DNA of 50,185 nucleotides, from assembly GCA_026417795.1 (NCBI GenBank), contig JAOACP010000008.1, positions 15,047 to 65,231 of the forward strand. Direction: 5' to 3'. The translations under genes and the position numbers were made by a program. Of this stretch, positions 1 through 50,185 are shown in pieces (position 1 is the stretch's first letter; every line of letters starts with the position of its first letter). The notes under the pieces are model-generated. The model was not told where the DNA came from. It did no database searches and saw only the letters and a list, made by a program, of their open reading frames with translations. This DNA is from Thermanaerothrix sp. GTDB taxonomy: Bacteria > Synergistota > Synergistia > Synergistales > Synergistaceae.

Positions 1-634
1 CTATGCGGCCTAAGATGCGGTACCCACGCCTCAGGGATACCAGCTCCCCGGCACAACCCTTGAGGGCATCCTTCACCGCCGACCAGTAAACGGAGGCCTC
101 AAAGTCCTTCCAAAAGAAGGGCTCCCGAAGGTCCCGGTACTCCGGCGTCCACCTCTTAAGGTCCGAGCGGGACACCCATGTGTATATGGGCTCCTTGGAC
201 ACCGCCCCGTAAACCGTCATCCTGACGTACGCCACGGCGCTCATCTCAGAACCCAAAAGGTCCCTCTTGTCCAGCTTCAGGTCCTCCAGGTTGAGCTTCA
301 CCACCACGTCGTTGGGCCCGTATCCCCTCACGGGCCAGCCGGCCCCCACCTCCTTGTCCAGAAGGGTGGCCTCCACCATGGGGGCGGACTTCAGTATGTT
401 CTGGAAGTACTGGGTCATCTTCTCCGGCAGGGCGTCGGAAGGGTCGTAACGGGACCTCCACACCCTTATGTCCGTGAGGTTGTGGACAGGAGAGGCTATC
501 CTTATCTTTATGTACCTGTCCTGAGCATCCACCACGTCCAACGCAAAAACGGGAAGAGCTCCCAACATCGCTGCAACCCCAAGCACCGCCAAGAAGACCC
601 AAAACCTCACGAAATATGTCTTAGTCTTAAACAT
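1..634 (-). CDS. Secreted hypothetical protein, C-terminus cut by window edge
   Basis: The frame is open from an ATG at 634 to the left edge, giving about 211 visible residues and no stop. The N-terminus is a typical signal peptide: basic MFKTKTYFVR, a hydrophobic stretch of about 20 residues, and a plausible cleavage near PVFA-LD. The exported part is mixed alpha/beta-like, rich in Trp and Tyr, and I recognise no family. The frame also stays open upstream to an ATG at 742 that overlaps the TAA of the preceding gene (TAATG). Translation could therefore be coupled with a 36-residue extension, but that would give an unusually long n-region, so 634 is preferred. It is downstream of and co-directional with another small exported protein. 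Confidence 0.7.
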   Translation of the reverse strand, partial: MFKTKTYFVRFWVFLAVLGVAAMLGALPVFALDVVDAQDRYIKIRIASPVHNLTDIRVWRSRYDPSDALPEKMTQYFQNILKSAPMVEATLLDKEVGAGWPVRGYGPNDVVVKLNLEDLKLDKRDLLGSEMSAVAYVRMTVYGAVSKEPIYTWVSRSDLKRWTPEYRDLREPFFWKDFEASVYWSAVKDALKGCAGELVSLRRGYRILGRI

Positions 635-741
635 ATGGCCATCCCCCAAACCGCGTCTTTTAAGCACCCTTTGAATCAGCCACCGGGACAACCGGAACAA
701 AAAACCATCTTTATTTTTGTCGACCAACCTCAAGTCCCCCA

Positions 742-1155
742 TTAGCGCTTATCCCCGTAGGCCCTCATGTCCTCAACCCGCAAGGCAAGCCGTTTCTTAA
801 GCCCCTCCGGAAGGTCCTGGAAGGTCTTAGACCCGTAGTTTTCAAGGTTCACCCTGAAGGCCTCCAGGTTGTTATCCGAAGGCCTGTAGTAGTGTTCCAC
901 CACGTCGCCGGAGGAGAGCAATGTGAGAACAAAACCGTCCTCAAAGTAAACCTTGTAGAAGCCGGAGGGATCCTTAAGCCCAAGCTTTTCGCAGTATTGG
1001 GGAGCCATGGAGCAGGGGAAGAACGCCTCCTGAACCGTTTCGGAGGGATAAAACTTCCACATGGCGGCCTCCCTCAACACCGGCACGGGAGCGGCAAAAG
1101 CACTTCCCGCGAGGAAGAGGATAAGCCCCATCGCCCAAACATATGCACCCCTCAC
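742..1155 (-). CDS. Small secreted hypothetical protein
   Basis: The 137-residue ORF starts at GTG 1155 behind a strong SD (GGAGGTGAT, optimal spacing). It has a clear signal peptide (YVWAMGLILFLAGSAFAAP) with a likely cut near AFA-AP. The mature part of about 115 residues has two cysteines (PCSMAPQYC) that could form a disulfide, and is otherwise charged. No family is recognised. It probably forms a two-gene unit with the exported protein that follows, whose reading frame begins at the overlapping TAATG. The role is presumably periplasmic or extracellular, which is inferred only from the signal peptide. Confidence 0.7.
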   Translation of the reverse strand: MRGAYVWAMGLILFLAGSAFAAPVPVLREAAMWKFYPSETVQEAFFPCSMAPQYCEKLGLKDPSGFYKVYFEDGFVLTLLSSGDVVEHYYRPSDNNLEAFRVNLENYGSKTFQDLPEGLKKRLALRVEDMRAYGDKR

Positions 1156-1220
1156 AGGACATCACCTCCCCTTCCTATGATATACTTACGGCTCAAACCT
1201 TAAAAGCACCGCCCCGGACG

Positions 1221-1250
1221 TTGCATCCCAGGGGCGGCTTATCATATCCT
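1221..1250 (+). promoter_or_regulatory. Weak candidate promoter for gpt
   Basis: TTGCAT (1221-1226) and TATCCT (1245-1250) are separated by 18 bp, about 40 bp upstream of the gpt start. This is a sequence match only. Confidence 0.3.
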
Positions 1251-1288
1251 TGAAGGAATACAATTAAAGCTCTTGAGGAGGAAGGTTC

Positions 1289-1780
1289 ATGTCCGAAGAC
1301 AGGTACAACAAGACTTACTCGGTCAGCTGGGACCAGATCCAGCGGGACTGCAGGACCCTTGCCAGGGAGCTGGTTAAGCTTAGGAGCTGGAACAGGATAA
1401 TAGCGGTGGCCCGGGGAGGGCTGGTCCCCGCCGCCATAATGGCCCGGGAGCTGGAAGTCCGGCTGGTGGACACGGTTTGCATATCCAGCTATACCCTTAA
1501 ATCCCAGGGGGACATGAAGATCCTCAAGAGACCGGACCTCGAAGGGGTGGACGAGAACTGCCTCATAATCGACGACCTGGTGGACACCGGGAAGACCGCC
1601 AAGGTGGTACGGGAGATGTTCCCCAAGGCCTATTTCGCCACGGTGTACGCCAAGCCCGAGGGCATCCCCATGGTGGACAAGTTCGTAACCCAGGTGAGCC
1701 AGGACACATGGATACTCTTCCCCTGGGAATCCGACGCGGCCTTCTGCGACCCCATCGTGGACCAGGAGAAGCAGGGCTGA
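1289..1780 (+). CDS. gpt: Xanthine/guanine phosphoribosyltransferase
   Basis: The 163-residue type I phosphoribosyltransferase closely resembles E. coli Gpt throughout (IIAVARGGLVPAAIMAREL, VDTVCISSY, a QDTWI..PW tail). The PRPP-binding loop IIDDLVDTGKTA lies at about residues 93-104. Gpt converts xanthine or guanine, and more weakly hypoxanthine, plus PRPP to the nucleotide in the cytoplasm. It starts at ATG 1289 after GAGGAGG. It is a single-gene plus-strand unit followed by a hairpin at 1845-1892. Functionally it is the salvage counterpart of the purine-catabolic cluster in the right half of the window, but it lies about 19 kb from it with no shared promoter. Confidence 0.93.
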   Translation: MSEDRYNKTYSVSWDQIQRDCRTLARELVKLRSWNRIIAVARGGLVPAAIMARELEVRLVDTVCISSYTLKSQGDMKILKRPDLEGVDENCLIIDDLVDTGKTAKVVREMFPKAYFATVYAKPEGIPMVDKFVTQVSQDTWILFPWESDAAFCDPIVDQEKQG

Positions 1781-1844
1781 CTAGCTGCTGGGCCCATTAG
1801 CCAAAAGTCCCAGGGGTGCTAAAGGTCAATAACAAGGGAAGGAA

Positions 1845-1892
1845 CCGGGCGCAGGCCTTAGGGGATGGACTCCCCCCTAAGTCTGCGCCCGG
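1845..1892. terminator. Hairpin between convergent gpt and phoU-like gene
   Basis: CCGGGCGCAG (1845-1854) pairs with CTGCGCCCGG (1883-1892). A second helix, CTTAGGGG with CCCCTAAG, lies inside it. The minus-strand phoU-like gene ends inside the hairpin (stop at 1858-1860). There is no long T-run on either strand, so it is probably a bidirectional but weak terminator. Confidence 0.5.
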
Positions 1893-2562
1893 TTATGACG
1901 AAATAGGCCAGCTCAGCCACGTTGGCGCAGTGGTCCCCTATCCTCTCAAGGTGTCGTCCCACCGCCAAAAGGGCCAGCACCTTAACGGCCCGTTCTCTTC
2001 CTACGTCGCATGAACCGCTGAAGACCCCCACCGCCCTCTCCCTCATGCGGCTCCAAAGAAGATCCACCTGGTCATCCTTTCGGAACACCGAAAGCGCCAG
2101 GTCCGGATCCAGCCTAACCATGCAGTCCATGGCCTCGTCCAGCATCTCCATGCACTTGGAGAACATGGCGGGGAGCTCCTCCCACTCCTCAGGCATCTTG
2201 AAGGCCCCAAGGGGGGAGAGCTCCTCCCCCACGTTCTGGGCCTCATCGCCTATCCTCTCCAGGTCCTTGGCTATGCGGAGCACCGCGAAGCAGAAGCGAA
2301 GGTCCTCCCTCAAGGGCTGCCTTAGGGCTATGAGCCTTAAGCACTCCCCCTCCACCTGGACCTCCATGGAGTCCACCGGCATGTCGTCGGGAACCGCCGC
2401 AGGCGCCCCAGAGGAGATGAAGGGCCTTAGCACCCCCTCCAGGTTCTCCCTCACCAGGGCTCCCATGGATACCAGAAGCCCCATCAGGTGATCCCGGTCG
2501 CCCTGATCGAAGCCTCCTTCCTCCCCCTTGGAGCTGGAACCGAAGAACCTCAAGGCCACCAA
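1858..2562 (-). CDS. PhoU-domain protein
   Basis: The 234 residues contain two PhoU-type helical repeats. Each has the metal-binding signature: LRIAKDLERIGDEAQNVGE in the first half and GRHLERIGDHCANVAE in the second. PhoU proteins bind metal clusters and modulate phosphate (Pst/PhoR) or Na/phosphate transport in the cytoplasm. The first about 25 residues are divergent. The start overlaps the end of the upstream hydrolase gene by 13 nt, so the two are translationally coupled. No pst or pho genes are in the window, so its partner is unknown. An orphan PhoU in a Ptb/Buk operon may tie acyl-phosphate or phosphate pools to regulation, which is inference. Confidence 0.85.
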   Translation of the reverse strand: MVALRFFGSSSKGEEGGFDQGDRDHLMGLLVSMGALVRENLEGVLRPFISSGAPAAVPDDMPVDSMEVQVEGECLRLIALRQPLREDLRFCFAVLRIAKDLERIGDEAQNVGEELSPLGAFKMPEEWEELPAMFSKCMEMLDEAMDCMVRLDPDLALSVFRKDDQVDLLWSRMRERAVGVFSGSCDVGRERAVKVLALLAVGRHLERIGDHCANVAELAYFVITGRRLRGESIP

Positions 2563-3371
2563 AGCCTCACCCTGTCAACCATCATCTTTAGGGGCTCCCT
2601 GGAGGGCTCCCCGTTGACGGTTCGGAAGGAGTGGTCCACGCCGGGTATCTCCTGGAGGAACTTGTTCTCCTCCGGCAGGGGGACCAAATCCACCAGCCGG
2701 CGGCAGGAGCCCACGCTGAAGAGATCGTCCTCGGTCCCCCTGAAGGCCGCGAAGTACGAGGCGCTGAGGTTCTTGGCCCCCTCGTGAAGCACCGAACGGT
2801 CGGGCAGGGAGTTGAGTATCGGCAGTTCCAGCATGCCAAGGTCCGCGTTGCCCCGCAGGGTATCGCCGGTGCCGGAGGTCACGACCCCCATGACCCTGTC
2901 CACCGGCGGCTCCACCCCTACCATCCGGGAAGCCCCGGAGGCCAAGAGCATGGCGCCTATGCCTCCAAGGGAGAAGCCCCACAGCCACAGCCACCGGGGC
3001 TCCAGCGCCTCCACGGCTCCCCTTACGGCGCTGCTTAGGTCTTCCATCTCCTGGGCAAAGTCCTTGCCGGCGAAGGCTTCCCGGGCCCAACGGTTCTTGT
3101 CGGAGCCGAAGCTGACCCGGTCCCGCCTAAGCCGGCTGGTCTCCACCACCGCCGCCGCCGCCCCCCGGGAGGCTACGAGCCTTCCAAGGTCACCGTACTT
3201 GTTCCCATGATCTGGAAGGGCGGTGCCGTGGACGCCGTGGAAGACCACCACCAAACCGCCGTTCCAGCCCTCGGCGGGACGGATGAGGTGAACAAGCACC
3301 TTCTTGTCCCCGAAGGAACCGTCAAGGCAAATAGTTTCAAAGTCAGCCGCAAGATCCTTAAGGACAGACAA
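2550..3371 (-). CDS. Alpha/beta hydrolase
   Basis: The 273-residue cytoplasmic protein has no signal peptide. An oxyanion-region HGVHG is at about 45-49, the nucleophile elbow is GFSLGG (Ser134), an acidic pair (EDD at 214-216) is a candidate catalytic acid, and the catalytic His lies in VDHSF (His247). Together these form a complete Ser-Asp-His triad in the usual order. Substrate cannot be read from sequence. Esterase, thioesterase or peptidase activity is possible, and an acyl-CoA or acyl-ester substrate would fit the adjacent ptb/buk genes. It lies 21 nt after the butyrate kinase homologue and overlaps the PhoU-like gene. Confidence 0.8.
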   Translation of the reverse strand: MSVLKDLAADFETICLDGSFGDKKVLVHLIRPAEGWNGGLVVVFHGVHGTALPDHGNKYGDLGRLVASRGAAAAVVETSRLRRDRVSFGSDKNRWAREAFAGKDFAQEMEDLSSAVRGAVEALEPRWLWLWGFSLGGIGAMLLASGASRMVGVEPPVDRVMGVVTSGTGDTLRGNADLGMLELPILNSLPDRSVLHEGAKNLSASYFAAFRGTEDDLFSVGSCRRLVDLVPLPEENKFLQEIPGVDHSFRTVNGEPSREPLKMMVDRVRLWWP

Positions 3372-3392
3372 AGGAACACCCCCCAGAAAAGA

Positions 3393-4469
3393 TCACTCTA
3401 AGGATCGGGCCTCCTCCATGCCGGACAGCACCGAGAAGGCGCACATGGCAAGGTCTGCCAGCTCATCCTGCCCCTTTATGACCATGACGGGGGCGATCCA
3501 ATTACACCGTTCCTCCAACCTTGAAACCAGGGAATCCCATGAAGCCAGGGGCCCCGTGATCACCAAAAGGTCCACAGATCCCTCCAGGACCGCCGCTCTT
3601 GCGGCGATCTCTTTGACTATGGAGGAGACGAAGGCCTCGAAGACCAAGCGCGCCCGTTCGTCGCCCTTCTGGAGCAGCAAGTCCACTCCCTTGGGGGAAT
3701 CGACGCCCAGATGCCTTAAGAGGCCTCCCTTGCGGGTGATCATGTCCCCCAGCTCCTCCATGTCATACCTGCCGCTGTAGACCATCTCGAGAAGCCCCAG
3801 CACCGGCAGCCCCCCGGCCCTATGCAGCGACATGGGCCCCTCCCCCATGAGGGCGTCGTTAACCTCGATCACAAGGCCTTCCCGGTGGGCACCCACGCTT
3901 ATTCCAAGTCCAAGGTGTACCACCACCAGCCGGCACCGCCGGTAATCCCTGCCAAGCCTCAGGGCCCCAAGCCTGGCGGCGCTCCTTTGGGAGAGGGCGT
4001 GGAACACCGGCCGACGTTCTATGATCCCCGTGCCTGACAGCTTGGCCTCTGGGATGAGCTCGTCGGTGCTCACCGGGTCCCCCACAAGGGGTATCCCCAT
4101 GGGGTGCCTCATGGAGAGTTCCATTGCCAAAAGCCCCCCCAGGTTGGACACGTGATGTCCAAAGGATTCCCTCTCCAGGATCTCCAGCATCGCAGGGGTG
4201 ACCTTGTAGGTTCCCCCCGGAACGGGGCCCAGTATGCCGCCGGTGGAAACGAAGCAGTCCACGGCATCGAGGTCAAGCCTGTGCTCCACCGCCAAGTCCT
4301 CAACCGCCTGAACCCTAAGGCCAAGCTGATCCTTGAGTCTGGGATGCCTCACAAGGTCCTCCCTGCGATGACACAGCTCCTGCCGGAAAAGGGACACGGG
4401 ACCCCGAAAAAGGCCCACATGGGTTGAATCCGGCTTGGGTAAGACGGAGAGTATGAGGGGGTCTTTCAT
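3393..4469 (-). CDS. buk: Butyrate kinase homologue with degenerate nucleotide motifs
   Basis: From ATG 4469 the product is 358 residues, the normal butyrate kinase length. A GTG at 4493 would add eight residues but has no SD. Family hallmarks are STGGILGPVPGGTY (about 75-88), ISVGAHREG followed by VNDALMGEGP (about 190-212) and the C-terminal IAPV..IKGQDE. Butyrate kinase makes ATP from butyryl-phosphate. The first phosphate motif, normally NPGSTSTK, reads LPKPDSTH (10-17). GGGIS is GLGIS (about 187-191) and the last TGG is TGP (305-307). Several ATP or acyl-phosphate contacts are therefore altered, and activity or specificity may have changed. The gene follows ptb by 188 nt. Confidence 0.8.
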   Translation of the reverse strand: MKDPLILSVLPKPDSTHVGLFRGPVSLFRQELCHRREDLVRHPRLKDQLGLRVQAVEDLAVEHRLDLDAVDCFVSTGGILGPVPGGTYKVTPAMLEILERESFGHHVSNLGGLLAMELSMRHPMGIPLVGDPVSTDELIPEAKLSGTGIIERRPVFHALSQRSAARLGALRLGRDYRRCRLVVVHLGLGISVGAHREGLVIEVNDALMGEGPMSLHRAGGLPVLGLLEMVYSGRYDMEELGDMITRKGGLLRHLGVDSPKGVDLLLQKGDERARLVFEAFVSSIVKEIAARAAVLEGSVDLLVITGPLASWDSLVSRLEERCNWIAPVMVIKGQDELADLAMCAFSVLSGMEEARSLE

Positions 4470-4656
4470 AGGGGAGGAACACCCCTTTCTCACGGGTTCC
4501 GCAACCCTGGACTATGACTTGGGCGCTTGGGAGTCGAAGAACTCCGCTCAAAGCGCCTCATTCCACCGCCCCATGGGGAACGATCCCAACTACACAGGGG
4601 CGTCACGATATCACAAGGGCGACGCCGGTAGGTGCCGGCGGCGCCGCGGTTAAACC

Positions 4657-5577
4657 CTACTTCTTGCAGAACGCCGCCATGGCCACCGCGGAAGCTATGG
4701 AGAGCAGCTTGGTCTCCGCTGAGTCGGAGCGGCTGGTGAGAACGATGGGGGCCTTGGCGCCCACCACAAGTCCCGCGGTCTTGCCCTTGGCGAAGTATAT
4801 TATGGCCTTGGCCATCATGTTACCCGCCTCGATGTCGGGGACCATGAGCACGTCCGCGTGCCCAGCCACTTCGGACACTATGCCCTTGTGGCGGGCGGCC
4901 TCCTCGCTCACCGCGTTGTCCAGCGCCAGGGGGCCGTCTATGACACAGCCCTTTATCTGGCCCCGGCGGTTCATCTGAACCAGCGCCGCCGCGTCCAGGG
5001 TGGGGGGCATGTCGGGGTTCACCACCTCAACCGCCGCCAGCACCGCCACCTTGGGGCAGGTTATGCCAAAGGAGTGGGCCACCTTCACCACGTTCTCCAC
5101 TATGGAGACCTTGGCGGGCAGGTCCGGGTACATGTTGAACGCCGGGTCGGTTATGAAGAATATCCTGTCATAGCCCTCCACGTCGTGGATGTAAACGTGG
5201 GAGAGCAGGGAACCGGTCCTAAGGCCCTTCTCCTTGTTGAGCACCGCCTTGAGGAAGTTGGCGGTCTTCACCATGCCCTTCATTAGGATGTGGGCCTTCC
5301 CGGAGGATACCTGCTCCACCGCCGTCAGCGCAGCGGCGGCCTCACCACCCTTCTCGTCCACCACTTCGTAATTGGAGAGGTCCACGCCGAGCTTAGAGGC
5401 CACGGCCCCTATCTTGTCCGCATCACCCACCAGGATGGCCTCAGCGATACCCTTGACCCGGGCCTCTTCTACCGCCTCCAGCACCTCCGCATCGTCGGCG
5501 CAGGCCACGCTTATCTTGAGGGGCCCCACCTCCTTGGCGTAATCAAGGAGCTCAGACAGTGAACGCAGCTGTTTCAT
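4657..5577 (-). CDS. ptb: Phosphate butyryltransferase (phosphotransacylase)
   Basis: The 306-residue protein has the length and motifs of the phosphate acetyl/butyryltransferase family: GKAHILMKGMVKT near the middle, FFITDPAFNMYPDL, IDGPLALDNAVS, DVLMVPDIEAGNMMAK and the C-terminal PIVLTSRSDSAETKLLSIA. It exchanges CoA for phosphate on butyryl-CoA or related branched acyl-CoAs, giving the substrate for a butyrate kinase. It is the first gene of a four-gene operon (ptb, buk homologue, hydrolase, phoU-like). It starts at ATG 5577 after GGGAGGT. A consensus -10 TATAAT is about 60 nt upstream. Straight-chain butyrate versus branched-chain acids from amino-acid fermentation cannot be decided. Confidence 0.92.
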   Translation of the reverse strand: MKQLRSLSELLDYAKEVGPLKISVACADDAEVLEAVEEARVKGIAEAILVGDADKIGAVASKLGVDLSNYEVVDEKGGEAAAALTAVEQVSSGKAHILMKGMVKTANFLKAVLNKEKGLRTGSLLSHVYIHDVEGYDRIFFITDPAFNMYPDLPAKVSIVENVVKVAHSFGITCPKVAVLAAVEVVNPDMPPTLDAAALVQMNRRGQIKGCVIDGPLALDNAVSEEAARHKGIVSEVAGHADVLMVPDIEAGNMMAKAIIYFAKGKTAGLVVGAKAPIVLTSRSDSAETKLLSIASAVAMAAFCKK

Positions 5578-5638
5578 AGAAACCGGACCTCCCTATGACT
5601 GGAATTAAACCATAACGCCCTAAGGGCACCACGAACAC

Positions 5639-5644
5639 ATTATA
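5639..5644 (-). promoter_or_regulatory. Candidate -10 box for ptb operon
   Basis: A perfect TATAAT on the minus strand lies 62 nt upstream of the ptb start. No good -35 hexamer is found at 16-18 bp. Confidence 0.4.
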
Positions 5645-5800
5645 CTCTCCATCCACGGGAGGGAACACCGATTCCACATCAACGGGGACAAGAAACCACA
5701 TCTTAAATATCAAACAAGTACACACCACGCCCGCCTCCGCCCTGCCTAGCATCGGGAACCGCTGGATGATAAAGTATCCACCGTGGGACGTGTCTATGCG

Positions 5801-5806
5801 TATAAT
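5801..5806 (+). promoter_or_regulatory. Candidate -10 box for folT-like gene
   Basis: A perfect TATAAT lies 42 nt upstream of the ECF S-component start, with SD GGGAGGG at about 5833-5839. The short leader leaves no room for a folate riboswitch. Confidence 0.45.
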
Positions 5807-5847
5807 AGCGCGGTTGACATTAAGCACAGAACGGGAGGGATCTTTCG

Positions 5848-6423
5848 ATGGATCGAAACGACTTTAAGGAACGATTCGGCCTTGGGCGGTTTTCCACCAG
5901 GGAAGTGGTGATCATGGGGCTTTTGGTGGCCATGAACATAGTGCTGACCCGGCTGGCCAGCATAAGGATAACCATAGGATCCGTGGAAGGCATAAGGATA
6001 GGCTTCGGCACCCTGCCGGTGGTCTTCGGATCCCTCTTCATGGGGCCCCTGGCAGGGGGGCTGATAGGGGCCGTGGGGGACCTCATAGGTTACTGGGTAA
6101 ACCCCATGGGTCCCTACATGCCCCACTTCACCATAACGTACACCATCGGCGGCATACTGCCGGGGCTCATATTCCGCTCGCTGCCCAGTAAGTGGCGGAA
6201 CATATGGACCATGGGGCTCGCGATAGGGATACCCCACGTGGTCATGTCCTGCGTGGTGGTGCCGATGCTCCTTGAGCGGCTGTTCTCCCTGCCCACGGCG
6301 GTCACCATGCCCCCAAGGTTCATAGCCGCCGCCTTCATAATCCCGTCTTACACGCTCATATGCAGGACCCTGCTGTCAAGGATACCCCTAGGGGCACGGT
6401 TCATGGGCACTCTAAGGCCATGA
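5848..6423 (+). CDS. folT: ECF transporter S component, FolT-like
   Basis: The 191-residue integral membrane protein has about six hydrophobic segments, beginning with VVIMGLLVAMNIVLTRL. The FolT-type signature follows: IRIGFGTLPVVFGSLFMGPLAGGLIGAVGD, then a PMGPYMPHFTITYTIGGILPGLIF segment. S components of this group bind folate, or a related vitamin, and work with a shared EcfAAT energising module. No Ecf module is in the window, as expected for group II ECF systems. The gene is monocistronic with its own promoter, and its last codons overlap the convergent lysK gene by 23 bp. The folate assignment rests on motif resemblance. Confidence 0.8.
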   Translation: MDRNDFKERFGLGRFSTREVVIMGLLVAMNIVLTRLASIRITIGSVEGIRIGFGTLPVVFGSLFMGPLAGGLIGAVGDLIGYWVNPMGPYMPHFTITYTIGGILPGLIFRSLPSKWRNIWTMGLAIGIPHVVMSCVVVPMLLERLFSLPTAVTMPPRFIAAAFIIPSYTLICRTLLSRIPLGARFMGTLRP

Positions 6424-7426
6424 TCCCGGGCAAACCGATTTTCAGCACCTCTATGGCCCTAAGGTAATCGTCTATGCCGATCCTCTCCTGATCGGTGTGA
6501 TCCAGCCTGGAATCTCCAGGGCCGTACACGGCCATGGGACACCTCAAGGGGGCCAAGACGTTCATGTCGCAGGTGCCCATCTTGGCGAGAAGTCTTGGGG
6601 CCATGCGGACGGATCTTATGGCGTTCCGCATGGCCCTCACCACCGGGTCGCCGCTTCCGACCCCGTGGGGTTCCAGGGCCTCCAAAATCCTAAAAGACGC
6701 GCCGCCACCCACAGCGGCTGCCAACACCTCACTGGCCGCGGCCACGGAGCTGCCCAAGGGAATCCTCACGTCCAACCTCACCCTGGCGCTGCGCTCCCCC
6801 AAGTCCCGCCCTTCCATCATGGCCACGGCGCATGAAAAACCCTCCATGGATGACACCGCCTCCACGACCCCAGCCGCCGCCATAAGCACGTCCGTGAGGG
6901 GCCCTGCGTGGCAGGACCTGTGGGCCCCTCCGTCGAAGGCGTAAACCTCCGCCAAGAGCCGCCCCCGGTAGGAAACCGCCACGCCGTCGGAACCGGTGGG
7001 CTCCCCCACAAGCAAGGCCTTGACGTCCCTAAGCCACGTAAGGGCGTGCCTGGCCCCCCTTGAGTCCTCCTCCTCCCCTACGGCCGCTATGAACACGAGT
7101 AAGACGCCGGGGGGAACTTCAACGGCTCCCCCCGCCACCGCCATGGCGCACAAGGGCCCCTTGGCGTCCACCGCCCCCCGGCCCCAAAGCTCCCCCGCCT
7201 CGATCCGAACCGGAGGGCCCCCGGGCACGGTGTCCACGTGACCCACCAGGGCCACCACGGAAGGCCCTTCTCCCCTCACGGCCACCACGTTGCCCGCCTC
7301 ATCGGAGCTCACCCGTTCCCACCCGAAGGAGCCCAGGTTCCGCAGGAGGAAGCCGCAGGCCCTCTCCTCCATGCCGCTGAGGCTTGGTATCTCCACAAGA
7401 CCTCTAAGAAGCTCCACCGGATCCAT
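6401..7426 (-). CDS. lysK: [LysW]-lysine/ornithine hydrolase
   Basis: The M20-family zinc peptidase has 341 residues from ATG 7426, which has SD GGAGG at 6 nt. An upstream in-frame start at 7453 lacks an SD. Metal ligands are visible: GHVDTV, GAVDAKGP, GEEEDSRGA, the GEPT loop, and His in DHTDQERI near the C-terminus. LysK releases lysine (or ornithine) from the LysW gamma-carboxyl and is the last step of the carrier-protein pathway. It overlaps the end of lysJ by 23 nt and is the last gene of the minus-strand cluster. An ArgE/DapE-type deacylase would be the alternative, but linkage to lysW settles the assignment. Confidence 0.88.
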   Translation of the reverse strand: MDPVELLRGLVEIPSLSGMEERACGFLLRNLGSFGWERVSSDEAGNVVAVRGEGPSVVALVGHVDTVPGGPPVRIEAGELWGRGAVDAKGPLCAMAVAGGAVEVPPGVLLVFIAAVGEEEDSRGARHALTWLRDVKALLVGEPTGSDGVAVSYRGRLLAEVYAFDGGAHRSCHAGPLTDVLMAAAGVVEAVSSMEGFSCAVAMMEGRDLGERSARVRLDVRIPLGSSVAAASEVLAAAVGGGASFRILEALEPHGVGSGDPVVRAMRNAIRSVRMAPRLLAKMGTCDMNVLAPLRCPMAVYGPGDSRLDHTDQERIGIDDYLRAIEVLKIGLPGIMALECP

Positions 7427-8543
7427 GGCACGCCTCCGAAAGGGCCCCTTCAAGGGCCTTCAAAACCAGCTCCGCGTCCTCCCATGAGGTGTGGAAGGAG
7501 GGAAGGAACCGCACCACCCTGGGTCCCGCGGCAAGGGCCAAGACCCCCCTGTCCTGAAGGGCCTTCACCAGCGCCGATGAGTCCGCCGGCACCTCAACTC
7601 CGGTCATGGACCCAAGGCCCCTCACCGCAAGCCCAAGGCCCCTCACCCGCTCCCGGAAACACTCCATGATCCGGCACACCCCGTGGGATGCCCCCTCCAA
7701 AACCCGCTGTATCCCGTAAGCTGCCATTGAGCAGGCCAGGGGATTGCCGCCGTAAGTTGACCCGTGAAGCCCCGGCGAGAAGTCCCCAAGGTCGGACTCC
7801 CAAAGGGTCATGCCGCAGGGGAAGCCGCCGGCAAGGCCCTTGGCAAGGCACACCACCTGGGGCTTTAAGCCCACCAAGGGGCTGGCCAGGATGGGTCCGC
7901 AGCGCCCCATGCCGGTCTGCACCTCGTCGGCCACCAATATGGCGCCGCTGCGCCGGCAGGCGTCGGTTATGGCTCTTCCAAGATCAACGGGAAGGGGGTG
8001 AACCCCTCCTTCCCCCTGGACGGGCTCCACGAAGACCGCCGCCACCCGTTCGTCCACCGCCTCCGGCACCATGTCCCAGGACAGATGCTCAACTGAGGGG
8101 ACTAGGCCCTTAAAGGGCTCCTTGTAACGGGGATTGAAGGTCAACCCCAGGGCCCCTAATGTCCTGCCGTGGAAGCCGCGCCTTAGGGCTATTATCCTGT
8201 TCCTCGAGGGCCTAAGGTGCGCACAGAACTTCAAAGCCGCCTCCACCGCCTCGGTTCCGCTGTTGCACATCACAAAGCGCATGCCGGGGAAGGCTCTTTG
8301 AACCTGCTCTGCCAACGCGTCCCTTGACGGGTGCCCGAAACCGGCCCCCACAGCCCAAAGGCCCTCGGCGGCCCGTTGAAGGGCCTGCACCATACCTGGG
8401 TCCCCATGACCGAATATGGCAGCTCCGTGGGCGGTAAACCAGTCCACGTACTCCCGTCCCTCCTGGTCCAGGACTCTGCCCAGGCTTCCGGAGGTCAGCG
8501 CGACGCCGCGGCTTCCATACATGGAGCTGAGCGGGTTGAACAA
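7404..8543 (-). CDS. lysJ: [LysW]-aminoadipate/glutamate semialdehyde aminotransferase
   Basis: The class III PLP aminotransferase (ArgD/LysJ type) shows MCNSGTEAVEAALK, RGFHGRTLGALG, VFVEPVQGEGGV, VADEVQTGMGR and the Schiff-base Lys in VCLAKGLAGG. It transfers an amino group from glutamate to the LysW-bound semialdehyde. The chosen start is TTG 8543, because GGAGGGGGG lies about 12 nt before it. ATG 8522 and GTG 8573 are alternatives with poorer SD sequences. The start lies inside the 3' end of lysZ (49 nt overlap). The reading frame is about 380 residues, normal for the family. Confidence 0.88.
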   Translation of the reverse strand: MFNPLSSMYGSRGVALTSGSLGRVLDQEGREYVDWFTAHGAAIFGHGDPGMVQALQRAAEGLWAVGAGFGHPSRDALAEQVQRAFPGMRFVMCNSGTEAVEAALKFCAHLRPSRNRIIALRRGFHGRTLGALGLTFNPRYKEPFKGLVPSVEHLSWDMVPEAVDERVAAVFVEPVQGEGGVHPLPVDLGRAITDACRRSGAILVADEVQTGMGRCGPILASPLVGLKPQVVCLAKGLAGGFPCGMTLWESDLGDFSPGLHGSTYGGNPLACSMAAYGIQRVLEGASHGVCRIMECFRERVRGLGLAVRGLGSMTGVEVPADSSALVKALQDRGVLALAAGPRVVRFLPSFHTSWEDAELVLKALEGALSEACHGSGGAS

Positions 8544-9334
8544 AACTCGGTCCCCCCTCCCTCTACGGCCCACTCAAGGGGACTTTGAAGCCTTCCGTCC
8601 CCTATCACCACCCTTTGAACCCCACCCATCAAGGCCTCTTGGGCGGCCAAGACCTTCCGCTTCATGTTCCCCTGGGCGGCCTTCTCCGCCAAATCCCACC
8701 GATCCAGGTCTACACGCCTTATAAGGCTCGACGGATCCGACGGATCCAAAAGAAGCCCCGGGGTGTTGGTCAGCATCACCAGCACGGAAGCCCCCAGGGC
8801 GGAAGCCGCGGCGGCGGCGAGCCTGTCGCCGTCCACGTTTATGAGAAGCCCCTCACATACCGCAAGGGGGGGCAAAAGCGGCAGGCTGCCCCGCTCCATG
8901 GCTTCCATGATGAGATCCGCCCGGACCGCCGTGACCCTTCCGCTGTAGTTGCCCCGAAGCAGCCTCATTCGACCGCCCTCCAGGGATCTTAGACAGTCCT
9001 TCCTCTCCCCCGCCGCGGGGGTTAGAACCTCACAGGGCACAGAAAAGGCCTCCATCCGCTCCGCTATGGACCGGGAGACCGCAAGGGCCGCCTCTTCGAA
9101 TACCTCCCTCTCAAGGGGGCCCACGAACCGACTGCGGTAGCCCGAGGGGCTAATGACGTACCGGACCTCAATGCCCCTTTCGGCGCAGAGGCGCTCCATC
9201 ATCCCGCTGGCGCCGTGGACCAGAACCCAACGCTCTCCCCGCCGCACACGGAGCGCCAGCTCCTCCAAAAGGGGCTCCAGCCTGTTACCGGAGGCCCCGC
9301 CTATCTTCACCACTCCTAACACGTCCATGGACAT
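8495..9334 (-). CDS. lysZ: [LysW]-aminoadipate/glutamate kinase
   Basis: The 279-residue amino-acid kinase family member shows VVKIGGASG, VLVHGASGMM, INVDGDRLAAAAAS and the C-terminal GNMKRKVLAA. It phosphorylates the side-chain carboxylate of the LysW-attached substrate. It starts at ATG 9334 with an upstream GGAGGG, lies 21 nt after lysY, and overlaps the lysJ start. The tail after about residue 245 overlaps lysJ and is low in recognisable motifs. An ArgB function is the generic alternative, but order and neighbours match LysZ. Confidence 0.88.
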   Translation of the reverse strand: MSMDVLGVVKIGGASGNRLEPLLEELALRVRRGERWVLVHGASGMMERLCAERGIEVRYVISPSGYRSRFVGPLEREVFEEAALAVSRSIAERMEAFSVPCEVLTPAAGERKDCLRSLEGGRMRLLRGNYSGRVTAVRADLIMEAMERGSLPLLPPLAVCEGLLINVDGDRLAAAAASALGASVLVMLTNTPGLLLDPSDPSSLIRRVDLDRWDLAEKAAQGNMKRKVLAAQEALMGGVQRVVIGDGRLQSPLEWAVEGGGTEFCSTRSAPCMEAAASR

Positions 9335-9355
9335 AGGACATAATCCCTCCCAGCA

Positions 9356-10411
9356 TCACGCAGGATACACCGGGGGCATGGCGAGCCCCTCTTCTTCCCG
9401 AAGGCCAAGCATGAGGTTCGCGCACTGCACCGCCGTTCCGGCGGCCCCCTTCATCAGGTTGTCTATGGCGGACCCCATGATCAGCCTCTTGCCGGAACTG
9501 TCGAGCACAAAGCCCACCATGGCCCGGTTGCTCCCAAGCACCATCCTGGGGTCCGGGATCCGAAGGTGGGCGGGCCTTGCGGGGCAAAGGTCCACGAAGG
9601 GCTCATCCCCGAAGGCATCCCGGCAGGCCCTCCAAAGGTCCGCCTCGGGCACTCGGTCCTTGAGCCTCACGTGGGCAAGGCACTGGACGCCCCGAACCAT
9701 CTCAGCGGTGGTAAGGGTCATGGAGAGCAGGCTTGAGGGGATGTTGAGCTCCTGCAGTACCTCCGCCATGTGGCGGTGGAGGAAGGCGGACACTAGCCGC
9801 ATGGACCTGCTTCGGAAGACGTGCATCCCCCCCTCGGAAGGCCTGCCGCCACCCTCGGAGGAGCCGGCCCGGCACTCCACGGCTACGTCCTCCACCAGCT
9901 CCCACAGGGGAGATCTGGCCAAAGGGGCAAGGCATAACATGGCCCCGGTGGCATTGCAGCCCACCCCGCTGACCAGCCTGGCGGAGGCTATCCTTTGGCG
10001 GTTTAGCTCCGGGAGTCCGTAGACAAAGGAACCTAATAGGTTGGGGCACGGGTGCTTGCCGTACCAGGTCTCGTGCTCCCGTGGGTCCCTTAGACGAAAG
10101 TCCCCCGAGAGGTCCACTATCCTTCTTCCATCCTCCACCAGGGGCATGAGCCTCTCCACCCAAGGCGCGCTTCTTCCATGGGGAAGGGCAAGGAAGATCA
10201 AGTCCCATTGACCCTCCAACGCCGCCTCCGGGGCCTCGAAGGTGCGGGATCTATAGGCATGGGCCAAGTGGGGATGGCAGGATCTTACGGGCTGTCCCTT
10301 AGACGATGAGGAGCATATTAGGGATGCTTCCATGCGTGGGTGCTGGGAGAGTATCCTAAGGAGCTCGCCCCCCGCAAGGCCCGCGGCCCCCATGACGGCT
10401 ACCCTATACAT
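9356..10411 (-). CDS. lysY: [LysW]-aminoadipyl/glutamyl-phosphate reductase
   Basis: The ArgC/LysY-family NAD(P)H reductase has 351 residues from ATG 10411 (SD GGAGG). The N-terminal dinucleotide motif is GAAGLAGGELL, the active-site Cys152 is in GVGCNATG, and RAGSSEGGGRPSEG and YGLPELN are family segments. It reduces the LysW-bound acyl phosphate to the semialdehyde. A longer frame to 10480 would run into the upstream citryl-CoA lyase-like gene and is rejected. The true overlap with that gene is 13 nt, which implies translational coupling. Confidence 0.9.
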   Translation of the reverse strand: MYRVAVMGAAGLAGGELLRILSQHPRMEASLICSSSSKGQPVRSCHPHLAHAYRSRTFEAPEAALEGQWDLIFLALPHGRSAPWVERLMPLVEDGRRIVDLSGDFRLRDPREHETWYGKHPCPNLLGSFVYGLPELNRQRIASARLVSGVGCNATGAMLCLAPLARSPLWELVEDVAVECRAGSSEGGGRPSEGGMHVFRSRSMRLVSAFLHRHMAEVLQELNIPSSLLSMTLTTAEMVRGVQCLAHVRLKDRVPEADLWRACRDAFGDEPFVDLCPARPAHLRIPDPRMVLGSNRAMVGFVLDSSGKRLIMGSAIDNLMKGAAGTAVQCANLMLGLREEEGLAMPPVYPA

Positions 10412-11121
10412 GTCTCTTCCTCCACCGGGGCCAACCGGTATGGCCTGAAGGGCCCTTCGGAGATCTCCCGAAGTATCCACATCACAAGGCCCGGTATGCG
10501 GCCGCAGAAGAAAACCCCCCTGCCGACCTCCGGCGGGAACCCCATGTCCAGAAGGAGGGCCCCCGCAACGCCGTCGATGTTGCCCCCTATTCCCTTCAAG
10601 GCCATCAACTCATCCTGCACCGCAAGGAAATACCTAAGATGGCGGGTTTCCCCGAGGGAAAGCCCCTTGCGCACCAGGGGCTCCACCCTGGGGTCTTGGC
10701 GGTGGACCCTGTGACCGAAGCCGGGGATCCTATGCCCCCGGGATAGAAACGACGACACCAGGTCCTTAGGGGAGACCACGTCCCTGACGGAGGCCTCGAA
10801 GATCATCATGGCCCGCTCTATGGCCCCCGCGTGGTGGTCCCCGAAGGACAGGAGGGCGGAGGCCAAGGCGCAGTGCATCCCGGACCCCGACGACGCCGCG
10901 AGCCTGGCGGACTGGGTGCTTGGCGGGGTGTCGCCATGATCGCCCATGGCGCAGAGTATGGCGCCGAACACGTTTGACTCCTCCGCCGAAGGGGAACGGC
11001 CTTGTACAAGCCGGAACCAGACCTCCGCGGGGTCCGCCCGGTCTATGAAGTTTTCTACGGGCTCCCGGTCAAGGATTATGCTGTCCCGGCTCACCGACGA
11101 ACTTCCAAGCCTCACCACCAT
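10399..11121 (-). CDS. Short citrate synthase / citryl-CoA lyase-like protein
   Basis: The 240 residues align with the catalytic half of citrate synthases and with the CCL/ATP-citrate-lyase C-terminal group, whose members are about this size, so it need not be a truncation. The catalytic residues are kept: His in FGDHHAGA (96/97), His137 in PGFGHRVH, Asp183 in GNIDGVAG, and the CoA-side segment FFCGRIPGLVMWI. It could condense or cleave an acyl-CoA with a 2-oxoacid. Its place between lysX and lysY is unexpected, because homocitrate synthases of this pathway belong to a different fold. The start overlaps a 52-codon ORF, and its end overlaps lysY. Confidence 0.75.
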   Translation of the reverse strand: MVVRLGSSSVSRDSIILDREPVENFIDRADPAEVWFRLVQGRSPSAEESNVFGAILCAMGDHGDTPPSTQSARLAASSGSGMHCALASALLSFGDHHAGAIERAMMIFEASVRDVVSPKDLVSSFLSRGHRIPGFGHRVHRQDPRVEPLVRKGLSLGETRHLRYFLAVQDELMALKGIGGNIDGVAGALLLDMGFPPEVGRGVFFCGRIPGLVMWILREISEGPFRPYRLAPVEEETCIG

Positions 11122-11270
11122 TCCCCATCCCTCCCCAGGTGCCCTTCCTGATCGAACTCATGGGATTCATGGCAATCCAGTTCCCATGGGTTAAAAAGCC
11201 TATCCTCTTCACCCTCCCAGGGCAGCAGGGTTATCAACAAACCGTTTCCAAGGGGAAGCCTAAGTTCCAC
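11112..11270 (-). CDS. Candidate 52-residue acidic small protein
   Basis: The GTG at 11270 is preceded by TTTGGAGG at 8 nt spacing. The ORF ends in TGA at 11112-11114, overlapping the ATG of the citryl-CoA lyase-like gene (11121). The peptide begins MELRLPLGNGLLITLLPWEG and ends LGRDGEWW. It is acidic with one cysteine and no membrane segment. The strong SD, stop/start overlap and co-directionality suggest real translation, at least as a coupling leader. No family is recognised. It lies just downstream of an intrinsic terminator hairpin (11303-11329), so its expression may depend on readthrough. It lacks the Cys pairs of LysW. Confidence 0.5.
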   Translation of the reverse strand: MELRLPLGNGLLITLLPWEGEEDRLFNPWELDCHESHEFDQEGHLGRDGEWW

Positions 11271-11302
11271 GCTCAACACCTCCAAATTAAAGAAGTAATA
11301 AT

Positions 11303-11329
11303 AAAAAACCCCGCCCCACGCCGGGCGGG
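11303..11329 (-). terminator. Intrinsic terminator upstream of the small ORF
   Basis: The 7-bp stem CCCGCCC/GGGCGGG with a 6-nt loop is followed on the minus strand by TTTTTT (11303-11308). It lies between lysX and the small ORF/CCL-like pair, so it either ends lysWX transcripts or acts as a leader attenuator. Confidence 0.75.
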
Positions 11330-11341
11330 TCGAGGTGTGAA

Positions 11342-11402
11342 GGGAACGCAGCCCCCGATGATACGCCGCGTTACACGTTAACCGGGGGACGTTCCTTCCC
11401 AC
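11342..11402 (-). promoter_or_regulatory. Structured RNA element, possible attenuator or riboswitch
   Basis: The minus-strand RNA can form a nested helix: GGAACG with CGTTCC outside, CCCCCG with CGGGGG inside. The roughly 25-nt apical region contains a GTTA/TAAC mini-hairpin. It directly precedes the terminator at 11303-11329 and the SD of the small ORF. It matches no riboswitch class I know. The rest of 11331-11531 shows only a TTCG-capped AGCCC/GGGCT hairpin near 11477-11490 and no clear promoter. Confidence 0.4.
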
Positions 11403-11531
11403 GACCCGCTCCAAGAGGCCCAGCAAACCAAGAGCGCCTCATGGTCCAAAAGCAAAGAACTCAAGAGAATCCCATTAGCCCCGAAGGGCTTTCGCTTACC
11501 GCATTTGCCGCCTTTCACCGCCCATACCCCC

Positions 11532-12359
11532 TTACGCATCCAAAAGGTTTCGGACTATGAGCCCCGGGATGTCCACTCCGGTGGGCTCCACGGAGTTTTT
11601 GAACTCCCCTCCGTCGTTAACCTCGTTAACCAGCCACTCCCCGTCCTTGAGGAAGAGGTCCACCGCCAGGAAGTCGCCGCCGATGGCCCTATGCACCCCC
11701 TTGAGCAGGTCGCCCATGGAGCGGTCCACAGGCTGGTTTGAGGTCCTGCCTCCCCTGGCGGTGTTGGTTATCCAGCTTTGGCTCTCGCGGCGCACGGCGC
11801 ACACCGGCTCACCGCCTATGATGAAAGCCCTCACGTCAAAACCGCCCTTATCCACGTACTCCTGGATGAAGAAGGTCTGGTGGTTCACCCCAAGCTGCTG
11901 TTTGTGCTCCACCACCGCCTCCAAGGCCTCCCGGTCGTTGACCTTCGCAAGCAGCCTCCCCCAGCTTCCGCACAGGGGTTTGAGCACCGCCGGGTAACCC
12001 AGCTCCTCCACCGCTTCAAGGGCCCCCTCCTCCGACAGGGCCACCCTCCAACGGGGCTGAGGTATACCAAACCTTTGAAGCTCCAGGGCGGTGAGCATCT
12101 TGTTGCCGCACACCGCCATGACCTCCGGCGGGTTCGACACCCGGACCCCCGCTGACATGAGGCACCTTGCCAGCATCTCGTTCTGGCCGTGGGATATGCA
12201 CCGGCAGAGGGCCACCGAACCGGCCTCCAGCGATGGTTCTCCACTTAGAACCCATTCGGAAACGTCCACAAGGCTGGAACTTATGCCCATCTCAAGGGCC
12301 CTTTGGCGAAGCATCTTCTCCTCCACCCTGAGCCTGGTGTATAGCACCAGCAGGTTCAC
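11532..12359 (-). CDS. lysX: LysW-aminoadipate/glutamate ligase (RimK-like ATP-grasp)
   Basis: The ATP-grasp ligase has about 275 residues. It starts at GTG 12359, two nucleotides after the lysW stop and behind a GGGGGAG SD. A longer open frame to 12455 lies inside lysW and is rejected. Motifs are YPAVLKPLCGSWGR (ATP site), FIQEYVDKGGFDVRAFIIGGE, ITNTARGGR and the metal-binding EVNDGGEFKNS. It joins the amino group of alpha-aminoadipate (LysX) or glutamate (ArgX) to the C-terminal Glu of LysW. I cannot assign LysX versus ArgX specificity with confidence, and a single copy might serve both. Confidence 0.9.
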   Translation of the reverse strand: MNLLVLYTRLRVEEKMLRQRALEMGISSSLVDVSEWVLSGEPSLEAGSVALCRCISHGQNEMLARCLMSAGVRVSNPPEVMAVCGNKMLTALELQRFGIPQPRWRVALSEEGALEAVEELGYPAVLKPLCGSWGRLLAKVNDREALEAVVEHKQQLGVNHQTFFIQEYVDKGGFDVRAFIIGGEPVCAVRRESQSWITNTARGGRTSNQPVDRSMGDLLKGVHRAIGGDFLAVDLFLKDGEWLVNEVNDGGEFKNSVEPTGVDIPGLIVRNLLDA

Positions 12360-12361
12360 CC

Positions 12362-12544
12362 CTACTCCCCCCAGTCCTCCTGCACCTGGGGAGCCTCGGC
12401 GAGCTCCAGGGGCTCCAGGGAGAGCACCTCCAGCTCCACCCCGCAGTCCGGACACGGCACGATCTCACCCACGCAGCACCCATCCGGCAGGCCCACCACA
12501 CCTTCACACACCACGCACACCCCGTTGAACCTTGCCTCACCCAT
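12362..12544 (-). CDS. lysW: LysW amino-group carrier protein
   Basis: The 60-residue acidic zinc protein has two CxxC pairs (Cys10/13 and Cys31/34) and the diagnostic C-terminus EDWGE, whose last Glu carries the growing substrate. It starts at ATG 12544 with SD GGAGGAG. It is the first gene after a T-box leader and heads the lysine/arginine cluster. In this pathway LysW masks the substrate amino group and presents it to LysZ, LysY, LysJ and LysK through its acidic surface. It is easily missed because of its size. Confidence 0.95.
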
Positions 12545-12575
12545 TGAAAACTCCTCCTTTCACCGTGTGGGAAAT

Positions 12576-12893
12576 AAAAAAACGGACCCGCCCCCGAAGG
12601 GACGAGTCCGAACGACTCGCGGTGCCACCCAACTTGAACGGCCCAGGCGTAAAAGCCGAAGACCGCTCCTCTCCTGGGCCTTTGACGGAGCCCACCCGGG
12701 AGACGTACTCCAGCCCCGCGGGATCGACGCAGGACCTTTTCGCCCCGGCTCCGCGGACCTTGGGCCTCCCGGCGGGTTCAGACCCCTCTCAGCCGGTGGA
12801 GGTCATTCTCTGTAGAACCCGTTAACCCGATCGGCCATCCGCATCATGGCCTTTCCCCTATAACACCCCTCAATGTTCAGGGAGCCTTCGTTG
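12576..12893 (-). promoter_or_regulatory. T-box riboswitch leader of the lysW cluster
   Basis: The minus-strand RNA holds the T-box core GGGTGGCACCGCG (12618-12630), which pairs with the uncharged tRNA acceptor end. A 12-bp terminator with a TTCG loop and seven Ts (12576-12608) follows, able to compete with an antiterminator. A probable Stem I pairs GCGGA..GGCC (12833-12842) with GGCC..TCCGC (12753-12766), and an upper helix pairs CGGGTTC with GAACCCG. An ACAGAGA segment resembles the AG bulge. The 3' side of the likely specifier loop reads CCGGGA (12767-12772). It contains CGG (Arg) but no Lys codon, so the specifier is uncertain. It controls lysW and downstream genes. Confidence 0.9.
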
Positions 12894-12899
12894 GGGGAA

Positions 12900-12928
12900 A
12901 GGATATTTCAACCACCGCCAATTGTCAA
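12900..12928 (-). promoter_or_regulatory. Promoter of the T-box/lysW operon
   Basis: TTGACA (12923-12928) and TATCCT (12900-12905) are separated by exactly 17 bp, just upstream of the T-box leader. Between here and 13024 I see only AT-rich sequence with a weak GTTTA/TAAAC hairpin after the amidohydrolase stop. Confidence 0.85.
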
Positions 12929-13024
12929 TACCCAAACGTAGATAAACTTATATATAAATCACCAAGGGTTTACTCATAAACGTTTATTGCGATGAACTTA
13001 GTTTCACTAGATGCGACAAATAGA

Positions 13025-14212
13025 TCATAGCCCGGCCCCACGGTTTACAAACGCCATCTCGCCCCCCACCATGACCCACGCGGGGCGGTTCCTTACGTCC
13101 GTGGGATCCCCGGTCCAGAGCACGAGGTCCGCGTCCTTCCCGCTCTCAACGGAGCCCATCCGGTGCCCAAGGCCCAGGTGCTCCGCCGCCCTTAATGTGA
13201 CTCCCCGCATGGCCTCCATGGGTTCAAGGCCATGGCGCACCGCCAGGGCCACCGCCACCTGAAGGGTTTCGATGGGGACCACCGGGTGGTCGGTGATGAT
13301 GCAGTACCTCACCCCCGCCTTGCTGAAGGCCGTAAGGGTGTCCCAGGTCTTGTTCCTGAGCTCTATCTTGCTCTTGGAGGACTGGGTGGGGCCCACCGCC
13401 ACGCTTACGCCCTCCTGGGTAAGAGACGCCAAGAGCTCCGCTACCAGGTGCCCTTCGGTTCCGTGCTCTAAGGTGAAGGGAACCTGAAACTCCCGGCATA
13501 TCCTGACGGCGGTGCAGATGTCGTCAGAACGGTGGCAGTGGATCCTCAAGGGGCGCTGTCCTTCCAGCACGGGCATCATGTTCTCCATCCCAAGGTCCAG
13601 GTCGAAGTGCTCCCCCTTCTCCTGGGCGTTGAGCTTCCGCCGCCGGTAGTCCAAGGCGTCCTGAAGGGCTTTTCTAAGACAGTAGGCGTTCCCCATGCGG
13701 GTGGACGGCAGCCGGTCCTTCCGGCCGTGGACCCTCATGGGGTTCTCCCCCAGGGCGGCCTTCATCCCCGAATGGGGAAGCACCAGCATCTCATCCAGGG
13801 TCCTTCCGAAGGTCTTAACCACCGCCCCAGAGCCGCCGACCACGTTGGCGCTTCCGGGCACCACGTTAACGCAGGTGATACCCGCCTCAAGGGCGTTGGA
13901 GAAGGCCTCGTCGCGGGGGTTTATGGCGTCCAAAGCCCTTAAGCCCATGGTCACCGGGGAGGTCTCCTCGTTCACGGGATCCGGATCCTCCGGCACCCCC
14001 TCCTCGCATATTCCCGCGTGGGTATGGGCGTCTATGAGACCGGGAGTTAGTATGGCCCCCTGGGCGTCTATGACCTCCACGGGGCCCTTAAGCTCCACCT
14101 CCTCTCCGACTTGGACTATCCTGCCCCCTTCCACCAAAACAGCCCCCCTGGTTATCTCCTGAGACCCTCCATCCCTCATGGTCCAGATCCTGGCGTTCAC
14201 TACGGCTTTCAA
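13025..14212 (-). CDS. Imidazolonepropionase-like amidohydrolase
   Basis: The 395-residue metal-dependent amidohydrolase starts at TTG 14212 behind an ideal GGAGGTGAT. Metal and active-site motifs in order are LIDAHTHAG (HxH), RIHCHRSDD, FTLEHGTEGH and YCIITDHP, then a C-terminal beta-strand block typical of the superfamily. It resembles the imidazolonepropionase-related group but lacks features that would fix a substrate. It may act on a cyclic amide, perhaps a hydantoin or peptide-like ring. No histidine-degradation genes are nearby. It is a single gene between pckA and the lysW leader. Confidence 0.8.
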   Translation of the reverse strand: MKAVVNARIWTMRDGGSQEITRGAVLVEGGRIVQVGEEVELKGPVEVIDAQGAILTPGLIDAHTHAGICEEGVPEDPDPVNEETSPVTMGLRALDAINPRDEAFSNALEAGITCVNVVPGSANVVGGSGAVVKTFGRTLDEMLVLPHSGMKAALGENPMRVHGRKDRLPSTRMGNAYCLRKALQDALDYRRRKLNAQEKGEHFDLDLGMENMMPVLEGQRPLRIHCHRSDDICTAVRICREFQVPFTLEHGTEGHLVAELLASLTQEGVSVAVGPTQSSKSKIELRNKTWDTLTAFSKAGVRYCIITDHPVVPIETLQVAVALAVRHGLEPMEAMRGVTLRAAEHLGLGHRMGSVESGKDADLVLWTGDPTDVRNRPAWVMVGGEMAFVNRGAGL

Positions 14213-14370
14213 AGAAGATCACCTCCAGATTGGCTTTACCACAGATAGAGTACGATATTTTCGCACATTTTGAATTAAGAAACGCGCATCACCTTAAGCC
14301 CAGTAGAAGTAGAACCCTGCCAGGGCCTCTTTGCCCGGCCCAAAGGCCTAAGCGAAAGCAAAGCGCCAAA

Positions 14371-14400
14371 CAACAAAAGAGGGGGCCCCAAGGCCCCCCC
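14371..14400 (-). terminator. Terminator after pckA
   Basis: GGGGGCC (14381-14387) and GGCCCCC (14392-14398) pair around a CCAA loop, followed on the minus strand by TCTTTTGTTG. The remaining gap (14213-14370) holds the AT-rich promoter region of the amidohydrolase gene, with TTCAAA and TACTCT as weak candidate boxes. Confidence 0.8.
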
Positions 14401-14431
14401 GCAACTCATAGCGCACTTGAATAAAGATAAG

Positions 14432-15937
14432 CTACACGGACTCCACGATCTCCGGGGCAAGGCCGGAGAACTTCCTCAAGTGCTCCTTGCGCTCCCGCCT
14501 TAGGGACTCTATGGCCTTAACGTACTCATCCCGTCCCATGTGGGTCACCGGAAGGTACTGCTCATCGTTGGGAAGCCCCAGCGACTGGGGCACCTCGTAG
14601 CCCAGAAGGTCGTCATACCGCCATGAGAAGCTGTCCCGCAGAATCCCCTCGATGCAGGCGAAGGTGACCTCCGGCGATATGTTGGCCCCGTCCTTGCCGC
14701 CGACCCGCCCGGTGTTGAGCAGGTAGCACCGTATCCCCGGGTTGTCCCTCAGTATCTGGAGGAACCTATTGCCGTTCATGTGCGGGTTGTCCACAACGAA
14801 CGGGTCAAACCCCACCACCCGCTTCGCCTGCCCAACCCTGGAGGGGTCCTCGGCGCTGGTTATGGTGGACTCCCCTAGCATGAAATAAGCCGCCGCCTGC
14901 TCCGGGCTGCTAAGACGCCCCACCGGGGGCATGTCGTAGCGCCGCATGTTGAAGAAGATCATGTCCACCTTGTCAAGGTCTATGCAGTCCGACGTGTTTG
15001 GTATGGCGTCCCGGGGAACGATGGCCCGGCCGTTGGTGGAGATGGCGTGGTTGTCGAAGTTAACGTTGCCGTCGTCATCCACCCAAACGTTCTCTATAAC
15101 CGCCCTCAGGTCCCTTGCGGCGCTGAGCAAGGGCTCCTGCCTGGTCACGTTGTCGGTCTTTATGTAGAAATTGCGCTCCGAGCCAAAACACCTGCCGTCG
15201 GACAACAGGAAGTTGATGTCGTCCTGGAGCACCTCCACCCCCTCGGGGCTTTTAAGGCCGAAGTCCGCGGTGGTGATGGTGGTCTTTCCTGTGCCGGAGA
15301 GGCCAAATATGAGCATCCCCTTCCTCTCCAGCTCCCCGTTCCTTTGGATCGTAACCCTCTTGCTTCCCGCGTGAAGCCCCAGCCCCCGCATTTCCTCCCG
15401 CACCATGTGCATGACCATCCGCAAGGTGGCCATCTTCGTCTCCCCGTAGTAATCGCTGCCCAGGATGTAGGTCACCCTGTGGCGGGGCATAACAAATACC
15501 TTACGCTGGTGCCACTCGGGGACAACCACGGTGGTGACGTCGGAGAAATCGTCGTCCGCCTGGGGGAAGAAGTTCTCGTTGAACATGTGGGCCAGCCGGG
15601 AGTAGCGGCGGGTGACGTACAGGTTGGCCTGTATGGGCAACCCATAGGGAGAGCCAACCCGGGCGGTGACCCGGATCAGCTGCTGCCAGCGAAGGTATGC
15701 CCATACCTCCTGCAGCATCCGCAGGGAGTTCTCATCAAGCTCGTACAGGATCTCCGTGAAAGGGGCGCTTCTGGAACGCACCCTGGTGACGTACAGGGCG
15801 GACCCCTGGTTGTTCGGGATCCCTTCCCACTCGGAGATCCGCCTCAGCTCATCCGATGTAAGATCCCGGAGCAGGCTCCTGCAAACGGGCCTTCGAAGCA
15901 TCTCCTGAACCGCCATGCCCTCCAAGTAGTTCTCCAA
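14432..15937 (-). CDS. pckA: Phosphoenolpyruvate carboxykinase (ATP)
   Basis: The product has 501 residues from TTG 15937, which follows GAGAGGAGAGG at good spacing. The longer frame to 16033 has no SD. The kinase-1a P-loop GLSGTGKTT lies at about 212-220, VEVLQDDINF and FNENFFPQADDDF are also present, and a conserved MLGESTITSAEDP segment follows. It interconverts oxaloacetate plus ATP with PEP, CO2 and ADP in the cytoplasm. In fermenters it often runs toward oxaloacetate, conserving energy. It is somewhat shorter than typical 520-540-residue enzymes. It is monocistronic, ended by the hairpin at 14371-14400. Confidence 0.92.
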   Translation of the reverse strand: MENYLEGMAVQEMLRRPVCRSLLRDLTSDELRRISEWEGIPNNQGSALYVTRVRSRSAPFTEILYELDENSLRMLQEVWAYLRWQQLIRVTARVGSPYGLPIQANLYVTRRYSRLAHMFNENFFPQADDDFSDVTTVVVPEWHQRKVFVMPRHRVTYILGSDYYGETKMATLRMVMHMVREEMRGLGLHAGSKRVTIQRNGELERKGMLIFGLSGTGKTTITTADFGLKSPEGVEVLQDDINFLLSDGRCFGSERNFYIKTDNVTRQEPLLSAARDLRAVIENVWVDDDGNVNFDNHAISTNGRAIVPRDAIPNTSDCIDLDKVDMIFFNMRRYDMPPVGRLSSPEQAAAYFMLGESTITSAEDPSRVGQAKRVVGFDPFVVDNPHMNGNRFLQILRDNPGIRCYLLNTGRVGGKDGANISPEVTFACIEGILRDSFSWRYDDLLGYEVPQSLGLPNDEQYLPVTHMGRDEYVKAIESLRRERKEHLRKFSGLAPEIVESV

Positions 15938-16097
15938 CGTAAGACCTCTCCTCTCTCTGGTCTTTACCTTTACATAACCCCAAAATGAGGCCAGACGGTT
16001 TTCCCGCCCGCAGGGCCCCAATGGGCGGCTCAATCTTAATTCACCGGGCGGATGTTCGCAATAAAAGGGGGGGCAGCTTAAACAAGGACAGGCCAGC

Positions 16098-16121
16098 TAT
16101 TAAAATATTAAAATATTAAAA
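16098..16121. repeat. Three tandem copies of TATTAAAA
   Basis: A perfect 8-bp unit is repeated three times in an otherwise G+C-rich gap (16034-16247) upstream of pckA. It may be a promoter UP-like or regulator-binding region. The TTGTTT and TATTGC boxes nearer pckA are only weak promoter matches. Confidence 0.8.
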
Positions 16122-16148
16122 TCTAATCCACCCCAAAGCGCAAAGGCG

Positions 16149-16176
16149 GAGGCCCAAGGGAACTCCCCTGGGCCTC
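16149..16176. terminator. Hairpin downstream of pcp
   Basis: GAGGCCCA and TGGGCCTC arms with an extra GGG/CCC inside form a stem of about 11-12 bp. The T-run on the minus strand is weak (CCTTTGCGCTTTG). Confidence 0.5.
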
Positions 16177-16247
16177 TCAACGATGACGCAAAGGTTTAAA
16201 ACCGTCCCCCGGTGGCTTAACCCTAAGGGGGAGGGATCCTCAACCTA

Positions 16248-16901
16248 TCAACACTCCCTGCCGCCGCTGACCCTAAGATCCAGCCGGTTGTCCAACACCG
16301 CCTGCGCCGCCGTGGCAAGCCCCTCGACCGTACACTCCAATGACATGCTCGGCTGCCCAGGGAACCTCACCGCCTGCTCCGGAAGGTACGGTATATGAAT
16401 AAAACCGCCAATACGCCCCTTACCCTCCACGTCAAGATGCCTCATAAGACCGTAGAAGAGATGATTGCAAACGAAGGTACCCGCGGTATTGGATACCGAG
16501 GCGGGGATGCCCTTGGACCTCATGGCCTGAACCATGGCCTTTATTGGGAGGCTCGAAAAATAGGCGTTGGGCCCCGTTGGGTCGATGGGTTCATCCACCG
16601 GCTGGTTCCCTTCGTTGTCCTTTATCCTGAAGTCGTCCACGTTGATCGCCACCCGCTCAGGCGTTATCTCAGCCCGGCCCCCCGCTTGCCCCACACATAT
16701 AACCGCAAAGGGGTCCAGGTCCTCTATGGCCTGCACAACCCGATCCACACACTTAACCCGCACCGTGGGTACCTCCAGCACACAAATCCTGGCACCCCCT
16801 AAAACCCGGCCATCCAGGGCTTTTACCGCTTCCAGGGCGGGGTTAACCGCCTCCCCACCAAAAGGATCAAAACCGGTCATCAAGATTGTCTTCATCTTCA
16901 C
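16248..16901 (-). CDS. pcp: Pyrrolidone-carboxylate peptidase
   Basis: The C15-family cysteine peptidase has 217 residues from GTG 16901 (GGAGG at 9 nt); ATG 16895 is an alternative. The N-terminus ILMTGFDPFGG is diagnostic. The catalytic residues are Glu in GGRAEITPERVAIN, Cys in TAGTFVCNHLFYG and His in GGFIHIPYLPEQ. It removes N-terminal pyroglutamate from peptides in the cytoplasm. It is last in the order crp-like, DUF969, DUF979, pcp. That association suggests the membrane pair imports or exchanges pyroglutamate or pyroglutamyl peptides. Confidence 0.93.
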   Translation of the reverse strand: MKMKTILMTGFDPFGGEAVNPALEAVKALDGRVLGGARICVLEVPTVRVKCVDRVVQAIEDLDPFAVICVGQAGGRAEITPERVAINVDDFRIKDNEGNQPVDEPIDPTGPNAYFSSLPIKAMVQAMRSKGIPASVSNTAGTFVCNHLFYGLMRHLDVEGKGRIGGFIHIPYLPEQAVRFPGQPSMSLECTVEGLATAAQAVLDNRLDLRVSGGREC

Positions 16902-16935
16902 GTGACGATACCTCCACGAAAGCAAGATGCCCCGC

Positions 16936-17847
16936 CTAAAAGGCCAGGAAGTACATGAGGGTTACGTTGGCCGCCAACATGAACAACGCCACCGGCACCT
17001 GAGCCTTGATCACCCCGTTCTTGTCCTTTAGCTCCAAAAGAGCCGCCGGCACCACGTTAAAGTTTGCCGCCATGGGGGTCATGAGGGTCCCGCAGTAACC
17101 GGACAGCATGCCTATGACCCCCACCACGGAGGGGTCCGCACCCAAAGAAACCACCATAGGGATACCTATCCCCGTGGTAATCACCGCAAAGGCGGCAAAG
17201 GCGTTGCCCATAACCATGGTGAAGAGCGCCATCCCCACGCAGTAGGCCACCACCGCCAGCAGGGGCCTTCCGGAAGGGACCACCGACGACACCATGCCGG
17301 CAACCACGGCCCCCACGCCGGCCTTGTCAAACAAAAACCCAAGGGCCGCAAGAAATTGGGAAAGTATGGCAGACCATCCTATGGCATCCATAAGACGCCG
17401 ACCCTCTTCCACGGAAGCGTAAGGCCTCTCCCGAAGCATGAGCAGCGCCAAGATAAAGGCCGCCACGGTACCAACGCCAAGCCCCACCAGCGCTCCAAGA
17501 TCGGTGAGCTTTGCCACCAAAAAGGTCACCAAGGGAATGCACAGGGCTGGGATGAATATGCGGTTACCAAGCTTACGGGCCGCCTCCATCTTCTCCTCCC
17601 GGCTCTTCTCAGGATAGGAACCACGGCCCATTAGGTTGAAACTTCCTATCAAAGCCAACACAACCACCATAAGCCCGATCACCCCAGGGGGGACCAGCCC
17701 TCCCAGCAAAAACGTAAGCCCGTAGACGAACCAAAACATGCCGGTGCCAAGCCTTTTGGGGTTACCCCTGTCCATAAAGGACCTACCAGCGAAGACCAAC
17801 AGAATAAGACCCGCCAGGATGTACAGGTGATCCACCGACGGCTTCAT
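16936..17847 (-). CDS. DUF979 family membrane protein
   Basis: The 303-residue polytopic protein has about nine or ten hydrophobic segments, including a Gly-rich core (VVAGMVSSVVPSG) and GYCGTLMTPMAANFNVVPAALLEL near the C-terminus, a layout reminiscent of ion-coupled organic-anion permeases. The family is known to pair with DUF969 and with pcp. Its start overlaps the DUF969 stop by 4 nt (ATGA), so the two are probably subunits of one transporter. The substrate is unknown; pyroglutamate or its peptides is inferred from pcp 34 nt downstream. Confidence 0.88.
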   Translation of the reverse strand: MKPSVDHLYILAGLILLVFAGRSFMDRGNPKRLGTGMFWFVYGLTFLLGGLVPPGVIGLMVVVLALIGSFNLMGRGSYPEKSREEKMEAARKLGNRIFIPALCIPLVTFLVAKLTDLGALVGLGVGTVAAFILALLMLRERPYASVEEGRRLMDAIGWSAILSQFLAALGFLFDKAGVGAVVAGMVSSVVPSGRPLLAVVAYCVGMALFTMVMGNAFAAFAVITTGIGIPMVVSLGADPSVVGVIGMLSGYCGTLMTPMAANFNVVPAALLELKDKNGVIKAQVPVALFMLAANVTLMYFLAF

Positions 17848-18527
17848 TCAACCTCACCTCCCCTTGAAATCCCCGCAGCAGACGAGCGGTCAAACAGGCT
17901 GAACCTGACAAACGCCGCCACAAAGGCACAAACCGCGGTGGGAACGGCGTACATTCCCATCTTCATAAGGTCCACCGGATGCCCCGCCTGATCCATGACC
18001 CCCTTTATGAGAAGAAGCCCTCCGGAGGCTATGAATATGAGCTGGCCGAAGAAGTTACCGTAGTTCTCCGCCGAGGCCGCCATCGCCCTGACCTTATCGG
18101 AAAGCTGGGGGATCAAAGATCCATCCTTAGCCAGGGCCCCCTCCGCCATGGGAGCCACTATGGGCCTTACAAAGGTCGGATGCCCCCCCAGCTGAAGACC
18201 CAGCGCACAGGTAAGCTGACGGAACAGCATGTAAAGCAGCATGACCCGACCAGCGGTGGCACCCCTGAGGGACGACACGAACCTCTCTGCCTGTTCCCTC
18301 AGCCCGTGCCTCTCCAATATCCCGATCACAGGAAGCGTAAGCACGAAGAGGGACATGTACCGGTTCGTCACAAAGGCGTTACCCAGCGCCTCCAGTATCT
18401 CCCAAACCCCCATATGGGCCACCAGTCCAGTGGCCACTCCGGCCCCCAACACAACCAACAGGGGATTAAGACGAAGGCTCAACCCCAAAACCACTATCGC
18501 AACGCCCACAAGCTTCAACAAAGCCAT
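17844..18527 (-). CDS. DUF969 family membrane protein
   Basis: The 227-residue polytopic protein begins with two hydrophobic helices (LLKLVGVAIVVLGLSLRLNPLLVVLGAG) and has LQLGGHPTFVRPIVAPMAEGA in the middle and a charged C-terminus. The start at ATG 18527 follows a G-run. It lies 36 nt after the Crp/Fnr-type regulator and overlaps DUF979 by ATGA. DUF969 and DUF979 together resemble the two halves of a single larger permease split between genes. Function is unproven. Confidence 0.88.
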   Translation of the reverse strand: MALLKLVGVAIVVLGLSLRLNPLLVVLGAGVATGLVAHMGVWEILEALGNAFVTNRYMSLFVLTLPVIGILERHGLREQAERFVSSLRGATAGRVMLLYMLFRQLTCALGLQLGGHPTFVRPIVAPMAEGALAKDGSLIPQLSDKVRAMAASAENYGNFFGQLIFIASGGLLLIKGVMDQAGHPVDLMKMGMYAVPTAVCAFVAAFVRFSLFDRSSAAGISRGGEVE

Positions 18528-18563
18528 CCCCCCCTATAAAAACAACACAAGCGCAGCAAAGAG

Positions 18564-19250
18564 CTACCTGACCCCATCCCTTAACCTCATAAGGGCTTCC
18601 ACATCCGACACCACAAGCTCCCTTCCCCTTCTCTCCACCACCCCTTCCCTCTCAAGCCTCTTCAGAACCCTTGCCACGGTAACCCTTGAACACCCTATGT
18701 TGGACGCCAGCTCCTGCTGGGTCACCGACACGGCCATTCGGCTAACCTCCGATGGCTCCAGGCAGGAACAGAGCCGAAGCAACGCCTCGGCCACCTTCCC
18801 ACCGGCGTCATTGAACGCGCTGTTGGCCAGCTGCAACGCCACTATCCTGAACTTACGGGTCATGCTGTGGATGAAGAACCGATAAGCCTCCGGCCTCAAC
18901 TCCAAAAGGCTCTGAACTTCACGTAACGGCACATAGGCCACGCTGCTGTTCCTTCTGGCGCAAAGCACGTATGGGAAGGATCCCCCGTCCAAGAGATCCA
19001 TCTCCCCAAAGATCTCGCCAGGCCTTAAAAAATACAGCAGTTTCTCCTTACCCCCAGAACTCACCATGGACTTTGAAACGCACCCCTTCACCACCACCCC
19101 CATGGAGCTGGCAGCGAATTCATGATCCACGGAACTGCCCCGCCGATACTCCCTCAGCACACCTAAGGGGGCCACCTCTTCCAGGAAAAAACGCCTCATC
19201 CTCTCCTGGCTCAACTGGTCAAAGAGGTCCGAATATATGGATCCATCCAT
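18564..19250 (-). CDS. Crp/Fnr-family transcription regulator
   Basis: The product has 228 residues from ATG 19250 (SD GGAGGTG). An N-terminal cyclic-nucleotide-binding-like beta roll (about 20-130) includes LYFLRPGEIFGEMDLLDGGSFP. A C-terminal winged HTH includes VTQQELASNIGCSRVTVARVLKRLEREG. There is no N-terminal Cys set for an Fnr iron-sulfur cluster. It is first in an operon with DUF969, DUF979 and pcp, and probably controls that operon. The effector is unknown. Its own leader has a strong terminator-like hairpin (19279-19332). Confidence 0.88.
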   Translation of the reverse strand: MDGSIYSDLFDQLSQERMRRFFLEEVAPLGVLREYRRGSSVDHEFAASSMGVVVKGCVSKSMVSSGGKEKLLYFLRPGEIFGEMDLLDGGSFPYVLCARRNSSVAYVPLREVQSLLELRPEAYRFFIHSMTRKFRIVALQLANSAFNDAGGKVAEALLRLCSCLEPSEVSRMAVSVTQQELASNIGCSRVTVARVLKRLEREGVVERRGRELVVSDVEALMRLRDGVR

Positions 19251-19278
19251 TGCAGCACACCTCCGGGGCCAAAGAATC

Positions 19279-19332
19279 AAAAATAAAGAAGGGGGCAACG
19301 GTTGTGAGGAATATACACAAACCGCCGCCCCC
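19279..19332 (-). terminator. Leader hairpin with T-rich tail before the crp-like gene
   Basis: GGGGGC (minus strand, from 19332) with an inner CGGTTTGTG pairs with CACAACCG and GCCCCC. The stem is about 15 bp with small internal mismatches, followed by TTCTTTATTTTT. The distance to the crp SD is only about 15 nt. It could be an attenuator or an upstream terminator. The rest of the 19251-19574 gap shows a duplicated GGCAGCCA (about 19490-19505) and no clear promoter or ORF. Confidence 0.65.
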
Positions 19333-19508
19333 GATCTGTATCGGAGGATACAAAAAACCACCCCTGGAACAACCATGCCGAAACCCTAAGGAACATCCCA
19401 GGATGGACAAAAATAATTACCATTCTAAGCCACCCTGACTTTGAAACTAACCTAACTCCCGCAGCAGACCTAAAACCCAAGCCCTACCAGGCAGCCAGGC
19501 AGCCAACA

Positions 19509-19549
19509 CAAAAAACAAGGCCCCGCTGCCACTCCGCGTCAACGGGACC
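19509..19549 (-). terminator. Terminator after DUF502 gene
   Basis: GGTCCCG and CGGGGCC arms (one G-T wobble) are followed on the minus strand by TTGTTTTTTG, just downstream of the DUF502 stop. Confidence 0.7.
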
Positions 19550-19574
19550 TAATAACAGCAAAAAACAAGACCCC

Positions 19575-20201
19575 CTACTTCAACCCCAGGGATATTATCC
19601 TTGAGAACGCCGCCTCCGGCGACATGTCGGACTTCCTCACCTTGTCCTCCGGGAAGAACAACACTATCCCAGACGTGGGGTTGGGGCTCGTGGGCATGAA
19701 AAGCGTCAGCATCACCTTGCCGTCCGGAGCCATCTCCCTCTTGGTGACGAAGGCAAGCACATGACCCTCCCCAACGGGAACCTCCACCACCCCAAGGTAC
19801 ATGTCCTTGGAACCTTTGTTGGTGAACCGATCCACCAGATCCCGCATCACCTTGTACCAAGAACCCACCATGGGAAGGGCCGCAAGGAAACGGTCCACCC
19901 GGGTCATGAACCACTTCTCCTGGCGCCTTATCTTGTAACCACCGTAAAACACCAGGGATACGGTGAAGAACATTATCCCAGCCGTGGCCTCCACCGAGTT
20001 GGTGAGCCCAAAAAGCCACACGAAGAGGGCCTCCACCGACTTGAACACGAAGTTCAAGACAAGAAAGGTCACTATCAGCGGGAAGAAGACCATAAGGCCG
20101 GTGCCGAAGGTCTTGGCCGCGGACGTGACAAAAAGCCTGACCCTCAAAAGAAACCTCCTAAGCCCCCTTCCGCCTGACCTCACGCCGTCGGACGAAGACA
20201 A
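19575..20201 (-). CDS. DUF502 family inner-membrane protein
   Basis: The 208-residue protein has two strong membrane helices, about 33-55 (TGLMVFFPLIVTFLVLNFVF) and about 70-90 (AGIMFFTVSLVFYGGY), with a basic N-terminus. The cytosolic domain that follows has the family pattern LPMVGSWYKVMRDLVD and a Gly/Pro-rich SPNPTSGIVLFFPEDKV. DUF502 proteins are widespread and of unknown function. It is transcribed alone and divergently from plsC, with an intergenic region of 89 bp. Confidence 0.88.
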   Translation of the reverse strand: MSSSDGVRSGGRGLRRFLLRVRLFVTSAAKTFGTGLMVFFPLIVTFLVLNFVFKSVEALFVWLFGLTNSVEATAGIMFFTVSLVFYGGYKIRRQEKWFMTRVDRFLAALPMVGSWYKVMRDLVDRFTNKGSKDMYLGVVEVPVGEGHVLAFVTKREMAPDGKVMLTLFMPTSPNPTSGIVLFFPEDKVRKSDMSPEAAFSRIISLGLK

Positions 20202-20227
20202 CCCAATCCCCCCAACCTCGAAGAAGC

Positions 20228-20233
20228 TATAAT
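20228..20233 (+). promoter_or_regulatory. Candidate -10 box for plsC-like gene
   Basis: A perfect TATAAT lies 58 nt before the plsC start. There is no convincing -35 box. Confidence 0.35.
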
Positions 20234-20290
20234 CACATCACCAGCTCCATATACTACACCCAAAAACCAGACGAGGGGGACCCGAAAGAC

Positions 20291-20902
20291 TTGAAAGACA
20301 TCTTCTACCTCATCACCCGGTGCGCCCTTTGGCTTTACTTCAAGCTCTACCACCGCCTCACCGTGGAGGGCCTTCACAACATACCGCAGGTCAACGTCAT
20401 CGTGGCCCCCAACCACTGCAGCTACCTCGACCCCCCCGCCGTGGGAACGGCCTTCCCACGGAAGCTAACATCCATAGCCTGGGAAGGCCTTTTCAAGTCC
20501 AAGGCCTTCTCCATGCTCATAACCGCCTTGGGGGCGGTCAAGGTCTCCCACGAAGACGCAAGACGGGCGGCGGCGATTCTCAAGCTGAGCGTGGAACTCC
20601 TACGGTCGGGGCATGACCTCATGATCTTCCCGGAGGGACAGCGCAGCCCCACCGGAGAGCTCCTGCCCCTGGAAGGAGGGGTGGCGCTGATGGCCCTCAA
20701 GTCCAACCGACCCATAGTGCCGACGGTCATCAAGGGCTCCTTCGAAGCCCTGCCGCCTCACCGTAAGTTCCCCAGGCCAAGGAAGATAACCATAAAATTC
20801 CTGCCCCCCATATGGCCCCCCTCGGACGAGTCAAAGGACCCAAAGGCGCTGCGGGAGGAGATGCTTAAAAAGCTGGAGGAAGCGCTGAGGGCCGGGGCGT
20901 AA
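20291..20902 (+). CDS. plsC: 1-acyl-sn-glycerol-3-phosphate acyltransferase
   Basis: The 203-residue PlsC-family acyltransferase starts at TTG 20291 with an upstream GAGGGGGA. Motif I is NHCSYLDP (catalytic His and Asp), motif III is FPEGQRS, and motif IV is IVPTVIKGS. It acylates lysophosphatidic acid at the membrane to give phosphatidic acid. The N-terminal hydrophobic/aromatic stretch FYLITRCALWLYFKLYHRL may be a membrane-associated helix. It is a single gene whose stop codon lies in the loop of a strong terminator hairpin. Confidence 0.92.
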   Translation: MKDIFYLITRCALWLYFKLYHRLTVEGLHNIPQVNVIVAPNHCSYLDPPAVGTAFPRKLTSIAWEGLFKSKAFSMLITALGAVKVSHEDARRAAAILKLSVELLRSGHDLMIFPEGQRSPTGELLPLEGGVALMALKSNRPIVPTVIKGSFEALPPHRKFPRPRKITIKFLPPIWPPSDESKDPKALREEMLKKLEEALRAGA

Positions 20903-20913
20903 CGCCCCGGCCC
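20889..20913 (+). terminator. Terminator overlapping the plsC stop
   Basis: The 11-bp perfect stem GGGCCGGGGCG/CGCCCCGGCCC has the TAA stop in its 3-nt loop, followed by TCTGTGTG. It may also stop transcription of the convergent Mo-hydroxylase operon. Confidence 0.75.
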
Positions 20914-20939
20914 TCTGTGTGCACGCCGCCCTTCCGGAT

Positions 20940-22295
20940 TTACCGGTGGGACAGCTCGTCGAAGAAGCGCCTTACCAGGTTGGAGGTTATCCTCTTCCGG
21001 TAGGAGGGGCTCTTCCTGGGGTTCACCTCGTCGTAGGCCGCTGAGGCCGCAATCTCCGCGGCGGCCTTGAGGTCCTTGCCTATGACCGCCTCCTCGGTCT
21101 TCACCAGCCTCATGGGCAGCGGAGACATGCTCCCCGCCGCAAGCCGGAAGGCCTTGACCGCCCCGTTCTCCTCCTCCAGGTACATGGCGAGGCTCACCCT
21201 GGAGAGGGTAAGGGCCTTCCTCGACCCCCGCTTGAAGTACCGCTGCACCGACCCCTTGGGCGGAACCGGGATCTCTATGGACTCCAGGATCTCCCCCGGC
21301 TCACAGGCGTTCTTGCGGTAGCTTGGCATGAACTCCTTAAGCGTCATGGTCCTCATCCCCTTGGCGGAGGCAAGACGCACCTTAGCGTCCAGGGCGAGGA
21401 GTATCACCGGAAGGTCCGCCGCGCCGGAGGCGTTGGCCAGGTTGCCGCCTACGGTGGCCCGGTTCTGGATGGCGGGAGCGCCGCTCCTTGCGGAAGCCTC
21501 AACCAGCGCCGGCAGGTACTCCCTGGCCACGGAGCTCCTTATGATCTCACCGTTGGTGGTGCAGGCCTTTATGCGTATCACCGCCCCCTCCACCTCTATG
21601 CCGTGGAGCTCCTTAACACCGAAGAGGTCGATCACCTTCTGGGGCTCACCCTTGCCGTTCTTGATGTCCGGCAGTATGTCCGTGGCCCCCGCCAGGATCT
21701 TGCAGTCCCCGTGCTTAGACAGGATCTCAAGGGCCTCGTCGAGGCTCTTGGGCGAGAAGAAGCGCCCCGCCTCTTCCCCGCTGAAACGGGGCTTATCTGA
21801 CCCGCAAAGGCTCTTCCTGGGCTTGAAGGTCTTGGTGTATCCAAGGCGCACCGCCTGGTCCACCGCCTTGTAGATCCTCTCGTAGCCGGTGCAGCGGCAC
21901 AGGTTGCCCGACAGGGCCACCTTGATCTCCTCCAACGTTGGCTGCTGGTTCTCCTCCAGCAGGGCCCTGGAGGCCATTATCATGCCGGGGGTGCAGAAGC
22001 CGCAGTGGACCGCCCCCTGTTCCACAAAGGCCTTCTGAAGCTCGTCGGGGTTCTCCTCCCCGCCAAGGCCCTCCACGGTCAGTATCTCGCTGCCCGCCGC
22101 CTGCATGGCGGGCACGCAGCAGGCGTTCACCAGAAGACCGTTCATGATCACCGAACAGGCCCCGCACTCGCCCTCTCCGCAGCCCTCCTTGGTACCCGTG
22201 AGGTTGAGATCCTCCCGGAGAACCTTAAGAAGAGGCCTTAAGGGGTGAACGTCCGCCTCCATAACCTTGCCGTTGACGGTCATCTCTATCTTCAT
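20940..22295 (-). CDS. Mo-hydroxylase fused 2Fe-2S and FAD subunit
   Basis: The product has about 451 residues from ATG 22295 (GGAGG upstream). The N-terminal half binds two 2Fe-2S clusters: Cys39/44/47/59 in KEGCGEGECGACS, and Cys98/101/133/135 in CGFCTPGM and CRCTG. The second half is the FAD domain, with AGATDILPDI and ATVGGNLANASGAADLP. It passes electrons from the molybdopterin subunit to FAD and an external acceptor. It follows the molybdenum subunit gene directly. This two-gene layout contrasts with the fused FeS-Mo enzyme just upstream and the three-gene enzyme at 44677-48459. Confidence 0.9.
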   Translation of the reverse strand: MKIEMTVNGKVMEADVHPLRPLLKVLREDLNLTGTKEGCGEGECGACSVIMNGLLVNACCVPAMQAAGSEILTVEGLGGEENPDELQKAFVEQGAVHCGFCTPGMIMASRALLEENQQPTLEEIKVALSGNLCRCTGYERIYKAVDQAVRLGYTKTFKPRKSLCGSDKPRFSGEEAGRFFSPKSLDEALEILSKHGDCKILAGATDILPDIKNGKGEPQKVIDLFGVKELHGIEVEGAVIRIKACTTNGEIIRSSVAREYLPALVEASARSGAPAIQNRATVGGNLANASGAADLPVILLALDAKVRLASAKGMRTMTLKEFMPSYRKNACEPGEILESIEIPVPPKGSVQRYFKRGSRKALTLSRVSLAMYLEEENGAVKAFRLAAGSMSPLPMRLVKTEEAVIGKDLKAAAEIAASAAYDEVNPRKSPSYRKRITSNLVRRFFDELSHR

Positions 22296-22309
22296 AGCCC
22301 TATACCCTC

Positions 22310-24571
22310 CTAGCAACCCTTTTCTTCAAGAAGCTTGAAGAGCTTCTCCCCGGTGAGGGGAACCTCGGTACCGAAGACGCCCACCGCGTGCTGAACCGCC
22401 GCAAGGAACGCGGGAGCCCCGCCGTCCATGGGCAGCTCGCCCAATCCCTTAGCCCCGTGGGGACCCACCGGACAGCTGGCGGGCTCCAGCACATCCACCT
22501 TCCACTCCGGGGTGTCCAGGGTGGTGGGGATCAAATAGGCATTAAGGTGCTCCGCGGAGATCTGCCCCTCCGGCGTAAGGGTCATGTCCTCTATGTGGCT
22601 CCAGCCTATGGCCTGCAGAAGCCCTCCGTGGATCTGACCCTCCACCATAACCGGGTGGATGGCCTTGCCTATCTCCGCCACAACCGTGGCCTTCACGGGC
22701 TGCACCTCGAAGGTGTCGGTGTCGACGTCCACCTCTATGGCCTGGGCTATCCAGGAGTAGGCCTTGTAGGCCTCGCCCCGGAAGGCCTCCTGGTCCCACT
22801 GGCCGGTGCATCCCGGCGGCAGGGTTCCGAAGACCTCAAGCTTGCCCCTCTCGGACCTGCAGGCCTTGGCGGCGTCCAGCACGGAGACATCCCCCGCGGG
22901 GGTGGCGAACACCCCGTCCTTGAAGGCCGCACCGCCGTGCTTGGCCTTCAGGAACTCCTCCAGCTCCTTGAGCATGTTCTTGGCGGCCTCCTGCACCACC
23001 CGGCCAACGTACATGGTGCTCCTGGAGGCCACGGTGGGGCCGCTGTTGGGGGTAACCCACGTGTCGGGCCTTGGGCTCTCCACCGCCTCATAGGGAACGT
23101 GAAGGGCCTCGGCGGCTATCATGGGGTGCACCGTGGCTATCCCCTGACCCATGTCGGTGCTGCTGGCGTGGACCTTGAAGATCTCACCGTCGAACTCCAG
23201 CTTAACTATGGTGCCCATGTTGGACTCCCCGGCCCCGGTGAAGCCGCCGCCGTGCATGGCGAGGCTTATGCCTATGCCCCGGCGGACCCGGCCGGTCATC
23301 TTGGCGTACTCCTCCCGCTTCCTGCGGTAATCGGACAGCTCCGCGGCCCTAAGAAGCGCCTCCTTGGCGTGAACCGACTCCTTGAGCACCTGCCCGCAGG
23401 GCATCACGTCCCCTTCCTCCAGCACGTTCTTGAGCTTCACGTCCAAGGGATCCATGCCCAAAATCTGGGCTATCTTGTCCATGTGGCGCTCCATGGCAAA
23501 TATGGACTGCGGCGCGCCGAAACCACGATAGGCCCCGCTGGGCACCATGTTGGTGGCCACCGAAAGGGAGTGGATCGAAACGTTGGGCACCCGATAGCAC
23601 CCGTGGGCGTGCAGGGTTCCCCTCTGCTGCACCACCCGGCTCATGGTGGTAAAGGCCCCGCCGTCCATGATGAACTCTATCTGAAGGGCAGTGAGGGTGC
23701 CGTCCTTCTTCACCCCCGCCTTTATCCTGGTCCTGGAAGGATGCCGTTTAGGAGTACCCTTAAGGTCGTCGGAACGGTCGTAGATGAGCCTCACGGGCTT
23801 GCCGCACGCCAGGGACAGGTTGGCCACCCAAAGGGCTATGGCGGAGGGGAAGTCCTCCTTGCCGCCGAAGCCGCCGCCGGTGGCCGCCTGCCGCACCCTT
23901 ATGCGCTCCGGCTCCCAGCCCAGGGACTGCACCAAGGCGCCGTGGACGTAGTAGGGACACTGCATGGACCCCACCACCTCCAACGTGCCGTCGTCGTGGG
24001 GGATGGCCATCATCCCCTGGGTCTCAAGGTACAGGTGCTCGTGAAGGCCGGTCCTGTAGGTGCCCTCCACTATCACGTCCGCCTCCGCAAACCCCTTCTC
24101 CAGGTCCCCCCGATCTATCCTGTACTCGTCCAGGATGTTGTCCTCTCCCCAAACTATGGCCACCTTGGCAAGGGAGTCCTCGATGGAGAGCACCGGGGTG
24201 AGGGGCTCTATAACCGGCTTAACCGCCTTGAGGGCCGCCTTAAGCGTGGCCTCGTCGGGGGCCGCCACCAGCGCGACCCCCTGGGTGGCGTAGGTCACCT
24301 TCTCCTCCGCCAGGATGGGGAAGTCATCCCGCACCATGTGCACGAAGTTCTTCCCTTTCAGGTCCTTGGCGGTTAGGAAGACCACCTTGGACCAGTCGAA
24401 GGAAGGATCCTTCTCAAAGCCCTTGAGTATGCCGTGCGGAACCGGTGAGCCTATAACAGCCCCCTCCCAGCAGCCCGGTACCTTCATGTCCGCCACGAAC
24501 TGGGCCTTACCCGTGGCCTTCTCAATGCCGTCCTTCCGCGGGACCGAGGTCCCAACAACCTTGCAGGTCAT
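22310..24571 (-). CDS. Mo-hydroxylase molybdopterin subunit (xanthine dehydrogenase family)
   Basis: The 753-residue large subunit shows ATGGGFGGKED (molybdopterin loop), SGAYRGFGAPQ with the conserved Arg, TDMGQGI, and the catalytic Glu in GAKGLGELPMDGG near the C-terminus. It should hydroxylate, or in reverse dehydroxylate, a purine or related heterocycle. Its stop lies 15 nt before the FeS-FAD gene. It follows the Se-type xanthine dehydrogenase gene (gap 53 nt), so the two enzymes are co-transcribed. Substrate differences cannot be read here. Confidence 0.9.
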   Translation of the reverse strand: MTCKVVGTSVPRKDGIEKATGKAQFVADMKVPGCWEGAVIGSPVPHGILKGFEKDPSFDWSKVVFLTAKDLKGKNFVHMVRDDFPILAEEKVTYATQGVALVAAPDEATLKAALKAVKPVIEPLTPVLSIEDSLAKVAIVWGEDNILDEYRIDRGDLEKGFAEADVIVEGTYRTGLHEHLYLETQGMMAIPHDDGTLEVVGSMQCPYYVHGALVQSLGWEPERIRVRQAATGGGFGGKEDFPSAIALWVANLSLACGKPVRLIYDRSDDLKGTPKRHPSRTRIKAGVKKDGTLTALQIEFIMDGGAFTTMSRVVQQRGTLHAHGCYRVPNVSIHSLSVATNMVPSGAYRGFGAPQSIFAMERHMDKIAQILGMDPLDVKLKNVLEEGDVMPCGQVLKESVHAKEALLRAAELSDYRRKREEYAKMTGRVRRGIGISLAMHGGGFTGAGESNMGTIVKLEFDGEIFKVHASSTDMGQGIATVHPMIAAEALHVPYEAVESPRPDTWVTPNSGPTVASRSTMYVGRVVQEAAKNMLKELEEFLKAKHGGAAFKDGVFATPAGDVSVLDAAKACRSERGKLEVFGTLPPGCTGQWDQEAFRGEAYKAYSWIAQAIEVDVDTDTFEVQPVKATVVAEIGKAIHPVMVEGQIHGGLLQAIGWSHIEDMTLTPEGQISAEHLNAYLIPTTLDTPEWKVDVLEPASCPVGPHGAKGLGELPMDGGAPAFLAAVQHAVGVFGTEVPLTGEKLFKLLEEKGC

Positions 24572-24624
24572 CTGCCAATCCCCTCCTGACGCTACGTTAT
24601 GGGCCCTTAGGCCTTCCTCAGGGA

Positions 24625-27186
24625 CTACTTCCTCTTGTCGTACGGGGTACCCTCAAGGGGTAGCACGGTGCGCTCCTTGCCGTCGAACCGCTTGTACGCC
24701 AGGGCGATGGCGGGAGCGGGGGGAACTAAGGATATCTCTCCAACCCCCTTGGCGCCGAAGGCCACTTCCCCTCCCTGGGCGTAGCAGAGCTTCACCTCTA
24801 TGGGAGGCACGTCGGGAGCCCTCCAAAGCCCCAGGGTGCCGTACTTCTTGACCGGGTATCCGCCGGGGGTGGGGAACTCCTCGGTCAGGGCGTAACCCAT
24901 GCCCATGACTATGCCCCCTTCTATCTGACCCTCCATGGACTTGATGTTTATGGGCTGACCCGAGTCGTGGCAGGCCACGTACTTAACCAGCTTGCCCTCC
25001 TCGTCCAGGATGGCCACGTGGGTGGCGTACCCGTAGGCTATGTGGCTCACCGGGTTCGGCTTGTCGGAGCCCATGGGGTCGCTCTTGAAGTCGAACTCCT
25101 GGTAGTAGTCCTTGCCCTCCAGGGCCTCCAGGGACCCGGCGTCCAAGAGGTCCTGACGGAGCAGCTCCGCGCAGCGCCTGGTGGCCTCGCCGGTGAAGAC
25201 CGTCTGCCTGGATGCGGTGCTGGTGCCCGCGTCGGGGGTGAGCTTGGTGTCCGCCGGCATGTGCTGGATCTTGGACACCGGGATGCCGGTCACGTGGCTC
25301 ACTATCTGGGTTGTCATGGTGGCTATGCCCTGTCCCATGCACGCGGCGCTGGTGTATATCTGCACCTTGCCGCCCCTCACCTCTATCCTCACCCTCGACA
25401 CATCGGGGACCCCCACCCCAAGGCCGCTGTTCTTCATGCCGCAGGCTATGCCGGCGTAGGGGCTCGACTCGAAGGCCTCCTTGGCGGCCAGCAGGGTCTC
25501 CTTGAAGCGCACGTCGGGGCCCGCAATCTGGCCGTTGCTCATCACAGCGCCGGGCTCTATGGCGTTCCGCCAACGGATCTCCCAGTAGGAGATACCCACC
25601 TTCTCAGCCAGCAGGTTCAGGTTGCCCTCCACCGCAAAGGCCGACTGGGTGACCCCAAAGCCCCGGAACGCCCCGCAGGGGGGGTTGTTGGTGTAAACCC
25701 CAACGCCCTCTATGTCTATGTTGGGCACCACGTAGGGGCCCCCCGCGTGGGTGCAGGCCCTCTGAAGGACCGGCCCTCCGAGGGAGGTGTAGGCGCCGGT
25801 GTCGGAGGTTATCCTGATCCTGTGGGCCGTAAGGCGGCCGTTCTCGTCGCAGCCGGAGGTTATCTCTATCCGCATGGGATGCCGCTTGGGATGGACCCGG
25901 AGGCTCTCCTCCCTCGTCATGGTGAGCTTAACCGGCTTCTTGGTTATCCAGGCCATGAGGGCCGCATGGTGCTGAACAGACATATCCTCCTTGCCGCCGA
26001 AGCCGCCCCCCACCATGGCGGTGACACACCGTACCTTGTCGGCGGGGATGCCGAGCATGGCGCTGATCTGGCGGTTCTCGTCGTACACCCCCTGGCCTCC
26101 GGTGTAAACCACGATCCCGTCCTCAACGACCTCCGCCAGGGCGGACTCGGGCTCCATGAAGGCGTGGTCCACCCGCTGGGTCTGGTAAACCCTGGTCACC
26201 ACGTGGGCGGACTTGGCGAGCGCCTCGTCCACGTTGCCACGCTTCACGTGGGTCTTGACCTCCACGGTGTTGCCCCAGGGGTGGATCTTCGGGGCGTCCG
26301 GGGCAAGGGCCTCCTCGGGGGTGAGTATGGGCTTTAGCTCCTCGATGTCCACCTTTATGCGCTTAACCGCCTCCCGGGCGGTGTGCACGTCCCTTGCGGC
26401 CACCAGGGCCAGGGCGTCCCCAACGTACCGGGTCTCCTCCCCTTCCGCCACCAGCACGGGCCAGTCCTGCACCAGGTGTCCTATGATCCGCTTGCCCGGG
26501 ATGTCCTTCCAGGTGATAACCGCCTCCACACCCTCCATGGCCTTCGCCTCGGAGACGTCGATCTTCTTCACAAGCCCCCTGGGCACCGGGGAACGGAGAA
26601 CCGCCCCGTAAAGCATCCCCGGAAGCGACAGGTCGTCCACGAACTTGGCCATGCCCAGGACCTTGTCCTTGGCGTCCACCCGGGGCATGGCCTCTCCGAT
26701 CTTCCAAGCCCGGTCCTCCTCCACGGGAACGTAGTTCTCCCGGAAGGCCCAGGCGGCCTTCTCTATGGCGTCCTCGATCTTGACGTAGCCGGTGCAGCGG
26801 CATATGTTGCCCCGGATGGCCTCCTTTATCTCCTTCCTGGTGGGGTTCAGGTTCTGGTCCAGGAGGGCCTTGGCGCTTATGACCATGCCGGGGATGCAGA
26901 AGCCGCACTGAACCGCGCCGGTGGCGCCGAAGGCCCAGGTGTACACCTGCTTCTCCCTCTCCGAGAGCCCCTCCACGGTTACTACCTCCTTGCCGGCCAC
27001 CTGGGAGAGCTTAAGCACGCAGGCCCGGTACTTCTTGCCGTCCACCAGCACCATACAGGTTCCGCAGGCGCCCTCACCACAGCCCTCCTTGGCGGAGGTT
27101 ATGCCCAGGTCCTTCCTAAGGTACTCAAGAAGGTTCCTGTCCTTCTCCTCCCGGTACTCCACGCCGTTGACCTTGAACACGTACAT
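24625..27186 (-). CDS. xdhD: Selenium-dependent xanthine dehydrogenase, FeS-Mo fusion (XdhD-like)
   Basis: The 853-residue protein joins an N-terminal 2Fe-2S module (Cys36/41/44/56 and Cys94/97/129/131) to a complete molybdopterin domain. That domain has VGGGFGGKED, CGAFRGFGVTQ, ACMGQGIATM and the catalytic GAKGVGE. There is no FAD domain. Size, fusion order and the segment DAGTSTASRQTVFTG match the family of selenium-dependent xanthine dehydrogenases to which E. coli XdhD belongs; these carry a labile Se ligand, not selenocysteine. Electrons must go to a separate partner, and YgfK (36190-39435) is a candidate. ATG 27186 directly abuts the dihydropyrimidinase stop. Confidence 0.9.
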   Translation of the reverse strand: MYVFKVNGVEYREEKDRNLLEYLRKDLGITSAKEGCGEGACGTCMVLVDGKKYRACVLKLSQVAGKEVVTVEGLSEREKQVYTWAFGATGAVQCGFCIPGMVISAKALLDQNLNPTRKEIKEAIRGNICRCTGYVKIEDAIEKAAWAFRENYVPVEEDRAWKIGEAMPRVDAKDKVLGMAKFVDDLSLPGMLYGAVLRSPVPRGLVKKIDVSEAKAMEGVEAVITWKDIPGKRIIGHLVQDWPVLVAEGEETRYVGDALALVAARDVHTAREAVKRIKVDIEELKPILTPEEALAPDAPKIHPWGNTVEVKTHVKRGNVDEALAKSAHVVTRVYQTQRVDHAFMEPESALAEVVEDGIVVYTGGQGVYDENRQISAMLGIPADKVRCVTAMVGGGFGGKEDMSVQHHAALMAWITKKPVKLTMTREESLRVHPKRHPMRIEITSGCDENGRLTAHRIRITSDTGAYTSLGGPVLQRACTHAGGPYVVPNIDIEGVGVYTNNPPCGAFRGFGVTQSAFAVEGNLNLLAEKVGISYWEIRWRNAIEPGAVMSNGQIAGPDVRFKETLLAAKEAFESSPYAGIACGMKNSGLGVGVPDVSRVRIEVRGGKVQIYTSAACMGQGIATMTTQIVSHVTGIPVSKIQHMPADTKLTPDAGTSTASRQTVFTGEATRRCAELLRQDLLDAGSLEALEGKDYYQEFDFKSDPMGSDKPNPVSHIAYGYATHVAILDEEGKLVKYVACHDSGQPINIKSMEGQIEGGIVMGMGYALTEEFPTPGGYPVKKYGTLGLWRAPDVPPIEVKLCYAQGGEVAFGAKGVGEISLVPPAPAIALAYKRFDGKERTVLPLEGTPYDKRK

Positions 27187-28572
27187 CTACTCTTCCTCCT
27201 TCCGCCCGCGGCGCAATAGATACCGCCCCGCAGGTTCTTGGCTTTCGAAAACACCCCGGTGATACACCCTGGACCCCCTAAGGTATACGGATACCACCCG
27301 TCCCATAACCTCCCACCCCTCGTAGGGGGTGTAGTCCACCCGCTGGACCTGCTGAGAGGCCCTTACGGTCCATCTGCCCTTGGGGTCGAACACCACAACG
27401 TCCGCGTCGCTGCCGGGCAGCAGTATCCCCTTGCGGGGATAGAGGCCGAATATCCTGGCAGGGGCCGTGGACACCGCGTTGACGAAGGTTCCCAACGATA
27501 TGCGACCCCCGTGAACCCCCTCGGAGTAGAGGAGGGACAGCCTGTGCTCAACTCCCGGAAGGCCGTTGGGAATGCGCCTGAAGTCCTTAAGACCCCTGTC
27601 CTTGTGGCCTATCAGGTTGAAGGAACAGTGGTCCGTGGCCACCACGTCCACGTATCCGCCCTTAAGGTCCCTCCAAAGGGCCTCCACGTCCTCGGAGGAC
27701 CTTAAGGGAGGGGAGCACACGTATGCGGAGGCGTCGCCGTCGGGCAACAGGTACCGCCCTTCGTCCAACGTTAGGTACTGGACGCAGGTCTCCGCCCATA
27801 CCTCATTCCCCCTGTCCTTAAAGGCCCTTATGTGCTCCATGGACTTGGCGGAGCTCACGTGCACCACGTAAAGTGGAGCTCCCACCGCCTCCGCCATGGT
27901 AAGAGCCCGGAACACCGCCTCGGACTCCACGAAGGAGGGGCGGCTTATGGGGTGGTAGCGTGGAGACAGCCTGCCCTCCTTGGCCAGCCTCTCGCTCAAG
28001 GACGCCACCAGGTCCCCGTTCTCGCAGTGAAGGCACAGGACCCCTCCAAGGTCCCTCAAGAGCTCCATCATCCGCATGATCGACCCGTCGTCCAGCTGGA
28101 GGAGCCCCTTGTAGGCCATGTACATCTTGAAGGAGGTTATGCCACCCTTGACCACCTGGGGCAGCTCCCGCTCCACCTCTTCGTTCCAGTCCGTAACCGC
28201 CAGGTGGAAGGCGTAGTCGCAGCAGCACTTTCCACGGGAAAGCCGGCGCCATTCCTCGATGCCCTGCCGGAGGCTCTCCCCCCTGAACTGGGTGGCGTAG
28301 TCGATGATGGTGGTGGTGCCCCCCGCCAGGGCGGCCATGGTGCCGGACTCAAAGTCATCGGCGGTCCTGAAATCCCCGGCAGGAAGGTCGAAGTGGGTGT
28401 GGGGATCCACCCCACCGGGCAGGAGGAGCATGCCCACGCAGTCCACCACCTCATCCCCATCCCTTATGAGGTCATACCCCAGGGAGTGAACCTGTTCCCC
28501 CTCGATTCGAAGGTCCATCCTCACCGCCCCGCCGGGGGACGCCACCAAACCGTCTTTTAGGACTATTCCCAT
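27187..28572 (-). CDS. hyuA: Dihydropyrimidinase/hydantoinase family hydrolase
   Basis: The 461-residue cyclic amidohydrolase has the full binuclear-metal set: His58 and His60 in VDPHTHFD, carboxylated Lys149 in ITSFKMYMAYKG, His182 in LHCEN, His238 in VVHVSSA and Asp314 in ATDHCSF. It opens cyclic ureides such as hydantoins or dihydropyrimidines. In purine-degrading clusters (E. coli hyuA neighbourhood) it is thought to open a ring derived from xanthine or urate. Its stop directly precedes the ATG of the xdhD-like gene, and a hairpin at 28591-28614 separates it from the permease upstream. Confidence 0.92.
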   Translation of the reverse strand: MGIVLKDGLVASPGGAVRMDLRIEGEQVHSLGYDLIRDGDEVVDCVGMLLLPGGVDPHTHFDLPAGDFRTADDFESGTMAALAGGTTTIIDYATQFRGESLRQGIEEWRRLSRGKCCCDYAFHLAVTDWNEEVERELPQVVKGGITSFKMYMAYKGLLQLDDGSIMRMMELLRDLGGVLCLHCENGDLVASLSERLAKEGRLSPRYHPISRPSFVESEAVFRALTMAEAVGAPLYVVHVSSAKSMEHIRAFKDRGNEVWAETCVQYLTLDEGRYLLPDGDASAYVCSPPLRSSEDVEALWRDLKGGYVDVVATDHCSFNLIGHKDRGLKDFRRIPNGLPGVEHRLSLLYSEGVHGGRISLGTFVNAVSTAPARIFGLYPRKGILLPGSDADVVVFDPKGRWTVRASQQVQRVDYTPYEGWEVMGRVVSVYLRGSRVYHRGVFESQEPAGRYLLRRGRKEEE

Positions 28573-28590
28573 GTAAAATCTTCCCTCCCA

Positions 28591-28614
28591 AGGCGGGGCC
28601 TTTCGGCCCCGCCT
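28591..28614 (-). terminator. Intra-operon hairpin
   Basis: A perfect 10-bp stem AGGCGGGGCC/GGCCCCGCCT with a 4-nt loop lies between the permease and dihydropyrimidinase genes. The T-run is poor, so partial termination or mRNA stabilisation is likely. Confidence 0.5.
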
Positions 28615-28635
28615 ACGAAGCTGTGGCTTTAAACC

Positions 28636-29943
28636 CTAGTGAATGCCCACCACCCGGGCCAAGATGAACAAAGCGGCCAAGCAGATCATGACCACGTTGA
28701 GCTCCCGGGCCTTGCCGGTGACGAGCTTGAGCACCACGAAGGACACTATGCCCGCCTCGATTCCCACCGCTATACTGTAGGAGAAGGGCATCATGAAGAA
28801 CGCCAGCATGGCGGGGGCGGTCTCGGTCCAGTCGTCCATCTTGAGCTCCTTAAGGCCCATCATCATGTATATGCCCACCAGGATGAGGGCAGGAGAGGTG
28901 GCGCAGGCGGGGACTATGGACACCAGTGGGCTGAAGAAGGTGGACAGCAGGAACAGCACCGCCACCACCAAAGCGGTAAGGCCCGTGCGGCCTCCCTGCT
29001 CCACGCCGCTGGCGCTCTCGACGAAGGTGGTGACGGTGCTGGTGCCCATCACGGCCCCCGCGGTGGTCCCTATGGCGTCCGCCAGAAGCGCCTCCCGGGC
29101 CTTGGGCAAGCGTCCCTCGGAGTCCAGGAGTCCCCCGCGGCTTGCCACACCCACCAGGGTGCCCACGGTGTCGAAGAAGTCCACGAAGAAGAAGGTGAAC
29201 ATGATGATCCAGAAGCTGGACTGGGCTATCTGGGAGAAGTCCATCTGCATGAAGATGGGGGAAAGGGAGGGGGGCATGGAGACTATGCCGTCCGGCAGCT
29301 TGCTTATGCCCAAGGGGATGGAGACGATGGTGACCGCTATTATCCCCCAAAGAACGCTGCCCTTCACGTGGAAGTGCTCCAGCACCACCATGAGGACCAA
29401 ACCCAAAAGGGCCAGGATGGCGGGCAAGTTGCCCTTGAAGTTGGTCATCTGGACCAACACCGCGTCGTTCTTGACTATTATCCCAGCCCCCTGAAGCCCT
29501 ATGAAGGCGATGAAAAGCCCGATGCCCGCCGATATTCCAAGCTTCAGGGACACCGGTATGGTGTTAACCACCGCCTCCCGGATCCTGGTAAGCGTCAACA
29601 GGATGAATATGATGCCCTCCACGAAGACCGCCGCCAGGGCAACCTTCCAGCTGATGCCCATGCCCAGGACCACGGAGAATGTGAAAAAGGCGTTAAGCCC
29701 CATGCCGGGGGCCAGGGCGAACGGGTAGTTGGCCATGAAGGCCATGCATATGGTGGCAAGGGCAGCGGAAAGACAGGTGGCCACCATCAGGGGCCCGAAG
29801 GGCATGCCGGTCTTCGAAAGGATGCCGGGGTTGACGAAGATGATGTACCCCATGGTCATGAAGGTGGTAAGCCCCGCCAAAAACTCGGTCCTTACGTCGG
29901 TACCTCGTTCGCTCAGCTTGAAAGTCCTCTCCAGCCACTCCAT
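28636..29943 (-). CDS. AzgA-family purine permease (guanine/hypoxanthine/adenine)
   Basis: The 435-residue polytopic permease starts at ATG 29943 after GGGGG. Family hallmarks are the N-terminal RTEFLAGLTTFMTMGYIIFVNP, FALAPGMGLNAFF, FVDFFDTVGTLVGVA and GTSTVTTFVESASGVEQGGRTG. Members of this AzgA/PbuG/GhxQ group import hypoxanthine, guanine or adenine with protons. It sits between adenine deaminase and dihydropyrimidinase, consistent with purine-base uptake. The 95-bp upstream gap is AT-rich, with a possible TAGAAT -10 box, but I find no purine riboswitch core in it. Confidence 0.9.
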   Translation of the reverse strand: MEWLERTFKLSERGTDVRTEFLAGLTTFMTMGYIIFVNPGILSKTGMPFGPLMVATCLSAALATICMAFMANYPFALAPGMGLNAFFTFSVVLGMGISWKVALAAVFVEGIIFILLTLTRIREAVVNTIPVSLKLGISAGIGLFIAFIGLQGAGIIVKNDAVLVQMTNFKGNLPAILALLGLVLMVVLEHFHVKGSVLWGIIAVTIVSIPLGISKLPDGIVSMPPSLSPIFMQMDFSQIAQSSFWIIMFTFFFVDFFDTVGTLVGVASRGGLLDSEGRLPKAREALLADAIGTTAGAVMGTSTVTTFVESASGVEQGGRTGLTALVVAVLFLLSTFFSPLVSIVPACATSPALILVGIYMMMGLKELKMDDWTETAPAMLAFFMMPFSYSIAVGIEAGIVSFVVLKLVTGKARELNVVMICLAALFILARVVGIH

Positions 29944-30038
29944 CAAGACACCCCCTAAGTCTAGTGATGCCGGTAACTAGAAACCTCAACTATTCTACTA
30001 CAAATTTCAGGGTCAGTGGTTAACATAATAATTGTTAT

Positions 30039-31760
30039 CTAAACCCATAAAGGCACCACCCCTCCTTCCTCAAGGTTGACGTACCCCCGGTCGGTGAGCT
30101 TGAGCTGCGGGATCACCGACAGGGACAGGAACGAGAGGGCCATGCAAGGGTGGGGTCCTGAAACTCCTAGATCCCCTATAGCCCGGTCCACCCGCTCCTG
30201 GAGAGCCACCAAATCCGATGTGGACATGTCACACATAAGACCTCCCACCGGAAGGGGCAGCTCCGCCAAGATCTTATCACCCTCCGCCACCACCACGCCG
30301 CCGCCAAGGCGGTTCAGCCGATCCAACACGGTCTTTATGGACCGGTCGTCCATGCCCGCCACCATGGCGTTGTGGGCGTCGTGGGACACGGTGGAACCGA
30401 ATGCACCGGACCTAAGGCCAAGACCCTTGACAAACCCCACCCCAATCCTGCCGGTCCCCCTGTGGTGTTCCCGGCACACCAGCTTGGCAATGTCACCCTC
30501 CCGGGAGGGCACCACGAAACCACCCTCCACAAAAGGCGACACCGCAGCGGAACCGGTAAGCAAGGATCCGGGGGTGAAGAGGATGACCCGCAGCATGGCC
30601 CCCTCCCTTGCTGGAACCGCCAGGTCCTCTACGTCAACCTCGCCAAGCTCAGGCCCCCGGGACAGCAGCAAGGGGCTCAGGACGGATGAAGGGGGTGTTG
30701 TGAGCTTTCCGTCCTCAGCCACCACGCGGCCGTCCTTCAGGACCAGATGAACCTTCATGGACCCTATGGAGTCCACCAGCGCCATGTCCGCCGCAAACCC
30801 CGGCGCTATGGCCCCCCGGCCCTTAAGGCCGAAGTACTCCGCCACCGACAACGTGACCATCCTCACGGCCACAAGGGGGTCGACCCCAAGGGCGCAGAGC
30901 TTTCGCACCTTGTGGTCCATGTGTCCCCTCTCCATGAGGGTCCTGGCGTCCAGGTCGTCGCTGACCGCCATGCAGCGGCAGCACCTGGCGGGGACGTCCC
31001 TCACCAGCGGCGCCAACGCCTCAAGGTCCGGCGCAGCAGACCCCTCCCGCATCATCACCCAGTAGCCTCGGCGCAGCTTCTCAAGGGCCTCCTCCAGCCG
31101 GGTGGCCTCGTGGTCCCCGTCGCAGCCGCTTAAGACGTAAGCGCAAAGCTCCTTGCCGGTAAGCCCCGGTGCGTGGGCGGTCAAGGGCATGCCCTCGAAG
31201 ACCTGGATCTTCTCCCAGACCTCCCGGTCCCCGGAGAGCACCCCAGGATAGTTCATCATCTCCCCCAGGTGCTGGCAGTACCCCCCATCCCTAAGGGCCC
31301 TGAGCTCCTTTGATCCCATGGGAGCCTTGCAGGTCTCGAACTCCGAGGCGGGCACGCAGGAGGGACACCCAAGGTACACGTCCAAAGGCAGATTTCTCGA
31401 GGACTCGAACATGCCCATCACGCCCTCAGGACCCAACACGTTGGCTATCTCGTGGGGATCCGCGAAGACCGCCGAAGTACCCCGGGGGACCACCGCCTCG
31501 GCGAAACGGGAGGGCACCATCCAGGAGCTCTCTATGTGCACGTGTCCGTCCATCATGCCGGGGATCAGGGTCATGCCATGGGCGTCCAAGGTCTTATGAC
31601 CCTGGTAGCCGAAGCCAACCCCCACTATCACCCCGTCCTTCACCGCCACCTCCGCATCCTCCAGCTCCATGGAGAACAGGTTGGCCACCTTGGCGCCCCG
31701 GATCACCAGGTCGCAAGGCTCATCGCCCAGGGCGAACGGGAGAAGACCCCTCTTGGTCAT
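30039..31760 (-). CDS. ade: Adenine deaminase
   Basis: The 573-residue AdeC-type amidohydrolase has MMDGHVHIESSWMVP (HxH), FADPHEIANVLG, APGLTGKEL, VSDDLDARTL and the C-terminal SHDAHNAMVAG and LPLPVGGLMCD segments typical of bacterial Ade. It converts adenine to hypoxanthine plus ammonia with a binuclear metal site, feeding the xanthine dehydrogenases. It starts at ATG 31760 two nucleotides after the deaminase stop, with only a weak SD (GGTGGT), so coupling is likely. Confidence 0.94.
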   Translation of the reverse strand: MTKRGLLPFALGDEPCDLVIRGAKVANLFSMELEDAEVAVKDGVIVGVGFGYQGHKTLDAHGMTLIPGMMDGHVHIESSWMVPSRFAEAVVPRGTSAVFADPHEIANVLGPEGVMGMFESSRNLPLDVYLGCPSCVPASEFETCKAPMGSKELRALRDGGYCQHLGEMMNYPGVLSGDREVWEKIQVFEGMPLTAHAPGLTGKELCAYVLSGCDGDHEATRLEEALEKLRRGYWVMMREGSAAPDLEALAPLVRDVPARCCRCMAVSDDLDARTLMERGHMDHKVRKLCALGVDPLVAVRMVTLSVAEYFGLKGRGAIAPGFAADMALVDSIGSMKVHLVLKDGRVVAEDGKLTTPPSSVLSPLLLSRGPELGEVDVEDLAVPAREGAMLRVILFTPGSLLTGSAAVSPFVEGGFVVPSREGDIAKLVCREHHRGTGRIGVGFVKGLGLRSGAFGSTVSHDAHNAMVAGMDDRSIKTVLDRLNRLGGGVVVAEGDKILAELPLPVGGLMCDMSTSDLVALQERVDRAIGDLGVSGPHPCMALSFLSLSVIPQLKLTDRGYVNLEEGGVVPLWV

Positions 31761-31762
31761 GG

Positions 31763-32323
31763 CTACAACACCACCGGAAGGGCCTTGTACTTCTCCTTTA
31801 GGGACTCTATGCGAGCCATGAGGCGCTCCGCGTCCTCCGACTGCCTGGCCGCCTCTTTAATGCTGTAAAGATTAAGATATGCGTTCCTGCGCCTTATGTC
31901 CTGGCTCCCAAAGAGCTCCTTCAGCATGATGAGGTCGTCTGGCATGTTGAAGTCCTTGTCGGTCTCGGTGTAGTCGAACAGGTACCAGGCCTCCTTGAAA
32001 CCACACCAGGCCAGGGCGGAGAAGCACATGCAGCAGGGTTCGTGAGTGGCCAGGAAAACCGCGTCCTCCGCCTTTGGACGGTCCTTCAGCTCGTAAAACC
32101 TAAGAAGGGTCTCCACTTCACCGTGGAAAACCGGGTTGTCGGACCGGCGGTTGCTGCCCACCACCACGGGCTCCAAGCTCACCGGGTCCAGCACCGCCCC
32201 TCCGAATAGGTTGTGCCCCTTGCGGACGAACTCGTCGGTCAAAGGAAGTATCCTATGCTCTATCACGTCCAGCATCTTGTGAAGCTCTTCCGCCTTGATG
32301 GTCTCAGGAGTCCTGAACTTCAT
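31763..32323 (-). CDS. Cytidine-deaminase-fold nucleobase deaminase
   Basis: The product has about 186 residues from ATG 32323 (GGAGG at 9 nt). Zinc signature: HGEVETL (His and catalytic Glu) and THEPCCMCFSALAWCG (two Cys). This is the CDA fold used by guanine deaminase, cytosine deaminase and tRNA/dCMP deaminases. The HGE form resembles fungal-type cytosine deaminase, whereas bacterial guanine deaminases usually read HAE. Next to ade and purine permeases, guanine or another purine base is the likeliest substrate. About 60 residues follow the zinc site and may form the substrate lid. Confidence 0.75.
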   Translation of the reverse strand: MKFRTPETIKAEELHKMLDVIEHRILPLTDEFVRKGHNLFGGAVLDPVSLEPVVVGSNRRSDNPVFHGEVETLLRFYELKDRPKAEDAVFLATHEPCCMCFSALAWCGFKEAWYLFDYTETDKDFNMPDDLIMLKELFGSQDIRRRNAYLNLYSIKEAARQSEDAERLMARIESLKEKYKALPVVL

Positions 32324-32349
32324 GGATATCATCCTCCACATGTCTTTTT

Positions 32350-32375
32350 AATATAAAAGGGGCCCCAGGGCCCCC
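32350..32375 (-). terminator. Terminator after NCS2 permease
   Basis: GGGGCCC (32359-32365) and GGGCCCC (32368-32374) arms are followed on the minus strand by TTTTATATT. It lies between the permease and the deaminase gene and so divides two transcription units. Confidence 0.7.
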
Positions 32376-32378
32376 TTC

Positions 32379-33752
32379 CTACTCCTCAACCTCTATGACG
32401 AACTTCTTCTCCCCCTCATCGGAGTCCGGGAAGATGATGTTGGCCAGTATGGAGATTATGCACACCGACGACACCGTGTCCCTGAACAGGAACTGCAGGA
32501 GTTTGGGCAGGTGCTCCAGAAGCGCCGGCACGGAGCTGAAGCCCATGCCGATGCCGAAGGTTATGCCAAGTACCAGCATGTTCCTGTCGCTGAAGCCCGA
32601 CTTGGCGAGCATCTTGATGCCGTTAAGCATTATCATGGCGAACACGGTGACCACCGCGCCGCCCAGCACCGAGTTGGGCATGACCGATATGACGGCCCCC
32701 ACCTTGGGGAAGAGCCCCGCCAGGATCAGCACCATGGCGCCGGTGGCGATGCACCACTTGTTAACCACCTTGGTCATGGCCACCAGTCCAGCGTTCTGTC
32801 CGAAGGCGGTGTTGGGAAGGGTGTTGAACACCGCCGCTATGGCGGAGCCGAAGCTGTCACCCATTATGGCCCCGGAGGTCTCCTCCGTGGTGGCCTCCCG
32901 GTTGAAGGCCGCTATGGTTATGCCCGAGGTGTTCCCTATGGTCTCAAGGCCCGAGACTATGTAGACCGCCGCAAAGGCCAGCACCGCGTCAAGGTGGAAG
33001 GTCATGCCGAAGTGGAAGGGCTTGGGGATGCTGATCCACCCCGCGTTGGCCACCGGTGAGAAGTCAACCATGCCCATGAAGACAGCGGCCACGTAACCTA
33101 TCACTATGGCTATAAGAAGGCTAGACACCTTGGCCATACCCTTACCAAACCGCTGAAGCAGCAGCACCGTGGCAAGCACCAAGGTCCCAAGCAGAAGGTT
33201 CTTGGGGGAGCCGTAATCCTTTGACCCTATGCCTCCGGCGAAGTAGTTAACCCCCACGCCAAGCAGCTTGGTGCCCATGGCGATGAGCACGCTCCCCACC
33301 ACCAGGGGCGGGAAGAAACGCTTCAGAGGTTTTATGAAGATGCCCATCACGAACTCCACAAGGCTCCCAAGCAGGGCTCCTCCCAGTATGCCTGAGATCC
33401 CGTACATCTGGCCCACGGTTAGAGAGGTGGGCACGAAGGCGAAGGAGGTGCCCATCACTATTGGAAGCTCCCCTCCTATTCGAGGAAGGACCCAGTTGCG
33501 CTTGCCTATGGGGTACAGCTGTATCAGGGTTGTTATGCCGGAGATGATCATGGCCCCTTGGATCATTACGATCATGTCCGGCTTCGGCAAGGCTATGACC
33601 CCCGCCACCACGAATATGGGGGCCAGGTTTCCGGTGAACATGGCCAACACGTGCTGCAGCCCCAAGGGAAGGGCGACGCCAAGGGACGGCCGGCCGTGAA
33701 GCTGGTATATCAACTCCCGATCCAACACAGCGCTCTCTTCGTGATCAGACAT
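32379..33752 (-). CDS. NCS2/NAT purine permease (xanthine/urate type)
   Basis: The product has about 457 residues from ATG 33752; the upstream frame to 33830 lacks an SD. It has roughly twelve to fourteen membrane segments. NAT features are the TM1 His in LGLQHVLAMF, the TM8 Glu in VSGLETIGNTSG, and the signature QNAGLVAMTKVVNKW. These transporters bring in xanthine, urate or uracil with protons. The TM8 motif ETIGNT differs from those of characterised XanQ and UacT as I recall them, so the exact substrate is open. It is bounded by terminators on both sides. Confidence 0.88.
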   Translation of the reverse strand: MSDHEESAVLDRELIYQLHGRPSLGVALPLGLQHVLAMFTGNLAPIFVVAGVIALPKPDMIVMIQGAMIISGITTLIQLYPIGKRNWVLPRIGGELPIVMGTSFAFVPTSLTVGQMYGISGILGGALLGSLVEFVMGIFIKPLKRFFPPLVVGSVLIAMGTKLLGVGVNYFAGGIGSKDYGSPKNLLLGTLVLATVLLLQRFGKGMAKVSSLLIAIVIGYVAAVFMGMVDFSPVANAGWISIPKPFHFGMTFHLDAVLAFAAVYIVSGLETIGNTSGITIAAFNREATTEETSGAIMGDSFGSAIAAVFNTLPNTAFGQNAGLVAMTKVVNKWCIATGAMVLILAGLFPKVGAVISVMPNSVLGGAVVTVFAMIMLNGIKMLAKSGFSDRNMLVLGITFGIGMGFSSVPALLEHLPKLLQFLFRDTVSSVCIISILANIIFPDSDEGEKKFVIEVEE

Positions 33753-33851
33753 GACACACCATCCTTTTCTCCGCAGGGGGCGCTGCCCCCTTACAAGGGC
33801 CGCCGGCCCATTTTTAGAGGGCCAGCGCACCCACAGGGCAACGAAGCCTCG

Positions 33852-33884
33852 AAAAAGGGGACAGAGGGATGAACCCCTGTCCCC
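33852..33884 (-). terminator. Terminator after ygeW
   Basis: GGGGACAG and CTGTCCCC arms with extra GG/CC inside are followed on the minus strand by TTTTT. It is a strong intrinsic terminator. A second GC-rich palindrome (GGGGGC/GCCCCC) lies near 33776-33790. Confidence 0.85.
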
Positions 33885-33891
33885 AAACGCC

Positions 33892-34896
33892 TTACCTTCC
33901 TCCCATGAGAAGGGTCATAACCGCCTTGGCGGTGTGCAGGCGGTTCTCCGCCTCGTCGTACACTATGGAGTGCGGCCCGTCGATCACCGCGTCCTCCACC
34001 TCGTTGTTCCGGTCCGCCGGCAGGGCGTGCATGTAAACCACGTCCTTGTCCGCCAGGGCCATCTTCTCCTCGGTGCACTTCCAGGACCTGTGGGCCATGA
34101 GCTTCTCGTCCACCACCTTCACGGCTCCCGCGGCGGTAAGGCCCGTCTGGTCGGTGACCCAGTTGCCCCAGTTCTTGGGGATCACTATGTGGGCGTTCCT
34201 GTAGGCGTACTCCTCGTCGTCGGTGACGGTCACGGTGCCGCCGTACTTCTCCGCGTTGGCCTTAGCCTGGGCGATGACCCAGTCGGGGAGCTCCCAGCCC
34301 TTGGGATGGGCCAGCACCACGTCCATGCCGTACCGGGGGAACAGCAGCACCTGGGAGACCGGCACGGAGATGGGCTTCTTGTGGCTCTCCGCGTAGGCCC
34401 AGATGATGGAGACCTTGAGCCGCTCAAGCTTGCCGAACTTCTCCTTCATGGTCATAAGGTCCGCCAGGGCCTGGAAGGGGTGGTACAGGTCGCACTGCAG
34501 GTTCATCACGGGAACCTTGGCCCACTTGGCCATCTCGGTGAGGTACTTGTTGCCGTAGCCCCAGTTGCAGTAACGGCAGGCGATGGCGTGCCCGAAGCTG
34601 GAGAGGATGATGGCGGTGTCCTTGGCGCTCTCGCCGTGGGAGACCTGCATGGTGCTGGAGTCAAGGTAGCCCGCGTGTCCTCCCAGCTGGGCAAGCCCCG
34701 CCTCCATGGAGTTCCGGGTCCTGGTGGACTGCTCGAAGAAGATGAGGAACATGGTCTTGTTCACAAGGTAAGGGGTGGGCTCACCCATGGCGAACTTCTT
34801 CTTCAGGTCGAAGGAGACCTCCAACATGGTCTCCACTTCTTCTTTGGTGAAGTCCTCCAGGTTGATGAAGTGGCGGTTCCTGAAAAAGCTCTGCAT
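33892..34896 (-). CDS. ygeW: YgeW-type carbamoyltransferase
   Basis: The 334-residue member of the aspartate/ornithine carbamoyltransferase superfamily has the carbamoyl-phosphate loop FFEQSTRTR (53-61), HPFQALAD (139-146) and HALPAD (290-295). The substrate-side SMEAG and QCD segments match YgeW rather than OTC or ATC. E. coli YgeW is knotted and longer (about 396 residues, from memory), so this form is compact. In purine clusters it probably removes a carbamoyl group from a ureido intermediate to make carbamoyl phosphate, a source of ATP. It lies downstream of ygeY by 45 nt and is followed by a terminator. Confidence 0.9.
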   Translation of the reverse strand: MQSFFRNRHFINLEDFTKEEVETMLEVSFDLKKKFAMGEPTPYLVNKTMFLIFFEQSTRTRNSMEAGLAQLGGHAGYLDSSTMQVSHGESAKDTAIILSSFGHAIACRYCNWGYGNKYLTEMAKWAKVPVMNLQCDLYHPFQALADLMTMKEKFGKLERLKVSIIWAYAESHKKPISVPVSQVLLFPRYGMDVVLAHPKGWELPDWVIAQAKANAEKYGGTVTVTDDEEYAYRNAHIVIPKNWGNWVTDQTGLTAAGAVKVVDEKLMAHRSWKCTEEKMALADKDVVYMHALPADRNNEVEDAVIDGPHSIVYDEAENRLHTAKAVMTLLMGGR

Positions 34897-34941
34897 AAAA
34901 ACTCCTCCTCCTTAAACGTCTTTTCCTTGTATCCCTAGGGC

Positions 34942-36159
34942 CTAACGGCCATAGCGATCCGCGTATATCCTGGGAAGGGCCGCGTAAACCGCCGCGCACT
35001 CCACCAGCTCGGACTTCCAGGTTACCTCGTTGGGGGCGTGGGCCTGGTTCTCGTGCCCAGGTCCAAAGCCTATGCAGGGAATCCCTAAAAGCCCCATGAT
35101 GGCAACTCCGTTGGTGGAGAAGGTCCACTTGTCCACCACGGGCTCCCTGTTGAGCACGCTCCGGAAGGCGTCCACCATGCTCTTGGTCACCGGGTGGTCC
35201 TCCTCAAGGACCCACGACGGAAAGTAGCACTCGGTGGGATACACAAGGCCGGTGTAGGCGGGGCGCTCGTAAGTGTACAAGGACACCTCCGCGTTGGCGG
35301 CCTTCACCGCAGGAAGGTTCCTTATCTGCTGCAGCGCCAGCTCCTTGGTCTCCCCGGCGGTGAGCCGCCGGTCTATGGATATCCAGCAGCTGTCCGCCAC
35401 GGCGCACCGGGAGGGGCTGGTGAAGAATATCTCCGACACCGCCAGGGAACCCTTGCCAAGGAACGGGTCGTCCTTCAGGTTCTCGTGAAGGGCCCTCAGC
35501 TCCTGGAGTATGGGGGCCATCTTGTATATGGCGTTGTCCCCCCGCTCCGGAGCGGAGCCGTGGCAGCTTACGCCGGTGGTCTTCACCTTTATCTCCATTC
35601 GTCCCCGCTGGCCCCTGTGGATCCTGCCGTCGGTGGGCTCGGTGCTCACCACGAACTCAGGCCGCACCTTGTCCTCCTTGACTATGTACTGCCAGCAGAG
35701 CCCGTCGCAGTCCTCCTCCTGAACGGTGCCCACCATCACCACCCGAAGGCCCTCCAAAAGACCCAGGTCCTTCATTATCTTCGCCGCGTAAACCATGGAG
35801 GCCATCCCGCCCTCCTGGTCGCTGGCCCCGCGGCCTCCTATCTTCTCGTCGTCCTCGTAGCCCTCGTAGGGGTCGAAGGTCCAGTTGTCCCGGTTCCCAA
35901 CACCCACGGTGTCTATGTGGGCGTCAAAGGCGATGAGCCGGTCCCCGTTGCCCATGTAGCCCAGGATGTTGCCCATGGGGTCTATGACCACCTCGTCGAA
36001 GCCCACCTTCTCCATCTCCTGCTTGATCCGCTGGACCAGCTTCTCCTCCTGGCAGCTCTCGCTGGGGATGGCGATCATATCCCTGAGGAACCTGGATATG
36101 TCGGGCTCGTACTTCTTCGCCAGCTCCCGGATCTTCGCAAAATCCATCTCCATCTTCAT
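34942..36159 (-). CDS. ygeY: YgeY-type M20 metallohydrolase
   Basis: The product has 405 residues from ATG 36159 (AAGGAG at 6 nt). M20 metal motifs are [38 protein letters not shown], and His in [13 protein letters not shown]. Family members cleave amide bonds of N-acyl or N-carbamoyl amino acids and small peptides. YgeY is part of the conserved yge set linked to anaerobic purine use. It may hydrolyse an acyclic ureido or peptide-like intermediate before YgeW or YgeX acts. It is co-transcribed with ygfK (30 nt upstream). Confidence 0.9.
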
Positions 36160-36189
36160 CAACGTCTCCTTTCCTCTCCAGTGCAGCCC

Positions 36190-39100
36190 CTAAAGGGCGC
36201 CGTCACCGTTTACCAAAAGATGTGAACCGCTTTCCTCCATGCCCTCCAGGAGCACCTTCATCCTGAAGACGCTCTCCAAGGACCTCTCCCCCTCAAAGAA
36301 GGCCTTGAGGGCCGCCTTGACGGGCCTAAACGCCTGGGTAAGCTCCACCCGGATGAATGGGTCCTCATAGGCCCATCCAGAGAAGGTCCTCTCAAGGGAG
36401 CACCTGATGCCCCCCTCCTTCCAGCATATGATCCCCTCCGCGGCGGCCAGGGCGTTGTCCTCCTCCTTAACCATGCCATCCTGGCTCAGGAACAGCCTGG
36501 GCTTCGTCTCGTAGGGCCTCCCGCCCTCGTGGACGCAGAAGGTCTCGCAGTTGCCGCACCGGTTGCAAAGGTCCTCCACGTGCACTATCTGCCGGTCCTG
36601 ACGTATCTCCACGTACCGGGCGGGCGCCTCCTGCACCCTGTCCCCAAGACAGCGGAACGCCGGCACCAAGGCCTCAGAGGGCACCACCCGCACCGACACG
36701 TTGGCCCTGTTGGGGCACACGTCCACGCACTTGTCGCACACCACGTCGCAAGACAGGCAGCGCCTGGCCTCCTCCATGGCGTCCTCCCGGCTCAACGGAA
36801 GCTCAAAGAGGTCGAAGTCCCTCCCCTCCCGCCTCGCCTCCCGGCGGGAGCGCACCTTAACGGTCCTGCGGAGCTTTATCTCCTCTATCTCGTCCTCCGT
36901 AAGGAGCTCCTGCGGCGCCTCGCACCTCACCGCAACCCCCAGGGCCAGCGCCATGGACCGGGCGGCGGACCTGCCGTCCGCGCAGGCGGCTATGACCGTC
37001 TTAGGACCTCTTACAAGATCGCCGCCGGCGTACACCCCCGGCACGGAGGTGAGGTGGCTGGGATGCACCTTGGCCTTCCCGTCCGACAGCTCCACGGAAC
37101 TGCCATCAAAGACCACGTTACCCTGGGACTGGCCTATGGCGGCTATGACCGAATCGCAGTCCAGCCGGAAGGTCTCGTCGGTGGCCACGGGCCTGGGCCT
37201 TCCGTCGGGGCCAATCTCACCCAGGCGGTTCTTGCGGCACAGAAGCCCCTTCACCGCGCCGCCCTCCAAAAGTATCTCCTCCGGAGAGGCAAGCTCCAGG
37301 ATGGAGCCTCCCTCCTCCAGGAAGGCCTCTATCTCCTCCGCCTCGGCGGGCATCTGGTCCCTGGTCCTGCGGTACACCACCTTGACGGAAGCCCCAAGCC
37401 TCATGGCGGTCCTGGCGGCGTCCATGGCGGTGTTGCCGCCCCCTATCACCAAAACCCTCTCCCCAATCGCGGGCCTATCGCCTCTTGAGACTAGGTCAAG
37501 GAACTTGAGGGCCCCGAAAACCCCTTTCCCATCCTCTCCCGGGATGCCCAAGGGGCTGTCCACCGGGAACCCGGTGGCCACGTAGACCCCCTGGTACTCC
37601 CCAAGGAGCGACTCGGGGGAACCCTCCACTGGGCTGTTGAACCGGAACTCAACCCCAAGGGCCTTAACCCTCTCCACGTCCTTCATGAGGGCGTCCTGGG
37701 GCAATCGGAAGCTGGGGGCCAGCCCCATCATCCCGCCGGGCCTGTCGGAGGCCTCAAAGACCGTCACCTTGAAGCCCATCATGGCGAGCTCCGCCGCGGC
37801 GGCCACGCCGGAGGGCCCGGCGCCGACCACCGCCACCTTAAGGCCGTTGGGCTCAGGGGCCTTCAGCGAGGCGTTGCCGTACCTCTCCGCCGCCCTCTTG
37901 AGGGCCCTTATGGCCACGGGCTCGTCGATCTGGTTCCTGGTGCAGCGGTCCTGGCATCCGTGGGGGCACACGTGGCCGGTAACGCCGGGCATGGGGTTCC
38001 TGCGGAGCACCGCCTCAAGGGCGCCGTCGAAGTCACCCTTGGCTATGCGCCGGGCGTACAGGGGGACCTCCTGGTTTACAGGGCAGGCGGCGGAGCAGGG
38101 GGCCTCCACGCAGTCGAACATGGCAAGGGGGGACGGGGACTTGGGCGGAACCGCCTCCACGTAACGGTACTTGGGGCTTCTGATGCTCTCCCGGGCCAGA
38201 TCCTCCAGGGCCATGGGGGCGTCCTTGGCCAGCTCGTCCAGGGAGGAACAGCCCTTCTCCTTCAAGGCCCGCTCAAGGCTCCTCACGCAGGAGGCAAGAC
38301 GGCCGTAGCCGCCAGGCTTAAGTATCTCCGAGGCTATGGTGACGGTCTTAACGCCGCAGGCGAAGAGCCGGTCCACGTTCTCCTGGTCGGCGCCAGCGGA
38401 GAAGGACACCGGAAGGTCCGGGAAGTCCTTCCTTATCTTGTTGAAAAGGTTCACCGCCAAGGGGAAGAGGGGGCGGCCGGACATGTACATCTCCCCGCCG
38501 GGCATCCGGCCCTTCCAGTTCTCCATGGCCAGGGTGTTGGTGAGCTTAACCCCGAAGGTTACACCCTTCCGGCGGGCAAGATCCGACAGGTTCCGGAGGA
38601 TCTCCACCGCCTGGGGGTACTTGAGGTCGTGCTCGAAGGCGGAGTCGGGGATGTGCAGCTTCTTAAAGCCCAGGGAGTCGTTCAGTATGGAACGCACCGT
38701 CTCGGCCCCAAGAAGGGTGGGGTTGAGCTTCACGAACACGTGGAGCCCACGGTTTATGAGGTACGAGGCTATCTTCTCTATCTCGTCGGGGGGACAGCCG
38801 TGCATGGTTGAAAGGGTGCAGCCCGCGGATATCTTAGAGGGCACCTGGAGATCATCCATATCCGGCAGGTACTCCTTGAGCACCTTAAGGCACCGGGAGA
38901 TCTCCTCCGACGCGTCCTCCATGGAGGCCATGAACTGCTGCATCCTGGGCCGCAGGATGCCCTCCATGTTGTACCCCACGCTCATGTTGAAGATGGTGCC
39001 GTCGTTTACATCGTCCCAGCCCAGCAGCCGGGGCATAAGGTGCACCAGCACCCAGGCCTTGGCGTACTCCGCCGCGGATCTCTCGAGCTTGAGCTCCTGG

Positions 39101-39435
39101 GACCACTCCACGTTGTACCCCTCGTCCTCCATGTCTATGCAGGGCCGCTCTATGACCAGCTCGTCCATTATCTGCACCGTCTTGAGCTCCATGTAGCGGG
39201 CTCCGCAAAGCCAGGCGGATACGATGTTCTGGACCAGCTGGGTGTGGGGCCCCGCGGCGGGACCTATGGGGGTGTGAAGCTTATCGCCGAACAGGCGGCT
39301 CACCATGGGGGAACCGGGGTCGGGCCTGAAGAACATGGCCTTGGGTATCCCGTATATGGACCCCCTGGTTCGGTACTCCTCCAGTATCCAGTTAAGATGC
39401 TCCTCAAAAGTCAAAGGGCGCATGTAGTCTCTCAT
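36190..39435 (-). CDS. ygfK: YgfK-type multidomain flavin/iron-sulfur oxidoreductase
   Basis: The 1081-residue redox protein has three parts. The first (1-430) is a dihydroorotate-dehydrogenase-like TIM barrel (GPAAGPHTQLV, MHGCPPDEIE, VKLNPTLLG). The second is a GltD-like module with cluster cysteines (442, 447, 451, 490, 494, 498), FAD site VGAGPSG (537-543) and NAD(P) site VIGGGNTA (663-670). The third is a C-terminal ferredoxin-like region (Cys893/896/900/903/907 and 957/960/963/967). It is annotated elsewhere as putative selenate reductase. In purine clusters it more likely carries electrons or reduces a uracil- or urate-like ring, as DHOD-fold enzymes do. It is a natural partner for the FAD-less XdhD. 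Confidence 0.92.
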   Translation of the reverse strand: MRDYMRPLTFEEHLNWILEEYRTRGSIYGIPKAMFFRPDPGSPMVSRLFGDKLHTPIGPAAGPHTQLVQNIVSAWLCGARYMELKTVQIMDELVIERPCIDMEDEGYNVEWSQELKLERSAAEYAKAWVLVHLMPRLLGWDDVNDGTIFNMSVGYNMEGILRPRMQQFMASMEDASEEISRCLKVLKEYLPDMDDLQVPSKISAGCTLSTMHGCPPDEIEKIASYLINRGLHVFVKLNPTLLGAETVRSILNDSLGFKKLHIPDSAFEHDLKYPQAVEILRNLSDLARRKGVTFGVKLTNTLAMENWKGRMPGGEMYMSGRPLFPLAVNLFNKIRKDFPDLPVSFSAGADQENVDRLFACGVKTVTIASEILKPGGYGRLASCVRSLERALKEKGCSSLDELAKDAPMALEDLARESIRSPKYRYVEAVPPKSPSPLAMFDCVEAPCSAACPVNQEVPLYARRIAKGDFDGALEAVLRRNPMPGVTGHVCPHGCQDRCTRNQIDEPVAIRALKRAAERYGNASLKAPEPNGLKVAVVGAGPSGVAAAAELAMMGFKVTVFEASDRPGGMMGLAPSFRLPQDALMKDVERVKALGVEFRFNSPVEGSPESLLGEYQGVYVATGFPVDSPLGIPGEDGKGVFGALKFLDLVSRGDRPAIGERVLVIGGGNTAMDAARTAMRLGASVKVVYRRTRDQMPAEAEEIEAFLEEGGSILELASPEEILLEGGAVKGLLCRKNRLGEIGPDGRPRPVATDETFRLDCDSVIAAIGQSQGNVVFDGSSVELSDGKAKVHPSHLTSVPGVYAGGDLVRGPKTVIAACADGRSAARSMALALGVAVRCEAPQELLTEDEIEEIKLRRTVKVRSRREARREGRDFDLFELPLSREDAMEEARRCLSCDVVCDKCVDVCPNRANVSVRVVPSEALVPAFRCLGDRVQEAPARYVEIRQDRQIVHVEDLCNRCGNCETFCVHEGGRPYETKPRLFLSQDGMVKEEDNALAAAEGIICWKEGGIRCSLERTFSGWAYEDPFIRVELTQAFRPVKAALKAFFEGERSLESVFRMKVLLEGMEESGSHLLVNGDGAL

Positions 39436-39490
39436 GGCTTACCTCCTAGGATGCCAAGGGCGTGAGAAAAGCGAATGACGAAGACCGAAT

Positions 39491-40816
39491 CTAAAACCGC
39501 TCCCAAACCTTCACCGCCCGCTCCCGGGCCTTGGCCATGATCTCCTTGGGGTCCAGGGCGGTGAAGTTCCTGTCCTTGTAGAGCACCTTGCCGTCCGCCA
39601 CGGTGTGCACCACGTGGGACGTCAAGGGGCCGAACAGAAGATGCCCGTTCACGTTCTGTTGGCTAATCGGGGTGGGAGGATCGTAGTCGAAGACCACAAT
39701 GTCCGCGGCCCATCCCTCCTTGAGGACCCCCCGCCTCACCGAGAAGTAGCGGTTGGCTATCTCGAAGTTGTTCTGGAAGAGCATGGAGGGAACCTCCCCC
39801 CAGCCCACGTTGGGGTGCCCCACCGAGTGCTTCACCAGGGCGTTGGCCATGGCGTAGGACCTAAGCATGTCGCACACGTACCCGTCGGTGCCAAGACCCA
39901 GGAGGATGCCCTTCTCCACCATGCGCAGCACCTTGGCGGCCCCCACCGCGTTGCCCATGTTGGACTCCGGGTTGTGCACCACCGCGGTGTTGGTGTCCTT
40001 GAGTATCTCCATCTCCTCTTCGTCCACGTGGATGCAGTGGATGGCCATGGACTTAGGGCCTAAAAGGCCGAACCGGCGGAACCGGTCCACGATGCTCAGG
40101 CCGTGTCGGCGCCTGCACTCGGGCTCGTCGGTCTGCCCCTCCGCCACGTGGACGTGAAAGCCCGCGTAGTCACCGGAGGAGGCGCAAAGGTCCAATGTCC
40201 TGTCCGAAAGGGTTAGGGAGGCGTGGAGCCCGAAAGTGCCGGCTATCCTTCGCCGGTCCCCCTTGTTGGCGTGGTCTATGAACTGCCGGTTCTCCCTTAT
40301 CCCCTCAAGGGCCTTGTCCTCCCCGTCCCGGTCGGACACCTCGTAGCAAAGGCAGGCGGACAGCCCCATGCGGTCCACCGCCTCCGCTATGGCGAAGAGG
40401 CTGCCGGTTATGGCGTTGGGGCTGGCGTGATGGTCCAGCATGCAGGTGCAGCCGCACCTTATGGCCTCAAGCAGGCACACCTCCGCGGAGATCTTCACGT
40501 CCTCAAGGTCCAACGCCTTGTCAAGGCGCCACCAGAGCCTCTCCAGCACCTGCACGAAGTCCGACGCGGGCTCGCCGCCCTTTCCGCCGAAACCCCTCAC
40601 CAGAGCGCTGTAATAGTGCATGTGGGCGTTTATGAGCCCTGGATGCACAAGTCCCCCCCGGGCGTCCAGGAACTCCGCGTCTTTATGTTTGGACTTCAAC
40701 TCCTCGGTGGGGCCGATCTCCACGATCGTACCCCGGTCGCACAACACCGCCCCGTCTGACAGGAACGGCCTTTCAGGATCCCTGGTAACAAGACGCCCCT
40801 TTCCCACTAGAAGCAT
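39491..40816 (-). CDS. ssnA: SsnA-type aminohydrolase
   Basis: The 441-residue amidohydrolase is related to guanine/cytosine deaminases. HxH is in GLINAHMHYYS, further metal or acid sites are in HVHVAEGQTDE and AIHCIHVDEEE, and Asp is in LGLGTDGYVCD. SsnA is a conserved member of the ygf purine cluster. Its reaction is likely hydrolysis of an amidine, amine or cyclic amide on a purine-derived ring. It lies between ygeX and ygfK on the same strand with gaps of 100 and 55 nt. Guanine deaminase activity is an alternative. Confidence 0.9.
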   Translation of the reverse strand: MLLVGKGRLVTRDPERPFLSDGAVLCDRGTIVEIGPTEELKSKHKDAEFLDARGGLVHPGLINAHMHYYSALVRGFGGKGGEPASDFVQVLERLWWRLDKALDLEDVKISAEVCLLEAIRCGCTCMLDHHASPNAITGSLFAIAEAVDRMGLSACLCYEVSDRDGEDKALEGIRENRQFIDHANKGDRRRIAGTFGLHASLTLSDRTLDLCASSGDYAGFHVHVAEGQTDEPECRRRHGLSIVDRFRRFGLLGPKSMAIHCIHVDEEEMEILKDTNTAVVHNPESNMGNAVGAAKVLRMVEKGILLGLGTDGYVCDMLRSYAMANALVKHSVGHPNVGWGEVPSMLFQNNFEIANRYFSVRRGVLKEGWAADIVVFDYDPPTPISQQNVNGHLLFGPLTSHVVHTVADGKVLYKDRNFTALDPKEIMAKARERAVKVWERF

Positions 40817-40916
40817 GTCTTCCCCTCCCAGCTTTATGCCAAACTAAGCGCCCCCGCAGAGGGCCGGGGCCTTCCTCGCCCAACCCCGGCCCCTGCTCAG
40901 CCAGACCTTATTAGGC

Positions 40917-42149
40917 TTAGGGCCTTGGAAGATGCCCGAAGGTGGGGAACTCCCCGTCCCAAACCACGGACCTGTAACGGTCCGGGTCCGTGTCCCCCTC
41001 GGTGCTGAAGAGCAGCACCCGGGAGGAGGAATCCAGCCCCAGGGCGTCCTTAAGGCCCTTAAGCTCCTCCTTGCCCATGAGGTAAGCAAGAAGCCCCGCG
41101 GTAACCGCCCCGGACTCCCCGGAGACCACCCGCTGGTCCCCCTCAAGGGGGTTGCCAAGGACCCTCATGCCCCTGGCGGCCACGTAATCGGGGCACGAGA
41201 CGAAGGCCGCCGCGTAGTCCCTCAATATCTCGTAGCCGATGATGTTAACCTCACCGCAGGCAAGCCCCGCCATGAGGGTGAATAGGTCTCCGCCCACCGC
41301 CCGGGGCTTGCCGTCCCCCGCCACGGCGGACTCGTAGTAACAGGCGGCGGCGCTGGCCTCCACCACCACCACCTTGGGAGCCGACTGACCGAACCGGGCC
41401 CTCAGAACCCCCTGAACCGCCCCAGCCAGGGACCCCACGCCGGCCTGGATGAACACGTGGGTGGGCATATCCTCACCCTTGGCCTTGAGCTGATCCAAAG
41501 CCTCCACCACCATGGTACCGTAGCCCTGCATGATCCAAAGGGGTATGTCGGTGTAGCCCTCCCAGGCGGTGTCCTGCACCACCACCCAGCCGTGCTTGCG
41601 GGCCTGCTGGTCCGTGTAGCGCACCGCATCGTCGTAGTTCATGTCCAGTATCTCCGCCTCGGCCCCCTCGCCCCGTATCTTCTCCAGCCGGAACTGGGCG
41701 GAACCCTTGGGCATGTAAACCACCGCCTTCTGGCGGAGCATCCTGGCGGTCCAGGCCACACCCCGGCCGTGGTTGCCGTCGGTGGTGGTGGCAAAGGTTA
41801 TGTCCCCAAGCTTGGACTTGACCTCGTCGCTGGTGAGGACCTCAAAGGGAAGGTCGGAGATGTCCTTGCCGAGCAGCTTCGCAAGGTGCATGGCGATGGC
41901 GTAGCAGCCCCCCAGGACCTTGAAGGCCTTAAGCCCGAAACGGTGGGACTCGTCCTTCACGTGAACCGCCCCAAGGCCAAGCCTCTTGGCCAGGCTGGGC
42001 AGCGAAGCCAATGGGGTGGGCTCGTAACCGGGCATGGTGGAGTGGAACCCCACCACCTTGTTCATCTCCTCCGGCGAGAACCGGTCCACCGGAGCGCTCC
42101 CCCTCATGCCCCTCTCGGGACCGTTGACCACGTAGCGAATCTCTTCCAA
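40917..42149 (-). CDS. ygeX: Diaminopropionate ammonia-lyase
   Basis: The product has 410 residues from TTG 42149, which follows GGAGGTG at 6 nt. The longer TTG at 42164 lies inside that SD. It is a fold-type II PLP enzyme: Schiff-base Lys74 in RFGLKAFKVLGG, phosphate loops TTDGNHGRGVAW and QAGVGSLAGA, and the C-terminal FSTEGDTDPDRY. It converts 2,3-diaminopropionate to pyruvate and two ammonia. That product pattern makes it the step that brings purine carbon into central metabolism. It follows the YheO-type regulator by 19 nt and leads the catabolic operon. Confidence 0.94.
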   Translation of the reverse strand: MEEIRYVVNGPERGMRGSAPVDRFSPEEMNKVVGFHSTMPGYEPTPLASLPSLAKRLGLGAVHVKDESHRFGLKAFKVLGGCYAIAMHLAKLLGKDISDLPFEVLTSDEVKSKLGDITFATTTDGNHGRGVAWTARMLRQKAVVYMPKGSAQFRLEKIRGEGAEAEILDMNYDDAVRYTDQQARKHGWVVVQDTAWEGYTDIPLWIMQGYGTMVVEALDQLKAKGEDMPTHVFIQAGVGSLAGAVQGVLRARFGQSAPKVVVVEASAAACYYESAVAGDGKPRAVGGDLFTLMAGLACGEVNIIGYEILRDYAAAFVSCPDYVAARGMRVLGNPLEGDQRVVSGESGAVTAGLLAYLMGKEELKGLKDALGLDSSSRVLLFSTEGDTDPDRYRSVVWDGEFPTFGHLPRP

Positions 42150-42168
42150 AATAAACACCTCCAAGGGG

Positions 42169-42804
42169 TCAGTTGCCCCTGAGATACCTGTATATGGTCT
42201 GCTCCGAAACCTCCAGGCGCCTTGCGGCCTCCGCCACCGCCCCTTTGAGGAGGAATATCCCCTTCCTGTCCAGCTCCTCCACCACGGACTTCTTCTCCTC
42301 CGCGGTCATCCTGGAGGGGGGGATGCCCCTTGAGCTCAACACCTGGTCCATCTGCTGATGCATGAGGTTTTCTATGGAAAAGTGAATAGGATGAGGCGGC
42401 GCCGACTCCTCGCCGTTCTTGGATATGTTGAGGAAGGAGCCCAAGACCTTGTAGGCGTCCTGCACCCGGGATATGTCCAGGTTGACGGACAGCATGGCCA
42501 CCGGCTCCCCGGTGGAAGGGTCCTTTATGAAGAGGGAAGAGAGCCTCAAGGGGCGGCCGTCCTCCAGGACCCCCTTGTAGTTGACCTTGTAGGGCCGTCC
42601 CTTGGATTCCCTTAAGACCTCCAGGGCGTAGTCGGTGAGGGAATCCCCCTCCCGGCGGCCCGATATGTGGCCGTTCCTTATGGCCACCACCGAATGCTCC
42701 GGGTCCCGCAGATCGTGGAGGACCACCTCCGCCAGGTCGCCTAAGACCTCCGCCAGGAAGTCCACCATGGGCCTTGCAATCTCGATGATCTCGTCCGAGG
42801 ACAT
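42169..42804 (-). CDS. YheO/DauR-type PAS-HTH transcription regulator
   Basis: The 211-residue protein has an N-terminal YheO-like PAS domain (about 8-120: LAEVVLHDLRDPEHSVVAIRNGHISGR, KDPSTGEPVAMLSVNLDISRVQDA). A C-terminal HTH (about 160-211) ends LEVSEQTIYRYLRGN. Characterised relatives such as DauR repress amino-acid catabolic operons. As first gene before ygeX, and with a near-consensus promoter, it probably senses a purine-derived metabolite and controls the cluster and itself. The effector is unknown. Confidence 0.9.
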   Translation of the reverse strand: MSSDEIIEIARPMVDFLAEVLGDLAEVVLHDLRDPEHSVVAIRNGHISGRREGDSLTDYALEVLRESKGRPYKVNYKGVLEDGRPLRLSSLFIKDPSTGEPVAMLSVNLDISRVQDAYKVLGSFLNISKNGEESAPPHPIHFSIENLMHQQMDQVLSSRGIPPSRMTAEEKKSVVEELDRKGIFLLKGAVAEAARRLEVSEQTIYRYLRGN

Positions 42805-42860
42805 GGGACCACCCCGTAGATGGGAATTTTTTATCGTGATGTTTTTTTCTTTTCGTCAAC

Positions 42861-42889
42861 CTTATACACCCTTGCGCCTCCCGTGTCAA
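42861..42889 (-). promoter_or_regulatory. Promoter of the regulator-ygeX-ssnA-ygfK-ygeY-ygeW operon
   Basis: TTGACA (42884-42889) and TATAAG (42861-42866) are separated by exactly 17 bp. The leader between it and the ATG at 42804 is A-rich and may hold an operator. The gap 42890-43028 shows nothing else. Confidence 0.85.
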
Positions 42890-43028
42890 TGTCCCTCGGG
42901 GGTATCGATTCCAGCAAATTTCGCCAACTGACCGTACCCCCCAAATAGCCCTTGGCCGAACCTAGGCCCCGTCGTCCTAGCCTAAGCGGAAGATGAAGGG
43001 CCCAGGCCTTCCAAGCCGCGCTGAGCGC

Positions 43029-43062
43029 ACAACAAAGGCGGCGGGGACAGCCCCGCCGCCTT
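43029..43062 (-). terminator. Terminator after NCS2 permease
   Basis: A perfect 12-bp stem AAGGCGGCGGGG/CCCCGCCGCCTT with a 4-nt loop is followed on the minus strand by TGTTG. Confidence 0.75.
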
Positions 43063-43101
43063 CGCAACCGGTTCCGCTAAAAAACGCAAGCTCCCCTGGG
43101 A

Positions 43102-44496
43102 CTACTTCATCCCAACCCCTATGCCCCTCTCCTCGGGGGTGCCGGGGATGAGGCTGTCGCAGGTGGCGGCGCATATGCCCGCCACCGCCATGGGGGTCTT
43201 GAGGATGGCCCAAACCATGCCCCCCAAGGTGGACAGGAACTGACCGTAAGCGGGGTTCATGAACAGCATCTGGTTCTTCTCCACCCACCCAGGCAGGCCC
43301 AAGGCCATAAGGAACGCAAAGCCCACCACCACCACGTTCCTCTGGCTTCCCATGTCCGCCCTCATGAGGGTCTGGATTCCCAATGCGCCTATCACGCCGA
43401 AAAGGGAGATGTAAGCGCCGCCTATCACCGGCGATGGCATGGTGGCTATAAGGCCTCCAAGCTTGCCGATGAAGCTGAGGAGTATGAGGATTACGGCACC
43501 GGTGCGGACCACGTAACGGCTGGCAACTCCCGTGAGCCCTATGAGCCCTATGTTCTCCGTGTAGGAGGTGGTGCCCACGGAACCGAAAACCCCCGAAAGG
43601 GCGCAGTTAAGCCCCTCGGCCCCTATGCCGCGGCTTATCATGTCAGGGGTCGGGTCGTCCAAACCGGACACGTAGGAACAGGAGTGGTAGTCCCCGATGG
43701 ACTCGATCATGACCGCGAAGAACCCCGCCAGCAGGGCGCCGAAGGCCAACAGGCTGAACTTGGGCATCCCCCAGGGGAAGACCACGTTGAACCGGAACCA
43801 TGGGGCGGAGGCCACCTTGCCAAGGTCGATGTACGCGGGATGCCCCGGGGCGAAGATGCCCATGAGGGAAGCGGCAAGGCAGATGAGATAAGCTATCACG
43901 ATGGAACCCAGGACCGCGAATATGTTGGCGTAACGGTTCTTGCTCACCAGGCTGAAGATCATTATGAGCGCCACCACCAGCAGTGATATGGGCCAGTAGT
44001 TGGCGGCGTTGAACTGGATGGCCACCGGCGCCAGGGAGAAGCCTATGGCCATGATGACCGGCCCTATGACCACCGGGGTTATGACCTTCCTGATGACGCC
44101 AACTATGCGGCTGTAGCCGATGAAGGACAGCAACAGCCCCCCAGCGATGAGACCGCCCCCCACGTACTGCATGACCACGTTGGGCCCCATGGCCTTGTAG
44201 GCCCCTATGATGGTCATGATGGAGGGGATGAAGCTGAAGCTGGACCCCTGGACTATCGGAAGGCCGGTACCCAGCTTGGGGTTGGTCTGGATGAGCGTGG
44301 CCACCCCCATGCCGAAGTACACGCAGGAGATGAACGCCCCTATCTGAAGGGTGTCCATCCCCATGGCGGGACCGAATATCAAGGGCACCAACGTGGTGGC
44401 GCCGAAAAGGGTCAACACGTGCTGGGCCCCCGCAAGGATCATTATGGGTAGCGGCGGCTTGTCGGGAAGACCGTACACTATCTGCTTCCTCGCCAT
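43102..44496 (-). CDS. NCS2/NAT uracil-xanthine-urate permease
   Basis: The product has about 464 residues from ATG 44496 (GGAGAGGGGG upstream). The polytopic NAT protein has the TM1 His in AGAQHVLTLFG, the TM8 segment MIESIGDYHSCSYVSG, and the signature TTSYTENIGLIGLTGVASRYV. The ESIGDY motif is of the broad type seen in nucleobase-ascorbate transporters, different from the NCS2 protein at 32379-33752, so the two probably prefer different bases. It lies between the three-gene Mo hydroxylase and the regulator, with terminators on both sides, and has its own promoter region. Confidence 0.88.
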   Translation of the reverse strand: MARKQIVYGLPDKPPLPIMILAGAQHVLTLFGATTLVPLIFGPAMGMDTLQIGAFISCVYFGMGVATLIQTNPKLGTGLPIVQGSSFSFIPSIMTIIGAYKAMGPNVVMQYVGGGLIAGGLLLSFIGYSRIVGVIRKVITPVVIGPVIMAIGFSLAPVAIQFNAANYWPISLLVVALIMIFSLVSKNRYANIFAVLGSIVIAYLICLAASLMGIFAPGHPAYIDLGKVASAPWFRFNVVFPWGMPKFSLLAFGALLAGFFAVMIESIGDYHSCSYVSGLDDPTPDMISRGIGAEGLNCALSGVFGSVGTTSYTENIGLIGLTGVASRYVVRTGAVILILLSFIGKLGGLIATMPSPVIGGAYISLFGVIGALGIQTLMRADMGSQRNVVVVGFAFLMALGLPGWVEKNQMLFMNPAYGQFLSTLGGMVWAILKTPMAVAGICAATCDSLIPGTPEERGIGVGMK

Positions 44497-44582
44497 ATCA
44501 TAAAACCCCCTCTCCAGTTCTCTTCCAAAGCCGTCCACCATCTACGCGCAAACCACGACCTAAAAAGCCCGCCATCACCACC

Positions 44583-44606
44583 TTCTAAACTTCTAAAATT
44601 TCAGAA
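44583..44606. promoter_or_regulatory. Inverted and direct TTCTAAA repeats, possible operator
   Basis: TTCTAAAA-TTTCAGAA (44591-44606) is a 16-bp near-perfect palindrome with one mismatch. TTCTAAAC directly precedes it. A weak minus-strand promoter (TTGTTC, 16 bp, TAGAAG) overlaps, about 100 bp before the permease gene. Confidence 0.45.
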
Positions 44607-44620
44607 CAATAGACCTCCCC

Positions 44621-44647
44621 AAAAGGGGGCGAGACGCCCCGCCCCCC
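44621..44647 (-). terminator. Terminator after Mo-hydroxylase large subunit
   Basis: GGGGCG/CGCCCC arms with a TCT loop inside a longer G/C run are followed on the minus strand by CTTTT. Confidence 0.65.
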
Positions 44648-44676
44648 AAAGGACCGCCATAAGGCCAGCAGAGGCT

Positions 44677-47094
44677 CTAAAGCCACTCCTTTATGGCCTT
44701 CCGGTAGTTCTGCTCCTGCACGTAGGGGTACTCCCAAAGGTCGGTCTCCCCGTCCTTGGCCATCTGAACAGCCTTGTACACCCGCTCCTTGGAGAACGGA
44801 TAAGAGTGTATTCTGATGCCAAGGGCGTCGTAAAGGGCGTTGTCTATGGCCGGCGCGGGAGATATCATCGAGTGCTCCCCTATGCCCCGGTTGCCGTAGG
44901 GCGAAAGCTCCTCCGGCGTCTCCTCCCAGAAGATGTCCATGTTGTCCGGCAGGTCCATGGTGGTGCTCATCTTGTAGTCCGTGAAGTCCGGAGTGAGGAG
45001 CTTCCCGTTCTCGTCGTAGTACATGCCCTCCAAAAGGCCCGCGGATATGCCCTGGATGGTGCCGCCCTCTATCTGGCCCCTCACGTTGATCGGGCTTATG
45101 GCCTTGCCCACGTCGTAGCCCGCCGCCACGTTGTTCACCACCACCTCGCCGGTGGCGGGGTCAACCTCGATGTCGATCCCCACGGCACCCACGGTGAAGT
45201 GCACCACGCTCTTCGGCGACTGGCCGGTCTCCGGATCCGGGTACACCACGTCGGGGGGCACGAACGTGCCGGTGCCTATCACCGGACCTCCCACGTGCTC
45301 CCCGTCGGGCATGTGGAAGCCGTTCTGGATCCGCTCGTCCAACCTCTCCGCCTTGCCAAGCTTCCGGCACTTCACCACCCCGTGCTCTATGGTTATGGCC
45401 TCGGGTTCCACCTGCCAGTAACGGGAGAACAGGGCCAACACCTTCTCCCTGGCGTCCGCCGCGGCCCTCTTCACCGCCATGCCCATGGACCAGCAGGAAC
45501 GGCTCGCCACGGTCTGCCAGTCATAGGGGTGGCTCTGGGTGTCCGGGTAGTAGCACTTCACGCTCTCAATGGGAACCCCAAGCTCCTCACACACCATCTG
45601 GGCATAGGCGGTGTAGGCCCCCTGCCCCATGTCCATGGTGGCCGCCAACACCTCAACGGTGCCGTCACCCAACACCTTCACTATGGCGCTGCTGGACGCG
45701 TCCGCCGGCATGGCGGGGGCCTTTATGGCCAACGCAAAACCCTTGCCCCTCTTCCAGCCGGGACGCTTCGGGGGCTCCTTCTCCCCGAGCTTTATCTTCT
45801 CCACCACCTTGGACACTATCTTGTCCAGCGCGTGGTTGTGCATGGGCATGCCGGTGCAGGTGGGAAGCCCGGGCTTCAGCATGTTCTTGAGCCTGAACTC
45901 AATGGGATCCATGCCTATCTTGTTGGCGGCTATGTCTATTATGACCTCCATGGCTCCCATGAGCTCCGGAAGGCCGAATCCCCTGTAGGCCCCGCCGAAG
46001 GGCTTGTTCGTGTACACCGCGTAGCTGTCGGTCCACACGTTGGGCACGTAGTAGCAACCGGTGGAGGTGTAACCGGCGCTCCGCACCGGGTTGGCGCCGT
46101 ACTCCGCCGAAACCCCGGTGTCGAAGAAGAAGGTGTTCTTTATGGCCTGGATCTTGCCTTCCTTGTCTATCCCAAGCTTTATCTTCGCCACGTAACCCTG
46201 GCGCACCCAAGAGGATATGAGCACCTCCTCCCGGGGGATGTGGAGCTTCACCGGACGGCCCTTTATGTCCGGGTCCATGGCGGCGGACAGGCACATGGCC
46301 TCTATGGTCATCCCCGCCTTCCCTCCAAACCCGCCTCCGATGGGGGGGGCTATGACCCTTATCTTGTGAAGCGGATAGCCAAGACCCTTGGCTATTATCT
46401 CCCTCACCGCAAAGGCGGACTGGGCGGAGCTCCATATGGTAAGGTTCCCGGTGGCGGGGTCCTCCTGGCAGATGCAGCAGTGGGGCTCAAGGAACCCGTG
46501 GGCTATCTGCGGACAGGTCACCGCCTCCTCGATTATGTACTCGCACTCCGCAAAGGCCTTCTCCACGTCGCCCCGGCGGATCCTGAACCAGTTGGCTATG
46601 TTGGTCCCCGGCTGAGGCGTCAGGTACGGCACGTGCTCGTAGCTTCCAAGCTCCGGATGCACCAGCACGGAGTTGTCCGTGGCGGCCTTAACGGGATCGA
46701 ACACCGCCGGCAGCTCCCGGTACGTGGCCTTGACCTTCAGCATCCCCTCCTCCGCCGCCTCCTCGGTCTCCGCCACCACCAGCGCTATGGGCTCGCCAAC
46801 GTAGCGAACCTTCCACACCGCCAGCGGCGTGCGGTCCTGAAGGTACAGCCCGAAGTGGTGGACGAACATGTCGCCGGTTATAACCTTCACCACCCCGGGG
46901 ACCTTCATGGCCTCCGAGACGTCTATGGAGACTATCTCACCGTGGGCTATGGTGGACCTGGCGGCCCGGGCGTGCAAAAGCTCCGGACCGAACCGAAGGT
47001 CGTCCGCAAACCTTAAGGTACCCGCCGCCTTCTCCTCGTCGAACTTCCTGGTCACCCAGGTTCCAACCCCGTGGTTGGTAACGGTCTGCTTCAT
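44677..47094 (-). CDS. Xanthine dehydrogenase-type molybdopterin subunit
   Basis: The 805-residue large subunit shows IGGGFGGKAGM, GGAYRGFGLPE, MDMGQGAYT and the catalytic Glu in GNRGIGEHSMISPAPA. With the separate 2Fe-2S and FAD genes upstream it makes a three-subunit, XdhABC-like hydroxylase. ATG 47094 follows GAGGATCGCC, 13 nt after the FeS gene. The closest reaction is hypoxanthine/xanthine to urate, but other N-heterocycles such as nicotinate or aldehydes cannot be excluded. It is a third Mo enzyme in the same cluster, divergent from those at 22310 and 24625. Confidence 0.9.
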   Translation of the reverse strand: MKQTVTNHGVGTWVTRKFDEEKAAGTLRFADDLRFGPELLHARAARSTIAHGEIVSIDVSEAMKVPGVVKVITGDMFVHHFGLYLQDRTPLAVWKVRYVGEPIALVVAETEEAAEEGMLKVKATYRELPAVFDPVKAATDNSVLVHPELGSYEHVPYLTPQPGTNIANWFRIRRGDVEKAFAECEYIIEEAVTCPQIAHGFLEPHCCICQEDPATGNLTIWSSAQSAFAVREIIAKGLGYPLHKIRVIAPPIGGGFGGKAGMTIEAMCLSAAMDPDIKGRPVKLHIPREEVLISSWVRQGYVAKIKLGIDKEGKIQAIKNTFFFDTGVSAEYGANPVRSAGYTSTGCYYVPNVWTDSYAVYTNKPFGGAYRGFGLPELMGAMEVIIDIAANKIGMDPIEFRLKNMLKPGLPTCTGMPMHNHALDKIVSKVVEKIKLGEKEPPKRPGWKRGKGFALAIKAPAMPADASSSAIVKVLGDGTVEVLAATMDMGQGAYTAYAQMVCEELGVPIESVKCYYPDTQSHPYDWQTVASRSCWSMGMAVKRAAADAREKVLALFSRYWQVEPEAITIEHGVVKCRKLGKAERLDERIQNGFHMPDGEHVGGPVIGTGTFVPPDVVYPDPETGQSPKSVVHFTVGAVGIDIEVDPATGEVVVNNVAAGYDVGKAISPINVRGQIEGGTIQGISAGLLEGMYYDENGKLLTPDFTDYKMSTTMDLPDNMDIFWEETPEELSPYGNRGIGEHSMISPAPAIDNALYDALGIRIHSYPFSKERVYKAVQMAKDGETDLWEYPYVQEQNYRKAIKEWL

Positions 47095-47107
47095 GGCGAT
47101 CCTCCCC

Positions 47108-47590
47108 TCATGCTCCGCAGCAGGACATCATCTTCGCCGCCTTGCGCACCGCCCGGAATATGCCCTCGTAGCCGGTGCAGCGGCAAAGGTTACCCGAAAG
47201 GGCCACCTTCATCTCCTGGTCGGTGGGGTTCGGATTCCTCTTCAGAAGGTCGTACACCGCAAGGACCATCCCAGGGGTGCAGAAGCCGCACTGTATGGCC
47301 CCCTCCTCTATGAAGGCCTGCTGAACCGGGTGCAGCTTGCCGTCCTTGGACACCAGCCCCTCGGCGGTCATCACCTCCCGGCCCTCCGCCTCCTGGGCCA
47401 AAACCATGCAGGACTTCTGAAGCTTGCCGTCCATTATCACCGTGCAGGTGCCGCACTCACCCTCCTCACAGCCCCTCTTCACGCTGGTGACCCCGTAATC
47501 CCTGAGGGCCCTGAGAAGGGTGGTCCTGGGCTCCACTTCCATGGTCACAGGCCTTCCGTTCAAGGTGAAGCTTATGGTCTTCTTAGACAT
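47108..47590 (-). CDS. Mo-hydroxylase 2Fe-2S subunit
   Basis: The 160-residue protein has the two standard 2Fe-2S sites: a plant-ferredoxin-like set (RGCEEGECGTCT and SCMVL) and a helical set (IQCGFCTPGM and NLCRCTGYEG). The first site has CEEGEC where CGEGEC is usual. A C-terminal SCCGA tail adds two cysteines not needed for the clusters. It relays electrons from the Mo centre to the FAD subunit. It lies between the FAD gene (14 nt) and the Mo gene (13 nt), so the three are co-translated. Confidence 0.92.
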   Translation of the reverse strand: MSKKTISFTLNGRPVTMEVEPRTTLLRALRDYGVTSVKRGCEEGECGTCTVIMDGKLQKSCMVLAQEAEGREVMTAEGLVSKDGKLHPVQQAFIEEGAIQCGFCTPGMVLAVYDLLKRNPNPTDQEMKVALSGNLCRCTGYEGIFRAVRKAAKMMSCCGA

Positions 47591-47604
47591 CTGGAACAGC
47601 CCCC

Positions 47605-48459
47605 CTAAAGACTCTCAAGGCACTTACTTATCGCCGTGGCGGTGAGCTCCCCCACCATGGACAGGCGATACTCCCTGCTGGCCCGCACGTCGGTTATGGG
47701 GTTCACCGCCCCCTTGGCCTCCTCGCACACCCTGGCCATGAGCTGCGCATCCACCTGGGACGCCCCGTCCAGCAGCGCCTCCGCCCTCACCGCCCTCACG
47801 GGAACCGGCGAGACCGCCCCGTAGGACAGCCGGTACTTCCTGCCGGAAGGGCCGTCCGTCACAAGGCACGCCACCCCAACCTGCGCAAGGTCCAGGGCGT
47901 TGCGGCGGCCAAGCTTGATGTAACAGCCCGCCGAGGGCCCCTCAGGAACCGGAAGGGTTATCCTGGTCACCACCTCCCCGGGCTTAAGCACGTTGCGCCT
48001 GGGGCCGGTTATGAACTCAAGGATCGGAACCTTCCTCACCCCCTCATGGGAGGCCACGTGGACGACCCCCTCGTAAACGCAGGTGGGGGGGATCATGTCC
48101 CCGGAGGGAACCGAGGAGCATATGTTGCCCACGTAGGTGGCCTTGTTCCTTATGATGTGGTCCGAATGGGACATGGCGGCGTCCACCAGGGCGGGGTAAA
48201 GCTCCCTGGCCTTTGAAAAGTACGCCAGCTCGTTCAGCGTCACACAGGCCCCCACCGACAGCCCCTCTTCAGGGTTAAATTGAATCCCGTGAAGCTCGTC
48301 TATGAGGCTCAGATCCACCACCAGCTTGGGCTGGACGGCGTGCTTCTTCATCCAAACCAGAAGGTCCGTGCCGCCGTTCTTGGCCCAAGCCCCCTCCTTC
48401 TGGAGAAGCTTCATGGCCTCCGCCAAGGTGGCGGGCCGCTCTAGCTCAAAGGACAGCAT
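47605..48459 (-). CDS. Mo-hydroxylase FAD subunit
   Basis: The 284-residue CoxM/XdhB-type FAD protein has the flavin-binding GAWAKNGGTDLLVWMK in the N-terminal part and IIRNKATYVGNICSSVPSGDMIPP in the middle, where xanthine dehydrogenases have TxGGN. YVGN here lacks one of the two glycines. Its C-terminal domain starts near FITGPRRNVLKPGE. It passes electrons to NAD+ or another acceptor. It is first of the three-gene set, immediately after the terminator at 48480-48513. Confidence 0.9.
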   Translation of the reverse strand: MLSFELERPATLAEAMKLLQKEGAWAKNGGTDLLVWMKKHAVQPKLVVDLSLIDELHGIQFNPEEGLSVGACVTLNELAYFSKARELYPALVDAAMSHSDHIIRNKATYVGNICSSVPSGDMIPPTCVYEGVVHVASHEGVRKVPILEFITGPRRNVLKPGEVVTRITLPVPEGPSAGCYIKLGRRNALDLAQVGVACLVTDGPSGRKYRLSYGAVSPVPVRAVRAEALLDGASQVDAQLMARVCEEAKGAVNPITDVRASREYRLSMVGELTATAISKCLESL

Positions 48460-48479
48460 AAGGTCACACCCCCATCTTC

Positions 48480-48513
48480 AAAAAAAGGGGCGCCCCAAAC
48501 AAAGGAACGCCCC
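48480..48513 (-). terminator. Terminator after cyclase-family gene
   Basis: GGGGCG and CGCCCC arms are followed on the minus strand by seven Ts (48480-48486). It lies just 21 nt before the FAD-subunit start, so expression of the downstream genes needs readthrough or a promoter inside the cyclase gene. Confidence 0.75.
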
Positions 48514-48522
48514 ATAAGATCT

Positions 48523-49326
48523 TTATTCCTCGGCGAAAGCCACGATGCGGCTTATGCAGGACTCGCCGCCCTCAAAGCGCCAGGGGAAGCAGCCGATGGT
48601 GACCCGCTTGCCGGAGAGAAGGTCGATGTCACCGCCAAGGCACTCGGCGTGGATTATGTTGTGGGGGAACAGGTCGATGTGCATGAGCTGGTAGTCCTCG
48701 GGAGGGAAGAAGTCGTCCAAGCCCTTGCCGTACTTCTCCTTGAGGTGCTTGTCCGCCATCTTGGCGTGATAGGGCATCCACTCCCGGATCTTGGTGTTCA
48801 TGGGGTGGTCGGCGGAACCGCAGTCCACGCCTATCCACTTTATCTTCCTCTTCTTGCACCACTGGGCGAACTCGGAGGTGGGGCCGGGGTGCATCACCAT
48901 GTACCTCACCTCGTCCGCCTCGGGCTGGTCCCAACCGTAGCGGTGGTAGCCGGTGTTGATGATGAGGATGTCCCCGTCGTGAACCTCCGCCCGCTCCTCG
49001 ATGTCCTTGCTGGTGTAGATGCCGTAGTCCTCCGCGATGTCCCTTATGTCCACCACCACACCGGGGCCCACCAGGTAATCCTTCAGCTCGAGGCTGGCTA
49101 TGTCGCAGCCGTGGGTGCAGAAGTGAAGGGGACCGTCCAGGTGGGTGCCCACGTGGTTGGAGTGGGTGAGAAGCTGCCCGTTGGCCCCGTTGGGGGCAAG
49201 GCGCTTGAAGAACTTTATCTGCAGCGGCTCGTAGGTGGGCCACGCGGGGGTCAGATGGCTTATGGGGATCGTGAGGTCGTAAACCTTTATGTTGCCCCAG
49301 TTCTTAAGTTCCCAGTTGGCGCTCAT
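48523..49326 (-). CDS. Cyclase-family (kynurenine formamidase-like) hydrolase
   Basis: The 267-residue metal-dependent hydrolase has the family signature SNHVGTHLDGPLHF, in which the His and Asp residues bind metal. Further conserved parts are DILIINTGYHRYG, WIGVDCGSADHP and HAECLGGDIDLLSG. Members cleave cyclic or N-acyl amides (kynurenine formamidase, isatin hydrolase). Between AllG-like and Mo-hydroxylase genes it could open a purine-derived lactam ring. It starts at ATG 49326 after GAGGAGG. The partner gene on the right is 98 nt away. Confidence 0.88.
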   Translation of the reverse strand: MSANWELKNWGNIKVYDLTIPISHLTPAWPTYEPLQIKFFKRLAPNGANGQLLTHSNHVGTHLDGPLHFCTHGCDIASLELKDYLVGPGVVVDIRDIAEDYGIYTSKDIEERAEVHDGDILIINTGYHRYGWDQPEADEVRYMVMHPGPTSEFAQWCKKRKIKWIGVDCGSADHPMNTKIREWMPYHAKMADKHLKEKYGKGLDDFFPPEDYQLMHIDLFPHNIIHAECLGGDIDLLSGKRVTIGCFPWRFEGGESCISRIVAFAEE

Positions 49327-49362
49327 GTTCTATTCCTCCTCTTAACTTTTATTTGTACGCAA

Positions 49363-49379
49363 AAGCCCTAAGGGCTTTA
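49363..49379 (-). terminator. Small hairpin between AllG-like and cyclase genes
   Basis: AAAGCCC and GGGCTTT arms with a 3-nt loop are followed on the minus strand by TGCG. It is a weak terminator candidate. Confidence 0.35.
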
Positions 49380-49424
49380 CCGCCCGATCGCTGATCATCC
49401 CAGCTCAACGCCGATCAAGGGGGC

Positions 49425-50185
49425 TTACTCCCCGTACTTCTCCACGAAGGCCTCCGCCGCCTTTATGAACGCCTCCGAGGGCATGCGGACTATGCCGGCC
49501 CCCACCTGGCCGCGGCCCGGCTCCTTGTGGGCCGCTCCGGTATCCAGGACCGGTGTTATCCCCGTCTCCGCCACCTTGAGGATGTCTATCCCCGTGGGGG
49601 TGCCCCGGAAGTTGAGGGACGGGATGGAGTAGACGTTGTTCTCCCCAAGGGTTATCTCGTACATCTCCAAGGTGTACTTCGCCGCGTCCTCCGGCGTTCC
49701 GCCGATGAACTGCACTATGGCCGGCGCCGCCGCCAGGGCGAACCCGCCTACCCCCAAGGTCTCCATTATGGCGCTGTCCCCGATGTCCCGGTTCACGTCG
49801 TCCTTGGTGTAACCGGGGAACAGCAGCACGTCCGGCAGCGCCGCCTCGCAGGTGAACCAACGCTTCCCAAGCCCCGACACCTGGATCCCCATCTCGGTGC
49901 CGTTCCGGGCCATCACGGTCACCAGCGACGAACCCTCCACCTCATGGGCCGCCTCGGTGCTGGCCTTGGCCGCCGCCATGGCTATGTTGAGGAAGAAGTG
50001 GTCGTTCTTGTCTATAAACCTCACCACCTCCGCCAGGTCCCGGCAGTTGGGGGCCGCCTCGATCATGAAGGGCATGACCGCCCTTAGGAACAGGCTGGTC
50101 CCAGCCTTGTTGCGGTTGTGCATCTCGTCCCCCATGTGCAGCGCCTGGGCTATTATGTTCTTTACGTCTATGCCCCCCTGCACCT
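49425..50185 (-). CDS. AllG/YlbE-family (DUF1116) protein, N-terminus beyond window
   Basis: The frame is open to the right edge, with about 253 C-terminal residues visible out of roughly 450-480 expected. Diagnostic segments are GDEMHNRNKAGTSLFLR, MARNGTEMGIQVSG, GVGGFALAAAPAIVQFIGGT, and TGAAHKEPGRGQVGAGIVRMP near the end. The DUF1116 family includes YlbE/AllG and YahG. AllG with AllF (FdrA) and AllH has been linked to oxamate carbamoyltransferase in anaerobic allantoin use. Here it would complete a purine route to carbamoyl phosphate and ATP. AllF and AllH homologues and a carbamate kinase would be expected just to the right. Confidence 0.85.
   Translation of the reverse strand, partial: VQGGIDVKNIIAQALHMGDEMHNRNKAGTSLFLRAVMPFMIEAAPNCRDLAEVVRFIDKNDHFFLNIAMAAAKASTEAAHEVEGSSLVTVMARNGTEMGIQVSGLGKRWFTCEAALPDVLLFPGYTKDDVNRDIGDSAIMETLGVGGFALAAAPAIVQFIGGTPEDAAKYTLEMYEITLGENNVYSIPSLNFRGTPTGIDILKVAETGITPVLDTGAAHKEPGRGQVGAGIVRMPSEAFIKAAEAFVEKYGE

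Follow-up and report, generated by a model that had tools for sequence, protein, structure and literature searches.

What a cyclase-family hydrolase and an AllG-like protein do together, at the edge of a purine gene island, is the question raised by the stretch of Thermanaerothrix sp. DNA analyzed here (50,185 nt, hereafter the window; G000:C8:15047-65231). The first-pass annotation had attached this pair to the purine genes and suggested an allantoin-like branch. Pfam confirmed the pair itself (PF04199 and PF06545), but the companion genes point to pyrimidines and malonate rather than to purines. The module to which the two genes belong is probably a system for the anaerobic oxidative breakdown of pyrimidines, in which uracil would be degraded via barbiturate and energy conserved as carbamoyl phosphate.

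The cyclase and AllG genes belong to a gene block split between two contigs

Contig C8 stops where the window stops, truncating AllG, and the remaining piece covers positions 80-215 of PF06545. The missing front, covering positions 1-80, is the last gene of contig C10. The final 19 bases of this contig, CTGTCTCTTATACACATCT (L003:18069-18087), we take to be Nextera sequencing adapter-like. Once these bases are removed, C8 and C10 overlap by 8 bases, and the joined AllG, 418 aa in length, aligns with that of the closed same-genus genome G001 over 1,256 bases with zero gaps. Thus, the split is an assembly artefact, and the adapter-like tail is assembly contamination that divides AllG between C10 and C8. 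In a second closed genome, G002, the AllG frame (L009:3506-4764) is broken by two single-base insertions, reflecting either sequencing error or a decaying gene.

The cyclase and AllG are part of a block of about 11 genes in the same direction that runs from C10 into the window, in the order carbon-nitrogen hydrolase, CoA-transferase, AllH, FdrA, a 63-aa linker, AllG, cyclase, a three-subunit molybdenum hydroxylase (XDH1), and an NCS2 permease (Table 1). The AllF/FdrA and AllH genes, for which the first-pass annotation had proposed to look beyond the window, lie directly upstream of AllG on C10. The order is identical in G001 and G002, where the block is followed by a YheO-type regulator, YgeX, SsnA, YgfK, YgeY and onward. 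The 63-aa open reading frame contains VNIGVEQFAQDLTAQNVPVVQMDWRPPAAG, as read from the sequence; a segment of this type forms the C-terminus of E. coli FdrA, the N-terminus of a longer (~470 aa) AllG in many Firmicutes, and, in at least 23 loci, a separate open reading frame preceding AllG. To judge from the sequences, this segment appears to be a fourth part of the enzyme that can shift between genes. For the molybdenum subunit of XDH1, the nearest solved structures are 4-hydroxybenzoyl-CoA reductase, 6-hydroxypseudooxynicotine dehydrogenase, CO dehydrogenase and quinoline oxidoreductase, with xanthine dehydrogenases ranking behind, and the 'xanthine' label is therefore only generic.

Elsewhere in the genome, away from the module, we found a carbamate kinase (Table 1) and an MmdA-type carboxyltransferase (869 bits, below cut-off). 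A search of the window genome for cytosine deaminase returned none, and the module in this organism contains neither a malonate nor a malonyl-CoA decarboxylase.

Table 1. Genes of the module and associated features. Plain numbers are window positions; L003 coordinates refer to the end of contig C10.
Feature	Position	Strand or direction	Remarks
PucR regulator	L003:11065-12672	opposite to module	
Carbon-nitrogen hydrolase	L003:12890-13801	as AllG	
Class III CoA-transferase	L003:13798-14994	as AllG	
AllH	L003:15002-15718	as AllG	above Pfam cut-off
FdrA/AllF	L003:15667-17301	as AllG	
63-aa linker ORF	L003:17301-17492	as AllG	
AllG-like, 5' part	L003:17565-18065		167 aa
AllG-like (DUF1116), 3' part	49425-50185	(-)	252 aa up to contig end; PF06545 199 bits
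Cyclase-family (PF04199) metal-dependent hydrolase	48523-49326	(-)	267 aa; proposed barbiturate ring-opening enzyme; Pfam 119 bits (cut-off 23)
XDH1, FAD subunit	47605-48459	(-)	NCBIfam XdhB-like, below cut-off; 3' of cyclase in G001, G002 and G006
XDH1, iron-sulfur subunit	47108-47590	(-)	95-99% identical and in the same place in G001/G002
XDH1, molybdenum subunit	44677-47094	(-)	805 aa; proposed uracil 6-hydroxylase; below all curated XDH cut-offs
NCS2-family nucleobase permease	43102-44541	(-)	TIGR00801 226 bits, below cut-off 292; last gene of proposed module
Carbamate kinase	G000:C6:20832-21767		421 bits, cut-off 358

The cyclase resembles ring-opening hydrolases

The window cyclase carries the metal motif HxGTHxDxxxH together with a second-site His/Glu, and residues H58/H62/D64/H68 and H216/E228 are invariant across an alignment of 28 cyclase homologues; from kynurenine formamidase, we presume that these residues are metal ligands. 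The AlphaFold model (pLDDT 81, with several metal-motif residues in low-confidence stretches) matched 3krv, 5nmp and 4m8d in Foldseek (E 1e-13 to 1e-12), that is, the fold of isatin hydrolases and kynurenine formamidases, which also have the HxGTHxDxxxH motif. Identity to these solved members is only ~20%, however, and the arylformamidase model scores just 56 bits where its cut-off is 223. Across three species of the genus, the cyclase is 97-99% identical, above most of its neighbors. The proposal of the first-pass annotation that the cyclase is a candidate ring-opening hydrolase is credible.

AllG lies outside the allantoin clade

The E. coli oxamic transcarbamylase AllFGH (FdrA-YlbE-YlbF) has proven activity in the conversion of oxalurate to oxamate and carbamoyl phosphate (PMC11326118). 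The module shares with it the same three families in adjacent genes, with AllG 46% and FdrA 38% identical over almost the full length. It differs in several respects: the linker, a ~50-residue 'VNIG...DWRPP'-type segment in E. coli FdrA, is a separate gene here; the oxalurate on which the E. coli enzyme acts is one carbon shorter than the ureidomalonate proposed here; and the module lacks allantoin genes while containing a cyclase, a hydroxylase and acid-processing genes. We compared 67 AllG sequences in a maximum-likelihood phylogeny, where the E. coli protein and the allantoin-linked ones make up a clade of their own with 100% support, which leaves out the window AllG. The latter groups, also with 100% support, with AllG of other Synergistota that carry the cyclase module, although deeper joins are weaker. 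In some Clostridia (L144:9414, L145:9198), FdrA and AllG are fused into a protein of ~1,000 aa, found in a separate cluster with carbamate kinase and grouping with allantoin-type AllG.

AllD had no match, and AllC no credible match (best in G000 18 bits against 598), in the window genome or its closed same-genus relatives, with E. coli passing as the positive control in both searches; among the matches listed, AllA-AllE, Gcl and YgfK were found in none of the 50 cyclase loci longer than 18 kb. The allantoin branch put forward by the first-pass annotation was rejected on two grounds, the position of AllG in the tree and the missing AllC and AllD, and the module is very probably not such a branch.

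An oxalurate route, in line with the first-pass annotation, would start with a purine or hydantoin product that becomes parabanate or oxalurate; the cyclase would make oxalurate, AllFGH would split it into oxamate and carbamoyl phosphate, and both oxamate and oxalate would be processed by the hydrolase and CoA-transferase. The proven chemistry of E. coli AllFGH fits this scheme, as do the resemblance of the cyclase model to isatin hydrolase, whose target ring is cleaved beside a keto group, and that of the module CoA-transferase to oxalate CoA-transferases (369 bits with the CoA:oxalate CoA-transferase model, below cut-off; best PDB match YfdE). The position of AllG outside the allantoin clade, the linkage of malonate decarboxylase and malonyl-CoA-decarboxylase-type genes in relatives, and a genome that lacks AllD, a credible AllC and an oxalyl-CoA decarboxylase (best 194 bits, cut-off 739) argue against it, and we regard this route as unlikely. 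Oxalate fermentation by a CoA-transferase and oxalyl-CoA decarboxylase was likewise rejected, the decarboxylase scoring over its cut-off in none of 11 carriers.

The neighboring urate genes appear to form a separate pathway

The window block at ~20940-42804 encodes YgeX, SsnA, YgfK and YgeY above curated cut-offs and a HyuA above the D-hydantoinase/dihydropyrimidinase cut-off, and corresponds to a pathway for reductive uric acid breakdown described in 2025 (XdhD-YgfK-SsnA-HyuA-YgeW-YgeY-YgeX; PMC12507026), whose genes fill it. This block appears to be separate from the cyclase module. In other Synergistota (G006, G025, G034), the AllFGH-cyclase-XDH1-NCS2 module, permease included, occurs without urate genes in the fetched stretches; its adjacency to urate genes was seen in the window genus only, which speaks against the tie to purines drawn in the first-pass annotation. 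Because the module occurs elsewhere without urate genes and YgfK is absent from all 50 long cyclase loci among the matches listed, we assigned XDH1 (44677-48459) and the permease at 43102 to the cyclase module. A role of XDH1 in urate breakdown was considered and rejected, given that it travels with the cyclase module in other genera.

The urate block also contains a carbamoyltransferase (33892-34896, (-)), ~99% identical between species, that is nearer to ornithine carbamoyltransferase than to YgeW but scores below both cut-offs. With this OTC-type carbamoyltransferase nearby and carbamate kinase elsewhere in the genome, the two carbamoyl-phosphate-yielding steps suggested in the first-pass annotation are plausible. 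Paired DUF979 and DUF969 genes lie near the purine block (16936-18527, (-)).

The module recurs across phyla, in some relatives with malonate- and pyrimidine-linked genes

Scanning genome contigs with the cyclase alignment yielded at least 582 confirmed stretches, and the 80 named loci among the matches listed come from Synergistota, Bacillota, Chloroflexota, Spirochaetota, Elusimicrobiota, Atribacterota and others. We counted companions in the 50 loci longer than 18 kb, which were picked by cyclase similarity and include related species that are not independent, so that the counts describe this cyclase group. Among these matches listed, AllG was present in 49 of 50, FdrA in 47 and AllH in 44, and in 65 of all loci listed AllG immediately precedes the cyclase, both genes lying on one strand; the pairing of cyclase and AllG is far beyond chance. 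The same 50 listed loci contained an XDH molybdenum subunit within 10 kb (36/50), NCS2 (33/50), PucR (26/50), a carbon-nitrogen hydrolase or amidase (16/50), a CoA-transferase (15/50), carbamate kinase (9/50), a cytosine deaminase-like protein (8/50) and full-length MmdA (4/50). Several gut loci (L074, L076, L080) had no hydroxylase within reach.

The gene sets linked to the module in individual relatives bear on its product. In two Firmicutes MAGs (L024 and L025), the run hydroxylase-permease-PucR-AllH-FdrA-AllG-cyclase is followed, in L024 on the same strand and with an identical layout in L025, by a malonate decarboxylase operon. In L024, MdcA (884 bits, cut-off 789), MdcD (312, cut-off 278) and MdcG (100.8, cut-off 99.7) score above, and MdcE (221, cut-off 237) and MdcB (264, cut-off 282) slightly below, their thresholds, and a Na+-pump decarboxylase subunit reaches 500 bits (cut-off 191). 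Carboxydothermus islandicus (L022) encodes, in one run, AllH, FdrA, AllG, CoA-transferase, cyclase, carbamate kinase, carbon-nitrogen hydrolase, an MmdA-type carboxyltransferase (755 bits, below the cut-off of 999), hydroxylase and permease, together with a Na+-pump decarboxylase beta subunit (514 bits, cut-off 191), and Anaerotruncus loci (L093, L096) contain CoA-transferase, amidase and MmdA-type genes. Linkage to malonate decarboxylase was seen in these two related MAGs only, and linkage to MmdA-type genes in four loci, among the matches listed. In G006, permease and hydroxylase flank a gene for a bona fide cytosine deaminase (511 bits, cut-off 483). Taken with the chemistry, the malonate decarboxylase operon, the L022 and Anaerotruncus gene sets and the linkage of cytosine deaminase suggest that the module yields a three-carbon diacid from a pyrimidine.

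Among the listed 50 loci, the CoA-transferase (15 loci) never occurs together with a pair of acyltransferase-like and thiolase-like proteins (19 loci), and the malonate decarboxylase loci have neither, a mutual exclusion expected of alternatives for one step. The pair that replaces the CoA-transferase in 19 of the 50, including L038:8397-10264 and many Clostridium and Chloroflexota, consists of a 224-aa protein (p224), GNAT-like by its predicted structure and as a rule beside its partner, and a 398-aa thiolase-like protein, apparently without the usual nucleophilic cysteine. A cytosine-deaminase-like amidohydrolase, ~69% identical across phyla, accompanies the module in L071, L074, L076, L080, L090, L057 and L012; its substrate may differ from cytosine, since the L012 copy scores below the cytosine deaminase cut-off.

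A proposed route from uracil through barbiturate

Directly observed were the genes present, their order and conservation, the families of their proteins and, in relatives, their genomic linkage to cytosine deaminase, malonate decarboxylase and malonyl-CoA-decarboxylase-type enzymes; from these we infer each substrate and reaction of the following route. The NCS2 permease would import uracil, which the molybdenum hydroxylase would oxidize at carbon 6 to barbiturate; the cyclase would open the barbiturate ring to ureidomalonate, and the predicted FdrA/AllG/AllH complex would split ureidomalonate with phosphate into malonamate and carbamoyl phosphate, in the way that the E. coli complex acts on oxalurate. 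Carbamate kinase could form ATP from the carbamoyl phosphate. The carbon-nitrogen hydrolase would convert malonamate to malonate, freeing ammonia, and the CoA-transferase would turn malonate into malonyl-CoA, which would then be decarboxylated. Hydroxylation of uracil at C6 gives barbiturate, and opening of this ring gives ureidomalonate, which is oxalurate with one additional CH2. Against the uracil reading stand the amidase, near only 16 of the 50 loci, the hydroxylase missing from several gut loci, and the acyltransferase/thiolase-like loci, which it leaves unexplained. The lack of a cytosine deaminase match in the window genome and of a malonate or malonyl-CoA decarboxylase in its module also counts against it, as do the small numbers of listed loci linked to malonate decarboxylase (two) and MmdA-type genes (four).

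The same chemistry could serve another pyrimidine, for instance, thymine, degraded via 5-methylbarbiturate to methylmalonate. MmdA-family enzymes are named for methylmalonyl-CoA, and, in aerobes, uracil and thymine are both substrates of the uracil/thymine dehydrogenases. Nevertheless, the malonate decarboxylase of L024 is named for malonate, and cytosine deaminase yields uracil; a pyrimidine other than uracil seems quite unlikely.

Oxidative pyrimidine breakdown is known to pass through barbiturate, and the aerobic Rhodococcus pathway (uracil/thymine dehydrogenase, barbiturase, ureidomalonase; PMC3758960) includes barbiturate, ureidomalonate and malonate, all of which are also proposed for the uracil route described here. 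In Rhodococcus, however, the ring opener has the AtzD/barbiturase fold, whereas here it would be an isatin-hydrolase-like cyclase, and water splits ureidomalonate into malonate and urea, whereas here phosphate would yield malonamate and carbamoyl phosphate. The open-access papers searched on barbiturate, ureidomalonate and malonamate in anaerobes do not describe such a route, an absence that, given the open-access scope, is weak evidence.

On the sequence data, we lean towards a widespread anaerobic pyrimidine pathway in many phyla, including gut Clostridia, in which the cyclase would be a new barbiturase and AllFGH-family enzymes would conserve energy from ureidomalonate as carbamoyl phosphate, leaving malonamate and malonate. 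If so, an ATP-yielding anaerobic route would join the reductive, oxidative, Rut and URC routes of pyrimidine breakdown, a new barbiturase family would be named, and a function could be given to the many DUF1116/FdrA/DUF2877 gene clusters that currently bear the label 'oxamate carbamoyltransferase'. With relatives of the cyclase in at least 582 stretches, some from gut bacteria (Flavonifractor, Anaerotruncus), the pathway would then bear on the handling of uracil and related compounds in the gut. A recent study of nitrifiers took the presence of allFGH to prove that allantoin or oxalurate is used (PMC12625717); the proposed pathway would caution against such a reading.

Other ring openers and carbamoyltransferases in related loci

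If the cyclase opens a cyclic ureide, the AtzD/barbiturase family, which is unrelated to it, might take its place. Searching 398 genomes of the Carboxydothermus phylum for PF09663 (AtzD/barbiturase) identified the family in 12, of which 11 neighborhoods were fetched. An AtzD/TrzD cyanurate-barbiturate hydrolase occurs with FdrA/AllH in 9 of the 11 and with AllG in 8, with no cyclase there; conversely, the 50 cyclase loci among the matches listed had no match to the AtzD family. This swap supports a cyclic ureide opener feeding AllFGH, not barbiturate as such. The best AtzD match has a near-identical counterpart in PDB, the Moorella cyanuric acid hydrolase, of which barbiturate is described as an inhibitor, and we rejected Moorella AtzD as direct proof of barbiturate since it matches this characterized enzyme.

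The AtzD loci also suggest a cyanurate/biuret route, in which the module would open a triazine-like ring and AllFGH would phosphorolyse carboxybiuret or biuret, the Moorella-type AtzD beside AllFGH being the evidence for it. Yet, CoA-transferase, carbon-nitrogen hydrolase and MmdA are all absent from the AtzD loci, and the hydroxylase is present in 1 of 9, as would fit a substrate that offers no carbon chain for salvage, whereas the cyclase loci carry such genes; triazine carbon leaves as CO2, requiring no malonyl chemistry. For the cyclase module, this route is very unlikely. At least some AllFGH homologues may nonetheless have carboxybiuret or biuret, and not ureidomalonate, as their substrate, because the partner in Moorella is a characterized cyanuric acid hydrolase.

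On two short contigs (L028:956-2938, L029:2534-4244), with AllFGH not in reach, an OTC-family carbamoyltransferase lies directly 3' of the cyclase, a hint that it may possibly replace AllFGH there.
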